Shown here one piece after another: positions 1-64,000 of a stretch of DNA of 64,000 bases. The notes below the pieces were generated by a model, which saw nothing but the letters and a program-made list of their open reading frames with translations, was not told where the DNA came from and ran no database searches. The stretch spans positions 1 through 64,000 of the IMG/VR virus record IMGVR_UViG_3300044845_000594, one strand, 5' to 3'. The DNA comes from a virus. Within the stretch, counting starts at the first letter, position 1. Each line of letters begins with the position of its first letter. The translations under genes were made by a program, and so were the position numbers.

Positions 1-2
1 AG

Positions 3-10
3 TATTTATT
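3..10 (+). promoter_or_regulatory. Late-promoter-like ATTTAT element
   Basis: The sequence TATTTATT lies 7 bases before the start codon at 18. It is a one-mismatch copy of the TATTTATA element found before most structural genes in this window. A promoter role is inferred from position only. Confidence 0.35.
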
Positions 11-17
11 AATAAAA

Positions 18-2531
18 ATGCCAAGTCAAAGTATTAATTCATATTTTACACCAAAATATTCCCAAAAATTAAATTTTGCGGACTATTTCGATTTTACACT
101 TGTCGGAGATGAAAAAGACTACGATGAAGAGGTGGTATTTTCTAACGAACTCATTGCATACAATGACGGAAATAGACTTCCAATTTTATTTGATTTAGGG
201 GATTCAAACACTTGTCCTCAAATACCAATGTCGTTTGACACCTTTTATAGTGGTGCTACTTTAGTTAGTAAAAATTATTACAACCCTAATAATGTTGATT
301 TAGATTGTATCTCGGCATTTACGGGAACTTGTGATGTTGGAATAGTTGGAACCGATAATGGTTTATTTACTTCGTTGACAGGTCAAACACTTTATTACAC
401 TATGGGGGTTAGAAATGATTATAAGTTTAACCCAATATACTACGACAGAAGAATGAAAATGCATATGGTTACGGGGTATACCAATCTACCAAATGTTGTT
501 TTTTCAGGTAGACCAAAACAATCTATGTATAATATTGTTTCTAAAAGTGACCCAACAATTGGTTACTATCAAGAATTATACGGTGGTTTCTATCAAGGAT
601 TTTATAAACTTTTTGGTTATGACTATGAAGTTTTTCCTGAACGAGTAAATAAAGGTTGGACCATGGAGACGGTTATAAAACCAAGAAACTTAGATGAATA
701 TATTATTAATACATCAACTGAAGAGTATCTGAATACAAAATACCCAAGTAATGCTGGTACTTTTTTCTATTTTGGTACAAGAGCCGAAAACAAATTTTAT
801 CATTTTGCAAGTGGAAGTCCTGAATCGGATTCAGGATACACTAGAGCAACAACAGGATTAACAAGTTTAAGTAGTTGTACTTGTTATGAAACAGGATATA
901 CAAACGCAAATTGTGTAAAACTTTACCCAACTAGTTCAACAACGGCGTATCATAATATTGGTTGTGGATGTGGAGCATGTACAGAACAAATACCAGTTCC
1001 ACCATTAGACCCTAAATTTGATGTGTTGTCAAACGCATTATCAATTAGATTTAGTGGTTGTCCTTTAAATCCAAGTTTATGTATCAAATACATTAAAATA
1101 ACAGGAGATTGTGTCACAACAGGTGTTTGTGAAACTACTGGTGTTACTTTTCAAACAGGGTACACCATAACCGAAGTATGTACACCACCAATATATGATG
1201 TATGTGATTATGTTTGTGGGACAATAACTGAAGACAGATGGGTAATGGTTACGGCAGTTTTTGAAAGATATACAACAATAGAAGAATGTGATTTATTAAA
1301 TCTTGGCGGTTTAGGGGATATAAGAGAGGTGACTTATCAATCTATTTTAAACGGGACTGCATATAATTTGATTATGCCACCTGAAACACATTCTGGAGAC
1401 ACAAAAGAAAATAAAGTTTATAGAATTGTTTTTGACCATAAATGGTTTGATGATACTTGGTATAGATTAGGAAGACTAAAATTATATATCAACGGTTACT
1501 TATTCACCATAATTGAAAACTTTGAAGAAATAATTCCAAGAGAATTAAATTGTGAAAAAGAAAAACAAATCGGTGTACCGTTTAATATTTCTTGGGGTGG
1601 GGGTAGTCAAGGATTACATGACAATTTAATTTTTTCGGCAGATACGTTATTAACAGGACCATATATACAAGACCCTGAATTATTTCCAAATGAAATATTG
1701 TCAGCAACAACTTTAAGTGGTTTAACCACAAATATACTTGTTGAACAAAATTTTGGGGGTTCATTTATGGGGGGTATATCACAATTTAGAATGTATACTG
1801 AACCTTTTGCAAGTCCTCAAGTACAACATAATTTTAGAATTTTAAAAGATAAATTTGATTTGTTTGATTATTGGTGTCCTGATTGTTTGACTCCGGCACC
1901 AACTCCAACACCTACCCCTACCCCAACACCTACTCCTACTCCGACACCAACCCCAACACCTACCCCTACTCCGACACCCGCAAATATACTTGCAGTTGCA
2001 ATACCTTGTGCGGGTGAGTTTGATGCGGAAGTTATTTCAATACCTCCTCAATATCAAAATCTTGACAACTATTATGTTGTTGGTGGAACAAATGGTCAGT
2101 GTTATGTTGTTACAGGTCCATCTGCAGGTCCTCAAACTGTGACATGGAACGGTCAAGTGTATGGTCAAAATGGAGATTGTGCATTATGTCCTCCGGCTCC
2201 AACACCCGTACCTTGTTTAACAACACACCCATACTTATCCTCATATTTAAGTTTTTCTACTAATCAATATGGTAATTTTTCAAATAGTTATTCGTTGGCT
2301 TGTAGTTCGTTGTTGTGTTTATCTGCAGGAACATGTAGTACCAATGGAGCAATTGAATCTATGTACATTGATACTCCACAAATTCAAGTTGGTACGGTGT
2401 TCTATGGTGGACCTACAACATGTAATTACTATGGTATGACAGGATTTTATGTTGCACAAAACGGTGGAAACTACGTATTATTAAGTATTTCAAATGGCGT
2501 TGTTACTCAAGTATTAAATAATTGTTCATAA
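18..2531 (+). CDS. Large modular tail adhesin with LamG-like region and Pro-Thr linkers
   Basis: This 837-residue protein looks like a virion surface or tail fibre component. Residues about 130-615 form a beta-rich region with features of a concanavalin A/LamG-like fold, such as GWTMETVIKP near 215 and a later KLYINGYLF strand near 490, which are typical of receptor-binding sandwich domains. Residues 626-654 are an alternating Pro-Thr linker. Two small Cys-rich modules follow, separated by a second short Pro-rich hinge (PPAPTPVPC). No signal peptide is seen. Many Cys pairs suggest disulphide or metal stabilisation. The start at 18 has an A-rich leader and no Shine-Dalgarno. The 117-residue gene follows after 18 bases, so the two are probably cotranscribed. 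The adhesin role is inferred from architecture; I do not recognise an orthologue. Confidence 0.55.
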   Translation: MPSQSINSYFTPKYSQKLNFADYFDFTLVGDEKDYDEEVVFSNELIAYNDGNRLPILFDLGDSNTCPQIPMSFDTFYSGATLVSKNYYNPNNVDLDCISAFTGTCDVGIVGTDNGLFTSLTGQTLYYTMGVRNDYKFNPIYYDRRMKMHMVTGYTNLPNVVFSGRPKQSMYNIVSKSDPTIGYYQELYGGFYQGFYKLFGYDYEVFPERVNKGWTMETVIKPRNLDEYIINTSTEEYLNTKYPSNAGTFFYFGTRAENKFYHFASGSPESDSGYTRATTGLTSLSSCTCYETGYTNANCVKLYPTSSTTAYHNIGCGCGACTEQIPVPPLDPKFDVLSNALSIRFSGCPLNPSLCIKYIKITGDCVTTGVCETTGVTFQTGYTITEVCTPPIYDVCDYVCGTITEDRWVMVTAVFERYTTIEECDLLNLGGLGDIREVTYQSILNGTAYNLIMPPETHSGDTKENKVYRIVFDHKWFDDTWYRLGRLKLYINGYLFTIIENFEEIIPRELNCEKEKQIGVPFNISWGGGSQGLHDNLIFSADTLLTGPYIQDPELFPNEILSATTLSGLTTNILVEQNFGGSFMGGISQFRMYTEPFASPQVQHNFRILKDKFDLFDYWCPDCLTPAPTPTPTPTPTPTPTPTPTPTPTPTPTPANILAVAIPCAGEFDAEVISIPPQYQNLDNYYVVGGTNGQCYVVTGPSAGPQTVTWNGQVYGQNGDCALCPPAPTPVPCLTTHPYLSSYLSFSTNQYGNFSNSYSLACSSLLCLSAGTCSTNGAIESMYIDTPQIQVGTVFYGGPTTCNYYGMTGFYVAQNGGNYVLLSISNGVVTQVLNNCS
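1893..1979 (+). repeat. Pro-Thr dipeptide repeat linker
   Basis: A run of CCN-ACN codons encodes about fourteen Pro-Thr pairs. It separates the N-terminal lectin-like part of the adhesin from its C-terminal Cys-rich modules. Codons vary within the run, so selection is on protein sequence rather than DNA. Such linkers are extended, rigid spacers. Confidence 0.85.
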
Positions 2532-2549
2532 ACTACATAAGAAGAAAAA

Positions 2550-2903
2550 ATGGAATTTTTTATAAATCAAAACTCTACATTACCAATTTTGAAAATGGAA
2601 CCAGTCGTGGACGGTAGAAGTGACTCTTATAAAAATATTATAGAAATTTTAGATAATGCAATTATTCGTTTTTCAATGAAAGACGAAAAGAATGGAATAC
2701 AAAAAATATTTATGAACCAAGCTTATATTGTCGAAAAATTAAAAAATAACCCCGATAGTCCAACTGAATATTATTTATATTACAAATGGACCGCAAACGA
2801 TACAAAAATAAAAGGTAGGTTTATAGGTGAATTTTCAGTAGTTTTACAAAATGGAGAATTGATTTCGCCAATTAGAGAAAATCTTTATATAAACATTGTT
2901 TGA
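2550..2903 (+). CDS. Small beta-rich structural protein, unknown
   Basis: A 117-residue protein, without signal peptide or membrane segment. The pattern of a short strand, a proposed inner pair (IIRFSMKDEK), then a YKWTANDTKIKGRF stretch and a final GEFSVV strand resembles N-terminal domains of phage baseplate upper proteins (BppU_N-like immunoglobulin-type folds), which hold fibres on baseplates. This resemblance is by eye. It follows the adhesin by 18 bases with an A-rich leader (AAGAAGAAAAA), so an accessory role for the adhesin is plausible. The stop codon TGA overlaps the TTG of the polymerase promoter. Confidence 0.4.
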   Translation: MEFFINQNSTLPILKMEPVVDGRSDSYKNIIEILDNAIIRFSMKDEKNGIQKIFMNQAYIVEKLKNNPDSPTEYYLYYKWTANDTKIKGRFIGEFSVVLQNGELISPIRENLYINIV

Positions 2904-2930
2904 CATTAACACAACTCATTTTTATATTTA
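2900..2930 (+). promoter_or_regulatory. Host-type promoter of DNA polymerase (TTG-N20-TATATTTA)
   Basis: TTGACA at 2900-2905 is followed after 17 bases by TATATT at 2923-2928. Read as the Bacteroidota -33/-7 pattern, it is TTG-N20-TATATTTA (consensus TTG-N17-23-TAnnTTTG). Three other copies with spacing 19 or 20 lie before gp32, the SNF2 helicase and the ribbon-helix-helix gene. A small inverted repeat CACAA/TTGTG at 2946-2961 follows in the 5' leader. Confidence 0.6.
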
Positions 2931-2993
2931 TTAAAAAAGGGAAACCACAACATAGTTTGTGAGAATAATAACCCAAAATTAAAAATATAAAAT

Positions 2994-3701
2994 ATGGTTC
3001 CACAAGAAGAAATTGAACGCTTTTTATTAGGTGAAGACGACGAAAAATATATTGTATCACTCGAATACGATTACAAATCATCTAAAATATATAAGGTAAT
3101 TCAAGACCCTGTTAAGGGTAAATTATTACGTCCCGACACATTTATTCCATTTGCTTGGGTTGGTGACTTGAAAGGTAAAAACTTTTACAAGAACGACAAA
3201 CACGCACAAAAACGTGCGATGAGTGAAAATGGTATTATCATAGAAAAACTTGATACTCACAATGACGAACGTTTAGAAAACGGACTGAAGTATTTAGTTA
3301 AAACAACCAAGTCATATTCTAATCTTGTAAATTTCTTTAAGGGTGGTGGATTAGACCCATGGGGTAGAGATAATACAGACTCAATTCAAATATTATCACC
3401 CGTAGAACAATACTTAATTCAAAAAAGTAAAAGACTATTCAAAGGTTTTGATGAATACGATGAAATCCACAGGTTTGTATTCGATATTGAAACCACAGGT
3501 CTTGACCCTAAAACAAGTAAGATATTCTTGATAGGGATGAAAGACAATCGTGGTTTTTTAAAATTATTATCAGCACAAAATGAAGATGAAGAACGACAAA
3601 TGATTGTCGACTTCTTTAAGACTATTGATGAGTTAAAACCATCTTTGATTGGGGGTTACAACTCAGCATTCTTTGACTTCCCATTTATTCTGAAATATTA
3701 A
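2994..3701 (+). CDS. 43: DNA polymerase family B, 5' part (exonuclease domain, frameshifted)
   Basis: This 235-residue frame is the N-terminal and first exonuclease part of a T4 gp43-like replicative polymerase. The 3'-5' exonuclease Exo I motif DIETTG is at 3483-3500 and Exo II (NSAFFDFPF) lies near 3661-3686. The frame then ends at TAA 3699-3701, only a few codons after Exo II. The rest of the protein continues in the -1 frame, which is open from 3677 just after a TGA. Inserting one base near 3689-3690 would join the frames as FDFPFI-x-EILKVN, which reads like a normal polymerase. No canonical slippery heptamer is present in the 3677-3701 overlap. A sequencing or assembly error, or a real inactivating mutation, is more likely than programmed frameshifting. 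Confidence 0.85.
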   Translation: MVPQEEIERFLLGEDDEKYIVSLEYDYKSSKIYKVIQDPVKGKLLRPDTFIPFAWVGDLKGKNFYKNDKHAQKRAMSENGIIIEKLDTHNDERLENGLKYLVKTTKSYSNLVNFFKGGGLDPWGRDNTDSIQILSPVEQYLIQKSKRLFKGFDEYDEIHRFVFDIETTGLDPKTSKIFLIGMKDNRGFLKLLSAQNEDEERQMIVDFFKTIDELKPSLIGGYNSAFFDFPFILKY

Positions 3702-3775
3702 AAGTTAATATCAAAAAAATCTGCAAGACCTTACATCCTGATTATACACTAAAACAAAAAGATGGTATTCTAAAG

Positions 3776-5812
3776 TTGGCGAACGAAATGGAACCATACG
3801 TTCAGACTCAGATGTGGGGATATAATATTGTTGATATTGCACACGCAGTTCGTAGAGCACAAGCAATCAACTCAGACATTAAGAGTTGGTCTTTGAAGTA
3901 CATCACCAAATTTATTGAAGCTGAAAAACCAAATCGTGTTTACGTTGAGGGGGATAAGATTGGTAAAATCTATTTTGATAATCTTGAATATTGGATGAAC
4001 AAAGAAAACGGAGCTTATAAAAAAGTTGGGTTTGATTCAAAAATAGATGAAATCTGTAAAAGAAGAGATGATGTTTATAAATTAGTTACGGGTTCAAAAA
4101 TTATTGAGGACTATTTGGACGATGACCTTTATGAAACGATGATAGTTGATGAACAGTTTAATCAAGCAAACTTCTTATTGTCTAAACTTGTACCAACAAC
4201 ATATGAAAGACTTTCAACTATGGGAACTGCGACATTATGGAAAATGATTATGGCCGCATGGTCATATAAACATAATTTAGCATTACCAAGAAAATTAGAA
4301 AAAAGAAAATTTACAGGAGGTCTTTCTCGTTTGGTACAGGTTGGGTTCTCTAAAAACGTATTGAAACTTGACTACTCTTCACTATATCCATCTATTCAGT
4401 TGGTTCACGATGTGTTTCCTAAGTGTGATGTGACAGGAGCAATGAAAAGTATGTTAAAGTATTTCCGTGATACTCGTATTAAATACAAGAACTTAGCAAG
4501 TGAATATAAATCTATTGACCCAAAACTTGCGATTTCTTACGACAGAAAACAATTACCAATTAAAATCTTTATCAACGCATTCTTTGGTTCATTATCGGCA
4601 CCACAAGTTTTTCCGTGGGGTGATATTGATATGGGTGAACAGATTACTTGTACAGGTAGACAATACCTACGTCAAATGATTATGTTCTTTATGAAAAGAG
4701 GTTATGTTCCACTTGTAATGGACACGGACGGTGTAAACTTTGAAACCCCACAAGATAGAGAATCGTATAAATACATTGGTCAAGGTTTAAATGGGTTGGT
4801 TAAAGAAGGTAAAGAATATGTTGGGGCCGAGGCCGATGTTGCTGAATACAATGATTTATTTTTACGAGGTGAAATGGGATTGGATATTGACGGTGTTTGG
4901 CCATCAACAATTAATGTGGCTCGTAAAAACTACGCACTTCTTACAGATAAGGGTAAAGTAAAACTTACAGGTAATACAATTAAATCTAAAAAACTTCAAA
5001 CGTATGTTGCTGAATTTTTGGACAAAGGTCTTCGAATGTTATTGGACGGTAAAGGTGGTGAGTTTTTAGATTTCTACTACGAATATGTGGACAAACTTTA
5101 TAACAGACAAATTCCTTTGGCAAAAATTGCAAACAAAGCTCGTGTTAAACAATCAATAGACGATTATAAAGTTCACATTACTAAAACAACAAAGGCCGGA
5201 AATATGATGTCCCGTCAAGCACACATGGAACTTTTGATTAAAGAAGGTAAAAATCCTGGTCTTGGTGATACAATCTTCTATGTTAATAATGGTGAAAAGA
5301 AATCTCACGGAGACGTTCAAAAGAAAAAAGATGAATTAGTTTTAAATTGTTATTTGATTGATGAACGTGATATAGAAATGAATCCTGATTTATTAGGTGA
5401 GTATAATGTTCCAAGATATTTGGCGGCTTTTAACAAAAGGATTGAACCATTACTTGTTGTTTATAAACCTGAAATTAGAGAGGACATTTTAATTGAAGAC
5501 CCAAAAGATAGACCTATCTTTACTAAGTCCCAAACTGAATTAGTACGTGGTTACCCCATGAAAGAAACTCATCAAGATACATTAGAGGAAGTATTAACAT
5601 TATCTGACATGGAATTAACGTTTTGGAAAAACGTAGGTATTGACCCTTACTATATGTATTTAGATGGTACTGTTGATTTAGTGGATGTTGATTGGGTTAA
5701 AAATAACAAAAAGTTAATGGAAGAATTTGTCGTACAACAAAAGAAGGTGGATATTGATGAATACTTTGAATTTGATGTGGATGGGGATTTAATGGCTCTT
5801 AGTTTCGACTAA
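3776..5812 (+). CDS. 43: DNA polymerase family B, 3' part (Exo III, palm, fingers, thumb)
   Basis: This frame holds the remainder of the gp43-like polymerase. Exo III (YNIVD) is at 3819-3833. Polymerase motif A (DYSSLYPS) is near 4369-4392, motif B (KIFINAFFG) near 4562-4588, and motif C (MDTDGVNF) near 4720-4743. All catalytic aspartates are present, so the enzyme should work if the frame is restored. The first start codon in this frame is a TTG at 3776, but coding homology begins upstream, about 3689, which shows this is not an independent gene. Joined, the two parts give a protein of about 940 residues, close to T4 gp43 (898). The C-terminal acidic-hydrophobic end (DEYFEFDVDGDLMALSFD) may be the clamp-binding tail seen in T4-type polymerases. 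Confidence 0.9.
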   Translation: MANEMEPYVQTQMWGYNIVDIAHAVRRAQAINSDIKSWSLKYITKFIEAEKPNRVYVEGDKIGKIYFDNLEYWMNKENGAYKKVGFDSKIDEICKRRDDVYKLVTGSKIIEDYLDDDLYETMIVDEQFNQANFLLSKLVPTTYERLSTMGTATLWKMIMAAWSYKHNLALPRKLEKRKFTGGLSRLVQVGFSKNVLKLDYSSLYPSIQLVHDVFPKCDVTGAMKSMLKYFRDTRIKYKNLASEYKSIDPKLAISYDRKQLPIKIFINAFFGSLSAPQVFPWGDIDMGEQITCTGRQYLRQMIMFFMKRGYVPLVMDTDGVNFETPQDRESYKYIGQGLNGLVKEGKEYVGAEADVAEYNDLFLRGEMGLDIDGVWPSTINVARKNYALLTDKGKVKLTGNTIKSKKLQTYVAEFLDKGLRMLLDGKGGEFLDFYYEYVDKLYNRQIPLAKIANKARVKQSIDDYKVHITKTTKAGNMMSRQAHMELLIKEGKNPGLGDTIFYVNNGEKKSHGDVQKKKDELVLNCYLIDERDIEMNPDLLGEYNVPRYLAAFNKRIEPLLVVYKPEIREDILIEDPKDRPIFTKSQTELVRGYPMKETHQDTLEEVLTLSDMELTFWKNVGIDPYYMYLDGTVDLVDVDWVKNNKKLMEEFVVQQKKVDIDEYFEFDVDGDLMALSFD

Positions 5813-5821
5813 GAGTTTTTT
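5796..5821 (+). terminator. Intrinsic terminator overlapping the polymerase stop codon
   Basis: CTCTTAGT (5796-5803) pairs with ACTAAGAG (5808-5815) around a TTCG tetraloop, followed by six T. The polymerase TAA stop (5810-5812) lies in the descending arm. The minus strand has no T run after the hairpin, so it works for plus-strand transcripts only. Confidence 0.85.
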
Positions 5822-6141
5822 AATCCGTCTGAAGATAATATATACCAGTAATTTCCGACTTTTTTAAACTCAACGCACGAACCTTTAGTTAATTCAACTT
5901 CTTCATATTGTTCATCAATTAATGAGTCTCCCTTTACTAAAACATTCGTCATAGATTTTACAACAACGTGGTCGGTGTTTGATGAATTTAACAAAAGTTC
6001 ACAATTTTCAACACCCGAAACGATAATGACGTATTCACCATCGGTTTCATAGTAAGAGTTAGAAACTATTGCAGAATCTGATGTTTCAACTCTATTACCA
6101 TTAATTATTCTAATTGAAGGAATAGATTTAAATACTGACAT
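5809..6141 (-). CDS. Small beta-rich protein next to neck gene, unknown
   Basis: A 110-residue protein of mostly beta strands, ending in the compact WYILSSDGLKNS motif. Patterns such as EYVIIVSGVENCELLL and CVEFKKVGNYWYIL look like a small jelly-roll or decoration-type domain. No signal peptide or membrane segment. It starts 7 bases after the gp13-like gene, so it is translated from the same minus-strand message and is probably virion-associated. Its stop (TAG) overlaps the polymerase stop by four bases, tail to tail. Function is not known. Confidence 0.5.
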   Translation of the reverse strand: MSVFKSIPSIRIINGNRVETSDSAIVSNSYYETDGEYVIIVSGVENCELLLNSSNTDHVVVKSMTNVLVKGDSLIDEQYEEVELTKGSCVEFKKVGNYWYILSSDGLKNS

Positions 6142-6148
6142 AAAAAAA

Positions 6149-7270
6149 TTATATGATATTATAAGGACTTGTAAATGCTCTAAATTTCAAGGCTTTGTTC
6201 AAGTTTTCAGCCTGTAAGGCTTTTTGTTCCATTTGTTTTTCAGGTCTTAACCTTTCAAGTCTAGTTTTTAATTCTTCCCACAACATAGCCTTTTCATCTT
6301 TGGCTTCAGTATTCAAACTTTGCCACTCTAAGGTTAATTCACTATCAGGAGTCTTTAAACTACCACTATACTTACCTCTTACTTTTGCCAAAGTTTCTTT
6401 ACAGTATGCCGTAAACCATCTTCTAACCCAAGTTTTTGCTGGTGAATTTAATTCATCCCATCTCATTTCGTCAATTGGAACGTCAGAAGGAAGTCTAACT
6501 ACGTCAGGATTTTTCGCTAAACAATCATCTCTATCAAAAGTATCATAATACCAATACCATACTTTGTATTTTTGATAAGCAATATTTCCAAAATCAAATT
6601 TTCCACCAGGTACATTCATTAAATGTAATGCTTTTTTTCCTTCAGGAAGTGCCGTTATTCTATAAGTCAAATCTCCTGTTATGATTCTTCTTTTCATTTG
6701 AATGTCAGCCATTCTAAGTAAAATATCAAAGGCTGGTGTAATAAAATAATTTCCTGTTGTCCCCATTTGAGAAAATCCTGCTCCACCACCTAAACCAATA
6801 CCACCAAATCCACCAAATCCACCCATGAACGGGTCAAAATACGCTGCGTCTAATTCAGAACGAGAAAACCATAATATTTCATTGATTTCACGACCTGCAG
6901 GTATTTCATATATTTGTTGATTTGCAACTAAATCAATATAATCTTTTTTCAATACATAATCGCCACCAGCTTGTAATCCCACAATTTTTGAATATGCGTA
7001 AGTATATTGAGTTTCCCAATCCATACTTCTTGTAGTAAAGGCCCTTGTTAGTGATTGCTCATCTAAATTCAAACCGTTCAAAGAAGACCATTGAGCTTCA
7101 ATCAACCAATCATTAACGTGCTGTGCGTAATCCTGAATAGATAATTCTAATAATGAATCCATCATTTCGTCTTCTAATTCAACACTACGAATAGGGGCAC
7201 CTAAAAGATTTTTTATTCTTTTATATAATTTACTTCTTTCAGGTTCGGTGATAATTACAGTAGTTGCCAT
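6149..7270 (-). CDS. 13: Neck protein, T4 gp13-like
   Basis: A 373-residue protein with the layout of the T4 gp13 neck (head-closure) protein, which sits between portal and tail. Near the N-terminus, LLGAPIRSVEL matches the family's RLGAPIxxVEL start. The middle has GREINEILWFSRS and a Gly-rich loop (residues about 150-170). The C-terminal part has a WVRRWFTAYCKETLAKVRGKYSG helix region like the final helices of gp13, followed by a charged coiled segment. It is longer than T4 gp13 (309). Its partner gp14-like gene lies at 10212 on the other strand, so the neck genes are split by an inverted block. An exact TATTTATA lies 13 bases upstream on its own strand, suggesting late expression. The assignment rests on motif pattern and neighbours. 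Confidence 0.65.
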   Translation of the reverse strand: MATTVIITEPERSKLYKRIKNLLGAPIRSVELEDEMMDSLLELSIQDYAQHVNDWLIEAQWSSLNGLNLDEQSLTRAFTTRSMDWETQYTYAYSKIVGLQAGGDYVLKKDYIDLVANQQIYEIPAGREINEILWFSRSELDAAYFDPFMGGFGGFGGIGLGGGAGFSQMGTTGNYFITPAFDILLRMADIQMKRRIITGDLTYRITALPEGKKALHLMNVPGGKFDFGNIAYQKYKVWYWYYDTFDRDDCLAKNPDVVRLPSDVPIDEMRWDELNSPAKTWVRRWFTAYCKETLAKVRGKYSGSLKTPDSELTLEWQSLNTEAKDEKAMLWEELKTRLERLRPEKQMEQKALQAENLNKALKFRAFTSPYNII

Positions 7271-7282
7271 AAGTTTTTATTA

Positions 7283-7290
7283 TATAAATA
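7283..7290 (-). promoter_or_regulatory. Late-promoter-like TATTTATA element
   Basis: An exact TATTTATA on the minus strand, 12 bases before the gp13-like start codon. It is in the same orientation relative to the gene as the plus-strand copies. Confidence 0.5.
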
Positions 7291-7294
7291 TAAT

Positions 7295-8380
7295 TTAGTT
7301 GTTAAGTTTAGACTGAGTAGAATACAAATCATTAACAAATCCCCAATTAACCACTTTCCAAAAATTAGATACGTACTTGTCTCTTAGATTTTTGTATTTT
7401 AAATAATAAGCATGTTCCCAAACGTCAAGACCTAACAAGGGGTAACCTCTTTCTTCTTGATTATCCATTAGGGGGTTGTCTTGATTTGCGGTGGTTACAA
7501 TTTTCAATCTATTTTTATCTGTAAGAATCAACCATACCCAACCTGAACCAAAACGAGATTTGGCGGCGTCTTCAAATTCTGTTTTAAATTTTTCAAATGA
7601 ACCGAAAGTCTTTTCTATTTTACTTTTGATGGGGTCGTCTAACTTTTGTTTTTTAGGCGACATCATTTTCCAAAACAACGCATGATTAAATGCTCCACCA
7701 CCATTATTTCTAACTATTGTATTAAAACTTGAAATGTCAGATATAATTTGTTCTAAGTCTAAATCTTTACCACTTATTTTTTCTAATTCTTTATTTAATT
7801 TTTCAACATAACCTTTGTAATGTTTGTTGTAGTGAGTTTTCATTGTTTCACTATCAATAAAAACTTCTAAAGAATCATATTCGTAAGGTAGTTTATCTAC
7901 GCTTATTTTTTTAATTTCATTTATTAATGATTGTTTTTCTAAAGATTCTATTTGTAACAAAGATTCTATTCTTTCAATTCTTTCTGTAAAAGGTTTATAA
8001 ATAACTTTTTCTATTTTTTTATTACCTTTTTCGAATTTTTTTATTTCTTCAGATGCTTGAGAACTGGCTTCATTTTCATTTTTACCTCCAATGTCTTTAC
8101 CTTTTTTTCTATTAAGAACTGTTCTTTGATGTTCATGGGACCATTCATGTGCTAATGTTCTCATCACATCACGATTTAATCTATCTTTAACTAATATTTT
8201 TAATTTATGTTTGTCTGTCCTTGACCCTGTGGTCATTTTACCAGTTCTGTTATTTTGAAACAAGATTGTTATGTCATTTTCTAAAGGATAATTTTTTTTC
8301 AACTGAGAAATAAATTTGTTAATTAATTCTTTATCCTCCTTTGTTGGGTCAACATCTATATATTTAATATCCACGGTCAT
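7295..8380 (-). CDS. Zincin-like metalloprotease fused to Mn/Fe superoxide dismutase
   Basis: A 361-residue fusion. Residues about 1-120 look like a zinc metalloprotease: the helix MRTLAHEWSHEH gives an HExxH motif (H78, E79, H82), and E102 or E104 in GGKNENEAS could be the third ligand. A charged linker (about 120-160) follows. Residues 162-358 are a complete Mn/Fe superoxide dismutase: LPYEYDSLE start, metal ligands H183, H233 (in FNHALFW), D319 and H323 (in LDVWEHAYY), plus TTANQDNPLM, which is typical of Mn-type enzymes. The dismutase would turn superoxide into peroxide and oxygen. No signal peptide, so action is cytoplasmic or in the virion. The gene has its own TATTTATA four bases before ATG and sits between neck and helicase genes. 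Phage dismutases are rare; I know of no such fusion. Confidence 0.85.
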   Translation of the reverse strand: MTVDIKYIDVDPTKEDKELINKFISQLKKNYPLENDITILFQNNRTGKMTTGSRTDKHKLKILVKDRLNRDVMRTLAHEWSHEHQRTVLNRKKGKDIGGKNENEASSQASEEIKKFEKGNKKIEKVIYKPFTERIERIESLLQIESLEKQSLINEIKKISVDKLPYEYDSLEVFIDSETMKTHYNKHYKGYVEKLNKELEKISGKDLDLEQIISDISSFNTIVRNNGGGAFNHALFWKMMSPKKQKLDDPIKSKIEKTFGSFEKFKTEFEDAAKSRFGSGWVWLILTDKNRLKIVTTANQDNPLMDNQEERGYPLLGLDVWEHAYYLKYKNLRDKYVSNFWKVVNWGFVNDLYSTQSKLNN

Positions 8381-8384
8381 GATA

Positions 8385-8392
8385 TATAAATA
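8385..8392 (-). promoter_or_regulatory. Late-promoter-like TATTTATA element
   Basis: An exact TATTTATA on the minus strand, only four bases before the start codon of the zincin/dismutase fusion. If it is a -10 box, the transcript would begin at or inside the start codon. Confidence 0.45.
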
Positions 8393-10156
8393 TCATCGAT
8401 TGCTAGAAATTAAATTTAACATTTCTTCTATTGTGGATGCGTCATCAAACATATCGTCACCCATTACTGTTGAGATAATTTTCTTTTTCCTATTTAATAT
8501 GTCGTAAATTGCACCTTCTATTGTATTTTCGAAAAGAGGATAATAAACTGATGTTGAATTTTTTTGACCAATTCTATGTGACCTATCCTCTGCTTGTGAG
8601 TGTTCAGCAGGAACAAAAGATAAATCATTCATAATTACAGCTTCCGCCGAGGTTAAAGTAATCCCCACACCAGCAGCCTTTAAGTTTCCAACAAATACTT
8701 TGATTTTATCGTTTGTTTGAAATTCATCGACCGCATTTTGTCTGTGAAACTTAGAACAACTACCATCTAAATAAACCGCAGATTTACCAAAGTGATTATA
8801 GATTTGATTTAATGTGTCGGTAAAGTTTGTAAATATAATGACCTTTTTACCTTGTTCTATAATGTTCTCCGCTAACTCGATTGTGTTATTAATTTTTTCT
8901 TGTGCAATTACTTTTCTTACTTTCATTAGTTTACCAAACTGAATTGTAAGTGAAGATGACTCTTCAGGGTTTTGGTCATACCAATCAAAATATTCACCCA
9001 TTAATTCTTCGTAGTCTTTTGATTTGAGTCTTAAATAAACAGGTGTGATAATTTTTTCAGGTAAATCCAAAACTTCTTCTTTTAACCTTCTTAGAATATG
9101 TGTTGAGGTTCTTTCTCTTAATTCGTCAAGATTGGATGCTCCTGTAACGTTCCATACCTTTCTTTTCCCAACGCTAAATTGAAATCCATTACAATATCTT
9201 TTAGCGTAAGCCATCCAATTCATTGCCACTGGACTATCAACAAGGTTTAATAAATTATAATAATTCATAGGTCGAGAGGTCATAGGTGTTCCTGATAATA
9301 ACCAAACTCTATTTGATTTACTTGCGATGTCGTTAGCGATTTTTGTTCTTTGGGCTTGTGGATTAGAAATCATATGAGCTTCATCCATGATTACCAAATC
9401 AAAATTAATTTTCATAATTTCTGACTTATCCTTTTCTTTAATGTCATGAAAATTTTTTAAGATGTCGTAGTTTACAATAACAAAATCATGTTCGTCTGAA
9501 AATTTCTTACCTTCTGCAATATAAACAGACCTATCTGAATAATTTGCAATCTCTCTTTGCCAATTTATTTTTAATGATGCTGGACACACAATTAATATTT
9601 TTTTGGCTCCCGTTTCTAATGCTGCAATTATGGTTGATGTTGTTTTACCAAGACCCATGTCATCGGCCAGAATAAACTTTTTATTTCTTACAAGTTTTTC
9701 GATTGCTTCTTTTTGATGTTCCATAGGAGGTCTATGAGTGTACTTACCATAATCAATAGAAATGTTTTTAACTTCATTATCTTTTAATAAGGCTGATTTT
9801 GGCATCCAAAAATCATGTAAAGTTTCTCCTGAAAATATCTTACCCCAAATATGATATGCTTTGTCTTTTTCAACCAACAATTTTTCAACATATATTTCAG
9901 AAGGTTCCTTAGTATACATCTTATCTTCCATCAGTTTTTTACCAAAATATGAATCAAGTTTGACCCATTTTTTTGCAACTTTTGGTTGTGTTGTGTTATA
10001 ATTATTGATATAATCCGCCTGAGGTCTTGTGGGTACGAAAGACTTACTGTTCTCTTTTTTGTGTTTTAAATTAAGGATATAGTTATTTGACCCTTCGTAA
10101 TCATCTAATATTAAAAGGGCTTTTGATTCGGGTGTTTTAGGCACAAAATCTTCCAT
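8393..10156 (-). CDS. SNF2-family DNA helicase/translocase
   Basis: A superfamily 2 ATPase of about 587 residues. Walker A is DDMGLGKT, motif II is DEAH (VIMDEAHM), motif III is LSGTP, and motif VI is QAEDRSHRIGQ, with the full C-terminal RecA-like lobe (VIIFTNFTDTL, YLDGS). This is the Swi2/Snf2 group, near the SMARCAL1-like annealing helicases and related in role to T4 UvsW, which remodels forks and R-loops. The open frame reaches back to 10363, but the start at 10156 (MEDFVPKTPE) is chosen because a host-type promoter lies at 10165-10194 and the longer frame would overlap the gp14-like gene. It begins the minus-strand block; only 12 bases separate its stop from the next gene's start. Confidence 0.88.
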   Translation of the reverse strand: MEDFVPKTPESKALLILDDYEGSNNYILNLKHKKENSKSFVPTRPQADYINNYNTTQPKVAKKWVKLDSYFGKKLMEDKMYTKEPSEIYVEKLLVEKDKAYHIWGKIFSGETLHDFWMPKSALLKDNEVKNISIDYGKYTHRPPMEHQKEAIEKLVRNKKFILADDMGLGKTTSTIIAALETGAKKILIVCPASLKINWQREIANYSDRSVYIAEGKKFSDEHDFVIVNYDILKNFHDIKEKDKSEIMKINFDLVIMDEAHMISNPQAQRTKIANDIASKSNRVWLLSGTPMTSRPMNYYNLLNLVDSPVAMNWMAYAKRYCNGFQFSVGKRKVWNVTGASNLDELRERTSTHILRRLKEEVLDLPEKIITPVYLRLKSKDYEELMGEYFDWYDQNPEESSSLTIQFGKLMKVRKVIAQEKINNTIELAENIIEQGKKVIIFTNFTDTLNQIYNHFGKSAVYLDGSCSKFHRQNAVDEFQTNDKIKVFVGNLKAAGVGITLTSAEAVIMNDLSFVPAEHSQAEDRSHRIGQKNSTSVYYPLFENTIEGAIYDILNRKKKIISTVMGDDMFDDASTIEEMLNLISSNR

Positions 10157-10164
10157 AGTATAAT

Positions 10165-10194
10165 AAAATATAATAAAATTCAAGAAAAAATCAA
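10165..10194 (-). promoter_or_regulatory. Host-type promoter of SNF2 helicase (TTG-N19-TATATTTT)
   Basis: On the minus strand, TTG (10192-10194) and TATATTTT (10165-10172) are 19 bases apart. It fits the Bacteroidota -33/-7 pattern and the other three copies in this window. It is back to back with the plus-strand TATTTATA at 10201. Confidence 0.55.
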
Positions 10195-10200
10195 TTAAAG

Positions 10201-10208
10201 TATTTATA
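10201..10208 (+). promoter_or_regulatory. Late-promoter-like TATTTATA element
   Basis: An exact TATTTATA, three bases before the ATG of the gp14-like gene. This spacing leaves no room for a 5' leader if the element is a -10 box. Confidence 0.45.
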
Positions 10209-10211
10209 GGT

Positions 10212-10727
10212 ATGACACAACCTAAAGTTCCAATAACAAGATTAAATAAGTTTTTTGCAGAAGAAGACTTCAATTTAGATATAAAAATGGGAAGAGAATG
10301 GTTAGAGGGGGATATGAACTTCACTTTAGTTTTATATAAAGTTGATAGACAGAAAACCAACAACGACGATGTGTATGGCGAAGCATTAAAAGGCGGAATA
10401 CAATTTTTACCACCAATAGAATTTAAAGGTTTGGTTAAAATAGAGGCCCCTGCAAACCAAGACTATGGCTCAACAAAATTAGAACAGTTAGAGCCGGGTA
10501 ATTTAACTGTTAGTGTTTATCAAGATTATTTAGATGATTTAGAAATTGATATAGAATATGGTGATTATATTGGGTATTATGAAACAGAAAGTAGAGTTAG
10601 ATATTATAGTGTGGTAAATGATGGTAGGGTGTTTACTGACAATAAACATACTTATGCTGGTTATAAAAGATTTTATAGAACAATTCTTGCAACCCCTGTT
10701 ACGAATAATGAATTTGAAGGAATTTAA
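10212..10727 (+). CDS. 14: Neck protein, T4 gp14-like
   Basis: A 171-residue protein. The order DVYGEALKGG, then an aliphatic strand (PPIEFKGLVKIEAP), then EYGDYIGYYETESRVRYYSVV resembles T4 gp14 (DLIFGEDLKN ... EGDLIYFPMDNSLFEINWV), which joins the head-closure complex to the tail. It is shorter than T4 gp14 (256). It is followed after seven bases by the gp15-like gene, the same order as in T4. The gp13 partner is on the opposite strand about 3 kb away. Assignment is by motif pattern and synteny and is moderate. Confidence 0.5.
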   Translation: MTQPKVPITRLNKFFAEEDFNLDIKMGREWLEGDMNFTLVLYKVDRQKTNNDDVYGEALKGGIQFLPPIEFKGLVKIEAPANQDYGSTKLEQLEPGNLTVSVYQDYLDDLEIDIEYGDYIGYYETESRVRYYSVVNDGRVFTDNKHTYAGYKRFYRTILATPVTNNEFEGI

Positions 10728-10734
10728 TTAAATT

Positions 10735-11967
10735 ATGGCTTTTCCAAAACAAGTAAAAAAAAATTTACCTTTGATTCCACAAAAGTTTGGTGTGGAAAGA
10801 AGAGAAGAAATGCTCGAGGACATAACAAGACATGGAACATTTTTACCAAAAGGGGTATTACATGCCGATTTGGACAGGGGGTTTTTAGATTTTGTTAAAG
10901 ACAAATTAGAATTAGTTGTTGATGAAAAAAAAGTACCGTTGATTGATAGAATTATAACCAATCAAAATTGGATGCAATTTACACAAACATGGAATTTTCA
11001 AGATTTAGATAAAAATATATCATTACCTTTTTTAGCAATTGTAAGAACCCCTGAAGTTAAACCAGGTAAATATGTTGGGGGTAGATTTAATGTCCCCGAA
11101 AAACTTAGAATTAATTATTTTACAGTACCAACATGGGATGGACAAAGAAAAGGTGCCGATGTCTATAAAGTTCCACAACCTGTTGCCGTTGATATTGTTT
11201 ACAATTTAAAGTTGTTTTGTAATCGAATGAGAGAAAACAACGAGTTTAACAAAATTGTTATGCAAACATTTGCATCCGCTCAATCCTATACTCAAATAAA
11301 TGGACACTATATGCCAATAATGATGGAAGAAGTGTCCGATGAGTCAGTAAAAGATTTAGAAAAAAGAAAATACTACATTATAAATTATAAGTTGACACTA
11401 CAAGGGTTTTTATTAGATGAAGAAGATTTTCAAGTTTCTCCCGCAATATCAAGATATATGACGATGTTTGAAGTAGATACAAAAATTAAAACTAGACGAG
11501 TTGAAATTGAACCTCCACGACCCGACAACTTTGATTTTGATTTTACTTTTCTACCTGGAGTAACACAACTATCTGAAGTTTTTAGATATACTGCAGATTT
11601 GAAAGTTGTTGAATTGCAAAATTTATCAAGTTGTTATAATTTTAATTATACTGCAACCACAAACAACACTTTAAATTTTGTAACATGTAATAGCGGGCCA
11701 TCAATCATATCAGGAATAACAAGTGGTAATACAGGAACTGTTTGTGTTCAAGGTGGTACTTTGCCCGTGTTTTCAAACCCAACAGGCGCAACAACAAACT
11801 CAACAACATCTTGTGGTAGTGCATTTTCTGTTTATATAAATGGTCTTTACATAGGTGATGATTTAGATGTGATTCAAGTTAATGATGGGGATTCTGTATT
11901 AATAAAAGCATATAAAACTTTAATCACTCAAACATCGGTAATTAAAACTGTTGCCTATTTTGTTTAA
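10735..11967 (+). CDS. 15: Tail completion/sheath stabiliser, T4 gp15-like, with extra C-terminal domain
   Basis: A 410-residue protein. The segment around residues 135-240 (VPQPVAVDIVYNLKLFCNRMR and the later YKLTLQGFLLDEEDF) has the pattern of T4 gp15, which caps the tail and ends sheath polymerisation. T4 gp15 is about 272 residues; here residues from about 285 onward are an added Ser/Thr/Asn-rich domain ending in a strand pair (FSVYINGLYIG, DGDSVLIKAYKT), probably an Ig-like surface domain. It lies just before the sheath gene, as expected. Its stop overlaps by four bases the stop of the minus-strand regulator gene. Confidence 0.55.
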   Translation: MAFPKQVKKNLPLIPQKFGVERREEMLEDITRHGTFLPKGVLHADLDRGFLDFVKDKLELVVDEKKVPLIDRIITNQNWMQFTQTWNFQDLDKNISLPFLAIVRTPEVKPGKYVGGRFNVPEKLRINYFTVPTWDGQRKGADVYKVPQPVAVDIVYNLKLFCNRMRENNEFNKIVMQTFASAQSYTQINGHYMPIMMEEVSDESVKDLEKRKYYIINYKLTLQGFLLDEEDFQVSPAISRYMTMFEVDTKIKTRRVEIEPPRPDNFDFDFTFLPGVTQLSEVFRYTADLKVVELQNLSSCYNFNYTATTNNTLNFVTCNSGPSIISGITSGNTGTVCVQGGTLPVFSNPTGATTNSTTSCGSAFSVYINGLYIGDDLDVIQVNDGDSVLIKAYKTLITQTSVIKTVAYFV

Positions 11968-12122
11968 TCTTCACCATATATATCTTTAGGTTTACTACAA
12001 TTTCTAATTATCAAATTTTCTAAAAACTTATACAATTTCAAACCATTTTTTTCGCAGTAAGTTTTTAATACTGAATGAGCGTCATCAGATATTTTAATGT
12101 TTTTAATTTTTTTATTTTTCAT
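11964..12122 (-). CDS. Small ribbon-helix-helix-like regulator
   Basis: A basic protein of 52 residues. MKNKKIKNIKISDDAHSVLKTYCEKNGLKLYKFLENLI fits a ribbon-helix-helix fold: a short beta strand (KNIKIS), then helix A and helix B. Such proteins bind DNA as dimers. The open frame extends to 12209, but a promoter at 12171-12201 on the same strand places the transcript start near 12163, so the ATG at 12122 is chosen. It is a lone minus-strand gene between the gp15-like and sheath genes and may control phage or host promoters. Targets are unknown. Confidence 0.6.
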   Translation of the reverse strand: MKNKKIKNIKISDDAHSVLKTYCEKNGLKLYKFLENLIIRNCSKPKDIYGED

Positions 12123-12142
12123 AATAATTTTAGGTGAGAAAA

Positions 12143-12164
12143 AAGGCAGAATTTTGTCTGCCTT
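12143..12164 (-). promoter_or_regulatory. 5' stem-loop followed by T6 in leader of the ribbon-helix-helix gene
   Basis: AAGGCAGA and TCTGCCTT pair around a six-base loop, and on the minus strand six T follow. It begins about where the transcript from 12171-12201 should start. It could stabilise the mRNA 5' end, attenuate transcription or stop antisense transcripts coming from the sheath side. Confidence 0.5.
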
Positions 12165-12170
12165 ATCAGA

Positions 12171-12201
12171 TAAATATATTATTGTCAATAGTTTTTTGCA
12201 A
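12171..12201 (-). promoter_or_regulatory. Host-type promoter of the regulator gene (TTG-N20-TATATTTA)
   Basis: On the minus strand, TTG (12199-12201) and TATATTTA (12171-12178) are 20 bases apart, the same spacing and -7 sequence as the polymerase promoter. It lies in the leader of the sheath gene, antisense to it. Confidence 0.5.
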
Positions 12202-12211
12202 AAATTCAATG

Positions 12212-12219
12212 TATTTATA
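12212..12219 (+). promoter_or_regulatory. Late-promoter-like TATTTATA element before sheath
   Basis: An exact TATTTATA, 33 bases before the sheath start codon, followed by an A-rich leader without Shine-Dalgarno. Confidence 0.55.
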
Positions 12220-12252
12220 TATAAAACATAAAAAGCTAAAACATAATTTAAA

Positions 12253-15200
12253 ATGGCATCTAGTAATAAGGTTTTCGTCTCACCTGGTGTTTACACTTCA
12301 GAAAGAGATTTAACTTTTGTTGCACAAAGCGTTGGTGTAACAACTTTAGGTATTGTCGGTGAAACCATTCAAGGTCCCGCATTTGAACCTATTTTCATAA
12401 CAAACTTTGACGAATATCAAGTTTATTTTGGGGGAACAAGTCCTGAAAGATTTGTTAATACCCAAATACCAAAATATGAGGCGTCTTATATTGCAAAGGC
12501 TTACTTAAGTCAATCAAATCAATTATTCGTAACAAGAATACTTGGATTATCAGGTTATGATGCAGGACCATCTTGGTCGGTTGTTACTATTGCAAACCCA
12601 AATCCGGCAACAATATCAGCAACAGGTAATACAACAGGTATTACATTAAACTTTACAGGAACTACAGGTACTAGTGGAAATATTACAATTACATCTGTTC
12701 CATCACAATTAAGTGCTGATTTTTACAGCACATACACGTCTTATAACGGAGGAACTTCCACATTAAATGCAGATTTTCAAAACTTTATTTCTACTAACGT
12801 TAATAGATTTAGTTTAAGTGCGTCTACCTCAGCAACAACTGCGATTTATTGGGGTACTTTAAGTGCGAATACACTAACTTACGTGTCAGGGTCTTCAGTG
12901 AATACTGTAACCGCAACTTCTGAAACCTTTGGAGTTGATAATGTTAATTTATCTTTAACAAATCTTTCAGCAGATACGAATGATACATGGTACTATGCAT
13001 TATTTGACTATAACAAAATTCAAAGTGTTGGCTCATATTATGGATACGGATTAGGTGCTTCAATCGGAGCGATGTCATCTCTCGGTGGTGGTGTGTTCTC
13101 AGGTAGATGTAATATTGGTATGACATTCTATTCAGGTTCACCTTATAGTGAATGGGATGATTTAGTTGTATCAACACTACGTTCAAGAGGTCTTACCACA
13201 TATTCTTCAACACAACACGGACCACAATATTGGGTTACGGGTACAAGTGACGTTCAAATGGTATGTACTGGTACATATTCAGCAGTTACAAGTGACCCAT
13301 ACTCAACTTTTGTAATATCAGGTATTACATATGATTCTGAAACATTTAGTTTTGAAACTTCAATGTTGTCTACAAATTCCAACTACATGTCAAGTTTATT
13401 TGGTAAATCAAACTTTGCGAAAGATAGAAACGAAGTTCCAATTTTTGTTGAGGAAATTTATCCAAGTTTATTAAATTCAGGTTATAACAATAGTAAAATT
13501 AGAGGTTTATACTGTGATTTAATTGCATTGGACAGTGCTGAATCGTTAGATACTGAAACTATTGGTTTCTATTTAGAACAATATCAAACACCTAAAACTC
13601 CTTACTTAGTGTCTGAACTAAGAGGTAATTTGGTTTATAAGTTATTTAGATTTGTATTAATTTCCGATGGAAATGCGGCTAATAGACTTGTAAAAATATC
13701 AATAGGTAATATATCTTTTACAAACAATACTTTTGACGTTTTTGTTAGAGACTTTTATGATACTGACGATAAGGTTAGAGTAATAGAAAGTTTTACAAAC
13801 TGTTCATTAGACCCTACACAAAATAATTTTATAGCAAATAAAATTGGTACTTCTAATGGTGAATATCAAGTAAAATCTAAATACTTAATGATTGAAATGG
13901 CTGATGAAGCACCAACAGATGCGCTACCTTGTGGATTTGAGGGTTATATTATGAGAGAATACTCAAATGCGACACCTCCATTTATTGTATACAAAACAAG
14001 ATATTTAACGGCAGGACAGCAAATAGACAATCCTCCTTTTGGTTCTGCAAACAATGGTAATAATATTAGAACTTCATCAGGTGAAAATGTTAGAAAAGCA
14101 TACTTGGGTATTTCTAATATTACAGGTGTTGATTATGATTTCTTTGAATACAAAGGTAAACAACTTCCTACAAATATCGCAACTGACACTACAGGTCCTG
14201 ATTGGGGTTATGTTACTAAAGGTTTCCATATGGATAGTGGAGCAACTATTGTAACTATTTCTAACGGATATGTTACTTCAGGTCAGTCAGCGTTTGAAGT
14301 GGGTGCGGGTTCATTCTCGAGCGAACCTTTAGACAGTGATAATCCTTATTACAACTTAAATACAAGAAAATATACCGTATATGCTTACGGCGGATTTGAC
14401 GGTTGGGACATTTATAGAGCGTCTAGAACAAACGCAGATACATTCGCGTTAGGTCAGACAGGATACAAACAAGGAGCGGCAGCTTCCGCAACATATCCTA
14501 CAGCATCAGGTTGGGGAGCGTTCAAACAAATTTCAGGACCAAACCAAGAAACTTGGGCGAACACTGACTACTACGCTTACAAATGGGGTCAATCAACATT
14601 CTCTAATCCTGAATCTACAAATATAAATGTGTTTGTTACACCAGGAATTGACTATGTAAACAACAGTAACTTAGTTGAAGATGCGGTTAATTTGATTGAG
14701 GAAGATAGAGCAGATTCAATTTACATCTGTACTACACCTGACTTTAACTTATTCTTACCTTCTTACCAAAATATAGAAGAGGGGTTAATTTATCCTCAAC
14801 AGGCGGTTGACAATTTAGAGACTACGGGTATAGACTCTAACTACACAGCAACTTACTACCCTTGGGTATTAACAAGGGATAGTGTTAATAACACACAAAT
14901 TTATCTTCCCCCTACGGCTGAAGTTACTAAAAACTTAGCATTAACAGACAACATTGCATTCCCTTGGTTCGCATCAGCGGGTTACACGAGAGGTCTTGTA
15001 AATGCAATTAGAGCGAGACGTAAGTTGACACAAGAAGATAGAGACGTATTATATAAAGGTAGAATCAACCCAATTGCGACTTTCAATGATGTTGGTACGG
15101 TAATTTGGGGTAATAAAACTCTACAAATTAGAGAATCTGCACTTGACAGAATCAACGTTAGAAGATTATTACTACAAGCTCGTAAGTTAATTTCAGCAGT

Positions 15201-15456
15201 GGCAATTAGATTATTATTTGAACAAAATGATGACAAAGTAAGACAAGACTTCTTAGATTCAGTAAATCCAATTTTGGATTCAATTAGAAGAGACCGAGGT
15301 TTGATTGACTTTAGAGTTACAGTTTCAAATACACCTGAAGATTTAGACTCAAACACTCTTACAGGTAAGATTTACTTGAAACCAACAAGAGCGTTAGAAT
15401 ACATTGACATCGAGTTTGTTATTACACCAACAGGAGCATCATTTGACAACGTATAA
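12253..15456 (+). CDS. 18: Tail sheath protein, T4 gp18-like
   Basis: The contractile sheath subunit. The N-terminus has the family start SPGVYTSERDLTFV, followed by GIVGETIQGPAFEP and an FGG segment; the C-terminal third (residues about 790-1067) has the conserved core with NLVEDAVNLI, the RRLLLQARKLISAV helix and the final ALEYIDIEFVITP strand that links subunits. At 1067 residues it is far longer than T4 gp18 (659). The added material is mostly a Ser/Thr/Gly-rich region at about 118-384, with the core resuming around DRNEVPIFVEEIYPS, and would protrude from the tail surface. It has its own upstream TATTTATA and a strong terminator after it, so it is a separate high-level unit. Confidence 0.93.
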   Translation: MASSNKVFVSPGVYTSERDLTFVAQSVGVTTLGIVGETIQGPAFEPIFITNFDEYQVYFGGTSPERFVNTQIPKYEASYIAKAYLSQSNQLFVTRILGLSGYDAGPSWSVVTIANPNPATISATGNTTGITLNFTGTTGTSGNITITSVPSQLSADFYSTYTSYNGGTSTLNADFQNFISTNVNRFSLSASTSATTAIYWGTLSANTLTYVSGSSVNTVTATSETFGVDNVNLSLTNLSADTNDTWYYALFDYNKIQSVGSYYGYGLGASIGAMSSLGGGVFSGRCNIGMTFYSGSPYSEWDDLVVSTLRSRGLTTYSSTQHGPQYWVTGTSDVQMVCTGTYSAVTSDPYSTFVISGITYDSETFSFETSMLSTNSNYMSSLFGKSNFAKDRNEVPIFVEEIYPSLLNSGYNNSKIRGLYCDLIALDSAESLDTETIGFYLEQYQTPKTPYLVSELRGNLVYKLFRFVLISDGNAANRLVKISIGNISFTNNTFDVFVRDFYDTDDKVRVIESFTNCSLDPTQNNFIANKIGTSNGEYQVKSKYLMIEMADEAPTDALPCGFEGYIMREYSNATPPFIVYKTRYLTAGQQIDNPPFGSANNGNNIRTSSGENVRKAYLGISNITGVDYDFFEYKGKQLPTNIATDTTGPDWGYVTKGFHMDSGATIVTISNGYVTSGQSAFEVGAGSFSSEPLDSDNPYYNLNTRKYTVYAYGGFDGWDIYRASRTNADTFALGQTGYKQGAAASATYPTASGWGAFKQISGPNQETWANTDYYAYKWGQSTFSNPESTNINVFVTPGIDYVNNSNLVEDAVNLIEEDRADSIYICTTPDFNLFLPSYQNIEEGLIYPQQAVDNLETTGIDSNYTATYYPWVLTRDSVNNTQIYLPPTAEVTKNLALTDNIAFPWFASAGYTRGLVNAIRARRKLTQEDRDVLYKGRINPIATFNDVGTVIWGNKTLQIRESALDRINVRRLLLQARKLISAVAIRLLFEQNDDKVRQDFLDSVNPILDSIRRDRGLIDFRVTVSNTPEDLDSNTLTGKIYLKPTRALEYIDIEFVITPTGASFDNV

Positions 15457-15461
15457 TAAAT

Positions 15462-15489
15462 GTGGGGGGTCATTCCCCCACTTATTTTT
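15462..15489 (+). terminator. Intrinsic terminator after sheath
   Basis: GTGGGGG (15462-15468) pairs with CCCCCAC (15475-15481), followed by TTATTTTT. It lies six bases after the sheath stop. Confidence 0.85.
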
Positions 15490-15503
15490 AAAATATAAAT
15501 AAA

Positions 15504-15641
15504 ATGAAAATTAAAAAGAAAGTTATTAAAGAGTCAGTTGGAATCAAAGATTGGTCGGACAAAACTTATTCCACAAAAAAACAAAATGTAGTTTTAACTG
15601 AATCTCAGTTAGAAAAACTTTTAGAAAAACTTCAAAAATAA
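15504..15641 (+). CDS. 45-residue basic peptide coupled to the HAD gene
   Basis: An open frame of 45 codons starting ATG AAA ATT AAA, very Lys-rich at the N-terminus and ending in an amphipathic helix LTESQLEKLLEKLQK. The stop TAA shares one base with the ATG of the HAD gene (TAATG), which suggests translational coupling. The leader is A-rich like those of other genes. The TESQLxKLL helix resembles short helices at the ends of several marine T4-like structural proteins. Function is unknown. Confidence 0.55.
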   Translation: MKIKKKVIKESVGIKDWSDKTYSTKKQNVVLTESQLEKLLEKLQK

Positions 15642-16531
15642 TGGATATTAAAGGGTATGTTAGAAAATTTGTTCAACAAAGATTGAACGAAGGATTTGAT
15701 GATGTTGGTAGACCTGACTTAAAATATTATGCATTTGATTGGGATGACAATATTTTATTCATGCCAACTTCTATTTTGGTTATGGATGAAGACGAAAACG
15801 AAATACCCATGTCAACAGAAGACTTTGCAGAGTACAGAGAAAAAATTGGTTTTGAACCGTTTATGTATAAAGGTAAAAGAATCGTCGCATTTTCTATCGG
15901 AGCATTTAAAAACTTTAAGGAGTTTGGAAACAAAAGATTTATTATTGATTCAATGGTTGCAAAACCCGGTCCGTCTTGGTCTGATTTTGTGGAATGTATA
16001 AATGGTGGGTCAGTTTTTTCTATAATTACCGCTAGAGGTCATAGTCCTGAAACTTTAAGAGAGGCTGTTTACAACTTAGTAATGAGTAATAAAAACGGAA
16101 TAGACTCAAGAGAATTAGCTAGAAATTTATACAAGTATCGAGAAATAGGAAACAAAGTTAAAGCGGACACTACTGTTAAAGCATTGTCACCATCAGAACT
16201 TAATGACTATTTGGACTTATGTAAATTTGAACCCGTGTCTTTTAAAAAAGGAAACGCCTCTAACCCTGAACAAGCAAAATTTGATGCATTAAAACAATTT
16301 ATATCTTATTGTAAGAGTTTGGCAAGTGAATTAAAAAGTCGTTACGGGGTTGAGGGTAGTCCTATGTTTAAAAATGATGTTGAATTTAATTCAAGTTGGG
16401 AACCTTATATTGGTTTTTCAGATGACGATTTAAGAAATGTTGAAAAAATTAAAGAATTATTATCTAGTGAGTATGAAGAATTACCTTTAAACTTATATTT
16501 AACAAAAGGAGGAAATAAAGTTAAATACTAG
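15641..16531 (+). CDS. HAD-superfamily phosphatase-like protein in tail operon
   Basis: A 296-residue protein. Motif I is FDWDDNILFMP (D-W-D, nucleophile and acid/base aspartates), and motif II is SIITARGHS with the conserved Thr. These define a haloacid dehalogenase hydrolase core, which dephosphorylates small molecules or polynucleotide ends. A large helical insertion (about residues 140-230) would be the cap. The N-terminal helix VRKFVQQRLNEGF is typical of N-terminal tags in this phage group. It sits between sheath and tube genes, coupled to the 45-residue peptide. Substrate is unknown. Confidence 0.7.
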   Translation: MDIKGYVRKFVQQRLNEGFDDVGRPDLKYYAFDWDDNILFMPTSILVMDEDENEIPMSTEDFAEYREKIGFEPFMYKGKRIVAFSIGAFKNFKEFGNKRFIIDSMVAKPGPSWSDFVECINGGSVFSIITARGHSPETLREAVYNLVMSNKNGIDSRELARNLYKYREIGNKVKADTTVKALSPSELNDYLDLCKFEPVSFKKGNASNPEQAKFDALKQFISYCKSLASELKSRYGVEGSPMFKNDVEFNSSWEPYIGFSDDDLRNVEKIKELLSSEYEELPLNLYLTKGGNKVKY

Positions 16532-16592
16532 TTTCTAGTTATAGAATAAATTTAAAATAATTGAAAGTAAATACAAAAAATAATTTAGTAAG

Positions 16593-16600
16593 TATTTATA
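16593..16600 (+). promoter_or_regulatory. Late-promoter-like TATTTATA element before tail tube
   Basis: An exact TATTTATA, 34 bases before the tail tube start codon, the same spacing as for the sheath gene. Confidence 0.55.
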
Positions 16601-16634
16601 GTAAAATAAAATAAAAATTAAAAAATAAGAAAAC

Positions 16635-17123
16635 ATGGCTGATTTATTAATGAGAATGCCGTTTCAGTACGAACCAAAAAAGAAAAATAGGTTTATACTA
16701 ACATTTGACTCTAGTTTGGGTATTAATTCATGGTATGTTGAAAAAGCGTCAAGACCGTCAATTAAAATTGATACAAAAGAAATTAAATTTTTGAATACTG
16801 AAACTTATGTTGCAGGGTCTTTTGCGTGGGACACTATTTCTGTAACCTTAAGAGACCCGATTGGTCCATCGGCAGCTCAGGCGGTAATGGAGTGGGTTCG
16901 TTTACATGCTGAATCAGTAACAGGTCGTATGGGTTATGCTGCTGGTTACAAAAAAGATGTGAACTTAGAAATGTTAGACCCAACAGGAGTTGCAGTTGAA
17001 AAGTGGATATTACAAAATTGTAGTATAACGGAAGCAAAATTTAATGAGGTCGGGTATGATGGTTCAGACCTTATGACTGTAGACATGACTTTGAGACCGG
17101 ATAGATGTATTCTAGTTTACTAA
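16635..17123 (+). CDS. 19: Tail tube protein, T4 gp19-like
   Basis: A 162-residue protein, the size of T4 gp19 (163). It forms the inner tube through which DNA passes. The pattern RFILTFDSSLGINSWYVEKASRPSI, then the FLNTETYVAGSFAWDTISVTLRD strand pair and the final DLMTVDMTLRPDRCIL strand fits the tube fold. It is separately transcribed, with its own TATTTATA element upstream and a terminator downstream, as expected for a protein needed in many copies. Confidence 0.85.
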   Translation: MADLLMRMPFQYEPKKKNRFILTFDSSLGINSWYVEKASRPSIKIDTKEIKFLNTETYVAGSFAWDTISVTLRDPIGPSAAQAVMEWVRLHAESVTGRMGYAAGYKKDVNLEMLDPTGVAVEKWILQNCSITEAKFNEVGYDGSDLMTVDMTLRPDRCILVY

Positions 17124-17147
17124 AATTTTAAAAATAAAATTATAATT

Positions 17148-17173
17148 AATCCCGTCAATAGATGGGATTTTTT
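17148..17173 (+). terminator. Intrinsic terminator after tail tube
   Basis: AATCCC (17148-17153) pairs with GGGATT (17164-17169), followed by a T run to 17173. The ATG at 17162 lies inside this hairpin, which argues against it as a gene start. Confidence 0.75.
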
Positions 17174-17215
17174 ATTTACAATAATTTTATTCAAAATATT
17201 TTTAAAATAAAAACT

Positions 17216-17968
17216 ATGGACGAATCAGCAAAATACGGGCAAATGGATTTTAGTTTGCCACATGACGTAATAAAATTACCATCACAAGGTATATTTTACA
17301 AACCAAAAAAAGAAACTATTAAAGTAGGTTTTTTAACCGCACAAGATGAAAATATTTTGATGTCACAAAATAACGATAAAGATGGAATTATTTATTCATT
17401 ACTTAGACAAAAAATATATGAACCTGGATTTAACATTAATGATATGTTAGATTGTGACGTTCAAGCAGTTTTAATTTTTTTAAGAAACACATCTTTTGGT
17501 CCTGAATATAACTTTACGGTTACTGACCCGAGAACAAACAAAACTTTTGAAACAACTGTTCTTTTAGATGCGTTGGATTACAAACCGATTGAAGAAAAAC
17601 CTGATTTTGAAGGGTTATTCTCATATGTACTACCAAAATCTAAAAAAGAAGTTAAGTTTAGACTGTTGACAATTGGGGACCAAAAAGAGTTGGACAAATT
17701 TAATTCTCAATATCCAGCCGGTATGACCGTACCTATTGCAACCAAAAGATTAGAAAAACAAATTGTAGAAATCGATGGTTCTAAGGACCCACTTCAAATT
17801 GTAAAGTTTATTAATCAAATGCCAATATCAGATGCAAAAGACTTTAGAAGATTTGCATATAAATGTGAACCAAAAATCGATTTACAAAAAGTAATTCAAA
17901 CCCCGTCTGGAGAAAAAGTGACTATTGATGTTACTTTTGGGGTGGAGTTTTTTCGCCCTTTCTTCTGA
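17216..17968 (+). CDS. 26: Tail assembly chaperone / baseplate protein, T4 gp26-like (G analogue)
   Basis: Residues from MDESAKYG onward match the T4_baseplate (gp26/gp51) family: PHDVIKLPSQGIFY near the start, then VGFLTAQDENIL and CDVQAVLIFLRNTSFGPEY. The ATG at 17216 is chosen over 17162, because the latter is in the upstream terminator and 17216 has an A-rich leader. It ends at TGA 17966-17968, just after a T6C run. The following 62-codon frame overlaps in the +1 frame. The position between tube and tape measure is exactly that of phage tail chaperone G/GT pairs. The family is known in T4 as baseplate hub assembly proteins; the chaperone role is inferred from position and overlap. Confidence 0.75.
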   Translation: MDESAKYGQMDFSLPHDVIKLPSQGIFYKPKKETIKVGFLTAQDENILMSQNNDKDGIIYSLLRQKIYEPGFNINDMLDCDVQAVLIFLRNTSFGPEYNFTVTDPRTNKTFETTVLLDALDYKPIEEKPDFEGLFSYVLPKSKKEVKFRLLTIGDQKELDKFNSQYPAGMTVPIATKRLEKQIVEIDGSKDPLQIVKFINQMPISDAKDFRRFAYKCEPKIDLQKVIQTPSGEKVTIDVTFGVEFFRPFF

Positions 17969-18113
17969 TTATCAAAAACATCTATTAGACGAAATATATT
18001 ATTTAGTCAAGTTCGCAAGATTTTCTTATCGAGACATCATGAGTATGCCAACATATGAAAGAAAGTTCTTCATTAATAAGTTGATTGAAGAAAATAAAAA
18101 ACAACAAGAATAA
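17925..18113 (+). CDS. Chaperone extension (T analogue), possibly made by frameshift
   Basis: A 62-codon frame overlapping the gp26-like gene by 44 bases in the +1 frame. After the overlap it encodes FFALSSDYQKHLLDEIYYLVKFARFSYRD and MPTYERKFFINKLIEE, the pattern of small tail-chaperone C-terminal domains (helical, with the MPxYERxxF motif). If the ribosome slips at T6C (17948-17954), the upstream protein would continue as GVEFFALSSDYQ. It may instead start at the ATG at 17925. It ends 20 bases before the tape measure gene. Confidence 0.7.
   Translation: MMLLLGWSFFALSSDYQKHLLDEIYYLVKFARFSYRDIMSMPTYERKFFINKLIEENKKQQE
17948..17954 (+). promoter_or_regulatory. Candidate programmed frameshift site T6C
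   Basis: In the gp26-like frame the codons are GAG TTT TTT CGC. Slipping +1 or -2 on the six T keeps Phe pairing and continues as TTC GCC CTT into the downstream frame. The Mu tail chaperone is known to use a -2 type slip. Confidence 0.5.
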
Positions 18114-18121
18114 TATTTATT
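18114..18121 (+). promoter_or_regulatory. Late-promoter-like element (TATTTATT) before tape measure
   Basis: TATTTATT lies 12 bases before the ATG of the tape measure gene and directly follows the stop of the chaperone extension. Confidence 0.35.
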
Positions 18122-18133
18122 AAATAAAACTAT

Positions 18134-20143
18134 ATGATGTTTTTAGGTTATTCTGACCCTTTTGCTGGCACTGGTAGTGGCGGTCCTACCTATACAGATG
18201 TACAAGTTTCCAACTTTTCAGACCAATTAAATAAGGCGTTTAATTCTGCATTTGACCAAACAAGGGTTGAAAATTTCTTTTTAACGTTAGAATCCAAAGC
18301 AACAAAACTAAATACAACTTTAGGTCAAGGACTTAGAAAGGGCGTTGTTGAATTTCAAGAAGAAATTTATAAAGTTTATGAAGAAGGTATACAATATGGT
18401 ATTGCATTTGAAGATGCGGGAAAATTTCTAGAAGGAGTACAATCAAGTATGGGTAGGATGATTCCTACAAGTGCTGAAATGACAAAAAACGCATTAGTTT
18501 TTGGAAAAGCAATCGGAGAAACTCCTGAGAATGTCGCTAAACTTATTGGAGGAATGACTCAATATGGTATTACACAAAGTAAATCCATTGCGATAATGAA
18601 TAAAGTTGCTGCAACCGCAAAGGCGTCAGGTGTTGATGCAAAGGTACTAACCAAAACAGTGTCTGATAATATCCAAAAGGCTCAAATATACGGTTTTAAA
18701 AATGGTGTCGAAGGTTTAACAAAAATGGCCGCTCAAGCACAACGTGTAGGTTTAAGTTTAGATAAAGCACAAACAACAGCAAACCTAATCTTGAATGGTG
18801 GTCCCGAAAAGGCCGTGGAAATGGCTTCTCAATTACAAGCATTAGGTGGTAATATTGGTGCATTAGGTGACCCCTTTCAATTAATACACATGTCAATGTA
18901 TGATATGGAAGGACTTCAAGACCAAATTATTAAAGCCTCATCAGCTGCTGTTGATTTTAATGAAACTACAGGTGAATTTAAAATTGGTGGTGAGGAAATG
19001 TTGAGATTAAGACAACAAGCCGATATTTTAGGTCTATCTTATGAAGACGTTGCTAAAGGGGCAATCAATGCCAGAAAAGAACAAGAAATTATGTCCAAAG
19101 GGATTGATTTTAAAGGTTTAACTGAGGAACAAAGAGGGTTAGTTTCAAGTTTGGCAGAAATTGGACCTGGAGGTAAAGTATCTATAGATTTACCAGGTTT
19201 TGATGAAGCAGGAAAAGACTTGGCAACACTTATGAATGATAATACTTTCATAGATGCATTGAATCAGTACAACAAAGATTTAGGTAAGAGCGAACAAGAT
19301 TTACAAACAGAAATGTTACAAAATGCTAAAAATCAACTAAGTGTACAAGATAAACAATTGGCAACATTAATTACAATTCAAAACCAAGGTATTTTTGGTC
19401 AAGGTTTAGATGTTGGGAAAACAATACTTAAAGCCGGAGAAGATAAAACATTATATGGTGCGGCTGAAACATCTCTTAATGGTTTAATCAGAGAGTTCAA
19501 AAATTCGTTTGATAATGCAAATTCCTCAATTAAAACCGCATACGAATTTCAATTGGCTACTTTTACAACTTTTATAGCAACTCTTAAAGCTCTTGTTGAT
19601 ACAACTGTTGCCTCTATACAAGTAACACTTGGGGGTATAACACCACCTTCACCAAACCCAACAGTAAAAGTTTCAGATGCATTTGTACCTGCAGGTGGAG
19701 GAAAAATGGTTACGGGTTCTTTTGGTAAATTTTTGGGAGACACTAAAGATGATATGTTACTTTCTCCTGGAATTGGAGATTTTTTTAACAAATATAATGA
19801 ATCTGAAAATATTTTAAAATCAATTGGAGGTCCCAAATCGGGAGGAGATTTATCTTTATTATATAAAAACGCTACCGCTCAACCATCACAAAATTTGGTT
19901 GACTTATTAACAAAGTCTTCTTCATTTTCACCAACTAATACAGAAACAACTCAAAAAGTAGAAATTGGAGGTAAAACTGAAGTTACTTTGAACATTAACA
20001 CAAATATACCACAAAATCTAATAAACGAAGTTTTAAATACGTCACAATTAAAAGAAACAATTATGTCCACAGTCAATACTAGATTAAGTGCTGAATATTC
20101 AGATAAATTATCAAATGCATTTATTACTCAAAAAAGAGGATAA
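18134..20143 (+). CDS. 29: Tail tape measure protein
   Basis: A 669-residue, mainly helical protein directly after the tail chaperone pair. Long Ala/Gln-rich helices (about 40-390), a hydrophobic stretch (FQLATFTTFIATLKALVDTTVASI, about 470-495) and a Ser/Asn-rich C-terminal part fit a tape measure. Repeated GxxxGMTQYG-type turns are typical. By the known rule of about 1.5 Angstrom per residue, the tail would be near 100 nm, similar to T4 (gp29, 590 residues). The start has two ATG codons in tandem at 18134-18139. It would sit inside the tube, and be the target of the chaperones upstream. Confidence 0.8.
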   Translation: MMFLGYSDPFAGTGSGGPTYTDVQVSNFSDQLNKAFNSAFDQTRVENFFLTLESKATKLNTTLGQGLRKGVVEFQEEIYKVYEEGIQYGIAFEDAGKFLEGVQSSMGRMIPTSAEMTKNALVFGKAIGETPENVAKLIGGMTQYGITQSKSIAIMNKVAATAKASGVDAKVLTKTVSDNIQKAQIYGFKNGVEGLTKMAAQAQRVGLSLDKAQTTANLILNGGPEKAVEMASQLQALGGNIGALGDPFQLIHMSMYDMEGLQDQIIKASSAAVDFNETTGEFKIGGEEMLRLRQQADILGLSYEDVAKGAINARKEQEIMSKGIDFKGLTEEQRGLVSSLAEIGPGGKVSIDLPGFDEAGKDLATLMNDNTFIDALNQYNKDLGKSEQDLQTEMLQNAKNQLSVQDKQLATLITIQNQGIFGQGLDVGKTILKAGEDKTLYGAAETSLNGLIREFKNSFDNANSSIKTAYEFQLATFTTFIATLKALVDTTVASIQVTLGGITPPSPNPTVKVSDAFVPAGGGKMVTGSFGKFLGDTKDDMLLSPGIGDFFNKYNESENILKSIGGPKSGGDLSLLYKNATAQPSQNLVDLLTKSSSFSPTNTETTQKVEIGGKTEVTLNINTNIPQNLINEVLNTSQLKETIMSTVNTRLSAEYSDKLSNAFITQKRG

Positions 20144-20158
20144 AAATTAAACAATGTC

Positions 20159-20166
20159 TATTTATA
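20159..20166 (+). promoter_or_regulatory. Late-promoter-like TATTTATA element
   Basis: An exact TATTTATA, 14 bases before the start of the giant baseplate gene. Confidence 0.5.
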
Positions 20167-20180
20167 AAATAAACAAATAA

Positions 20181-23100
20181 ATGGATAGTCCACTTTCATT
20201 TAACTCTTCTGAAAACTTTAGAAAAAGATTATTAACACGAAATCTTAAACCATATCGTGTTGACGGCACATCTTTTGGAGAATCTTTTCAAAATAAAGAA
20301 TTTCAAATTGTAGATTATTCAGTAAAAGACTCTGAAGAAATTTCTAAAATTGGTGACATACAGGAAAAAGATTTATATAAACAAAATAAATATGGCCCTG
20401 ATAATAGTAACTCCACCTACGGAGATATGGTCAATATTAACGTTAATCTTAATGTTGAAACTAATTTTGGTTTATATGGTTTTAAAAACTCCATTAACTC
20501 TAAATTAGAAAAAATTGGAGACGGACAAGAAAAATTATTGTATGTTAATAACATTTACGGGCCAACAGAATTTGAAACATCATATGGTAATACCATAGAA
20601 ATTAACAAAAATTTACAAACAGAAACAAATAAAGGTAAATATGGTTACCCTTTAACTGTTGGAAGTGATTTAGAAAAAATTGGTGATACAAAAGAAAAAG
20701 AATTAATTGTAACAAACCTTTATAAACCACTTAACACAAATGACCGTGGTTTTGGTGATACTGTATGGTACATTAATAATAATCAAACAATTCAATCAAG
20801 AGGAGAGGGTGAATATAGTATTTCGGATACAATAAATAGTTTTTTAGATAGTATAGGAAACCAACAAGAAATTTTATCTAAAGTAAGAAATGCGTATAAA
20901 AATTCTGCAATTAATGGTTTTGGTACGCCTGTTTATTCAATTAATGATTTAAAACCTTTTGTAACAAATGGACAAGGTGAATATACTATCGCCGATACAA
21001 TCAACAGTTTTTTAAATTCTATTGGTAATCAACAAGAAATTGCGTTAAAAGTATTAAACGTTTATAAAAATACTAGTAATAATGGTTTTGGAACACCTGT
21101 TTATAGTATTCAAAATAACCAAGTTATTCAAACTGTAGGTGCGGGAGAGTACAATATTTCTGATACTGTAAACAATAGATTAGAAACAAACGGTAATGAT
21201 AGGGAAGTTATTTTAAGAGTTTTAAATAAATATACACCTGACGCATCCACTCCAGGGTACGGAGCAACAAAATATTCAATTAATAACATATTATCTTTAG
21301 GTTCAAATGAAGGTGAATATGGTTTCCCTGATACAATAAATAGCGAATTAGAACAAGATGGTGAACAAAATAGAAATACCTTATACCCATTAAACCAATA
21401 TGGTCCTGGTGGTGGTTTTTTAGATACTGTATTCCCATTTATTAATAAGCAAACAAAGGCTAACGAAAAAGAATATGACTTTACAGACACAATTAATAGT
21501 GAGTTAGAAATTAAAGGTGAAACCGATAGACCCATATTATTTGCTATAAATCAATATGGACCTGAACAAGGACAATCTCAATCTACTGTAGTTCCAAATT
21601 TAAATTTACAAACAAACGCCAACGAAGGTAATTATGGTTTTCCTGATACACTAGACAGTGAATTAGAAATTAAAGGTGAAAATGAAAGACCTTTATTATT
21701 TAGTGTAAATCAATATAACCCTGAAAATCAACCAACAGATTCAGTAGACATCAATGTAAATTTGGGTAAATTGTCAAATGAAGGTGAATATGGTTTTCCC
21801 GATACTAAAGGTAGTGGATTAGAAGTTATTGGATTTCAAAAAGAACAAGAGGCATATGTTAGAAATAAATATGTAACAGGTGATGGAGACTATGATGTAA
21901 TAACAATTGATGAAATTATACCAACAAGTTATGGAAGTGCATATGCATATTCATTAACACCTTTAAATTTTATACCTTCAACCTATAGACCTATTAATAT
22001 ATTATTAAGCGACAACCCAAGAGGTTCTGATGGTACTTTGTCACAGGATTCCGCATTAGCGGGAATTGGTGCAAGACAATTAAAAAAAGAATATAAGTAT
22101 AGAATTGCAAGTGAGTTGTTGTCTCAAACTTTAGGTAGAGTTAATGCTCTTGACTCATCGGTTGACCCCGATAGTGGTGAAATATCAGTAAAACCAAACC
22201 TTAACCCATTTGACGCAGCGGGAATAATATCAGGAAATATTCCGTTATTAGCTAGAAATTATACAATTACATCACCTGAATCATTAGTTGGAAGAGCGTT
22301 GAATTTTACAGCTAAAATAGCAGGATTATATTCACCGTATTCCATTATAGTTGGAGAATATTTTGACTACCCAAATAAACGTATGTTAAATAGACTTGTT
22401 GAAAACCCAGTTGAAGTTGTGACAAGTACTGTTATGGGAGCAATTAGAACAATAACAGGTCAAAAAAACAAAAGAGGGTCTGAACTTTTTTTAGCCAACA
22501 CATCTAACGCAACAAGAAGTCTATTGTTTGGGCAATTGTTTTATAATTTATATAGACCTGATTATAGAGGTCTAACTTTAAGAAGACCTTCTTTATTTGC
22601 CCCATCCCCTGAATTTTATGGTGGTGGTAATTCTGATGATATATTTTCTACTTTAATATCTCCAGTTAATGCTCAACCCCTAGACAGGAACGGAGAACCT
22701 AGTGGTGCACCTGTTTACTCAGTGGGTGAAATAGGAAAGTATTTTGAAGGTGAAGCGTTTCAAAATTATAAATTTGGTCTCAACACTAGAAATTATATAG
22801 ATGGTACAACACCTTTAGCTGGTGGATTCACATGGTCTTCTAAAAAATCATATTTTAAAACAGGACAATTAGCAGGTCCTGAAGGAAAACAAAGATTTGG
22901 TGAAAGTAGCGTATTTACAAAAAATTATGAGTCAGCGTTCAAAGATACTGAGTCTTGGAAAATAGAAGAAAACAATGTATGGAGAGACGGTTCAATTTTA
23001 GACACAACTCAAAAAATTGTTGATTCTGCAGACAGGTCAGGAATTAAAAAATTAGAACACGTTGGTACTGCGATAAATCAAATATCTAAAGTTTTTAATG

Positions 23101-26100
23101 ATGGATATGTTGAAATGACAAAAGGTTCTCGAGTTATTAGATATACTTCAAAAAACTCAGTAGGTAGTACAGACAGTACAATAAAAGGATATGAATATTG
23201 TAGATTATTTACAAAAGATGTTCCTTTTACAAATTATTCACAACTACAAAAAACGGATGGTAATATTAGAAATTATACCTATTCAGTTTTAGATAATACA
23301 TATAACCTTAATATTGTACCATTCAATGATAAAAACGGACAATCGTCAAATATTATTAATGGTCAGGTTAAAAAATATATGCTTTCGTTAGAAAATTTGG
23401 CTTGGAGAACATCAAACAAACCTGGTTTTACCGTACAAGATTTACCGGCTTGTGAAAGAGGACCCAATGGTGGTAGAATTATGTGGTTTCCTCCATATAA
23501 CTTGACATTTAGTGAAGACACAAGACCCGACTTCAGTAATACAAATTTCATAGGTAGACCAGAACCCATATACACATATAATAGTACTGAAAGAAATGGG
23601 TCATTATCTTTTGACATTATAGTTGACCATCCCTCTATCTCAAACATTTTAGTGGACCAAGAGTTGAAAGATATAAAACCTGAGTCAGAATTGAAAAAAG
23701 TTATGGATTCATTTTTTGCAGGGTGTTTAAAATATGACATTTATACATTAGGTCAAAGATTCGCATCTTTAGCCCCACAGGATATTCAAACCGCTATTCA
23801 ACTAATAAAATATCCTGAACAAGCAACAACCATAGTAAAAGAAACACCTGACCCCGAACCTGTAAAAGAAGAAATTGTAAAAACAACACCACCAGAAACT
23901 GAAACAAAAATTTCAGACCCAAAGTTTCAAGAAATATTTTTGTTTTTTGAAAACGCCCAACCTAACGATTCAAGTAGTTCAACAACAAGTAAAGATTTTG
24001 AATATTGGTATAATGAATATGTGTCAAATAAAACATTATATGACACAACAAAACCACTTAATAAAGTTTTTAAATATAGTGACGCAAATAAAGTGGCTCT
24101 TAACACAACAACAACTCCTACTTTTTCATTAACCGAATATGTTGACACAAGAAAACAAACCCTTAGTGGATTTTTTGATAATATATTACAAGAGTTTAAT
24201 GATTTAAAAGAGTTTTTAAGTGAAGTATTTAAAGTTTTAGACTCAGGTGGAGAAGTCACTTTTGACTTATTGGCAACTGCCAGCTCAACAAATACCAGTG
24301 GTAATCAAAATTTGTCTGAAAGAAGAAACGATGCGGTTTTAAAGTTTATTGAAAAGTTTACAGTAAATAATAAAACTTTAAAATCATTTATAGATTCAGG
24401 AAAACTAAAAATAAATGCTAAAGCGACGGGCTCAAGTGCTGCAATTCAAGACCCTAAATATTCACAAATTGATTGTACCAAACCATTTAAATCACAATAC
24501 GAAGAAGGAATTTATTCTGTACAGGCAATGGCATGTAGAAGAGTAAAAATTGAAAAAATTGTATATAAACCAGGACCACCCGCAAAATCAGAAACACCAC
24601 CTTCACAAGTAGAGTCTGCTGCTCCAAATCCTACCGCTGCTGAAAGTACAGCACCGAAACCAACACCACAAAACCAAGTAATTGACAACTTTAAACAAAC
24701 ACCACAATATAAAGATTTGGCGAAAAAAATATTAAGAAGGTTACTTACAGAGTGTAATTATTTTCAAATGGTTAAAGAGACAAATCCATTTATTTATGAC
24801 ACAATTAGAAGTAAGTTTCAGTATTTTAATCCTGTTTTCCACTCTATTACTCCTGAAGGTCTAAACTCAAGATTAACATTTTTACAACAATGTGTAAGAC
24901 CAGGAGATACAATTCCAACTGTTTCACAAAATGCGGCAGGAACATATAGTTTAGATTATAACGACGCCTTTAACAGTGCATTTGGTGCACCACCTGTTTT
25001 GGTATTAAGGATTGGTGATTTTTTCCACACTAAAATAATACCTGATAGGTTAGATATAAAATATGAACTTAATTCAAATATACCGTTAGATTTGAATCCT
25101 GAAGGAATAGGCGTTCAACCTATGTTTGCAAGCATAACATTAGGATTTAAAATGATAGGTGGTCATGGATTGGCGGGTCCGATAGCCGAACTTCAAAACG
25201 CCCTTTCATTTAATTATTATGCAAATACTGAAATGTATGATGAAAGGGCGACAATAACCGAAGATGTAACATCACAGTATGATGCAGAATATTTTGAAGC
25301 TTTGAAAATAAACCCATTGACAAGACCACAGCAAAACCAACAAAATAAAATTGGAACTACAATTGGAAAACAAGAATCATCTAAATATGATACAACATTA
25401 AGTGGATTTACAGGTGTTTTATCATATAAAGAAAATATGAAAAATTTTATAGACATAACCAAAGAATATGCAAATAGTGTTTTTCAAAATTTAAAAAATA
25501 TAAATGATAAGTTATTGATTGGAGGAATTTTAATTTTTACAAAAGATAGAAAATACCAAACGGGATATTTTAATAACATCAATCAACCACAAACTAACTT
25601 AGTAAAAATATTTGGAAAAAGTCAGTATGAAAATAAAGTTGATGCGTTGTTTTCTAAAGCAAAAGAAGATGTAGAAAATGAAACAAGCCCGATATTGGCT
25701 AGTTTACCTCTACAGAATTTTACAAATATATCGACAAGAAAAATTAAAAGAAAACTTAAAGATATGATAGATAGTCGACAGTCAACTTACCTGTCTATTA
25801 TAACTGAGGCGTCTAACAACATTGTAAAAAATCAAGTTGATGAAACTAAAACAATTGATTTATTAGACCAATTAAATTATGTGTGTAATTCTTTCGATGG
25901 TTATTCTAACGATAAAAATGAAGTAATTGTTTTTTCTTTGACAGGTACTTCTGCGGTTGACCCATCTAATACGACATACGCAAATACTTTGGATGAGTTA
26001 AAAGGAGACTTATTAATTGTTGGAACCAAAATGAGCACATTTAATAACAACTTAGAAACATATAGTCTGATTCCAACCGCTCAAGATGAAGTATATAACG

Positions 26101-26570
26101 ATGAGTTTGATTTCAATACCTTTATAGATTCGGACCCAGATGCGATAAGTCCTGAAGAAAATAGATTTTTTATGATATTCGGTAAAGAAATTATTGATGA
26201 CTATACCAAATTTTTAAATGAAGTCGTCGATACAATTTCAAACAATGAAAGAAAAACCGACTGGTTTAATTATCTTAAAGGTAATTTAGGTTTTACAAAT
26301 ACGGGACAAGAAATACCAACAGGACCTTACGCAAAATATAAAGATTCAAAAGCTTTTGTTGATGCAAGATTTAAAAGTTTCGAAGATAATTTTTTAAGTA
26401 AAGAATTTTGTTCAACATGTAGTTATAATTTAAATAAAGATAAGGAAAGAAAACTAAATTTTTCTCAAGTATTATTTCCAGCACAAACAGAAATTGACAA
26501 CATGAAAGCCCTAAACGCATCAACTAATTCTACAGGTGATGAATATAACTTAAAAGTTTCATTCGACTAA
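20181..26570 (+). CDS. Giant baseplate protein with tandem repeats and OmpA-like domain
   Basis: A 2129-residue protein after the tape measure, where T4 has the tube-cap/baseplate genes 48 and 54. Residues about 55-565 are nine to ten copies of a repeat of roughly 50 residues (consensus around LExxGxxxE, NxYGP and EYGFPDTINS). A region near 1100 (MWFPPYNLTFSED, then YNSTERNGSLSFD) resembles tube-initiator type baseplate domains. Residues about 1350-1465 resemble an OmpA/MotB peptidoglycan-binding domain (LLATASSTNTSG, NLSERRNDAVLKF, MACRRVKIEKI). Near 1610, GDFFHTKIIPDRLDIKYE and a further beta region follow. No signal peptide. It is adjacent to the gp53-like gene (two bases). A role in joining tube to baseplate and touching peptidoglycan during infection is inferred. 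Confidence 0.65.
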   Translation: MDSPLSFNSSENFRKRLLTRNLKPYRVDGTSFGESFQNKEFQIVDYSVKDSEEISKIGDIQEKDLYKQNKYGPDNSNSTYGDMVNINVNLNVETNFGLYGFKNSINSKLEKIGDGQEKLLYVNNIYGPTEFETSYGNTIEINKNLQTETNKGKYGYPLTVGSDLEKIGDTKEKELIVTNLYKPLNTNDRGFGDTVWYINNNQTIQSRGEGEYSISDTINSFLDSIGNQQEILSKVRNAYKNSAINGFGTPVYSINDLKPFVTNGQGEYTIADTINSFLNSIGNQQEIALKVLNVYKNTSNNGFGTPVYSIQNNQVIQTVGAGEYNISDTVNNRLETNGNDREVILRVLNKYTPDASTPGYGATKYSINNILSLGSNEGEYGFPDTINSELEQDGEQNRNTLYPLNQYGPGGGFLDTVFPFINKQTKANEKEYDFTDTINSELEIKGETDRPILFAINQYGPEQGQSQSTVVPNLNLQTNANEGNYGFPDTLDSELEIKGENERPLLFSVNQYNPENQPTDSVDINVNLGKLSNEGEYGFPDTKGSGLEVIGFQKEQEAYVRNKYVTGDGDYDVITIDEIIPTSYGSAYAYSLTPLNFIPSTYRPINILLSDNPRGSDGTLSQDSALAGIGARQLKKEYKYRIASELLSQTLGRVNALDSSVDPDSGEISVKPNLNPFDAAGIISGNIPLLARNYTITSPESLVGRALNFTAKIAGLYSPYSIIVGEYFDYPNKRMLNRLVENPVEVVTSTVMGAIRTITGQKNKRGSELFLANTSNATRSLLFGQLFYNLYRPDYRGLTLRRPSLFAPSPEFYGGGNSDDIFSTLISPVNAQPLDRNGEPSGAPVYSVGEIGKYFEGEAFQNYKFGLNTRNYIDGTTPLAGGFTWSSKKSYFKTGQLAGPEGKQRFGESSVFTKNYESAFKDTESWKIEENNVWRDGSILDTTQKIVDSADRSGIKKLEHVGTAINQISKVFNDGYVEMTKGSRVIRYTSKNSVGSTDSTIKGYEYCRLFTKDVPFTNYSQLQKTDGNIRNYTYSVLDNTYNLNIVPFNDKNGQSSNIINGQVKKYMLSLENLAWRTSNKPGFTVQDLPACERGPNGGRIMWFPPYNLTFSEDTRPDFSNTNFIGRPEPIYTYNSTERNGSLSFDIIVDHPSISNILVDQELKDIKPESELKKVMDSFFAGCLKYDIYTLGQRFASLAPQDIQTAIQLIKYPEQATTIVKETPDPEPVKEEIVKTTPPETETKISDPKFQEIFLFFENAQPNDSSSSTTSKDFEYWYNEYVSNKTLYDTTKPLNKVFKYSDANKVALNTTTTPTFSLTEYVDTRKQTLSGFFDNILQEFNDLKEFLSEVFKVLDSGGEVTFDLLATASSTNTSGNQNLSERRNDAVLKFIEKFTVNNKTLKSFIDSGKLKINAKATGSSAAIQDPKYSQIDCTKPFKSQYEEGIYSVQAMACRRVKIEKIVYKPGPPAKSETPPSQVESAAPNPTAAESTAPKPTPQNQVIDNFKQTPQYKDLAKKILRRLLTECNYFQMVKETNPFIYDTIRSKFQYFNPVFHSITPEGLNSRLTFLQQCVRPGDTIPTVSQNAAGTYSLDYNDAFNSAFGAPPVLVLRIGDFFHTKIIPDRLDIKYELNSNIPLDLNPEGIGVQPMFASITLGFKMIGGHGLAGPIAELQNALSFNYYANTEMYDERATITEDVTSQYDAEYFEALKINPLTRPQQNQQNKIGTTIGKQESSKYDTTLSGFTGVLSYKENMKNFIDITKEYANSVFQNLKNINDKLLIGGILIFTKDRKYQTGYFNNINQPQTNLVKIFGKSQYENKVDALFSKAKEDVENETSPILASLPLQNFTNISTRKIKRKLKDMIDSRQSTYLSIITEASNNIVKNQVDETKTIDLLDQLNYVCNSFDGYSNDKNEVIVFSLTGTSAVDPSNTTYANTLDELKGDLLIVGTKMSTFNNNLETYSLIPTAQDEVYNDEFDFNTFIDSDPDAISPEENRFFMIFGKEIIDDYTKFLNEVVDTISNNERKTDWFNYLKGNLGFTNTGQEIPTGPYAKYKDSKAFVDARFKSFEDNFLSKEFCSTCSYNLNKDKERKLNFSQVLFPAQTEIDNMKALNASTNSTGDEYNLKVSFD
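20343..21890 (+). repeat. About ten tandem coding repeats of roughly 50 residues
   Basis: Each unit runs as LExxG-(D/N/E)xxE-x2-L-x3-N-x-YGP, then a variable part with an (I/V)N-x-N strand, then GEYGFPDTINS. Nine units are clear and the tenth is partial. The last units (from about 21300) are closest to each other. Codons differ between units, so the expansion is not recent. Confidence 0.75.
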
Positions 26571-26571
26571 T

Positions 26572-26889
26572 ATGCAATACTACAACAGATACCAAAATTT
26601 TTTAATTAACGGTCAACAGACGGTAGTTCCATTTGTTAATCTACCCGTCAGAGCGTCAGACCAAAGATACATTTACACAAAAAATAAAAGTAGATTAGAT
26701 AAAATAAGTTATGAAAAATATGGAACACCATATTTTGGTTGGTTAATATTAACTGCAAATCCAATATATGGTGGTTTAGAAACAAATATTCCTGACGGTG
26801 CGGTATTAATAATACCATTCCCATTAATAAGTGCTCTACAAGGCTACAAAAGTGCATTAGATACACATATTTTTTATTATGGCCGTTAA
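26572..26889 (+). CDS. 53: Baseplate wedge gp53-like / LysM-like protein
   Basis: A 105-residue protein. RYIYTKNKSRLDKISYEKYGTPYFGWLILTANP followed by IPDGAVLIIPFP has the pattern shared by T4 gp53 and LysM-like baseplate proteins: a charged start, a helix with YGxPxxxWxIL, and a final hydrophobic strand with Pro. T4 gp53 is longer (196). It lies between two giant baseplate genes and overlaps the next one by 11 bases in another frame, so the three are cotranscribed. gp53 joins wedges around the hub in T4; the same is inferred here. Confidence 0.55.
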   Translation: MQYYNRYQNFLINGQQTVVPFVNLPVRASDQRYIYTKNKSRLDKISYEKYGTPYFGWLILTANPIYGGLETNIPDGAVLIIPFPLISALQGYKSALDTHIFYYGR

Positions 26890-29800
26890 TGACCCAACAA
26901 AATTCAGACAGATATATAACAAAGAAAATAAAATTCTAGTCGAAGCCGACTACGATAATATTATTTTAATTGACCCTAACAAAGTTGTTGATGCAGACAA
27001 CAACGTTAAAGATAGATACGTTCAACAAGAAAATCTTGTTTTTTACGCAAATTTAGAAACACAAATTATACCAAGAACAAAATTAGCAATTGGTGATAGT
27101 TTTGATAATCCTGTTTATAATTCACAAATTGCATCCTTATCTACTTTCCCTGAAGATTTGAAACTTAATTTTTTAAGACCCAAAGGTAAAAAAGCATTTG
27201 ATACAAGTTGGTCGGATGAATTTACAGGTAGAGGCGTTAGACAAGGTCAAGGAATTAATCAAAACTCCGAATATCAAATTAATCAAGATGGAAATGCTGT
27301 TTTTAAACAAAAAGTTTTAAACTATGAAGATACTCAAACTTTAGGTATTACAGAAATAACTGTTGACGTAACACCAGCTAATGTGACAAATGTAACAATA
27401 CAAATGGAAGACATTAGAGGTCGAGCTTTATTTGAACAAGGAGATAATTCATTATATTCTGTTTTTTTTAACTTACCATATCCTCCGTTTTTTTTAACCT
27501 TAAAAGGATATTATGGGAAGGCAATTAGGTACCAATTAAGTTTAACGGATTTCAATGCGAGTTTCGAAGCGTCAAGTGGTAATTTTAAAATTACTCTTAA
27601 ACTTTTAAGTAGAAACAGTGCGATACTTGCTGATAGTATAATAGGATATGCTAGAAACTCACCAAAAATGTTTCAAACAGAAACTGTGGTTACTCAAAGT
27701 ACTTCAAACTCTTCAAATAATGGTGTAAATACAAACAACTCAACCACCGTTGTTGAATCAGTAGGGTTACAAAAAATGAGAGAAGCTTATTCTATTTATA
27801 AAAGTAAGGGATTAATTACTCCAGATTTTCCTGAAATAACTTTAGAGGAATTTATTGCCCGAATAGAAAACCTACCTACAGCATTAGCGGACGCATTAAA
27901 AAAGGCAGATTTTACAGTAATGAATGATGTTGCTGATTTTCAGACAAACTTAAATAAATTAAGAAACGAAGTCTACGCCAATTCAATAACTGACTTTTTA
28001 GATACATCAGAAAAATTATACAAAGGACAAATTTATTACCCATATTTAGAAAACATTTCATTTGCAGATAGAGCAAAATATAAACAACGTGTTGAAACTG
28101 CAATAAACAACTATGTTACTTTATTAAAAAATAACAAAAGTTTTGGAACGGGAGGACAGTATAAATTACCTGATAAGGGAAATATACCTGGTGAAATACC
28201 GATTAAATTTTCAATTAATGATATTTTTGAAGAGATAGATTATAACACATTAACCGACGCGGATTTTAGAGAAACATATGTTGTTAATTTTGGAACTAAT
28301 CCAACAGACAATCAGTTAAATAAATCTATTGCCGACTTTAAAAGTCTTAATCCAAATTTTTTACTTGACACATTAACCAACACTGTGGTTAATGATTTTC
28401 CCCAATATTACAAATTTGGTGATAAAGTTGGAAGTTCCAACAATTATATTGCAAATAGTTTTTTAGATAAGATTCAAAAAATTAATGATGAGTTAAATAA
28501 AAAAAATGTAGAAATAGAAAAATCTCTCACTCAGTTTTTAAGTGACCAAGTAGTAAACGGACCAAATGTTTTAGGATTTTTACCTACTATAAGAAACGTT
28601 ATGGCAGTTTTATTTGCCGGATTAGATGGGTTTTATAGACTTATGGAAGACACCCACACAAGCGCATGGAATCAAAGAACAAACCCAATAAGGTTAGAAT
28701 CAATTATACCGGCATCAAAAAATTTTGGAGTAGATTCTAAAAATTTGGTAAACGGTACAAATCAACTTAACGATTTAAATGTTGTTTATCCTTGGCCACA
28801 ATATTTTTTAAAAGAAGCCCAAAAAGATGGTTCAGAGTTATACGTTATAAAATACCCTGGTGACAGTTCAGTTATAAACACCACAAAAGGATTCGATAGT
28901 GTTGTATGGCCCGAAGTTGCGTTTACTGAGGAATACATTAATGCAATAGCACAAAAAACAACACCAAAATCTGCAAATGTATATAATAATCCCGCATCGT
29001 TAAGTAAAGTTTTATCTATAAATGCAGTAGAATTTCCATTCAAAACAACACCATACGTTAATACTCAAGAACAAAGTTATTTATATGAAATTTTTGAAAG
29101 AAGTTATTTAGGTGCGTATTATGCTAAATTAAATAGAAATGGATATAACCAAGAACAAATACCTGTTTTCTTGGGAAATTTAGAGGCTGAAAATATAAAA
29201 CAAACAGTACAAAGTAATTTGGCACTCACTAAAATTTTAAAAGAATTTTCATTCACCTACGTCAATTTTTTACAAACATTAAGAAAAATTTCAAATAATG
29301 GTACTGGTACAAGATGGACACTTTATTCTGACTCAGTTTTTACCACAGAGTACATAAAAAATTTATTAGAATTAAATGATGGAACACAAAACGTTGATGT
29401 TTATAATGAGGTTTATAGTATTGACACATTATCTAATTCATCAATTGCCATAGACGGGAATGTACCATTACCTGACTCAATTAAAAATTTTATAAACGGT
29501 ATGCCAGCCACCGACACTTATTTTTTAGACAACTACCCAATAACAAATGTTAATTGGTTAAAGTCAAATTTACAAGGAGGTGATAGTATTTCATCAATAA
29601 ACGATTTTAATAAAACATCAAGTTATGTTTATTTAGATGAGAAAAAAACAATAGCGAGGGTAAACGAAACAGAAAACACTAAAAATATCAATGTTTTTGT
29701 TTCTAAGTATGAGTTTAAAAATTTTACACAACCTTTCATGACAAACTTGAATACAAGTGTACCAGTAAACTCACAAACTTCTTTGAGTAATTTTTATTCA

Positions 29801-32800
29801 ACAAGAAAAGAAAAAGACTTATATTTTACCGAAAGTATTTTTGATTATGGGAATGAATATAGTGGTCAAGTAGCAACAAAAATACAAACAACATCATTAT
29901 TGAATACTCCATATTTTGTTAATGCTTTAGTTCAAGGAGTTGAAAATCAAAAAACAAACGTTTCAGACCCTTACGCTGCATTAGGTTATTTATATTTAAA
30001 TTCATTACCTTTAATTACAACAAGAGAAAAAATTAAAAGTTTTGATGACACAAGTTCCGTGGCAACAGATTTAGATTATTTGGCGTCAACCTTTAACAAG
30101 TTTTCATCAATTCACCGATTACCATATGCGTGGGTTTTAAAATATGGAAGTATATGGCATAGGTACAAAAAATTTATTCAAACAGGAAATGACATATTAG
30201 ATAATACAATTTGGACCGATTTTGATTATTTAAAAAGTTATGACACAACAGGGACAACACCTAGCACAAATAGTAAATTAATTTTTCCATCATATACTGG
30301 CGGAACAACTCAAGTAGAAATTAAATTACAAAGTACAACAACACTAATACCAAATGTTAATCAAACGATGGATAATGTCACTTTAGGGGTGTATCCTAAA
30401 GTAATTAATAATGTTTATCGATTTTTCTTTAACAAAGATTTGACCATTTTAAACACACCAACCTATCAGTCTTTTTTAGATGCGTATAATACAGTAGGTT
30501 TAAAAATAGGTACAAACTCAACTTCAGGAAAATTCTACAACTTTGGATTTGATTTACAAAATCCAAACAGAGCGTTTGTGAACAAAAATTACTACGCCTA
30601 TTTTGATAATCCCGAAAGCAATCAAAAGTTTTTGTTAATCCCATCAACAGGGGGAATCAATATAAACCAAATGAATTTTGAATGTTTTGATGCGACAAAT
30701 AAAATTAAAGAAGAAGTTTTTAATAACAAGGCAGTTTATAATGGAAGTGTTAGACCACTTTGGGGTGTATCACAGTTTGGTTATTTTAAAAATTCTTTAA
30801 TTAAAAAACCAGCATTTAATGAATATTTAAAAGTTGTTTACACGAACAACAGTAAAAATTTAAGTTTCGAATTAAAAAATGCACAATCAACATATTCTAA
30901 TATAGAAGAAATATTTGCGGTATTTGAACCAGAAATTTTAGATAAGTTTGAAAATTTATTCTTAAACTTTTGTAACCCAACACCGGCAGTATCTGATTTA
31001 ATTTTAAATGAAGAACAAACAAACTCTAACTATACTAATCCTGGTTCAGTTAGAAATGTGACAGAAAAACGACTTTTCAATCAAATGGAATCCTTATTTA
31101 TGGTGCCAAAAAATAGCGTGACATTACTAAACGATGAATCACAAGATGGTTTACTTTTGGCGGAAAAACAAATATCTAACTTTTTTCCAAAAGTTGTAGA
31201 TTTTTTAAATTTTGAATGTGTTCTTAAAATGGGTAACCCCGGTAATTTTAAACGAAGAGTTTTTAATTATATAAGTAACAATCCTACATTCCAACCTTTA
31301 AACCCTTTAACTCTTAATCCATATATACCTGGTTCCTTACCTGGTGACGGAACAGTCGGTTCACCTACATTAGCAACAAGTATTGCAAACAACAGAGATG
31401 CGTGGAACTCTCTTAGAAAATATGTGGGAGTTTTTAACCAAACACCATTCCAATATACAGATACGGGGAGTGTAATTACAGATTTTTTTACGGCAAATAA
31501 TGGAATGGATATTGAGTTTACAGAGGCAAACGTTGAAGCATTATTCCCACTAATTAGATTATTTGCAAAACAAAAATCTGAAGATGCAACTTTAAATAAA
31601 TTAAAATTCCAACAAGCAATTAATAATTTTTTATTACAACAACAAAATTTTAATGCTGAAAATTTAACACAGACTTTCAATAGATTGAATACTGATTTAC
31701 CTACAACAACAACTAACACAACAACAATCAAAAATACAACTTCAGGTAATGTTAATAAGTTAGATACATATTCCATTTTAAAAACAATGAATGATAAATG
31801 GATTTCTGGTACTGATTTTTTAAATAAAACAATATTTGAAGATTTTTTATTTCAAGACAAGGCTGGTAGAGATATTGGTGATGAGTTTACAATTGACTTA
31901 GAAAAAATCAAAGGTTATTTAAAATCAAACGACAACCAAAATTATTTATCATTAATATCTCAAATATGTTCGCAAAACAACATGGTTTTCTTTGCTTTAC
32001 CAGCATACGTTAATTTTTACGGTATACAGCAGGCGGTGGCGAAAAGTACACCATTACCTGTGGATGCAACTGAAACATTGTTTGGAACTTTTTTGGATGT
32101 TGATTATTTAAAGGCATCTCCAAAATTTTTATTACTTTATACAGGTAAACCGTCAGAGTTTGTTGCAAGTAATTCTTCATTTTCAAAGTTTGCAAGTGAT
32201 ACATTTGATATAAGAAAATCTTCAGACAACCCATTAAGAGTACCATCTAACCCCGAGGAAGACTACTCTAAAAAAAATAGAGTAGTAGGTTTTAGCGTTG
32301 ATTACGGAACTCAAAACCAAAGTATTTTTAAAAGTGTTAAAGTAGATATGTCTGAAAAGAAAAACACTGCAGAATCAAATAAAATGTTTGCACAATTAGG
32401 AGCATCTGTTTCAGGAGACAAAGTGGCTCAACAATCCGTTTCACTTTATAGTATATATAAAAGTAGAAGTTATAATGTTGAAATAGAAATGATGGGTAAT
32501 GCCATGATTCAACCGACTATGTACTTCAACTTAAGACATGTACCATTATTCTATGGACCTTACATGGTTTTATCACTATCACATAGAATTACTCAAACTA
32601 GTTTTTCCACAACTTTTTCAGGTCCAAGAATATCAAGATATAGTTTACCACAACCAAATAGTCTATTAGACACAGTCAATCAAAATTATATAAACGCATA
32701 CAAAGAATTGATATTAAAAGAAGTTAAGACAACTGAACCAATTACAAATGTAAACACACAACAAGGTACGGTACAACCTGGCGCGTTACAAAGTCCTGAA

Positions 32801-33454
32801 AATATTTGTCTTTCTGCGACGACGTTTACAACTACACCATTTGTTGGAATTAATATAACACCAATAACGGTTGAAGATTTAAAAACTTTATTAACGACAA
32901 ATATTCCAGCGGCCCAAGAAAAATTACGACCTCTTTATTTTGGTATTGCATTTACTAGAATAAATAATAAAATTGACCAAGTTGTTTGTAATCCACCAAA
33001 TTATAATCTATATGAAATATCAACTTCAAACAACTATACTGCAGATTTAAATGCTCTTATATCCCAACAAGTGTGTTTAACAACGGCATTAGAAAATGAT
33101 ACATCATCTAGACCTTATGCATCGTTCTCAGACTTTGTAGTACCAACACAATTTATACATGCTCAAGTTCAAAGTTTTTTACCTATTATAGAACAACTAA
33201 AAACTTTCAGTACAAATACCACAGATGTTGAAAAATATGCAGAAGCCTATACGTTATTTACTTTATTTTGGTTTGAAGGAAGATTTGTTAGTCCTGGAGG
33301 TGGAGTAGGTGCCTACGTTAATTTACCAAGTACAACCAATGATTTTATAACTAGAAAAAATGACAAAGTAAATTCGTCGTTCCCCGACATACAAGATATT
33401 TATAATAGATATTTTGTCCAATTTAAAAATAGTTATGGTATATTTTTCCCATAA
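26879..33454 (+). CDS. Giant baseplate hub protein with gpD/gp27-like C-terminal region
   Basis: A 2191-residue protein, the largest in the window. The N-terminal 250 residues include TVDVTPANVTNVTIQMED and FFLTLKGYYGKAI, beta-rich. The segment about 1850-1920 (YKSRSYNVEIEMMGNAMIQPTMYF, then NLRHVPLFYGPYMVLSLSHRITQ and FSTTFSGPRIS) has the pattern of late-control protein D/gp27-type hub domains, in which the hub ring docks on the tube. The central part is of unknown fold, with long Asn/Thr-rich stretches. The C-terminal 250 residues (after a PGALQSPENIC linker) form a separate domain, possibly enzymatic, but I see no catalytic motif. No signal peptide or membrane segment. It is cotranscribed with the gp53-like gene. 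Confidence 0.6.
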   Translation: MAVNDPTKFRQIYNKENKILVEADYDNIILIDPNKVVDADNNVKDRYVQQENLVFYANLETQIIPRTKLAIGDSFDNPVYNSQIASLSTFPEDLKLNFLRPKGKKAFDTSWSDEFTGRGVRQGQGINQNSEYQINQDGNAVFKQKVLNYEDTQTLGITEITVDVTPANVTNVTIQMEDIRGRALFEQGDNSLYSVFFNLPYPPFFLTLKGYYGKAIRYQLSLTDFNASFEASSGNFKITLKLLSRNSAILADSIIGYARNSPKMFQTETVVTQSTSNSSNNGVNTNNSTTVVESVGLQKMREAYSIYKSKGLITPDFPEITLEEFIARIENLPTALADALKKADFTVMNDVADFQTNLNKLRNEVYANSITDFLDTSEKLYKGQIYYPYLENISFADRAKYKQRVETAINNYVTLLKNNKSFGTGGQYKLPDKGNIPGEIPIKFSINDIFEEIDYNTLTDADFRETYVVNFGTNPTDNQLNKSIADFKSLNPNFLLDTLTNTVVNDFPQYYKFGDKVGSSNNYIANSFLDKIQKINDELNKKNVEIEKSLTQFLSDQVVNGPNVLGFLPTIRNVMAVLFAGLDGFYRLMEDTHTSAWNQRTNPIRLESIIPASKNFGVDSKNLVNGTNQLNDLNVVYPWPQYFLKEAQKDGSELYVIKYPGDSSVINTTKGFDSVVWPEVAFTEEYINAIAQKTTPKSANVYNNPASLSKVLSINAVEFPFKTTPYVNTQEQSYLYEIFERSYLGAYYAKLNRNGYNQEQIPVFLGNLEAENIKQTVQSNLALTKILKEFSFTYVNFLQTLRKISNNGTGTRWTLYSDSVFTTEYIKNLLELNDGTQNVDVYNEVYSIDTLSNSSIAIDGNVPLPDSIKNFINGMPATDTYFLDNYPITNVNWLKSNLQGGDSISSINDFNKTSSYVYLDEKKTIARVNETENTKNINVFVSKYEFKNFTQPFMTNLNTSVPVNSQTSLSNFYSTRKEKDLYFTESIFDYGNEYSGQVATKIQTTSLLNTPYFVNALVQGVENQKTNVSDPYAALGYLYLNSLPLITTREKIKSFDDTSSVATDLDYLASTFNKFSSIHRLPYAWVLKYGSIWHRYKKFIQTGNDILDNTIWTDFDYLKSYDTTGTTPSTNSKLIFPSYTGGTTQVEIKLQSTTTLIPNVNQTMDNVTLGVYPKVINNVYRFFFNKDLTILNTPTYQSFLDAYNTVGLKIGTNSTSGKFYNFGFDLQNPNRAFVNKNYYAYFDNPESNQKFLLIPSTGGININQMNFECFDATNKIKEEVFNNKAVYNGSVRPLWGVSQFGYFKNSLIKKPAFNEYLKVVYTNNSKNLSFELKNAQSTYSNIEEIFAVFEPEILDKFENLFLNFCNPTPAVSDLILNEEQTNSNYTNPGSVRNVTEKRLFNQMESLFMVPKNSVTLLNDESQDGLLLAEKQISNFFPKVVDFLNFECVLKMGNPGNFKRRVFNYISNNPTFQPLNPLTLNPYIPGSLPGDGTVGSPTLATSIANNRDAWNSLRKYVGVFNQTPFQYTDTGSVITDFFTANNGMDIEFTEANVEALFPLIRLFAKQKSEDATLNKLKFQQAINNFLLQQQNFNAENLTQTFNRLNTDLPTTTTNTTTIKNTTSGNVNKLDTYSILKTMNDKWISGTDFLNKTIFEDFLFQDKAGRDIGDEFTIDLEKIKGYLKSNDNQNYLSLISQICSQNNMVFFALPAYVNFYGIQQAVAKSTPLPVDATETLFGTFLDVDYLKASPKFLLLYTGKPSEFVASNSSFSKFASDTFDIRKSSDNPLRVPSNPEEDYSKKNRVVGFSVDYGTQNQSIFKSVKVDMSEKKNTAESNKMFAQLGASVSGDKVAQQSVSLYSIYKSRSYNVEIEMMGNAMIQPTMYFNLRHVPLFYGPYMVLSLSHRITQTSFSTTFSGPRISRYSLPQPNSLLDTVNQNYINAYKELILKEVKTTEPITNVNTQQGTVQPGALQSPENICLSATTFTTTPFVGINITPITVEDLKTLLTTNIPAAQEKLRPLYFGIAFTRINNKIDQVVCNPPNYNLYEISTSNNYTADLNALISQQVCLTTALENDTSSRPYASFSDFVVPTQFIHAQVQSFLPIIEQLKTFSTNTTDVEKYAEAYTLFTLFWFEGRFVSPGGGVGAYVNLPSTTNDFITRKNDKVNSSFPDIQDIYNRYFVQFKNSYGIFFP

Positions 33455-33459
33455 CATAA

Positions 33460-33467
33460 TATTTATA
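33460..33467 (+). promoter_or_regulatory. Late-promoter-like TATTTATA element
   Basis: An exact TATTTATA, 11 bases before the start at 33479, in the short gap after the giant hub gene. Confidence 0.5.
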
Positions 33468-33478
33468 TAAAAAAAACT

Positions 33479-33703
33479 ATGGAAATAAAAATGTTATTAG
33501 ATAATTATCTAAGAAAAGATACAAAAATTACACAAAGAGATAAGGGTAATGGGTATCAAGAAGTTTGTGATTTGGAAACTGGTGATTGTTATACAATTAG
33601 AATGAAAGATGGTCTAATTGAAAGAGTTGACAATACTATGAAAACAAATAGAACATTAAAAGTCGAAACTCCACAAGGGGTTAAAACATTATTAAATGGG
33701 TAA
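33479..33703 (+). CDS. Small protein, unknown
   Basis: A 74-residue protein with a basic N-terminal half and the central segment VCDLETGDCYTIRMKDGLIERV, a short beta hairpin with two Cys. It is followed after two bases by the acidic Ala-Pro-Asp-rich gene, so the two are cotranscribed. No signal peptide. Not recognised; probably a small virion or assembly protein because of the late-type element upstream. Confidence 0.5.
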   Translation: MEIKMLLDNYLRKDTKITQRDKGNGYQEVCDLETGDCYTIRMKDGLIERVDNTMKTNRTLKVETPQGVKTLLNG

Positions 33704-33705
33704 AA

Positions 33706-34386
33706 ATGAGTATAGAAAGACAAATTTTAGAAGAGTTAAAACGTTTTAACCAAATTACAGGATATATTAATGAACAAGAAGTTGCACCACCAGCACCTGA
33801 CGCAGCAGGAGCTCCACCCGCACCTGACGCAGGAGCACCCGCGCCTGATGCAGGAGCAACACCACCAGCACCTGACGCAGGAGCACCCACACCTGATGCA
33901 GGAGGCGCCGACGCAATACCCGAACCTGTAGATGTTGAGTCAGACCCTGATGTTGAAGAAGTTGATACAAAAAAAGATGAAGAAGAAGGAACTGAAGAAA
34001 TAGATATTACAGATTTAGTAACAACACAAGAAGAAATTAAAACAAAACAAGAAGAGTTCATGGATAGTATGTTTTCTAAATTGAATGATTTAGAAACAAA
34101 ATTAAATCAGATGGACCAAATAATGTCAAAAATTGATTCAATCGAAAGTAAAGTAGAAAAAAGTAGACCTAAGTCACCTGAAGAAAAATTGATGTTACGT
34201 TCACTTGATTCTTATCCTTATAATCAAAAATTGACAGATTATTTTGAAGACAAAAAAGAAGACTTTGAAAAACAAGGGAAAGAAGAATATATCTTAACTT
34301 CAGATGAGGTTGAAAACTATTCACCTAATGAAGTTAAAAAAACATTTGGTATTTTTGACCAAGATGATGATGAAAATACTTACTAA
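33706..34386 (+). CDS. Acidic Ala-Pro-Asp-rich, coiled-coil protein
   Basis: A 226-residue protein. The N-terminal helix (ILEELKRFNQITGYINEQ) is followed by a low-complexity Ala-Pro-Asp-Gly region (about residues 26-70), then a very acidic stretch, then a coiled coil (about 105-155, with regular LxxLexKLnxM spacing) and a final acidic tail. The high charge and coiled coil are typical of phage scaffold or core-type proteins, but the location is at the end of the baseplate operon. No catalytic motif. It is followed by a strong terminator. A structural or assembly role is inferred only from composition and position. Confidence 0.5.
   Translation: MSIERQILEELKRFNQITGYINEQEVAPPAPDAAGAPPAPDAGAPAPDAGATPPAPDAGAPTPDAGGADAIPEPVDVESDPDVEEVDTKKDEEEGTEEIDITDLVTTQEEIKTKQEEFMDSMFSKLNDLETKLNQMDQIMSKIDSIESKVEKSRPKSPEEKLMLRSLDSYPYNQKLTDYFEDKKEDFEKQGKEEYILTSDEVENYSPNEVKKTFGIFDQDDDENTY
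33784..33905 (+). repeat. Ala-Pro-Asp-Gly coding repeat
   Basis: Imperfect repeats of a (P)APDAGA unit encoded by near-identical DNA (GCACCTGACGCAGGAG-like, 5-6 copies). High local GC stands out from the AT-rich surroundings. The long antisense frames here are caused by the repeat. Confidence 0.75.
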
Positions 34387-34410
34387 TTATTTTTCATAAT
34401 TATATTTTTG

Positions 34411-34435
34411 AGGGAAGAATTATCTTCCCTTTTTT
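34411..34435 (+). terminator. Intrinsic terminator before the replication block
   Basis: AGGGAAGA (34411-34418) and TCTTCCCT (34423-34430) pair around ATTA, followed by five T. It separates the structural block from gp32. Confidence 0.88.
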
Positions 34436-34437
34436 AT

Positions 34438-34467
34438 TTGACAAAAACGAAAGTTCACTTATATTTT
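34438..34467 (+). promoter_or_regulatory. Host-type promoter of gp32 (TTG-N19-TATATTTT)
   Basis: TTGACA at 34438-34443, then TATATTTT at 34460-34467, with 19 bases between TTG and the -7 box. It starts three bases after the T run of the previous terminator. Confidence 0.6.
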
Positions 34468-34502
34468 TCATAGATAAAAGAGTAATAATTAAAAATTTAT
34501 TT

Positions 34503-35357
34503 ATGGCAAATTCAGTATTAGATTCAGTACTTGCTCAGTACGAAAAAAATTCAACATCGAGCAACAGCACAAAAACAAACATTTCTCAAGAAGACAGATT
34601 GAAGAAATATTTTTCCGCAATTCTTCAAAAGAATGAAAAATCCGCATCACGAAGAATCCGTATCTTACCTACAAAAGATGGTTCATCACCATTTGTTGAA
34701 GTTTGGTACCATGAAATCCAAGTAAACGGACAGTGGGTTAAGTTGTATGACCCCGAGAAAAACGACAACGACCGTTCACCATTAACTGAAGTTTATAACG
34801 AATTAATTTCGACAGGTAAAAAAGAAGACAAAGAATTGGCATCACAATACCGTTCACGTTTATTTTACATTGTAAAAGTTATTGACCGAGACAATGAACA
34901 AGATGGTGTTAAGTTTTGGAGATTCAAACACAACTACAAACAAGAAGGTGTTTTAGATAAAATCCTACCTATTTGGAAAGCTAAAGGTGATGTAACTAAT
35001 GCCGAAAAAGGTCGTGATTTAATTATTGAACTTACAAAGGCAAAAACACCACAAGGAAAAGAGTACACAGTAATCCAAACTATTATGTATGATGACCCAC
35101 AACCACTACATGAGGATAAGGCAATCATGGAAGGATGGATTCAAGATGAATTAACATGGAATGATGTATATTCTAAAAAACCTGTAGAATATTTAGAGGC
35201 AGTTGCAGTTGGTGAAACACCAATGTGGTCATCTGAACTTAAAAAATATGTTTACGGTGAAGCTGCTGAAATTTCACTTGGAGGTTCAAAACAAGAAACA
35301 ACACCTGTTGTTGACCCACAAGCAAACGAAGAACCATCAGAAGATTTACCATTCTAA
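34503..35357 (+). CDS. 32: Single-stranded DNA-binding protein, T4 gp32-like
   Basis: A 284-residue protein. The N-terminal basic segment (about 1-60) supports cooperative binding, the middle has the OB-fold core (SRRIRILPTKDGSSPFVEVWYHEI, then FYIVKVIDRDN, then FWRFKHNYKQ), and the C-terminus is acidic, ending NEEPSEDLPF, as in T4 gp32, where it binds partner proteins. It coats ssDNA during replication and recombination. No Cys is present, so the zinc site of T4 gp32 is missing. It is expressed from its own host-type promoter and followed by a terminator, so it is a one-gene unit. UvsX follows after one small gene, as in other T4-like phages. Confidence 0.85.
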   Translation: MANSVLDSVLAQYEKNSTSSNSTKTNISQEDRLKKYFSAILQKNEKSASRRIRILPTKDGSSPFVEVWYHEIQVNGQWVKLYDPEKNDNDRSPLTEVYNELISTGKKEDKELASQYRSRLFYIVKVIDRDNEQDGVKFWRFKHNYKQEGVLDKILPIWKAKGDVTNAEKGRDLIIELTKAKTPQGKEYTVIQTIMYDDPQPLHEDKAIMEGWIQDELTWNDVYSKKPVEYLEAVAVGETPMWSSELKKYVYGEAAEISLGGSKQETTPVVDPQANEEPSEDLPF

Positions 35358-35371
35358 ATCAAAAAAAACAT

Positions 35372-35401
35372 AATCGGGCTTTACACCTAAGCCCGATTTT
35401 T
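35372..35401 (+). terminator. Intrinsic terminator after gp32
   Basis: AATCGGGCTT (35372-35381) pairs with AAGCCCGATT (35389-35398), followed by a T run. The 73-residue gene begins 22 bases later with no clear promoter, so some read-through to the uvsX operon is likely. Confidence 0.85.
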
Positions 35402-35423
35402 ATTAACTTTAAAAAATTAAAAA

Positions 35424-35645
35424 ATGAACACATTTTTAGCAGAAAAATTAAAAGATGCTCTTGTGAAAAAATACGAGTCTGAAATTGCAGATGCTGAGGC
35501 AAGATTATATGTATATTTTACAAACCCTGTAGGAATTGGTGAGCACCCACAACACACCGAAGAAATGGATAATTTGGTTGAACAACTAACTAACGCAAAC
35601 GACAAGTTGGAAACTATTAAAAACTTTAAAATTTACGAACTGTAA
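35424..35645 (+). CDS. Small protein between gp32 and uvsX, conserved in T4-like phages
   Basis: A 73-residue, helical protein with an N-terminal amphipathic helix and the motif GIGEHPQHTEEMDNLVEQL, which I recognise as a conserved block in small proteins found next to uvsX in marine T4-like phages. Function is not known. Its stop shares one base with the uvsX start (TAATG), so translation is coupled to uvsX, and it may act with the recombinase or gp32. Confidence 0.6.
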   Translation: MNTFLAEKLKDALVKKYESEIADAEARLYVYFTNPVGIGEHPQHTEEMDNLVEQLTNANDKLETIKNFKIYEL

Positions 35646-36652
35646 TGGCTATTAAGAAGAATGACTTTGGGTCTTTGAAAAAAAAGTTTTCCACATCTGC
35701 AAAATATAAACCACAAAGATTCTTTGACCTTGGTGCTCCGTTTTTGGATGCTGTTGGTCTACCTGGTCCTGCTATGGGACACATCAATATGTTCTTAGGA
35801 CATTCAGACACAGGTAAGACAACGGCACTAGTTAAAACTGCGGTTGATGCTCAGAAGAAAGGTATTTTACCTGTATTTATCATCACCGAACAAAAATGGT
35901 CGTTTGACCACGCTAAGTTAATGGGGTTTGAATGTGAGGAAGTTGTTGATACAGAAACTGGAGAATTAGAGTGGGACGGGTTTTATATATTCAATAATAA
36001 CTTTGATTATATTGAACAAATCACAGATTACATCAATGATTTATTAGACGCACAAGAAAAGGGTGATTTAGATTATTCATTGTGTATTATGTGGGACTCA
36101 GTAGGTTCTGTTCCTTGTAAAATGACTTACGAAGGTAAAGGAGGTAAACAACACAATGCAAGTGTTTTGGCCGACAAGATTGGTATGGGTATTAACCAAC
36201 GTATTTCAGGTTCACGTAAAGCAGACTCTAAATACGAAAACACCCTAATAATTGTTAATCAACCTTGGGTTGAATTACCTGACAATCCATTTGGACAGCC
36301 TAAAATTAAGGCAAAAGGTGGTGAGGCGATTTGGTTGAACTCTTCATTAGTATTCTTATTTGGAAATCAAAAAGGAGCTGGTACAACAAAAATTACAGCA
36401 ACTAAAGATAAGAGAACTGTGAAGTTTGCATCAAGAACTAAGGTGTCTGTTATGAAAAATCACATCAACGGACTTGGTTTTGAAGATGGGAAGATTATCG
36501 TAACACCACACGGGTTCTTACCAGGAAAAGAAGCTTCCGAAGAAAAGGCATCAATCGAACAATACAAAAAAGAATATGCCGAGTATTGGAAGGAAATAAT
36601 CGGAGTTGATGGTGACTTTGATTTGAAAGCAGAAAAAGAAGAAGTAGAGTAG
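35645..36652 (+). CDS. uvsX: UvsX recombinase (RecA-like)
   Basis: A 335-residue RecA-family recombinase. Walker A is GHSDTGKTT (residues 52-60), then FIITEQKWSFD and the Walker B-like LCIMWDSVGS. The TLIIVNQPW segment and the QPKIKAKGGEAIWL loop match UvsX. It forms filaments on gp32-free ssDNA and drives strand exchange for recombination-dependent replication and repair. Acidic-basic C-terminal tail (DFDLKAEKEEVE). It is translated in an operon with the 73-residue gene and the nuclease that follows 21 bases later. Confidence 0.92.
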   Translation: MAIKKNDFGSLKKKFSTSAKYKPQRFFDLGAPFLDAVGLPGPAMGHINMFLGHSDTGKTTALVKTAVDAQKKGILPVFIITEQKWSFDHAKLMGFECEEVVDTETGELEWDGFYIFNNNFDYIEQITDYINDLLDAQEKGDLDYSLCIMWDSVGSVPCKMTYEGKGGKQHNASVLADKIGMGINQRISGSRKADSKYENTLIIVNQPWVELPDNPFGQPKIKAKGGEAIWLNSSLVFLFGNQKGAGTTKITATKDKRTVKFASRTKVSVMKNHINGLGFEDGKIIVTPHGFLPGKEASEEKASIEQYKKEYAEYWKEIIGVDGDFDLKAEKEEVE

Positions 36653-36673
36653 TAACAATTAAAAACAAAAAAA

Positions 36674-37681
36674 GTGACAAAAACCTTATTGGTTGATGGA
36701 AACAATTTGATGAAAATTGGTTTTCATGGAGTGAAAGATTATTTCCACAAAGGAAAACATATTGGGGCCATTTGGCACTTTTTGAATACTTTAAGAAAGT
36801 TTTTAGAGGAGAACAACTATAATAAAGTTGTAGTATTTTGGGATAGTGACACGAACTCATCACAGAGAAGGTTGATATACCCCAAGTATAAATTAAACCG
36901 TAGAAACGATTCTAATGAGATTAAACAAGATTCTTATGAAGAACAAAAACAACGAGTTAAACAATATCTTGAAGAGATGTTTGTTAGACAACTTGAAGTT
37001 GAAAATTCAGAAGCGGATGATTTAATTGCGTATTACTGTCAAATTTCTGAAGACGAGAATAAAACAATTTTCTCAAGTGATAGAGACCTTACACAACTTA
37101 TATCTGAAAAGGTTTCTATCTATTCACCATCCACAAAAAGATATTATAAGATGGGGGATACTATCAAAATGAGTGATTTTGAAGTTCCCCATTATAATGT
37201 CAAAACAATTAAAATCCTTACAGGCGATTCATCTGATAATATCGACGGTATTTTTTATTTAGGTGAAAAGACTTTAATTAAGTTTTTTCCTGAGCTACTT
37301 GAAAAAGAAGTGGAATTATCCGATATTTTATCGAAAGGGGAGGAACTCCTTAAAGAAAATAAAGACAACAAATCATTACAAAATCTTTTGTCTGGTAAAA
37401 CAAAAGAAGGTATATTTGGTGATGAATATTATGTGATTAATAAAAAACTAATTGATTTAGATAAACCACTAATAAATCAAGAAGGTAAAGATTTGGTTAG
37501 GGCATATTATTCAGAATCATTGGACCCTGACGGTAGGGGATACAAAAACCTAATACGTATGATGATGGAAGACGGGTTATTTAAGTACCTACCAAAAACA
37601 GATGATAATTGGATTTATTTTTTAAAACCATTTTTAAAGTTAACAAGAAAAGAAAAAACAAAATTTAAAACAAAAAACTAA
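36674..37681 (+). CDS. rnh: RNase H / 5'-3' exonuclease, FEN family
   Basis: A 335-residue FEN/PIN-like nuclease like T4 RNase H, which removes RNA primers. Acidic metal-binding residues are all present: LLVDGNNL, VFWDSD, ENSEADDLIAYYC, FSSDRDL and LTGDSSDNI. The helix-hairpin-helix region (IDGIFYLGEKTLIKFF) for DNA binding follows. The start is GTG at 36674; the next in-frame Met is residue 14, inside the first motif region, so GTG is preferred. It shares an operon with uvsX and the 150-residue gene four bases downstream. Confidence 0.88.
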   Translation: MTKTLLVDGNNLMKIGFHGVKDYFHKGKHIGAIWHFLNTLRKFLEENNYNKVVVFWDSDTNSSQRRLIYPKYKLNRRNDSNEIKQDSYEEQKQRVKQYLEEMFVRQLEVENSEADDLIAYYCQISEDENKTIFSSDRDLTQLISEKVSIYSPSTKRYYKMGDTIKMSDFEVPHYNVKTIKILTGDSSDNIDGIFYLGEKTLIKFFPELLEKEVELSDILSKGEELLKENKDNKSLQNLLSGKTKEGIFGDEYYVINKKLIDLDKPLINQEGKDLVRAYYSESLDPDGRGYKNLIRMMMEDGLFKYLPKTDDNWIYFLKPFLKLTRKEKTKFKTKN

Positions 37682-37685
37682 AATT

Positions 37686-38138
37686 ATGAAAGAAAATCAG
37701 GACATTACTAAAGTTGAATTTCTAATTACATTAAATGACAACTTCGTTGTACAACGTTTTTTCAATGTAAGAAACATTAACCAAAAGGCTAAAAATAGTA
37801 TTGAGTTATTGAACTACATGAAATCATTGTCAGAAGAGTTAAAAACAAAACTAAGAAACAAATCAGTTTTCTATATGTTGGAAAATCGGTTCCAAATTGA
37901 AGAAGACCCATCTATCTTAGACACATCAAATACTGATGGTCCGGAAGTTTTTAATTTGATTATTCGAATTGGAAATGAGACAATTTGTCATACCATCATC
38001 GACGCTAAAGTATACCCACCAAAGGCTAGATATACCCTGGATATACGACCAACGATAAAAACGATATTAAAAGACTTAACTGACATTTTTTCAGATAAAA
38101 ATTTATCTTATAATTACCTTAATTATTCGTTGGCTTAG
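37686..38138 (+). CDS. Protein between rnh and the replicative helicase, unknown
   Basis: A 150-residue protein, mixed alpha/beta, without recognised motifs. FNLIIRIGNETICHTIIDAKVYPP in the middle is the most conserved-looking part. It starts four bases after rnh and ends 38 bases before the DnaB-like helicase, so it is part of the replication operon. A helicase-loading or accessory role is conceivable from position, but nothing in the sequence shows it. It ends with TAG. Confidence 0.5.
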   Translation: MKENQDITKVEFLITLNDNFVVQRFFNVRNINQKAKNSIELLNYMKSLSEELKTKLRNKSVFYMLENRFQIEEDPSILDTSNTDGPEVFNLIIRIGNETICHTIIDAKVYPPKARYTLDIRPTIKTILKDLTDIFSDKNLSYNYLNYSLA

Positions 38139-38141
38139 TCA

Positions 38142-38149
38142 TATTTATC
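38142..38149 (+). promoter_or_regulatory. ATTTAT-type element before replicative helicase
   Basis: TATTTATC lies 27 bases before the helicase start codon. It is a one-mismatch copy of the late-type element but in a replication gene context. Confidence 0.25.
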
Positions 38150-38176
38150 ATATACAAAGAAAAAAAAATACAGAAT

Positions 38177-39556
38177 ATGTCAGACAAAAAAAACTTCGGA
38201 TACTTAGGAAATACTTTTCAAATTCAATTATTAAACAATATTATTTTATATAAAGATTTCTCAAATTCCATTCTTGAAGTTATTGACCCACACTATTTTG
38301 ACAACCAATATTTTCGTATTATTTGTCAAATGATTAAGGAGTTCTATTCAAAGTATGAACATACTCCAACATTTGATACATTAGAACAACTTACAAAGTC
38401 AGAAATATCTTCTCCGATGGCTCAAAAGAGCGTTTTGGATACATTACAACAAGTAAAAGATGTGTCTGATGACGGTTCATTATTTGTTCAAGAAAAGTCA
38501 TTAAAATTCTGTAAACAACAAGAATTACAGAAGGTTATGACTAAAGCACAATCAATTATCGATAAGGGTGATTTTGAAAGTTATGACCACTTAGAAGAAA
38601 TGGTAAGAGGAGCATTACAAGTTGGTGAGGTCGATAAAGGAACAACCGACGTTTTCTTCAACCTTGAAGAGGTTCTAAACGACGATTACAGACACCCAAT
38701 TCCAATTGGGGTTGCGGGTATTGACAACCTATTGAAAGGTGGTTTAGCTAAGGGAGAGATTGGTGTTATTTTGGCACCAACGGGTGTTGGTAAGTCAACT
38801 TTCACTACAAAAATTGCAAACCACGCATTCAACTTGGGATACAACGTTCTTCAAATATTTTTTGAAGACAACCCAAAAATTATCCAAAGAAAACACTTTA
38901 CGCTTTGGACCGGGATTCATCCTGATGACATGTCTGAATATAGAGATGAAGTTATGGCGAAGGTAAAACACATTAAGGAAACTATGAAAAATAAGTTAAT
39001 TATTAAAAAACTACCTTCCGATACTGTGACTATGAATCAAATCAAAAATCAGGTTAGAAAGATGATGGCTGAAGGAACTAGAGTCGATATGATTATTTTA
39101 GATTACATTGACTGTGTTGTTCCTGACAAAATGTTGGGTGATGAATGGAAAAGTGAAGGTTCAGTAATGAGAGGGTTTGAGGCTATGTGTCATGAGTTGG
39201 ACATCGCAGGTTGGACCGCAACACAAGGAAATCGTAATTCGATTTCGTCAGAAGTGGTTACAACAGACCAAATGGGTGGGTCAATTAAAAAGGCTCAGGT
39301 AGGTCACGTAATCATTACAGTGGCCAAGAGTCTACAACAGAAAGAAATGAATTTGGCAACAATCGCCATTACCAAATCAAGAATTGGTAAAGACGGTGTT
39401 GTTTTTGAAAACTGTAAATTTGACAACGGAATGTTAGAAATAGACACAGAACAAAGTATGACTTTCTTAGGTTTGGAAGAACAAAAAGAAGAAAGAAACA
39501 AAAATAGAATCAAAGAGCTTTTAGAAAAGAAAAAGCAAAAAGAACAACAATCTTAA
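38177..39556 (+). CDS. 41: Replicative DNA helicase, DnaB-like (T4 gp41)
   Basis: A 459-residue hexameric helicase. The N-terminal DnaB-N-like part (FQIQLLNNIILYKDFS, then YFDNQYFRIICQMI) precedes the RecA-like core: Walker A LAPTGVGKST, Walker B MIILDYIDCVVP, and then WTATQGNRN and AITKSRIGKDG. It unwinds the fork ahead of the polymerase. Length matches T4 gp41 (475). A Lys-rich C-terminus (EKKKQKEQ) follows. No primase gene is in this window. It is followed after 14 bases by nrdB. Confidence 0.9.
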   Translation: MSDKKNFGYLGNTFQIQLLNNIILYKDFSNSILEVIDPHYFDNQYFRIICQMIKEFYSKYEHTPTFDTLEQLTKSEISSPMAQKSVLDTLQQVKDVSDDGSLFVQEKSLKFCKQQELQKVMTKAQSIIDKGDFESYDHLEEMVRGALQVGEVDKGTTDVFFNLEEVLNDDYRHPIPIGVAGIDNLLKGGLAKGEIGVILAPTGVGKSTFTTKIANHAFNLGYNVLQIFFEDNPKIIQRKHFTLWTGIHPDDMSEYRDEVMAKVKHIKETMKNKLIIKKLPSDTVTMNQIKNQVRKMMAEGTRVDMIILDYIDCVVPDKMLGDEWKSEGSVMRGFEAMCHELDIAGWTATQGNRNSISSEVVTTDQMGGSIKKAQVGHVIITVAKSLQQKEMNLATIAITKSRIGKDGVVFENCKFDNGMLEIDTEQSMTFLGLEEQKEERNKNRIKELLEKKKQKEQQS

Positions 39557-39570
39557 ATTAATTAAAAATT

Positions 39571-40518
39571 ATGGAAAAAATATTAACAGAAAATCCTGGT
39601 CGGTTCGTCATCTTCCCAATTGAACACAATGATATATGGGAATTTTACAAACAACACCAAGCTGCATTTTGGACAGCAGAAGAAGTCGATTTAACAAATG
39701 ACATCAGAGATTGGGAAAATTTGACAGAAAATGAAAAATTCTTCATTAAGAATGTACTGTCATTTTTTGCGGCGTCAGATGGTATTGTGAATGAAAACTT
39801 GGCTGAAAACTTTTATCGTGAAGTTCAATATCCTGAAGCTAAATTTTTCTACGGGTTTCAATTGGCTATGGAAAACATTCACTCATTAATGTATTCATTA
39901 TTGATTGATACGTATATCTCAAACGCTAAAGAAAAGGACGAATGTTTCAATGCGATTGATAGATTACCGGCTGTTCAAAAGAAAGCTAAATGGGCATTAG
40001 AATGGATTGAAAAGGCGTCATTTGCCGAAAGGTTAGTTGCGTTTGCTGCCGTTGAAGGTATTTTCTTTTCAGGTTCTTTTTGTTCTATTTTTTGGATGAA
40101 ATCAAGAGGTATTATGCAAGGATTATGTAATGCTAATTCACTTATCTTTAAAGATGAAAATTTACATTGTGATTTTGCAATTCACTTATTAAATAACCAC
40201 TTAGAAGAAAGACCATCAGAAAAAAGAATCAAAGAAATTCTACTTTCAGCATTAGAAATTGAAAAAGAATTTATCACTGAATCACTTCCAGTATCTTTAA
40301 TCGGTATGAACTCTAATCTAATGAAACAATACTTAGAGTTTGTTGTTGATGGTTTATTGGTTAAGATGGGTTGTAGTAAAGAATTTAATGTTGAACAACC
40401 ATTTAAATTCATGGAACAAATTGCGGTTGAAACAAAAGGTAATTTCTTTGAATCAAGAACAATGGAATACCAAAAAGCAAAGTTAAACGAAACTATAACA
40501 TTCACAGAAGATTTTTAA
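39571..40518 (+). CDS. nrdB: Ribonucleotide reductase small subunit, class I
   Basis: A 315-residue R2 subunit. Di-metal ligands are all present: D40, E101, H104 (MENIHSLMY), E162, E196 and H199 (KDENLHC). Y108 sits at the site of the stable tyrosyl radical. It supplies the radical for reduction of ribonucleotides to deoxyribonucleotides, which feeds phage DNA synthesis. The C-terminal end (ETITFTEDF) fits the peptide that docks in NrdA. It comes before nrdA (opposite to the T4 order) with a ten-base gap, so they form one operon. Confidence 0.93.
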
Positions 40519-40528
40519 ATTTATTAAT

Positions 40529-42952
40529 ATGTCATTAAAAATAACAAAAAGAAATGGAGAGAACGTGGCGTTCAATCCACAAAAAATTTATAACAGAGTA
40601 AAACGTTCAGCAAAAGGTTTGAACGTAAACTCAGATGAAATTTTTATTAAAGTAATCACATCGGTTCCGACTGAGGGGGAAGTAACAACTAAAGAACTTG
40701 ATAAGTTAATTTATGAGATTGCGGCAGCCTATACAGGAAGTCATCACGACTATTCAAGAATGGCTTCGTCGGTTGCAATATCTTCATATCATAAAGAAAC
40801 TGATGAAAGTTTTTCAAAGACTATGAGATTACTTTACGAGGATGGAGTTGTTAATGAAGAATTAATTAAACGAATTGAATATTACGGTGAAGATACTGTC
40901 GACGTTGCAATTAAACATGACAACGATTATAACTTTGATTATTTTGCTTGGAGGTCATTACAAGAAATGTATTTGTTAAAAAGACCAAATGGTAAAGTTG
41001 TTGAACGACCACAACATATGTATATGAGAGTTGCGATATGGGTTACTAATACATTAGAAGATGCGTTAGAGTATTATAACTCTTTATCGACTCAACTTAT
41101 TTCACCAGCAACACCAATTATGATTAACTCTGGCACCAAAACACCACAACTTGCGTCTTGTGTTTTACACTACAACGATTCAGACTCAAGAGAAGGATTG
41201 TTAAATACAATGAATGATATTTCAACTTATTCATCGGATGCTGCCGGGATTGGACTTTCAATGTCTAACATAAGAAGTAAAGAAAGTAGAATTTCAAGTT
41301 CAGGTGGTTACGCAGGGGGATTGTTAAAATATTTAAAAATCGTTAATGAGTCTTTAAGATTTTTTAATCAACAAGGTAGAAGACCGGGTAGTGCGGCAAT
41401 ATATCTTGAACCTTGGCACAAAGACATATTTGATTTATTAGATATTAAAAAGAACACAGGAGCCGAAGAACTAAGAGCTCGTGATTTATTTACAGCACTT
41501 TGGATTCCTGACAACTTTATGAATGCGGTTAAGAACAACGCCGATTGGTATTTATTCTGTCCTAATGATATTAAAAAGGCAGGACTAAAGGCATTACAAG
41601 AATGTTTTGGAGATGAATACGAAGAAGTGTATAACACGGCAGTTAGTATGGGTCTTGGTAAAAAAGTTAAAGCACAAGACATTTGGACTAAAATTATTGA
41701 GTCTCAAGTAGAAACGGGAGTTCCTTATTTATGTTCTAAAGATAGTGCAAACAAAAAAACTAACCACCAAAATATTGGAGTAATTAAACAGTCTAACCTA
41801 TGTAATGAGATTTACCAATATACAGATGAAAAGACCACAGCAATTTGTACTTTGTCTTCAATAGTGTTAAAAAATTATATCAAAGACGGACAGTTTGATT
41901 ATTCTTTATTAATAAGTGAAGTTAGAAAAGTTGTTAGAGCATTAAATAATGTTATTGATAAAAATAACTATTCTACTGAAAAAGGTCATAGAGGTGGTTT
42001 AGAACAAAGAGCAATTGCAATTGGAACACAAGGATTGGCTGATGTATTTTATTTAATGGATTACATATTTACCTCACCTGAGGCTAAAAAATTAAATAAA
42101 AACATTTTTGAAACAATCTATTACGCGGCTATTCTTGAAAGTAATGACTTGTGTAAAAAAGGTTTGAGAACCCCATATGAGTTTTTCAAAGGTTCACCTA
42201 TGTCACAAGGGATTTTTCAATTTGATATGTGGGGACTCTCTGAAGAAGATTTGTTTATGGATTGGAAAACCTTGAAAGAAGACGTGATGACTTATGGGGT
42301 GTGTAATTCATTATTCACCGCTCAAATGCCTGTAGCATCTTCCGCCAAAATTACAGGTTCATTCGAAATGACAGAACCCGCACATTCGGCTTTATTTAAT
42401 AGACGTGTTGTTGGAGGTGAAATTATGATTGTAAACAAATACCTAATCAACGACTTTGAAAAAATTGGAATTTGGTCCGAGGATTTAAAAAATGAAATTA
42501 TTATGAATGAAGGTTCAATTCAAAATATTAATTTCAACAATTACTTAGATACTGAAGAAAAAGGTTATAATAGAAAGGTTAAAAGAATTGAACATTTGAT
42601 TCCAAAATACAAAACAATTTGGGAAATTTCACAAAGAGAATTGATTGACATGGCTGCCGAAAGAGCTCCGTTTATTGACCAATCACAATCTATGAATATT
42701 TACATGTCTAACCCAACACTTTCTAAAATAACATCTTCACATTTTTATGGATGGGAAAAAGGTCTAAAGACTCTTTGTTATTATGTAAGAACAAAGGCCA
42801 TTTCAACAGGAGCAAAACACTTGGCTTTAGATGTTACAAAAAAGGAAAAACCAAAAGTTTCACCGGTTGAACCAAAAGTAGATTATTCATATATGAATCT
42901 TCCACCAAAACCAACTAATTCAGACTTTGATTGTTTTGGTTGTTCTTCTTAA
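40529..42952 (+). CDS. nrdA: Ribonucleotide reductase large subunit, class I
   Basis: An 807-residue R1 subunit. An N-terminal ATP-cone (MSLKITKRNGENVAFNPQKI) is present, so allosteric activity control is likely. Active-site Cys lie in LASCVL, NLCNEI and TAICTLSS. The C-terminal redox pair is C802 and C805 (DCFGCSS), which are re-reduced by thioredoxin or glutaredoxin; no such gene is in the window. The Gly-rich finger loops and QARPGSAAIYLEPW-like segment (GRRPGSAAIYLEPW) are complete. It is followed by an intrinsic terminator. Confidence 0.94.
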   Translation: MSLKITKRNGENVAFNPQKIYNRVKRSAKGLNVNSDEIFIKVITSVPTEGEVTTKELDKLIYEIAAAYTGSHHDYSRMASSVAISSYHKETDESFSKTMRLLYEDGVVNEELIKRIEYYGEDTVDVAIKHDNDYNFDYFAWRSLQEMYLLKRPNGKVVERPQHMYMRVAIWVTNTLEDALEYYNSLSTQLISPATPIMINSGTKTPQLASCVLHYNDSDSREGLLNTMNDISTYSSDAAGIGLSMSNIRSKESRISSSGGYAGGLLKYLKIVNESLRFFNQQGRRPGSAAIYLEPWHKDIFDLLDIKKNTGAEELRARDLFTALWIPDNFMNAVKNNADWYLFCPNDIKKAGLKALQECFGDEYEEVYNTAVSMGLGKKVKAQDIWTKIIESQVETGVPYLCSKDSANKKTNHQNIGVIKQSNLCNEIYQYTDEKTTAICTLSSIVLKNYIKDGQFDYSLLISEVRKVVRALNNVIDKNNYSTEKGHRGGLEQRAIAIGTQGLADVFYLMDYIFTSPEAKKLNKNIFETIYYAAILESNDLCKKGLRTPYEFFKGSPMSQGIFQFDMWGLSEEDLFMDWKTLKEDVMTYGVCNSLFTAQMPVASSAKITGSFEMTEPAHSALFNRRVVGGEIMIVNKYLINDFEKIGIWSEDLKNEIIMNEGSIQNINFNNYLDTEEKGYNRKVKRIEHLIPKYKTIWEISQRELIDMAAERAPFIDQSQSMNIYMSNPTLSKITSSHFYGWEKGLKTLCYYVRTKAISTGAKHLALDVTKKEKPKVSPVEPKVDYSYMNLPPKPTNSDFDCFGCSS

Positions 42953-42957
42953 AAATT

Positions 42958-42982
42958 AATCCGAGTTATACTCGGATTTTTT
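42958..42982 (+). terminator. Intrinsic terminator after nrdA
   Basis: AATCCGAG (42958-42965) pairs with CTCGGATT (42971-42978) around a TTATA loop, followed by six T. It ends the replication/nucleotide block. Confidence 0.88.
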
Positions 42983-42989
42983 ATTTATA
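42982..42989 (+). promoter_or_regulatory. Late-promoter-like TATTTATA element before gp25
   Basis: An exact TATTTATA starting in the T run of the preceding terminator, 40 bases before the gp25 start. A second, weaker copy (TATTTATG, 43018-43025) lies just before the ATG. Confidence 0.45.
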
Positions 42990-43029
42990 TCTATTTAACT
43001 AAAAATGTTGGATATTATATTTATGTAAT

Positions 43030-43494
43030 ATGGCAGATGGAAGAACTTATGGTGTTAATTTTCCCTTTAGGGATAGTCCAAAATCTTATTATTTTGATTT
43101 AACCGAAAATGCTGGTGATGAGATACGGGCAGACCTTTTACATTTGATATTAACCGCAAGAGGTAGTAGATATTATAATCCTGATTTTGGAACACGTATA
43201 TATGAATTTATTTTTGACCCTTTGGATGGTGAAACGTTTGACGGAATCAAATCTGAAATACAACAACAGGTTGACAAGTACATACCAAATTTAACTATAA
43301 ATGAAATTAAAGTGGTTCCATATTTACAATCAGATGAGGCTCCAGGTGACATTAACCAAGAGTTATTAGGAACAAGTGATATATATAGAATACCTGGTAG
43401 AGCAACTCAAGAATACACAGCTAAACTTACAATAGATTATACGGACGACAACAACTCGTTTGGTTCAAGAGAATTTATAATAATTAACATATAA
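43030..43494 (+). CDS. 25: Baseplate wedge protein gp25-like
   Basis: A 154-residue protein of the gp25/GpW family, which starts sheath polymerisation at the baseplate. The N-terminal part (GVNFPFRDSPKSYYFDLT) is followed by ILTARGSRYYNPDFGTRIYEFIFDPLD, the conserved core (GSRxxxPxFGxRI) of this family. T4 gp25 is 132 residues. It is immediately followed by gp6 (two bases), the usual order in many contractile tails. It belongs to the late structural block. Confidence 0.88.
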   Translation: MADGRTYGVNFPFRDSPKSYYFDLTENAGDEIRADLLHLILTARGSRYYNPDFGTRIYEFIFDPLDGETFDGIKSEIQQQVDKYIPNLTINEIKVVPYLQSDEAPGDINQELLGTSDIYRIPGRATQEYTAKLTIDYTDDNNSFGSREFIIINI

Positions 43495-43496
43495 TT

Positions 43497-45335
43497 ATGG
43501 CAACTCAAAAAATTAATTATACAAGTAGGGATTTTGAAAGTCTAAGAAAGGACTTAATCAACTATACCCAACAGTATTATCCTGAAATAATTCAAAATTT
43601 TAATGACGCTTCAATCTTTTCAGTTTTGATGGATTTAAATGCTGCGATTGGAGATAATTTACATTTTCATATCGATAGAAGTATTCAAGAAACTGTCTTA
43701 CAATATGCACAACAAAGGTCTTCTATTTTTAATATTGCAAGAACCTATGGTTTGAAAATACCGGGATTTAGACCTTCAGTTGCTCTTGTGGAAATATCAA
43801 TACAAGTTCCGGCATTTGGTGACAATGAAGATTCAAGATACTTAGGTATTTTAAGAGCGGGGGCTCAGTTTAATGGTGGAGGGCAAACATTTGAAACAGT
43901 CTATGATGTTGATTTTTCTACACAATATAACAACGAAGGGGTAAATAATAGAACCAAAACCCCTGTTTTTGACAACAATAATAAAATAACAAGTTATATA
44001 ATAACTAAAAGAGAAGTTGTTGTTAATGGTGTTACTAAAATATATAAACAAGTTGTAAATGCTGCAGACGTAGTTCCTTTCTATAGTTTCTTTTTACCTG
44101 AAAAGAATGTTTTGTCTGTTACAACAATCATACAAAAAGACGGAACACAATACCAATCAACCCCAACAAATGCTGAATTTATAACATCACAGAACAAATG
44201 GTATGAAGTTGACGCATTGGCGGAAGACACAGTTTTTATTGAGGACCCCACAAAACCAATAGACAATGCTGGCGTTAAAGTTGGTCAATATATAAAAACT
44301 GACAACAGATTTATAACAGAATACACACCCGAAAGTTATATGAAGGTACAATTTGGGGCAGCAACGACAACACCAAATCAACAACTTCAACAATTTGCAA
44401 ATCTTGGAACCCCATTAAAAATACAAAATTATCAAAATAATATCGGATTGGGACTTACAGTAACACCTAACACAACACTATTTGTTCAGTACCGAGTAGG
44501 TGGAGGAACTGCATCAAATGTTGGTGTTGGTTCAATCAACCAAGTTGGATTAGTTAATTTAGCGGTAAACGGACCATCATCACAAATCAATCAAAGTGTT
44601 GTACAATCATTAAAAATTAATAATGTAACAAGTGCGGTTGGAGGAGCAAACCAACCAACAATTGAAGAGGCAAGAAACATGGTTAGTTTTAACTTTGCGG
44701 CACAAAAAAGAGCGGTGACAGTTAATGACTATAAATCTTTAATCGATACAATGCCAGGTAAATTTGGGGCACCTGCCAAAGTCGCGATTACAGAAAATAA
44801 TAACAAAGTTACTGTACAAATTTTATCATATGATTCAGACGGGAATCTAACACAAACAGTTCCAAACGCAATTAAAACAAACTTGGCAACCTATTTGTCT
44901 AAGTATAGAATGATAAATGACTACATATCAATTGATGTCGCAAAGGTAATAGATTTAGAGTTTGAAATATCTGTTGTAATCGAAAATAATACCGCTCAAA
45001 GTCAAATAATTACTCAAATTATTGACCAAGTATCAACTTACATGAATCCGCAAAACAGAGATTTAGGTCAAAATGTAAACGTTTCTGATATTAGAAGATT
45101 AATACAAGACGTTGCAGGTGTTAATACATTAACAGATTTGAAAATATATAACAGAACAGGGGGTCAATATTCGTCATCTGAAACATCTCAAAGGTACGCC
45201 GATGCGGAAACCAAAGAAATTTTATTAATTGACGACACCTTATTTGCCGAACCAGACCAAATATATCAAATCAGATTTGATTCTAGAGATATTAATGTAA
45301 GGGTAAAACAACTAAGAACCGTAGACTTCTACTAA
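43497..45335 (+). CDS. 6: Baseplate wedge protein gp6-like (baseplate J)
   Basis: A 612-residue protein. The start INYTSRDFESLRKDLINYTQQYYP and FSVLMDLNAAIGDNLHFHIDRSIQE are typical of T4 gp6, the wedge scaffold protein (T4 660 residues). The C-terminal half (VNDYKSLIDTMPGKFGAPAKVAI, then DYISIDVAKVIDLEFEISVVI, then VSDIRRLIQDVAGVN) is the baseplate-J-like part that forms the inner ring. It contacts gp25 and the gp7-type wedge protein. It is cotranscribed with gp25. Confidence 0.88.
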   Translation: MATQKINYTSRDFESLRKDLINYTQQYYPEIIQNFNDASIFSVLMDLNAAIGDNLHFHIDRSIQETVLQYAQQRSSIFNIARTYGLKIPGFRPSVALVEISIQVPAFGDNEDSRYLGILRAGAQFNGGGQTFETVYDVDFSTQYNNEGVNNRTKTPVFDNNNKITSYIITKREVVVNGVTKIYKQVVNAADVVPFYSFFLPEKNVLSVTTIIQKDGTQYQSTPTNAEFITSQNKWYEVDALAEDTVFIEDPTKPIDNAGVKVGQYIKTDNRFITEYTPESYMKVQFGAATTTPNQQLQQFANLGTPLKIQNYQNNIGLGLTVTPNTTLFVQYRVGGGTASNVGVGSINQVGLVNLAVNGPSSQINQSVVQSLKINNVTSAVGGANQPTIEEARNMVSFNFAAQKRAVTVNDYKSLIDTMPGKFGAPAKVAITENNNKVTVQILSYDSDGNLTQTVPNAIKTNLATYLSKYRMINDYISIDVAKVIDLEFEISVVIENNTAQSQIITQIIDQVSTYMNPQNRDLGQNVNVSDIRRLIQDVAGVNTLTDLKIYNRTGGQYSSSETSQRYADAETKEILLIDDTLFAEPDQIYQIRFDSRDINVRVKQLRTVDFY

Positions 45336-45389
45336 ATCATTTATTTTATTTTTAAGGTTATTAGTTTTAAATAAAAAACCTAAATTATC

Positions 45390-45397
45390 TATTTATT
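45390..45397 (+). promoter_or_regulatory. Late-promoter-like element (TATTTATT)
   Basis: TATTTATT, 12 bases before the start of the 1617-residue wedge protein, in a 74-base gap after gp6. Confidence 0.4.
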
Positions 45398-45409
45398 TTA
45401 AAACAGTAA

Positions 45410-48400
45410 ATGACCAAAACATATAGACTAAAGGCTCAACCAACAAAAGACCAAAATCTAAGAATTAACGTAACACAGGATTTTGACTTTTTAGAGATAC
45501 TATCTTTAAAGTTAAGACAAGAAGATGTATATACAAGATTTTGTGCCGACTACGGTGTTGTTGCAGGTAGAGTTGTTGTTAATGGTGGGTACGGTGTTCC
45601 AAACGCAAATGTATCTATTTTTGTTCCATTGGATGCTATTGACGAAAACGACCCAATTATATCCACATTATACCCTTATAAAAGACCTGACCAAAAAAAC
45701 GAAGATGGTTATAGATATAACTTATTACCATATGTTAAAGAGTATGGTGGTCATAGTCCGACTGGTACATTTCCTGATGTGGAGGATGTTTTAACAAGAA
45801 ATGAAGTTTTAGAAGTTTATGAAAAGTATTATAAGTACACTGTAAAAACTAATGAAAGTGGTGACTTTATGATTATTGGTGTACCGTTAGGTATTCAAAC
45901 CGCAATACTAGATTTAGACTTATCAAACATCGGTTGTTTTTCACTTAGACCTTCAGACTTAATAAGATTAGGTCGGGGAACTACAGAACAATTTGATGGG
46001 GACCAATTTAAATCATCGACAGATTTAGACTCACTACCTCAAATAGTAAATCAAAAAAAAGATATAGACGTTGCATCTTTCTGGGGTGAAGAAAACATTT
46101 GTAATGTTGGAATAACAAGAGTTGATTTTGATTTAAGAGATTTAGGGATTGAAATTACACCTCAAGCCGTTTTTATGGGTTCATTGTTTTCAACAAGTGA
46201 AGAAGACTTTTTAAAATCAAATTGTAAACCTAAAAAAGACTCCGGTAATTTATGTGATTTAGTCACAGGGCAAGGAAGAATATTAGCAATTAGACAAACA
46301 ATAAATTATGATGTAAACGGTAGACCGGCATTAGAACAATATTCACTACCCGAAGGAGGTAAAATAATTGATGACAACGGTACTTGGTTAGTAAACGTCC
46401 CAATGAATTTGGACTACGTAACAACAAACGAGTTTGGTGAACAAGTACTATCAACAGACCCAAATGTCGGTATACCAACAAAAGGAAAATATAGATTTAG
46501 AATCCAATATCAGAATGAAGATGGAATGGAATCAAGTGTATTAAGAGCAGATTATTTGGTTCCAAATGTTAAAGAATGGGGATGGACCACATCTAACATC
46601 AATGCGCCTACAGACGTAACCGCACAATTAAAATCATACGCATTTAGTTTAGATTGGGATGATTATGGGGATGTGAATACGACAATAGGTCAACAAATGA
46701 TTCAAGAGGCTGTAAACTGTAATGATAAGTTTTATCAATTTAATTTCAATAAAGTTTATACAGTTGCAAATTTTATAGATAGATGGAAGTGGGGATTCAA
46801 TAGAAGTAGACATTTAGGTATAAAAGAAATTACAGATAGACGATGTACTACCACCACAAACAGATTTCCGGTTAATGATGGTGTAAGAAATTTTGACTTT
46901 TTGTTCTTTTTACTAAGTCTACTTTTAATACTACTTACACCTACGTTCATAACTTTAATAATCATTTTACACTTTGTTGCATTTATATACCCAATATTAA
47001 GAATATTGATAAATCTTTTAATATGGGTAATAAATGTTGTTATATATGGTATTTGTTTAGCGATAAGTGCAATCACATTTGGAGCAAGACCTAAAGGTGG
47101 TTGTAAAACCCAATCAATTAAACCATTAGGAAAAGAAAATATATTTAAAAGAATTTCTTTACCCATGTTGTCTTATCCTGATTGTGAGGCCTGCCCATGT
47201 ACTGATGAAACACTTCCTGAAGATAGTAGTCAAAGTTCATTCGCTCAAAGTGCAAATGTTGCAATTTCATCAGAAAATAATAGTCCTTTAGCGAATACAA
47301 ATTCCACAACTTCTTATAGTGTTTACAACTCATCGCAAGCATCTTCGGCAAATGACCCTGACGCTTTTAACAATGGAGTTGTCCAAGCGATGGCGGGTTA
47401 CCAATTCCAAAATCTTGGAAATGATAATGATAAGTTAGTTAAAACTCCAATTGCCGAATATCCGGCACAAGGGGGAATAAAAGTATTAGCGAATGACGTT
47501 ACACTATCACAATCTTTGAATTTAGCAAATATTAGACAAAGATATTTTGAAGGTGATAATTTAATTCAAACAACTGTTAGAAACAACATTCCAAATACAA
47601 CAACATTAGATGCGTCACAACCGTTTACCGATAGTGTTATGATGTTATTTGTTGATAGTGGAACTTTCAACGGTTTACAACCTGGACAACTTTTAACATT
47701 CCAAGACATCAACTTAATAAATGACCCCAACTTAACGGGTATAACTAATTCCAATCAGTTTAATACTAATAGTATTACGGGAACTACACCATATAACGCA
47801 ACAAGTTTAGTGACAGTTCCTGTTAATTACATTAATCAAGCAGGTTTACAACAAACTGTAAACTTGAAATTAAATATATCTGAAGATGGAAAAGATTACA
47901 AATATCCTGCGGGGGTTGAATATTTTCAAGTTATCACAGGAGGTACTGTATCACAGTTTTCAGGATTAACAAACACAACGGGAGGATTACTTAACAAATA
48001 TTTGTTTAAAAAGACACAAAGATTCTGTTATGGTACACCAGTACAACAATGTGACTACGTATTCCCAATCAAATTTATTGATAATTTTGCAAACTATGAA
48101 ATTATATTTTTAACAAGAGGTACGGACCCATACACCGACAAACAAAATATAAGATATGACCTATCGAAATTATTTGGATTTAACTTAGGTTCGGGTCCTG
48201 TTATTGAAGGTAGTTATTATCTTAATGTACCAATACAACAAAACTCAGGAAGTGGAGCTTGGTTTAATGATTATAAAACGCCTGAATCACATTTAGTTTC
48301 AAATAATACAAATGCGTCATTATATCACCCACCTTTTGGTTTTACTCCTGATAGTACATTGTTTAGTGCATTTACAAACAACTCACCTTACTTTTATAAC

Positions 48401-50263
48401 TCAACAGATAAGTCACAACAAACATTTAAAGCTTATTCATCAGACGCTGTGACTTTATCATATTTTACTTCCACACCTGGTGTATATTCAAATATACAAC
48501 CAAGTGTTGGTAATAATAAATTGGCGTTCCAATGGACAAATGGTGTGTTAAGTGCTCAAGGTAATATTGAAGGTGGAACTTTAATTGCTTCAAACGCAAC
48601 TCCGGGAACAAGTATAAACATTGCAACAACAACCACAAGAGTTTATTCACCAGCATACCACACTTCGGTAGTATCGAACATTTCCATTTCAAACTCTTCT
48701 AACATTGTATTTAGGTCTGATAGACTACCTACATCAAGTGCGACAGAATTAAGTGGTAATAACTCGTTTAGTTTATTTTTAAACGACAACTTTGCGGTCT
48801 ACACAGTAGACGAAGATGGTGGTACTTCATTGGCACCATCAACAAATGGTCCTAATGACACTACAAATAATGCTCAAGATATAACAGGAGACACTCCGAG
48901 TCAAATATCAAGTACAGTTTTGGCATCACTTTCCTGTGAAAACATGACAGTATTAAAATGTTACCAAGGCGGTGGGACATCTTTTTCAGTTCAAAATCCA
49001 TGTAGTGAAAATCCGAATGGAAAAAGAATGTCAGGGGGATGTTACAAATTTGTTGATAGTCCATTACTTGTTTCAATACCAAAAGATGTTACATATTTCT
49101 TTGAATGGAAAACAAGATTTAGAATGGTGTTTGCTGCATGTAGAGGAATATTTTCACATGTGTTTCAAAACAATTGGGTCAATGGTTCTTTATATATGTT
49201 CTCATTGAAAAAACAAACAATTTTTAACATTGCGGGACAACCAAAAAAATATAAGTTTTGTGGTAGTCCTGATAGTACATTAAGACCATATCAAGGACCT
49301 ATATTTTATACAAGAGGAACCACAAATTCATTGTTTTATAGAGGTGCTATTTATGACGGAAGTAAATTTATTGGACAAAAACCAAGAAAATTAAATATCA
49401 CAAGTTCAACATTTGAAGACGCGAACTTCAAAGGGATGAATGTTAGAAATTTGTTTTTCCCGACCACCATTATGGACTTAGGACCAAGAGATGAGTTTAC
49501 AAAAGAAATATGTACTAACCCTAATTTTGAAGGGTACTTGATTGAAACAATCAAAAGTACTTCATACAATGATACTTCTGAAATTTTACAGTTGTTTATT
49601 ATTTCAAGACTTATTAACTCTAATTTTTGGGGTCAAGTTTTAGGTTTGGGTGATTCATCAATAAACAGAATGTTTTCAAGAAGTGAAGACAGAATAGATG
49701 GTGATGTAGCTCAAATGTTTTCAATAAACTCTGAGTATGGAATTGAAGAGTTTGATGAAGATAATTACACTGATAATGAGTTGTATATTGGTACGGGAGA
49801 CGCTTTAATGGGAATCTTCTTTAGTTCAAATACAATTAATAGATTAACACTAAGTCCGGGTATTCAAACATTCGCACCAAACCTTACAAATTATTTTGGT
49901 TACCCTAACACACAAGTAGTCCCAACATATCAGTGGTCATCTTCAACAACTTCAACTATTTTTGGTTCTGACACAAATGATTGGGTTACTGATGTTTTGG
50001 CTAATGGTAGTTTTTATTATCAAAAATACCAAAACTTTAGTTTTAACCCTCCAACTACACCATACTTTAACCCATCAACAACAGGAGGAAGAGGTTACAT
50101 ATTTAATCAAACACCACAAGGTTTATCAAATCCAAATTGGCCGGCAGGTACTCAACAATCATTTATTGTGGGAGGACCTAATCATTTTTATTTTGGATTA
50201 AACAAAGGTAAAAGTGCAATCAACAGATACATCAAAGCATATATATTGAACCAAGATGAGTAA
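45410..50263 (+). CDS. Giant baseplate-associated protein with regulatory-like domain and membrane segment
   Basis: A 1617-residue protein in the place of T4 wedge gene 7 (after gp25 and gp6). Residues about 45-165 resemble a carboxypeptidase regulatory-like (CarboxypepD_reg) fold: VVAGRVVVNGGYGVPNANVSIFV, then after a long loop YTVKTNESGDFMIIGVPLG. Residues about 495-560 are a long hydrophobic stretch with three likely membrane helices (FLFFLLSLLLILL, TLIIILHFVAFIYPI, INLLIWVINVVIYG), followed by a Cys cluster (PDCEACPC). The rest is beta-rich, with a final region (about 1180-1500) that has HVFQNNWVNGSLYMF and many aromatic residues. Membrane helices are not expected in T4 wedge proteins. 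It overlaps the next gene by eight bases. A structural role is inferred from position. Confidence 0.55.
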   Translation: MTKTYRLKAQPTKDQNLRINVTQDFDFLEILSLKLRQEDVYTRFCADYGVVAGRVVVNGGYGVPNANVSIFVPLDAIDENDPIISTLYPYKRPDQKNEDGYRYNLLPYVKEYGGHSPTGTFPDVEDVLTRNEVLEVYEKYYKYTVKTNESGDFMIIGVPLGIQTAILDLDLSNIGCFSLRPSDLIRLGRGTTEQFDGDQFKSSTDLDSLPQIVNQKKDIDVASFWGEENICNVGITRVDFDLRDLGIEITPQAVFMGSLFSTSEEDFLKSNCKPKKDSGNLCDLVTGQGRILAIRQTINYDVNGRPALEQYSLPEGGKIIDDNGTWLVNVPMNLDYVTTNEFGEQVLSTDPNVGIPTKGKYRFRIQYQNEDGMESSVLRADYLVPNVKEWGWTTSNINAPTDVTAQLKSYAFSLDWDDYGDVNTTIGQQMIQEAVNCNDKFYQFNFNKVYTVANFIDRWKWGFNRSRHLGIKEITDRRCTTTTNRFPVNDGVRNFDFLFFLLSLLLILLTPTFITLIIILHFVAFIYPILRILINLLIWVINVVIYGICLAISAITFGARPKGGCKTQSIKPLGKENIFKRISLPMLSYPDCEACPCTDETLPEDSSQSSFAQSANVAISSENNSPLANTNSTTSYSVYNSSQASSANDPDAFNNGVVQAMAGYQFQNLGNDNDKLVKTPIAEYPAQGGIKVLANDVTLSQSLNLANIRQRYFEGDNLIQTTVRNNIPNTTTLDASQPFTDSVMMLFVDSGTFNGLQPGQLLTFQDINLINDPNLTGITNSNQFNTNSITGTTPYNATSLVTVPVNYINQAGLQQTVNLKLNISEDGKDYKYPAGVEYFQVITGGTVSQFSGLTNTTGGLLNKYLFKKTQRFCYGTPVQQCDYVFPIKFIDNFANYEIIFLTRGTDPYTDKQNIRYDLSKLFGFNLGSGPVIEGSYYLNVPIQQNSGSGAWFNDYKTPESHLVSNNTNASLYHPPFGFTPDSTLFSAFTNNSPYFYNSTDKSQQTFKAYSSDAVTLSYFTSTPGVYSNIQPSVGNNKLAFQWTNGVLSAQGNIEGGTLIASNATPGTSINIATTTTRVYSPAYHTSVVSNISISNSSNIVFRSDRLPTSSATELSGNNSFSLFLNDNFAVYTVDEDGGTSLAPSTNGPNDTTNNAQDITGDTPSQISSTVLASLSCENMTVLKCYQGGGTSFSVQNPCSENPNGKRMSGGCYKFVDSPLLVSIPKDVTYFFEWKTRFRMVFAACRGIFSHVFQNNWVNGSLYMFSLKKQTIFNIAGQPKKYKFCGSPDSTLRPYQGPIFYTRGTTNSLFYRGAIYDGSKFIGQKPRKLNITSSTFEDANFKGMNVRNLFFPTTIMDLGPRDEFTKEICTNPNFEGYLIETIKSTSYNDTSEILQLFIISRLINSNFWGQVLGLGDSSINRMFSRSEDRIDGDVAQMFSINSEYGIEEFDEDNYTDNELYIGTGDALMGIFFSSNTINRLTLSPGIQTFAPNLTNYFGYPNTQVVPTYQWSSSTTSTIFGSDTNDWVTDVLANGSFYYQKYQNFSFNPPTTPYFNPSTTGGRGYIFNQTPQGLSNPNWPAGTQQSFIVGGPNHFYFGLNKGKSAINRYIKAYILNQDE

Positions 50264-51971
50264 CGAAAATGAAATAAGAATTGTTATTGGGTCCAAAAGG
50301 TATGCTGGGAATACAGATAAAGATGTTTGGCTCCAACCACCATTAATTGGTGATAGAAGAGAGTTAATTGAAGGGGATAGAAGTATCTTAGTAAATCAAC
50401 AAACGCTCTTTGAAACAGAAAGACAGGAGAGTGATAAATTTAGACTTGCTGGTAAGATTACAAATGTATTTGATAATACATTAACCGGTAAAACATCTTA
50501 CACACCGTTTAAAAATAATTTATATTACACAAACGCAATAAGTAATGCGTCCAACAACTCAAACTTTTGGGAAGGAAACCCTCAGTTTGACGAGTTCTCA
50601 ATTCAAAGATTTAGCGGTATTACAGGACATGTACCATTTGTCCCTAAAAGTGCTTCAACGTATAATTGGTCTTTTTATGTTAGTTATGCGTTTTCAAGTA
50701 CAACCGCACAAACAATGTCATATACTGATGAAAAGTTTGGAGTAACCAATGGGGGGTTTGTTGCTGGTGACGGAATACCTTATGTTTTAACGACAGGTAA
50801 ATTTAATGGAAAATCTTTAGTTTATTTTTATTGTGGTACAAATCACAATTTACAAATTGGACAATATGTTGAATTATCGACACCAATTAATAATAAAACT
50901 ATATTTCAAGTTTATTCTTTGGGTGATGGAACAATCGATTCAGAAAATAAAGTTTTTACAATTTATGATTTAAAATATCCAACATTAGATATACAAACGG
51001 GTGTTTTTGGAAATCTTAAAAGAATAACTGAACCTGCTAATTCTGCAGAAACAAAATCCATATACTATGTTAGATTACACAAGATTATCAAAAACAGTGA
51101 ACAATGTAATATTAGTAAAGCAGGATTTGAAAATAACCCATTTGCAATAGATAAAAAATTAGAGTATTCGGCACTAACACCAAATCAAGTACAAAGAGTT
51201 TCTGTAAAAAATAACGCTCAGACATTTTCTTTCACGTTTGATAAAGACGTAAGAATAGGGGGTTACATAGACAACAACGGAAAACCATTAACTGAGTTGT
51301 TTTTAACAATTATAAACAGAGGATATATGGGGTGGTTTAATAAACCATTTGTTAATCAAAATGGCCTACAAACCGGAATTGACGTAGGTTGGAATTTTAA
51401 TTTTTTAGAAAATTCAGTGGACACATGGTGGAACCATAACAATAGTTTAAATAAAGATAATATACCAACAAATTCATATTCGTTAAATGGACAAACATTT
51501 TATTATAATGAAATATTAAATCAAGGTGATGTAATTTTAGGAGATTTTTGTGAATATAACTACATGGAACAAAGAGAGTATGTTTTATCTAAAGCCATTC
51601 ACAAATATTCATTTAACGATTTGTTGTTTCAAACAACGGGAAATCAAAACTATCCTGATGGTTATTTGTACAACCCACACCATTCAATACCCATTAGAGC
51701 TTTTAGTGATTATATTGAAAATGGAACAAAAGACACTGTAGACAATATACCTGGGTATTCTTGGTTTAGTGAATATAATAACAAATGGTATTGGAGAGAT
51801 TTATATACTTATGGATATATAGATAGTGATGGGATTGGGGTAAATAACCCATTCATCAACGGAGCTCATTATCCGTTTTTAAATTGTATATTTTTACAAT
51901 ATCCTATTCGAAGAAATAACAATGTATTCTCAAACGAATATCAACAAATAACTAACGACGATTGTGAATAA
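50256..51971 (+). CDS. Baseplate/tail structural protein, unknown
   Basis: A 571-residue protein, in the place of T4 wedge gene 8. The N-terminus (EIRIVIGSKRYAGNTDKDVWLQPPL) is compact; the rest is rich in aromatic and Asn residues, as expected of a virion beta protein (FNFLENSVDTWWNH, CEYNYMEQREYVLSKAIHKYSFNDLLF). No signal peptide, membrane segment or enzyme motif. It overlaps the upstream giant gene and the downstream 280-residue gene by eight bases each, so these are translated together and probably in similar copy number. Not recognised by family. Confidence 0.5.
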   Translation: MSNENEIRIVIGSKRYAGNTDKDVWLQPPLIGDRRELIEGDRSILVNQQTLFETERQESDKFRLAGKITNVFDNTLTGKTSYTPFKNNLYYTNAISNASNNSNFWEGNPQFDEFSIQRFSGITGHVPFVPKSASTYNWSFYVSYAFSSTTAQTMSYTDEKFGVTNGGFVAGDGIPYVLTTGKFNGKSLVYFYCGTNHNLQIGQYVELSTPINNKTIFQVYSLGDGTIDSENKVFTIYDLKYPTLDIQTGVFGNLKRITEPANSAETKSIYYVRLHKIIKNSEQCNISKAGFENNPFAIDKKLEYSALTPNQVQRVSVKNNAQTFSFTFDKDVRIGGYIDNNGKPLTELFLTIINRGYMGWFNKPFVNQNGLQTGIDVGWNFNFLENSVDTWWNHNNSLNKDNIPTNSYSLNGQTFYYNEILNQGDVILGDFCEYNYMEQREYVLSKAIHKYSFNDLLFQTTGNQNYPDGYLYNPHHSIPIRAFSDYIENGTKDTVDNIPGYSWFSEYNNKWYWRDLYTYGYIDSDGIGVNNPFINGAHYPFLNCIFLQYPIRRNNNVFSNEYQQITNDDCE

Positions 51972-52806
51972 TAATTATTATAGGTTTAGTGTAACTTCAG
52001 AAGATACGGCTTTTAACATACCGGTTGAAATAACTTTTGACATGGGTGGTAGAAACGATGGAATCGTTCAATTTGAAACTGATATTTTACAAGATTTAAT
52101 AAATGGTATTGATGATTTTGAAACTACAAGATTCGCAAATAAAGAATACTCGCAAACACCAAATGTTACAGACATAAATTATGAATTTTATTTTTTAGAT
52201 TCTACCGTTTCTGTTACTGCCGCAACATCTAATGATTGGGCAGTTGACTATGATAATGCAACATTTACTGACCCTGAATTATATTATTTTGCAAATTCAT
52301 TCAAAGGTAGTTTTTTCAAATTGGATTTTTATGACACAAAAACAAATGAAAACCAAAAGGCATATTTTAGTGTAATATTACCAACACAACAAGGACAAAC
52401 AAGAGTTGGTTTTTTAGGTCCATTAAACAATCAAACACAAGTGAATGTTAAAAAACCAAAATTTAAACTTGATTATACAGGTTCCGACAAAGAAGGATTT
52501 TTTATATATTGGTTAAAAGAAACTGATTTTATAAATATTACAGAGTTTTATATGACCGCTAAGTTTTTTAATGCGAAGACAGGTCAATTTGTAAGGTTTA
52601 TGAATGAACCACAATCTACTTTTTCTGCAAATAACAAATTTAATTTTAATAAATCACAATATTTTTATTATAAAGTTGAGTTAGATTTTGCAAACTTTGA
52701 ATATCAAGTTTACAAAGAAATCCCACAACAAAACCAAGCACCTGTTCTTCAAAGAGTTGGTGATTCGGTTAATGTTATAAAATGGTATGAATACGGAAAC
52801 CCATAA
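51964..52806 (+). CDS. Tail structural protein, unknown, GTG start
   Basis: A 280-residue beta-rich protein. The start is GTG at 51964, eight bases before the end of the upstream gene; the next Met is at residue 27, in an ordered strand, so GTG is preferred. Patterns such as FYDTKTNENQKAYFSVILPTQ and YYKVELDFANFEYQVYKEI look like immunoglobulin- or jelly-roll-type strands. The stop shares one base with the next gene's ATG (TAATG), so there is coupling. Probably a baseplate or fibre-base protein; function unknown. Confidence 0.5.
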   Translation: MNNNYYRFSVTSEDTAFNIPVEITFDMGGRNDGIVQFETDILQDLINGIDDFETTRFANKEYSQTPNVTDINYEFYFLDSTVSVTAATSNDWAVDYDNATFTDPELYYFANSFKGSFFKLDFYDTKTNENQKAYFSVILPTQQGQTRVGFLGPLNNQTQVNVKKPKFKLDYTGSDKEGFFIYWLKETDFINITEFYMTAKFFNAKTGQFVRFMNEPQSTFSANNKFNFNKSQYFYYKVELDFANFEYQVYKEIPQQNQAPVLQRVGDSVNVIKWYEYGNP

Positions 52807-53894
52807 TGGAAGCTGAAAAATATTCTTTAATAGTATCCCCTGAAAATATTTCTACAGATATTTTTGGTGAAACTTATAGTGGTGACAGTGGGTCACAAAC
52901 CTTTGGTGTGTATTCAGGTATGTCTTACATATTGAGTGGAGGAACGGGAGGTACATCACTTTTAACAGGTTTAACAATACCAATTATGTTCACTCAAACT
53001 ATGAACGATATTGGTTTTTATAGTGAGTTTGATGGTCTTATGTTACAAAAAGATGTGTTGTCTAATTTTTTATTTTCTGCTGATACATTAACACCTTACG
53101 ATGTTAATTTTTATAATACATCGGGTGACATAGAAATATCATTTTTAAAACTATCAAGTTTCTTTGTTGATTGGGGTGATGGGAGCCCAACTCAACAGGT
53201 TGGAACCCAACCATTGACACATACATACCCCACCACACCAAGTGCGTATACCATAACTTTTTCTGGTCAAAATAGTTGGGGGTTGAATATAATTGAAAAA
53301 CCGATTGTACTTCCTTTAACGGGGGCAACAATAACAAATTTACAAGGTAATTTTACTTTCACACCACAAGGTGGTTATTGGTCAGGTATACCTGTAAGTT
53401 ACGATTTTATAGCAACAGGTGATTCACAAAATAATGTATCATCACAAATATCAAGTTCATACACGACAATTCCTTTTCCTGTTTCAGGTTATACCAAATC
53501 TAAACTTACGGATGTAAAAAGATGGGGACCTAACCCGTATACAGTTGGTTATACTTTTATAAAAAATGGAGTACCATACGGACAAATAAATTCTATAACG
53601 TCAGGGTATACTTCATACACAATAAATGACATCACTTATTACGACTTTCCAAACGGACAAACTCTGTACTTATTACAAAGTTCAGGATTTACCCAAAATG
53701 ATTTATTGTTTTCAGCGATTACAAAAAATGAATATTTGTTAGATTTTGTTATGGACCCTGAAGTTCAAAGCGATGTTTATATCGAAAGAGGTAAATATAG
53801 CGCGTTTGAACCATTACAAAGATTAGGTGAAGTTGATAATATTGGTGATATGGTAAGATATGGTTACGGATATTATAAAATTAATACAACATAA
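52806..53894 (+). CDS. Tail/fibre protein with PKD-like domain
   Basis: A 362-residue protein. Around residues 112-165, FVDWGDGSPTQQVGTQPLTHTYPTTPSAYTITF is a PKD-like Ig fold (WGDGS and the HTY-type strand), common in surface proteins that bind carbohydrate or proteins. The N-terminal part has Gly/Ser-rich turns; the C-terminal part (after about 275) has NEYLLDFVMDPEVQSDVYIERGKYSAFEPLQRLGEVDNIGDMVRYGYG, which looks like a conserved docking domain. It is coupled to the upstream gene. It is probably a fibre or baseplate attachment protein. Confidence 0.55.
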   Translation: MEAEKYSLIVSPENISTDIFGETYSGDSGSQTFGVYSGMSYILSGGTGGTSLLTGLTIPIMFTQTMNDIGFYSEFDGLMLQKDVLSNFLFSADTLTPYDVNFYNTSGDIEISFLKLSSFFVDWGDGSPTQQVGTQPLTHTYPTTPSAYTITFSGQNSWGLNIIEKPIVLPLTGATITNLQGNFTFTPQGGYWSGIPVSYDFIATGDSQNNVSSQISSSYTTIPFPVSGYTKSKLTDVKRWGPNPYTVGYTFIKNGVPYGQINSITSGYTSYTINDITYYDFPNGQTLYLLQSSGFTQNDLLFSAITKNEYLLDFVMDPEVQSDVYIERGKYSAFEPLQRLGEVDNIGDMVRYGYGYYKINTT

Positions 53895-53908
53895 AAAAAG
53901 ACATAAAC

Positions 53909-53916
53909 TATTTATA
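53909..53916 (+). promoter_or_regulatory. Late-promoter-like TATTTATA element
   Basis: An exact TATTTATA, 10 bases before the start codon at 53927. Confidence 0.5.
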
Positions 53917-53926
53917 AAATAAAAAA

Positions 53927-54835
53927 ATGGCACTTGGCACATATGGAATAACAAGACCCGCTGATGTATCACCTGATGATGTTGAAATCATCTTACACTA
54001 TACACCTTCAAGGGATGTTACAAATAATTTCACATTAAAAAAATTAAATGCCGCAAATATATTAACACCATATTTTCATAATTCAGATACTGGTGGTAAT
54101 AATAACGTGGAAATTTTAGGTGGTTTATATAATTTAAGATTGCCCGCAACCGAGTTTAGTAAGTTGGGGATTTATACTTTAATGATTAGACCTGCTGAAA
54201 TTAGAACAACAATAAATGACTGTGGAGTTTTATCGGCACTACCAAACGTAAAAGGTATTATTATTGATATTAATAATGTTCCTTCACAGTATAGAAATAA
54301 ATTTGTTAATCAAGGACTTGTTGGTTTTAGAGTTGAATACTTAAATAATAACGGAACAAAAATACCAAACTTTTATAGACTTGTTACGTCATCATTTTAT
54401 TGTGAACCTGTAATTACAGAACAGGTTAACACAACACAAAAGTCTATTAGATATAGATATGTAGACAACCCAACAGATTTAATTTTCTGTACACTTTCAC
54501 CTTCTTCATCTCCATCTAATAAACCAAGTGCAATTCCTTTTATAGGTCAACCAAACCAAAATATTATAATAACAAATACTTTCTTTAATCCTATTACTAT
54601 TGATGTTCAAATGGCGGAATACGACATTGACACTTTAGCAATTGCTCTTTATGGTAATCAAACCAAAAGTATTGAGGATGGTATTTACACTCTTTACGAT
54701 ACGGCAGGAAACATTTACAAACAATACAACCTATTTGAAATTAGAAACAACTTTAGTGAACTTCTATTTGAAGTTAGACAAGATAGAAATAATAACATTG
54801 ATTACAGTAAAAACTTTACCAATATTATTGAATAA
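53927..54835 (+). CDS. Tail structural protein, unknown
   Basis: A 302-residue protein, beta-rich, without recognised motif. The N-terminal part (GLYNLRLPATEFSKLGIYTLMIRP) and middle strand (GFRVEYLNNNGTKIPNFYRLVTSSFYCEP) look like virion Ig/jelly-roll domains; a Ser/Pro hinge (LSPSSSPSNKPSAIPF) separates a C-terminal domain ending DYSKNFTNIIE. It has its own late-type element and its stop is coupled (TAATG) to the gpI-like gene. Probably a baseplate component. Confidence 0.5.
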   Translation: MALGTYGITRPADVSPDDVEIILHYTPSRDVTNNFTLKKLNAANILTPYFHNSDTGGNNNVEILGGLYNLRLPATEFSKLGIYTLMIRPAEIRTTINDCGVLSALPNVKGIIIDINNVPSQYRNKFVNQGLVGFRVEYLNNNGTKIPNFYRLVTSSFYCEPVITEQVNTTQKSIRYRYVDNPTDLIFCTLSPSSSPSNKPSAIPFIGQPNQNIIITNTFFNPITIDVQMAEYDIDTLAIALYGNQTKSIEDGIYTLYDTAGNIYKQYNLFEIRNNFSELLFEVRQDRNNNIDYSKNFTNIIE

Positions 54836-57783
54836 TGGCAAAACAAATATTTAGATATCCACCTGCTCCACCTGTAGGAACTTTAACTGCGTTTGACAAC
54901 ATAGTTGGATTACAGTTGGTGACAGGAGGTGGATTAACACAAGGAAACTTTCAGTTTACAACTGCCATTTATGAAAAGGTAAATCGTAATTTTGATTTAG
55001 GTGTTTTCTCACAACTTTATAATTTAGAAAATTTAAATATTGAAGATGTTGAACAAACAAAAAAAATCATACAAAAAAACTTTTCAGTATATCCAAATTT
55101 TGATATATCACAAGTAACGAGTTTTACGTTGTATGGTTCACTTCAAAAAAGATTATCAGCGTCCGTAACAAAAATAATAAGTTATTTTCCGGCGGCCTTA
55201 GAAGTAAGAGGAACGACTCTGTCATTTACAACAGGATACACCGCTACAAATATTGCTTTTGACCCTATTGAAAATTTAACAACGTTTGATGTTGATGTTC
55301 CGTGGATAGTTAATCCTTTTGACATTGACTTCTCTGTAAACGCAGCAAGAAACATTCAAGTTAGACCTATAAAAGTTTCAAAATACCGTGATTTAACAAA
55401 TAACTACGAAAACTTTAGTTTATATTTTTCTGCTCTTACAACAGAATACCCTGTAGTTGATTTTATACCTTCAGCGACATTAACAGCAGGAACAATTACA
55501 TTCACAGTTGAAGGTGACCCTTTTTCAGGACAAACAATTTCAACAGAAACATTTATAGTAAAACCAAATACACAAAAAACTGCTGAAATATTCCAAGATG
55601 ATTTTGATGAGGTTGAGGATTTTATATTAAATAGAAATAGCCAACCAAAGTATACTGCGATTTTTGAGTACCCATACTACGATTCAGATGGGATTTTTAC
55701 ATTAAAAGTACAAAGTGTAACATGGGTATTGGACGGTTTATGGAATTTAGATATTGTGACATCTAATTTTGACACGTATTTAACAACTTTAAGTGAAATC
55801 GCACTTAATCTTGACGATTACAAAACCAATTTGATTTCAAGATTTCTAACAACAGGGGCATTCAAGGACTTTGACACTCAGGACCAAAAGATGGAAAAAA
55901 TTCTACAAATATATGGTAGAAGTTTTGATGAGGTTAAAAAGTTTATTGATGCCTTGGCGAATATGAACTCAGTGAACTATGTTGTGGGAAATGATATACC
56001 ATCACAGTTACTAACTAATTTAGCACAAACCTTGGGGGTAAATACAAATATATCGCCAATTAATAACGACCAATTATTAGATGCGGTGTTTAGTACAACA
56101 ACCGACCAAATTTATTCAGGTCAAGCAGAAGAAAAAACACCATCAGAATTAAACTATCAATATTTTAGAAATGTAATTCTAAACTCAGCATATATGTTTA
56201 AATCCAAAGGAACAAGAACATCTTTGGAATACATAATGAGATTGATTGGTGCACCTGAAGCAATAACAGAATTTAATGAAGTTGTGTATTTGGTCGATTC
56301 AAAAATTAATGTGGACCAATTTAAAGAAAATTATGCTAAAATAAGTGGAGGTACGGTTTATGTTGAAAAACCTGCATTAGACCCAACAAATACATTTTCT
56401 ATTCAAGGAGTAACATATACCGGATTTACAACAAACGGAGAAGTGCAAACTGTAACAACGTCAAGAAATGATTATGGTATTTCTGACGATGGTTACCCTA
56501 AGTCACCAACACAGACAGATGATTACTTTTTCCAAAAAGGTTCAGGTTGGTTTGAATCTAGCCCAAAACACAGGTCACCACAAGTTGTCGATTTAGAAAA
56601 TTCACAACTTGACCAAAACGTACCAAGTGTTGTAACACAACTACAACCTTTTTCATATGGTCAAGAATACTTAGACAGGTTTACTAAGTTTCCATTTTTG
56701 AATGAAGGGTATACAATAACAAAAATTTACGACAACCAAAAGTCTTGGTCCGTTGACGACATAGGAAACAGAAAAAATAATTCAAACTTTAATGGGGTTG
56801 ATTACACCATTACAAACGACAAACAACTTATAAACTCAAAAAATATTGAATTAAATATTAATATGGGTCAAGGGTTAGTTTATGATGTGTGGGATATGTG
56901 TGTTAAATACGATTACCCAATTCCAAATACCGGTTTAACGTCACCTTATCCATATCCAGGAGCGATAGATTGGACTTTTGTAAACCCACAACCAAAACAA
57001 AAAACATTTTTTGAATTTGCTCAATCGTTCTTTACCAACATGATTAATGTTAGAAATAGACAAACAATTTTCGACGGTAAGACAGGTGGTTACCCTACAC
57101 TTCAATCAATATATTGGAAATACCTTCAATCACAACAAACAGTAGGAATACCTTCCAATCAATTTACCTATCAAAAAATGATAGACTATACATTAGGTAT
57201 TGGTGATTATTGGCAAAGATTATTGGAACAGTTGGTTCCTGCAACAACACTTTGGCTCACGGGCCAAAAAATGGAAAACTCAATTTTCCATAGACAAAAA
57301 TTCATATGGAGAAGACAAAGAGGATGTCAATTTATACAAGTTGAATGTGTACCTTGTACATTTGACGGTCAGTTATTTGGATATGATTGTATAGACCAAA
57401 CTTTAAGATGTGAATTAAACTTTGACAGTCCACAAACTTATCTAACACAAGTTTTAAGTGCGGTTGTAAAACAGAGTGGGTACACTCAAGCCAATTGTGA
57501 TTTAACAAGTATAGTATCGGAGTGGTTTGTGGATTGTAGATTAGACAGTACGATTTTAGTTCAAGAGCAATTCTACACAGGATATGGTTTTTATGATGTG
57601 CCAACGGTTGCTCAAATAACAGCGGCAATTGATGACAAATTACAAGAATTATATAATCATGGACTAAACTATTATTTTGCGGGTAAAACTTTAGTAATAA
57701 GTAATTCAACTTGTTATGATGACTTCACAAATAAAAAACTGTACTTAAATATAGGTATAAACGCTAGTATAAATTGTAATTAA
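54835..57783 (+). CDS. Baseplate protein with phage tail protein I-like region
   Basis: A 982-residue protein. Residues about 345-480 match the P2 gpI pattern: FKDFDTQDQKMEKILQIYGRSFDEVKKFID, then LLTNLAQTLGVN, and YFRNVILNSAYMFKSKGTRTSLEYIMRLIGAPE, which is the conserved KGTxxxLxxxLxxxG block. P2 gpI and the N-terminal part of T4 gp7 are wedge proteins that carry fibres, so this may be the real gp7 analogue. N-terminal and C-terminal parts are added; the C-terminus has several Cys (CQFIQVECVPCTFDG). It is coupled to the upstream gene and to the SprB-like fibre gene downstream (TAATG). Confidence 0.65.
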   Translation: MAKQIFRYPPAPPVGTLTAFDNIVGLQLVTGGGLTQGNFQFTTAIYEKVNRNFDLGVFSQLYNLENLNIEDVEQTKKIIQKNFSVYPNFDISQVTSFTLYGSLQKRLSASVTKIISYFPAALEVRGTTLSFTTGYTATNIAFDPIENLTTFDVDVPWIVNPFDIDFSVNAARNIQVRPIKVSKYRDLTNNYENFSLYFSALTTEYPVVDFIPSATLTAGTITFTVEGDPFSGQTISTETFIVKPNTQKTAEIFQDDFDEVEDFILNRNSQPKYTAIFEYPYYDSDGIFTLKVQSVTWVLDGLWNLDIVTSNFDTYLTTLSEIALNLDDYKTNLISRFLTTGAFKDFDTQDQKMEKILQIYGRSFDEVKKFIDALANMNSVNYVVGNDIPSQLLTNLAQTLGVNTNISPINNDQLLDAVFSTTTDQIYSGQAEEKTPSELNYQYFRNVILNSAYMFKSKGTRTSLEYIMRLIGAPEAITEFNEVVYLVDSKINVDQFKENYAKISGGTVYVEKPALDPTNTFSIQGVTYTGFTTNGEVQTVTTSRNDYGISDDGYPKSPTQTDDYFFQKGSGWFESSPKHRSPQVVDLENSQLDQNVPSVVTQLQPFSYGQEYLDRFTKFPFLNEGYTITKIYDNQKSWSVDDIGNRKNNSNFNGVDYTITNDKQLINSKNIELNINMGQGLVYDVWDMCVKYDYPIPNTGLTSPYPYPGAIDWTFVNPQPKQKTFFEFAQSFFTNMINVRNRQTIFDGKTGGYPTLQSIYWKYLQSQQTVGIPSNQFTYQKMIDYTLGIGDYWQRLLEQLVPATTLWLTGQKMENSIFHRQKFIWRRQRGCQFIQVECVPCTFDGQLFGYDCIDQTLRCELNFDSPQTYLTQVLSAVVKQSGYTQANCDLTSIVSEWFVDCRLDSTILVQEQFYTGYGFYDVPTVAQITAAIDDKLQELYNHGLNYYFAGKTLVISNSTCYDDFTNKKLYLNIGINASINCN

Positions 57784-60086
57784 TGGCTTGTTTTTCGGGT
57801 TTAACGGATGGGGTATATAGGTACTATGATTGTTGTGGTAACTTTGTAGTTGGAGTTTCTTTAGGGGAAACTATTTGTTTTGATAGTGCGTACTCAGCAT
57901 CAACATTTGGTGTTTATAACACAATGTCCGCTTGTACACCAACTTGCGATGACCAACCATTAGGACTAACATTTACAATCACAGGTACATGCTCATCCCC
58001 AACGGGTTCTGTAACATTTTCACCATATGGTGGAATACCTCCATACACAATAGATAATATACAACCTGGTGGAATAAGTGCTCAAACGTCATCAAGTCCA
58101 ATAACATTTTCAGGATTAACCGCCGACACCTATGTGTTTAGGTTAAATGATTCTGAAGGGTTTGAAAATAACGAATTATATATAAACGTTATTATAACAG
58201 GTTGTTTTTATACTGACATTATTGACGTAACACCAACCACATGTGGAGAAAATAATGGAACACTAACTGTAAGTGCCGACTCTCAAATGTCGCCTTATAC
58301 TTTAATATTATCCACATCAGGAGGTACTGTTGAATCACAAGTAACAACTTTGTTCCCTTATACATTCACAAATCTATCTGCGGACACATATTTTGTTCAA
58401 GTTGTGGATTATGGGTTGTCAACTGCAACAACATCTAACGCAATTGTTTCATCCTCTTCAAATTTTGATTTTGGTTTTTGGAAAGTAAATACGTCTACTT
58501 GTGTGATTAATGAAGGTAAACTTTCAATCACAGGACTTACAGGAACATCACCTTACACATATCTTTGGAATAACGGTGAGACGGGTCAAACAATAACAGG
58601 TTTAACAATTGGAACTTATAGTTGTACTGTAACTGATGGTAATGGTTGTGTGGTGACTAAAAGTGATACTATAGGTGAAGCCGACCCACTTGGAGTTGGT
58701 ATTGTTACTTCTGTAAATCCTTCTTGTTTTTCATCAGACGGTAGTATTACATTTACAATTACAGGGGGTAGTGTCCCTTATTATTATTCCGCCAGCACAT
58801 CACAAGTAGGGTATACATTAAGCGATACATTAACCTTATCAGGTTTATCAAGTGGAAATTACAATTTAGAAATTACAGATGCGAACTTTTGTAAACAAAT
58901 AATAAGTGCATTTATTAATGCTGAAAATTCATTTTTTATAGTTGATACGGTAGTAACTAATTCTAATTGTAGTCAACAACTTGGTTCATTAACTGTTTCA
59001 TTACAAGGTTCAAATAATTTTTATAGTTATATATTATCGGGACAAACGAACGGTTTAGTATATACCAATACAACACAAAGTTTAACTAGTACGTTTTCAG
59101 GTTTAACAAATGATACGTATGACTTAATTATATCTGCAACAGGAACAAACTGTGAATACACAACAACTGTTACGTTGGCATCTACTGATAAGTTTGAAAT
59201 AAGTGCAACAACAACTGGTTCAACATGTTCACAAAATGATGGTGTTTTACAAGTTCAAGTTGGGACTGGTTACACATCACCTTTGGACTATATATTAAGT
59301 GACGGTCAATCAGTATTAGATACATCATTATCTTCATATACCTTTAATAATTTAGTGGCTGGTAGTTATACTCTTACAGTTGTTGATGCAGATGGATGTC
59401 AAATTGATGAACAAGTAACAATATCAACGGGAGGTAGTTTAATTAGTGCAATATCAACAACACAATGTTATGGTGGTCAAAATGGAACTGCGCAAGTATT
59501 AATATACGACGGAGAACCAACATTTAGTTATGATTGGTCAGATAATGTTCCGTCAGGACAAACGGGTTCAACTATATCCGGTTTAACCGCCGGTACGTAT
59601 TCTGTTGAAGTTACAGACAGTCGCGGATGTTCACAAACTCACAATTTTACAATCACATGTTCAGGAAATAATGTAACAACATACTCTGTTGTTGAATTGT
59701 GTCAAAATGAATTTGCAACAACAGTTGGGGCTAAACGTGGATTTTTAGAAATGTTAAATGAGGGGTATATTGATGTTACAAGTGGATATACGGGATGTAG
59801 TTTAAATACTGCAGAATTTATACTTGAAATGAATATTAACGGAAGTGCATTTACTCAAACATTCTATACCGCAACAACATTGAATGATGTTCCACAAGAC
59901 ACTGTTTGGCAATCAACAATAGAAGGGATATTAAGTGGTGTTACTGATATTAGTAGTTATACTATAAGTTTGACAGATAATACAATTCACATTGAATCAA
60001 ATTGTGAGGGAGACACCGACCCATTGGCTGATGCTAACTTCACTTTAGAATTAACAATAGACTACGATGTAACTTGTTATACATAG
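57783..60086 (+). CDS. Tail fibre/adhesin made of SprB-like repeats
   Basis: A 767-residue protein. After an N-terminal Cys-rich attachment domain (about 1-60), seven repeats of roughly 75-85 residues follow. The third, fifth and seventh are near-canonical SprB repeats (TCxxNxGxLSITGLTGTSPYTYLWNNGETG, then GLTIGTYSCTVTDGNGC), known from gliding adhesins of flavobacteria. Each has the Pro-Tyr-x-Tyr/Trp core and a Tyr-x-(V/L)-x-V-x-D-x-x-G-C end. The C-terminal 130 residues are a separate domain. It is probably a long fibre that binds the host surface. It ends with TAG, unlike most neighbours (TAA); the next ATG follows in the same frame without a gap. Confidence 0.75.
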   Translation: MACFSGLTDGVYRYYDCCGNFVVGVSLGETICFDSAYSASTFGVYNTMSACTPTCDDQPLGLTFTITGTCSSPTGSVTFSPYGGIPPYTIDNIQPGGISAQTSSSPITFSGLTADTYVFRLNDSEGFENNELYINVIITGCFYTDIIDVTPTTCGENNGTLTVSADSQMSPYTLILSTSGGTVESQVTTLFPYTFTNLSADTYFVQVVDYGLSTATTSNAIVSSSSNFDFGFWKVNTSTCVINEGKLSITGLTGTSPYTYLWNNGETGQTITGLTIGTYSCTVTDGNGCVVTKSDTIGEADPLGVGIVTSVNPSCFSSDGSITFTITGGSVPYYYSASTSQVGYTLSDTLTLSGLSSGNYNLEITDANFCKQIISAFINAENSFFIVDTVVTNSNCSQQLGSLTVSLQGSNNFYSYILSGQTNGLVYTNTTQSLTSTFSGLTNDTYDLIISATGTNCEYTTTVTLASTDKFEISATTTGSTCSQNDGVLQVQVGTGYTSPLDYILSDGQSVLDTSLSSYTFNNLVAGSYTLTVVDADGCQIDEQVTISTGGSLISAISTTQCYGGQNGTAQVLIYDGEPTFSYDWSDNVPSGQTGSTISGLTAGTYSVEVTDSRGCSQTHNFTITCSGNNVTTYSVVELCQNEFATTVGAKRGFLEMLNEGYIDVTSGYTGCSLNTAEFILEMNINGSAFTQTFYTATTLNDVPQDTVWQSTIEGILSGVTDISSYTISLTDNTIHIESNCEGDTDPLADANFTLELTIDYDVTCYT

Positions 60087-60296
60087 ATGCCGTACTCAGT
60101 TGACATAACAGGATTGACAGGAGGAACACCACCCGTTAGTTATTACGTTTGTGATGAAAACGGAAATAATTGTTCATTACTTGGTACAACACTTACCGTT
60201 TATGTTTTATCTGCATTTTATTCTGCAGCAAATACCTTAATAATAAAAGCGATTGATGGTAATGGTTGTGAAACTTTTTATGAAATAAATTGTTAA
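60087..60296 (+). CDS. Single SprB-like module, fibre-associated
   Basis: A 69-residue protein that is one Ig-like module (TGLTGGTPPVSYYVCDENGNNC, then ANTLIIKAIDGNGCETFYEINC), similar to the ends of the repeats in the upstream fibre. It starts directly after the upstream TAG and is in the same frame, so it may come from a once-longer fibre or be made by read-through. The next similar gene follows after three bases. Confidence 0.55.
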   Translation: MPYSVDITGLTGGTPPVSYYVCDENGNNCSLLGTTLTVYVLSAFYSAANTLIIKAIDGNGCETFYEINC

Positions 60297-60299
60297 TAT

Positions 60300-60587
60300 A
60301 TGAATATACAAATAACAGGAGTAACTAGCGGATTAAGTCCTTATGATGTTTTCATTTGTGACCCATCAAATACCTATTGTTTTTATGTGTCAGGAGTTAC
60401 TTCAATACCACCAAATGTAGTTATTAATTCAGAATCTTTTTTTCCAAATGAAGATGTTATATATATAAAAATTATAGATGCTAATGGTTGTATCATGGAA
60501 ATAGAAGTGGATTGTGGAAGTTATTTATTACAAGAAACTGGTTTTTATATATTACAGGAAGATGGTTTTAGAATCAAAATAACTTAA
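60300..60587 (+). CDS. Single SprB-like module with C-terminal tail
   Basis: A 95-residue protein, a paralogue of the 69-residue module just upstream: both have a TGVTSGLSP-like start, a Cys pair and the end (I/K)IIDANGC. Its tail (LLQETGFYILQEDGFRI) is a short repeated strand pair that could cap a fibre. It is also in the same frame as the two upstream genes. A small fibre or adaptor subunit is likely. Confidence 0.55.
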   Translation: MNIQITGVTSGLSPYDVFICDPSNTYCFYVSGVTSIPPNVVINSESFFPNEDVIYIKIIDANGCIMEIEVDCGSYLLQETGFYILQEDGFRIKIT

Positions 60588-60591
60588 ATAA

Positions 60592-60599
60592 TATTTATC
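60592..60599 (+). promoter_or_regulatory. Late-promoter-like element (TATTTATC)
   Basis: TATTTATC, 11 bases before the start codon of the collagen-like fibre gene. Confidence 0.35.
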
Positions 60600-60610
60600 T
60601 ATAAAAGACT

Positions 60611-61393
60611 ATGCCGGATTTACCAATATCATCCTTACCTGCAGCATCGACAGGTTACTCTAATTCATTATTGGTAATTGTAAATTACAATCCAATAATA
60701 TCAGGTAGAACAGAAGCAGTACCATTTAGTGCTATAACTGCATCAATTGCCGGAACTTCAGGCACAAATGGAACTAATGGGTCTTCAGGAACCAGTGGTA
60801 CAAATGGAACTAGCGGGTCCTCGGGAACTAACGGTACAAGTGGAACTAGCGGAACTAACGGCACAAGCGGAACTAACGGAACCAGTGGTACAAATGGTAC
60901 TAGCGGAACTAACGGAACCAGTGGCGTCGATGGTAGTGGTAGAGCATGGGGGTCTTTTTTGTCCACAACGGACCAATATGTTTCAAGTACCTCTAGTGCG
61001 TTTTCTATGAGTGCGGACACCAATACTGGTTCTAATGGTGTAACATTATCGGCAAATACAAAATTTGTTGTTGCAAGTGCCGGTGTTTATAATTTACAAT
61101 TTTCCGCTCAATTAGAATCAACAGGTGGTGGTTCAGCACAAACTATGGATATATGGTTAGCTAAAAATGGTAGTAATGTTACTAACTCAAATACACAAGT
61201 TGTCGTAAATTCTAATAATGGTAGAACTGTAGCTGCTTGGAATTTTGTAATAGACCTTTCAGCCAATGAATTTTTAGAATTAAAATTTAGAGTAGATGAC
61301 ACAAGATTAGGTTTACAATATGATGCAGGACCTTTTACATCACCCACTAGACCGGCCATTCCATCTTTGATTGTTACAATCACACAAGTTTAA
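60611..61393 (+). CDS. Collagen-like tail fibre with C1q-like head
   Basis: A 260-residue protein. Residues 1-47 are the attachment end. Residues 48-110 are 21 Gly-X-Y triplets, nearly all GTS or GTN, with no Pro; this would form a collagen-like triple helix. Residues 116-260 resemble a trimeric C1q/TNF or BclA-type head (FVVASAGVYNLQFSAQLES, then MDIWLAKNGSNV, LSANEFLELKFRVDD, and PSLIVTITQV). Such heads bind receptors or close the trimer. Thr-, Ser- and Asn-rich triplets are good glycosylation acceptors, and two glycosyltransferase genes follow directly. The triple helix is stabilised by Thr/Asn rather than hydroxyproline, as in some bacterial collagens. A fibre tip or tail-surface spike is inferred. 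Confidence 0.75.
   Translation: MPDLPISSLPAASTGYSNSLLVIVNYNPIISGRTEAVPFSAITASIAGTSGTNGTNGSSGTSGTNGTSGSSGTNGTSGTSGTNGTSGTNGTSGTNGTSGTNGTSGVDGSGRAWGSFLSTTDQYVSSTSSAFSMSADTNTGSNGVTLSANTKFVVASAGVYNLQFSAQLESTGGGSAQTMDIWLAKNGSNVTNSNTQVVVNSNNGRTVAAWNFVIDLSANEFLELKFRVDDTRLGLQYDAGPFTSPTRPAIPSLIVTITQV
60752..60940 (+). repeat. Gly-Thr-Ser/Asn collagen-like triplet repeat
   Basis: 21 in-frame triplets with the order GTS/GTN, encoded by near-identical nine-base DNA units (GGAACTAGC-like). It causes the long antisense frames in this area. DNA repetition suggests length variation by slippage. Confidence 0.85.
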
Positions 61394-61418
61394 TTATTTA
61401 TTTTTAGTCTTGAGGTAT

Positions 61419-61426
61419 TATTTTTG
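61419..61426 (+). promoter_or_regulatory. Possible -7 box (TATTTTTG) before glycosyltransferases
   Basis: TATTTTTG exactly fits the Bacteroidota -7 consensus TAnnTTTG, 14 bases before the start at 61441. No clear TTG lies at the right distance, so support is weak. Confidence 0.3.
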
Positions 61427-61440
61427 TTTAAAATGATAAT

Positions 61441-62682
61441 ATGAAAATATTTGTCCAAATTGCGTCTTATAGAGACCCCGAACTTTTACCGACAATCAGA
61501 GACTGCATTTCAAAGGCAAAAAACCCTGAGAATTTAACCTTTGGTATTTGTTGGCAACGAGATGAAAATGAATCTATGGGAGAATTTGCAAATGACGAAA
61601 GATTCAAAATATTAGATTATCATTGGTCAAAAAGTAAAGGACTGTGTTGGGCTCGTTCAGAAATTCAAAAATTATGGAACGGAGAAGAATACACATTACA
61701 ATTAGATTCACACCATAGATTCTTACAGGATTGGGATATTGAGTTGATTGAAATGATGAAAATGACAGGTTCAAAAAAACCAATCATTACTGCATATGCA
61801 GGCATGTATGAACCCAAAACTAATAAATTATTAAATGTTGAGCCATACAAAATGGTTGCATCTAACTTCACACCGGGAGGAACAATTATGTTTAGACCTC
61901 ACGAAATTCCAAATTGGAAAGAGTTAGATAAACCAATACCTGCAAGATTTGTTAGTGGTCACTTTTTCTTTACGATTGGAAAACATTGTGAAGAATATAA
62001 GTATGACCCCAACATTTACTTTGCTGGTGATGAAATCAGTTTATCTATTAGGTCATATACATTAGGTTATGATTTATTTCACCCACATAAAACAGTTGTT
62101 TGGCATGAATACACAAGAGAAGGTAGAACAAAACATTGGACGGATTTTAATGAGGAAAACAAACAAAGTGGGGTAGTTGAAGAACCATGGTGGGAAATGG
62201 ATACTAAGTCCAAAATAAGACTTAGACACATGTTACAAGAAGAAGACCATGGTATTGACTTGGGGGAATATGGATTAGGTAATGTAAGAACTCATCGTGA
62301 TTATGAATTGTATGCGGGTATTAATTTTTTAGATAGAAAATTACATCCAAAGACATTGAAAGGTGAAAATCCACCCATTAATGATGAAACTGATTGGCAT
62401 AAAAAAGAAAGTTTTATGTTTACATACAATATAATTGTTCCAAGATTAGAAGCCCCTGAAGATGATTATGATTTTTGGGCAATTTCATTTTTGGACGATT
62501 TAGGAAATGAAATTTATAGACAAGATGCCAATAGTAATGAAATCAAAGAATTGTATGAAGTAAAAAGTGATTACGTAAATATAAAAAGAACATTCTTGGT
62601 GGATAGAACAACAAAAAGTTGGTCAATTTGGATACACCATAGACAAAGTGGTTGGGTTAAACAAATTACAGGTGAAATATGA
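61441..62682 (+). CDS. Glycosyltransferase, GT60-like (GlcNAc-transferase family)
   Basis: A 413-residue cytoplasmic enzyme. KIFVQIASYRDPEL is the typical start of the GT60 family (Skp1-type polypeptide GlcNAc-transferases). LQLDSHHRF (D89-S90-H91) is the DXD-like metal/nucleotide-sugar site, and YFAGDEISLSIR is the conserved acceptor-side motif. HWSKSKGLCWARS is another family block. The family adds GlcNAc to hydroxyproline, but homologues modify other protein residues. Residues after about 300 form an extra C-terminal beta domain. It lies directly after the collagen-like fibre and overlaps the second transferase by four bases (ATGA). A role in glycosylating the fibre is inferred. Confidence 0.8.
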   Translation: MKIFVQIASYRDPELLPTIRDCISKAKNPENLTFGICWQRDENESMGEFANDERFKILDYHWSKSKGLCWARSEIQKLWNGEEYTLQLDSHHRFLQDWDIELIEMMKMTGSKKPIITAYAGMYEPKTNKLLNVEPYKMVASNFTPGGTIMFRPHEIPNWKELDKPIPARFVSGHFFFTIGKHCEEYKYDPNIYFAGDEISLSIRSYTLGYDLFHPHKTVVWHEYTREGRTKHWTDFNEENKQSGVVEEPWWEMDTKSKIRLRHMLQEEDHGIDLGEYGLGNVRTHRDYELYAGINFLDRKLHPKTLKGENPPINDETDWHKKESFMFTYNIIVPRLEAPEDDYDFWAISFLDDLGNEIYRQDANSNEIKELYEVKSDYVNIKRTFLVDRTTKSWSIWIHHRQSGWVKQITGEI

Positions 62683-63476
62683 ATATAGGGGTTTTTTACC
62701 AATCAGGTCATAAATTAGTTGCTTGTTATAAAGCAATTGAACAGTTTAGAAAATTTTATCCAAACGCACCAATTTCTTTATTTGAAGATGGTTCGGAGTT
62801 ATTAGAGCCTGTGGCAAAAAAATTTAATTGTGACTACACTTGGATTAAACAACAAGGAGTTAATAACCTACATTCAGGTAAAGTTTTTGTTGATAAAGAT
62901 GGATTATATCGGTGGTTGACAAGAATATATGAGGCTTGTCTAACAACACTTAAAGACGTTGAATGGATTATTCATTATGAAGATGATGTTTGGTGTAAAT
63001 GTGAAATAACAATACCACCAAAGTTTGATATATCAGGAGCTTATGGACCATATTACACAAAAGAATTGTATGAATATCTAAAAAATAAATTTAATATTAA
63101 AGACAACTCAAGACACGTTTGGAGTGAATTAGGGTCTTTAGAAAATTATGGGGCTTGTGGTGGTGCAATTTTCAATAGAGAAAAGTTTATAGAAATATAT
63201 AATAGATTAGGTGAAGTACCTTGGGACGAAATATATAAATTAGACTCAAGGCCTGTGGAGTGGTGTGATGCAACTCTTTCATTTTTATTTCAATTTTTTG
63301 GATTTACTTGGGGACCATGGGATGATTGGTCACAATACGAAGACAAAAATATAGGAAATTGGTGGGATAAAACAGGATGGTCAGTACCTATGGAAGAACA
63401 AAAAGATGTTGCATTTATTCATGCATACAAACATTTTTACTGTTATAAACCTGAAGAAATAAATTTGGAGTTTTAA
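62679..63476 (+). CDS. Second glycosyltransferase, GT-A-like
   Basis: A 265-residue protein. Starting MNIGVFYQSGHKLVACYKAI and IIHYEDDVWC (E101-D102-D103) is the DXD-like site of a GT-A fold. LSFLFQFFGFTWGPWDDWSQ and DVAFIHAYKHFYC are conserved-looking acceptor-site segments. No signal peptide. It starts in the stop of the GT60-like gene (ATGA), so the two are translated together and may act in sequence on the same glycan. Sugar donor and acceptor are not known. Confidence 0.65.
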   Translation: MNIGVFYQSGHKLVACYKAIEQFRKFYPNAPISLFEDGSELLEPVAKKFNCDYTWIKQQGVNNLHSGKVFVDKDGLYRWLTRIYEACLTTLKDVEWIIHYEDDVWCKCEITIPPKFDISGAYGPYYTKELYEYLKNKFNIKDNSRHVWSELGSLENYGACGGAIFNREKFIEIYNRLGEVPWDEIYKLDSRPVEWCDATLSFLFQFFGFTWGPWDDWSQYEDKNIGNWWDKTGWSVPMEEQKDVAFIHAYKHFYCYKPEEINLEF

Positions 63477-63497
63477 ATGCAAAAAAAAACTTTGGGT

Positions 63498-63505
63498 TAT
63501 TTATA
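63498..63505 (+). promoter_or_regulatory. Late-promoter-like TATTTATA element
   Basis: An exact TATTTATA, 15 bases before the start of the last, partial gene. Confidence 0.5.
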
Positions 63506-63520
63506 TAAAAAGAAAATTTA

Positions 63521-64000
63521 ATGGCAAATATACTTTTACAGAGTTGTTGTTACCCCGGTTTACAATATTTTACAAACCAAACTAATTGGACCGCTGGGAC
63601 TTCGGCTGTAACTTCTGTTTATTATATTACTTATGATGCATCTGTTGTAAGTGGATGTTATTCAATTGTTTCTGCGTTTACGTCAGGGTTTACCGCAACA
63701 AGTTATGTACCTAATGGAACATATGGACTACAAACAGGATGTACCGCCTCAAGTTGTGCAACAGGAGAATGTTGTTCTAATAAATATTGTGTTGTAATAA
63801 ATAAAGATGAATATTCTGCATACACCGGAACATATGTTGTTGCGGGAGGATATAACGGATTCCCCTTTTTCACAGGAGGAACACAACCAGGGTATATCTA
63901 TAAAAGTGCTACAAAATGGTGTTTAGGTACAGCACCTGGTACAAATTGTTTCTTCTACGGACAAAACCCAACGACTTCTGTTTGTCCAAATCTTTTTACC
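63521..64000 (+). CDS. Cys-rich surface protein, partial (runs off the window)
   Basis: An open frame of 160 codons from ATG 63521 that is still open at the end of the window. It starts MANILLQSCCYPGL and has many Cys (CTASSCATGECCSNKYC), Gly and Tyr. This style matches the C-terminal modules of the first gene of the window. An exact TATTTATA and an A-rich leader precede it. It is probably another tail fibre or adhesin module. Length and C-terminal domains are unknown. Confidence 0.55.
   Translation, partial: MANILLQSCCYPGLQYFTNQTNWTAGTSAVTSVYYITYDASVVSGCYSIVSAFTSGFTATSYVPNGTYGLQTGCTASSCATGECCSNKYCVVINKDEYSAYTGTYVVAGGYNGFPFFTGGTQPGYIYKSATKWCLGTAPGTNCFFYGQNPTTSVCPNLFT

What the first reader, a model, noticed from the sequence alone, without database searches (positions are those of the whole stretch)
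60611..63476. Collagen-like fibre and two glycosyltransferases: a self-glycosylating fibre unit
The fibre has 21 Gly-Thr-Ser/Asn triplets without Pro, so it has many Thr/Ser/Asn acceptors. A GT60-like transferase (a family that modifies polypeptides) and a second GT-A-like enzyme follow directly and overlap each other. The three could form a unit in which the phage decorates its own fibre with a glycan, changing adsorption or hiding from host defences. The usual hydroxyproline acceptor of GT60 is absent.
Basis: partly seen in the sequence, partly recalled or inferred. Interest (0 to 1): 0.75.

Follow-up and report, generated by a model that had tools for sequence, protein, structure and literature searches.

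The report
Phage mucin-like protein glycosylation module
A large aquatic phage carries an enzyme built like the one that starts sugar-coating of animal mucins, and in relatives it keeps company with a threonine-proline-rich, mucin-like phage protein far more faithfully than with the collagen-like fibre first proposed as its target.

Summary
The three genes are real: a collagen-like fibre (60611-61393), a GT60-family transferase (61441-62682) and a second GT-A-type transferase (62679-63476, ATGA overlap). The fibre has 21 Gly-X-Y triplets without Pro, 17 of them GTS/GTN.

"The phage glycosylates its own surface protein" survives as the best idea, but the acceptor probably has to change. In relatives the collagen gene is optional and its head exchanges independently of the transferases. 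The constant partner is the next gene, 63521-65128 (window edge 64000), with (TP)11, (TP)8 and (TP)12 arrays. All 51 syntenic GT60 loci carry such a protein. Around GT60 genes TP-rich ORFs fall from 21-24% at gene distance 1-2 to 0% beyond 10; bacterial GT60 loci show the same decay. Two close relatives with a 99%-identical TP protein carry different transferase pairs.

The GT60 model (pLDDT 91) best matches polypeptide GalNAc-transferases, initiators of mucin-type O-glycosylation; the second enzyme resembles GT6, a sugar-extending family. Protist GT60 enzymes glycosylate Thr in mucin-like repeats.

Proposed: phage-encoded mucin-type O-glycosylation of a tail-region protein, with exchangeable glycan type. 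Counter-examples exist, notably a distant shorter GT60 clade; no glycan has been shown.

The parts
60611..61393 (+). Collagen-like fibre: N-terminal anchor (res 1-47), 21 Gly-X-Y triplets (48-110), C-terminal head (111-260). One variant in an exchangeable fibre slot; optional in relatives.
61441..62682 (+). GT60-family (PF11397) polypeptide glycosyltransferase, proposed initiator of O-glycosylation; invariant D89-S90-H91 among 38 relatives
62679..63476 (+). Second GT-A glycosyltransferase (GT6-like fold, invariant EDD), proposed glycan-extending enzyme; replaced by HtrL/YibB, GT34 or nothing in relatives
63521..64000 (+). Start of the 535-aa Thr-Pro-array (mucin-like) protein (to 65128 in the record): proposed acceptor; (TP)11, (TP)8 and (TP)12 arrays between domains
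18..2531 (+). Second TP-array protein in this genome ((TP)13 at residues 629-654); its 47%-identical homologue lies directly next to GT60 in L137. Possible second acceptor.
43030..43494 (+). Baseplate wedge protein gp25, upstream of the fibre block (context)
57783..60086 (+). SprB-repeat protein upstream of the module (conserved neighbour)

Best explanation
This is a phage-encoded mucin-type O-glycosylation module. The GT60 enzyme transfers a first sugar (probably a HexNAc from a UDP-sugar) in the host cytoplasm to threonines in the Thr-Pro arrays of the adjacent multidomain protein (63521-65128), and possibly of the (TP)13 protein at 18-2531. The overlapping second transferase extends that sugar. 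The glycosylated arrays would serve as stiff, protected, sugar-coated stalks on the virion. Swapping of the transferase pair between phages changes the glycan type while the protein stays the same, as in serotype switching. Shown by sequence or model: the genes, the family, the fold, the association, the cassette swap. Inferred: sugar, linkage, acceptor residue, virion location, benefit.
For: (1) Family and fold: PF11397 at 2.8e-67; model pLDDT 91, the first 37 Foldseek hits all polypeptide GalNAc-transferases; invariant DSH motif. (2) Protist GT60 enzymes add alpha-GlcNAc to Thr of mucin-like proteins (PMC3769586, PMC3188802, PMC8724618). (3) All 51 syntenic GT60 loci have a (TP)>=4 protein, against 15 of 25 without GT60 in the locus. 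(4) TP-rich ORFs: 44 of 198 genes at distance 1-2 from phage GT60, 7 of 420 beyond 5; in bacteria 12 of 342 within 3 and 0 of 342 beyond. (5) The association recurs in other contexts: L028, L035, L042, L133-L137, L139-L141, including a 1754-aa PTNTPTPTETPT protein directly beside GT60. (6) GT60 in 11 of 50 TP-repeat records against 1 of 50 GTX-repeat records (Fisher p 0.004). (7) L057/L058: TP protein 99% identical, but GT60 54% and a different second GT; flanks 91-92% identical in DNA. (8) Where GT60 is absent in L065, a GT29 sialyltransferase-family gene sits beside the TP gene.
Against: No glycan, donor sugar or virion location is shown. L029, L036/L046, L138, and jumbo phages XacN1 and RAS14 have GT60 without an adjacent TP gene. 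In a distant, shorter (about 300 aa) GT60-like clade most of 29 clusters have no TP gene near by. TP runs are common in viral contigs and most TP-run records lack GT60, so TP arrays can exist without it. The syntenic loci share ancestry and include near-duplicates, so Fisher p-values on them overstate the evidence; at 60% clustering only 7 of 12 phage clusters have a TP-rich gene within 5 genes. The GTB265 model is only moderate (pLDDT 73).
Confidence: 0.6

Rival explanations
1. One reading: the collagen-like fibre is the acceptor; Thr/Ser/Asn of the GTS/GTN triplets carry the glycan and the three genes form a unit.
For: Adjacent and co-oriented; many Thr acceptors; the L041/L009 swap block includes the 3' part of the collagen gene; from general knowledge, Thr in the collagen region of Bacillus BclA is glycosylated.
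Against: Collagen absent in most GT60 relatives; 1 of 50 GTX-repeat records has GT60; head and transferases recombine independently (L009/L040: GT60 95%, head 13%; L040/L041: head 72%, GT60 53%).
Confidence: 0.13
2. The transferases modify the host's surface polysaccharide (superinfection exclusion), as proposed for glycosyltransferases in the hypervariable tail region of pelagimyophages.
For: Published proposal for pelagimyophages (PMC7029224); the second enzyme is GT6-like and would act on glycans.
Against: GT60 fold and family act on polypeptides (PMC8724618); the gene tracks a phage-encoded repeat protein.
Confidence: 0.1
3. DNA hypermodification: the enzymes glycosylate modified bases.
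For: Offered as one possible role for the glycosyltransferases of the moraphage lineage (PMC12619734).
Against: Polypeptide-transferase family and fold; gene lies in the fibre block next to a TP protein. Base-modification genes were not searched for.
Confidence: 0.04
4. GT60 glycosylates hydroxyproline in the TP arrays (Skp1-like route).
For: In L262, L264 and L265 a 2OG-Fe(II) oxygenase and a radical-SAM-type gene lie between a TP protein and GT60.
Against: No PF13640 oxygenase in the window's record or in 20 of 21 related records; a host hydroxylase or other oxygenase families are not excluded.
Confidence: 0.06

Closest known systems
GT60 polypeptide alpha-GlcNAc-transferases of Dictyostelium and Trypanosoma cruzi (mucin-type O-glycosylation)
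   Same: Same Pfam family (PF11397); Thr-rich mucin-like proteins as acceptors (PMC3769586, PMC3188802)
   Different: Phage gene, necessarily cytoplasmic (no Golgi); acceptor is a predicted phage tail-region protein; donor and linkage unknown
Metazoan polypeptide GalNAc-transferases (GT27)
   Same: Closest solved structures; D-x-H type motif
   Different: Different CAZy family; Pfam family PF11397 instead; the C-terminal part of this model is beta-rich and was not identified
Mycobacteriophage virion glycosylation (Freeman 2023, as cited in PMC12619734; the paper itself was not available)
   Same: Phage-encoded glycosyltransferases said to glycosylate capsid and tail-tube subunits
   Different: Acceptor there is the C-terminus of capsid/tail-tube proteins; here TP arrays in a fibre block; enzyme relationship not tested
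Moraphages (PMC12619734): large aquatic Bacteroidota phages with four core glycosyltransferase orthogroups
   Same: Possibly a related lineage (large aquatic phages); glycosyltransferases are core there but without an assigned target
   Different: Membership of this record was not tested; that paper names no acceptor or mucin-like partner in the passages read
Glycosylated Pro-Thr linkers of bacterial cellulases/cellulosomes (general knowledge)
   Same: TP-rich interdomain linkers carrying O-glycans
   Different: Secreted bacterial enzymes, not phage proteins

Membership tests
GT60 / PF11397 | Score above the curated Pfam cut-off over the catalytic domain | tested here: met
   228 bits vs 21, residues 53-296, plus a second N-terminal stretch
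GT60 / PF11397 | Metal/UDP-binding DxD- or DxH-type motif conserved | tested here: met
   D89-S90-H91 invariant in 38 sequences; role inferred from GT27 by recall
GT60 / PF11397 | GT-A fold related to polypeptide HexNAc-transferases | tested here: met
   Foldseek E 1e-11 to GalNAc-T2; TM 0.66 by length of a 276-residue GalNAc-T2 chain
GT60 / PF11397 | UDP-GlcNAc:polypeptide activity | not testable with these tools
   needs an enzyme assay
Skp1 hydroxyproline GlcNAc-transferase branch | Prolyl hydroxylase providing hydroxyproline | tested here: not met
   no PF13640 match in the 120-kb record; 1 of 21 related records; record may be incomplete
Mucin-like acceptor protein | Dense Thr/Ser-Pro repeats, kept at protein level | tested here: met
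   (TP)11, (TP)8, (TP)12 with mixed synonymous codons
Mucin-like acceptor protein | O-glycans on the repeats | not testable with these tools
   needs mass spectrometry
Collagen-like phage fibre | Gly-X-Y repeat run above the Pfam Collagen cut-off | tested here: met
   35.3 bits vs 27.2
Three-gene unit (collagen + GT60 + second GT) | The three genes occur and vary together | tested here: not met
   collagen in 17 of 51 GT60 loci; GTB265 absent or replaced in 33 of 51; head and GT pair vary independently
Moraphages | Placement in the lineage by TerL/MCP/PolB phylogeny | not tested
   resemblance only, from PMC12619734

The most novel reading that the evidence does not exclude
A widespread phage-encoded mucin-type O-glycosylation system in which an initiating polypeptide transferase and exchangeable extension enzymes (GT6-like, HtrL/YibB, GT34) decorate a mucin-like Thr-Pro virion protein, so that phages switch their surface glycan type while keeping the protein; bacterial GT60 enzymes with TP-rich partners would be the cellular counterpart.
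Probability: 0.42. Interest if true: 0.82.

Novelty: new variant of a known kind. Interest (0 to 1): 0.62.

Why it matters
Glycosyltransferases are core genes in some large aquatic phages but have no assigned target (PMC12619734). A named acceptor, the Thr-Pro-array protein, makes the question testable with one coexpression and one virion proteomics experiment. If right, mucin-type protein glycosylation, best known from animals and protists, is also used by phages, and exchange of glycan-building genes is a way for a phage to vary its surface without changing the protein.

Tried and rejected
Collagen fibre as necessary partner: rejected by relatives. Prolyl-hydroxylase route in this genome: no PF13640 match. 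Sequence search of the PDB with GT60, its profile, the second transferase and the collagen head: nothing significant. TP arrays as a plain DNA microsatellite: third codon positions are mixed, although some 18-24-base units recur. TP arrays as a specific marker of GT60: rejected, most TP-run records lack it. GT60 with TP neighbours as a universal rule in phages: rejected by the shorter distant clade. The permutation with a random gene of the same locus is weak at 65% clustering (5 of 9 clusters observed against 2.6 expected), so the distance-decay test was used as well; it was chosen after seeing the first result. The mycobacteriophage glycosylation paper is not held.

Full report
WHAT IS THERE. 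The window is the first 64 kb of a 120,302-base linear virus record. At 60611-61393 lies a 260-residue collagen-like protein with 21 uninterrupted Gly-X-Y triplets, no Pro, 17 of them GTS or GTN. Forty-seven bases on lies a 413-residue protein of Pfam family PF11397 (GT60; 2.8e-67; phrog_24687). Its TGA overlaps the ATG of a 265-residue protein without Pfam match. The next gene, cut by the window edge, runs from 63521 to 65128 in the record: 535 residues with (TP)11, (TP)8 and (TP)12 arrays between domains. The block lies downstream of baseplate gene gp25, so a tail-fibre role is likely but inferred. The only other long TP array found in the record is a (TP)13 in the protein at 18-2531.

WHAT THE ENZYMES ARE. 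An alignment of 38 phage relatives keeps D89-S90-H91 and many other residues invariant. The model of GT60 has pLDDT 91. [quoted passage not shown] Overall TM-scores by query length are 0.43-0.52 because the second domain differs; on a 276-residue GalNAc-T2 chain the score is 0.66. The second enzyme (pLDDT 73) is closest to GT6 enzymes such as BoGT6a and the blood-group A/B synthases, which extend existing glycans; this assignment is moderate. In the literature GT60 starts mucin-type glycosylation in Dictyostelium and Trypanosoma cruzi by adding alpha-GlcNAc to Thr of mucin-like proteins (PMC3769586, PMC3188802, PMC8724618).

WHAT IS THE PARTNER. Forty-five IMG/VR loci with close GT60 relatives and 80 loci found through an unrelated conserved gene downstream, p737, were compared. 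Collagen-like genes are optional; among 51 GT60-positive loci with enough upstream sequence 17 have one, while all 51 have a (TP)>=4 protein; of 25 loci without GT60 in range 15 have one. These 51 include near-duplicates. Several of the 25 do have GT60 just outside the stretch or elsewhere, and two of those inspected (L065, L071) have a gene on the reverse strand beside the TP gene, identified as GT29 sialyltransferase family in L065. In other genomic contexts GT60 again sits by TP-rich proteins: L028, L035, L042, L133-L137 and L139-L141, including a 1754-residue protein with long stretches of PTNTPTPTETPT-type repeats, and, in L137, a 47%-identical homologue of this genome's own 18-2531 protein.

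HOW STRONG IS IT. After clustering GT60 at 85%, TP-rich ORFs make up 21% and 23.5% of genes at distances 1 and 2, 3.2% at 6-10 and 0% beyond 10 in phages. In bacterial GT60 loci, fetched independently of any repeat, 12 of 342 genes within distance 3 are TP-rich and none of 342 further out. Collagen-like ORFs are 5% at distance 1 in phages and absent in bacteria. From the other direction, GT60 is found in 11 of 50 viral records picked for a TP repeat and in 1 of 50 picked for a Gly-Thr-X repeat, with the second set holding more DNA. Shared ancestry inflates the p-values; at 60% clustering 7 of 12 phage clusters keep a TP-rich gene within 5 genes. A control within GT60 itself failed to generalise: a distant, shorter GT60-like clade reached through L262 mostly lacks TP neighbours. 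The rule therefore holds for the roughly 400-residue clade to which the window's enzyme belongs, plus scattered others (L262, L264, L265).

A NATURAL EXCHANGE EXPERIMENT. L057 and L058 have TP proteins 99% identical and p737 98% identical, but GT60 only 54% identical, with GTB265 replaced by an HtrL/YibB-family protein. In DNA (the same two contigs, L041 and L009) the flanks are 91-92% identical and the similarity breaks inside the collagen gene and just before the TP gene. Among other pairs the collagen head and the transferase pair separate (L009/L040, L040/L041). So transferases are exchanged above an unchanged TP protein, and collagen heads are exchanged on their own account. The second-enzyme slot is GTB265 in 18, HtrL/YibB-like in 17 and neither in 16 of 51 loci.

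MECHANISM. Most likely: GT60 adds the first sugar to Thr in the TP arrays, the second enzyme extends it, and the sugar-coated stalks protect or space out fibre domains or alter recognition; exchanging the enzymes changes the glycan. The family, fold, association and exchange are shown; sugar, residue, virion location and benefit are inferred. A hydroxyproline route is less likely here, since no PF13640 oxygenase was found in the record, but in L262, L264 and L265 such an oxygenase and a radical-SAM-type gene lie between a TP protein and GT60, which may be a different version of the system.

RELATION TO WHAT IS KNOWN. The enzyme is a GT60 member by family, motif and fold; activity is untested. 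Phage virion glycosylation by phage enzymes is known in mycobacteriophages (cited in PMC12619734; original not available). A 2025 description of large aquatic Bacteroidota phages reports four core glycosyltransferase groups without an acceptor. A search for phage papers with mucin-like or threonine-proline terms returned nothing, which is weak evidence of novelty because the library is partial.

Noticed in passing
L262, L264, L265 (and L471, L480, L486, L487): Gene order TP-array protein - 2OG-Fe(II) oxygenase (PF13640) - radical SAM/SPASM - GT60-like in phages unrelated to the window's; suggests a hydroxylation-plus-glycosylation version of the module.
   Followed up: partly
L065, L071: A reverse-strand gene (GT29 sialyltransferase family in L065, PF00777) takes the place of GT60 beside the TP-array gene; unusual family for a phage.
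   Followed up: partly
L405 (Jiulongibacter sediminis) 6941-7729: Bacterial GT60 divergently next to a 262-aa protein with an N-terminal RR-plus-hydrophobic stretch and dense PTPTPTLTPS repeats: a possible secreted bacterial mucin-like protein with its own GT60.
   Followed up: partly
L117, L111, L128: Genes without a convincing Pfam match (FFLHDADIVFR-type motif) before PTxT-rich proteins; by eye they resemble plant SGT1/HPAT peptidyl glycosyltransferases, untested.
   Followed up: no
L141 5700-7500: GT60 cluster with genes resembling HldE-type heptose kinase/adenylyltransferase (by eye), suggesting the phage also makes an activated sugar.
   Followed up: no
window 57783-60086 and record 67033-68604: SprB-repeat proteins (PF13573) in the fibre block; SprB repeats are known from gliding adhesins of Bacteroidota, hinting at the host phylum.
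   Followed up: no
record 113196-117016 (L049): Series of small proteins starting MKQFIISEQEK..RILEMHQ with shared N-termini, repeated near the end of the record.
   Followed up: no
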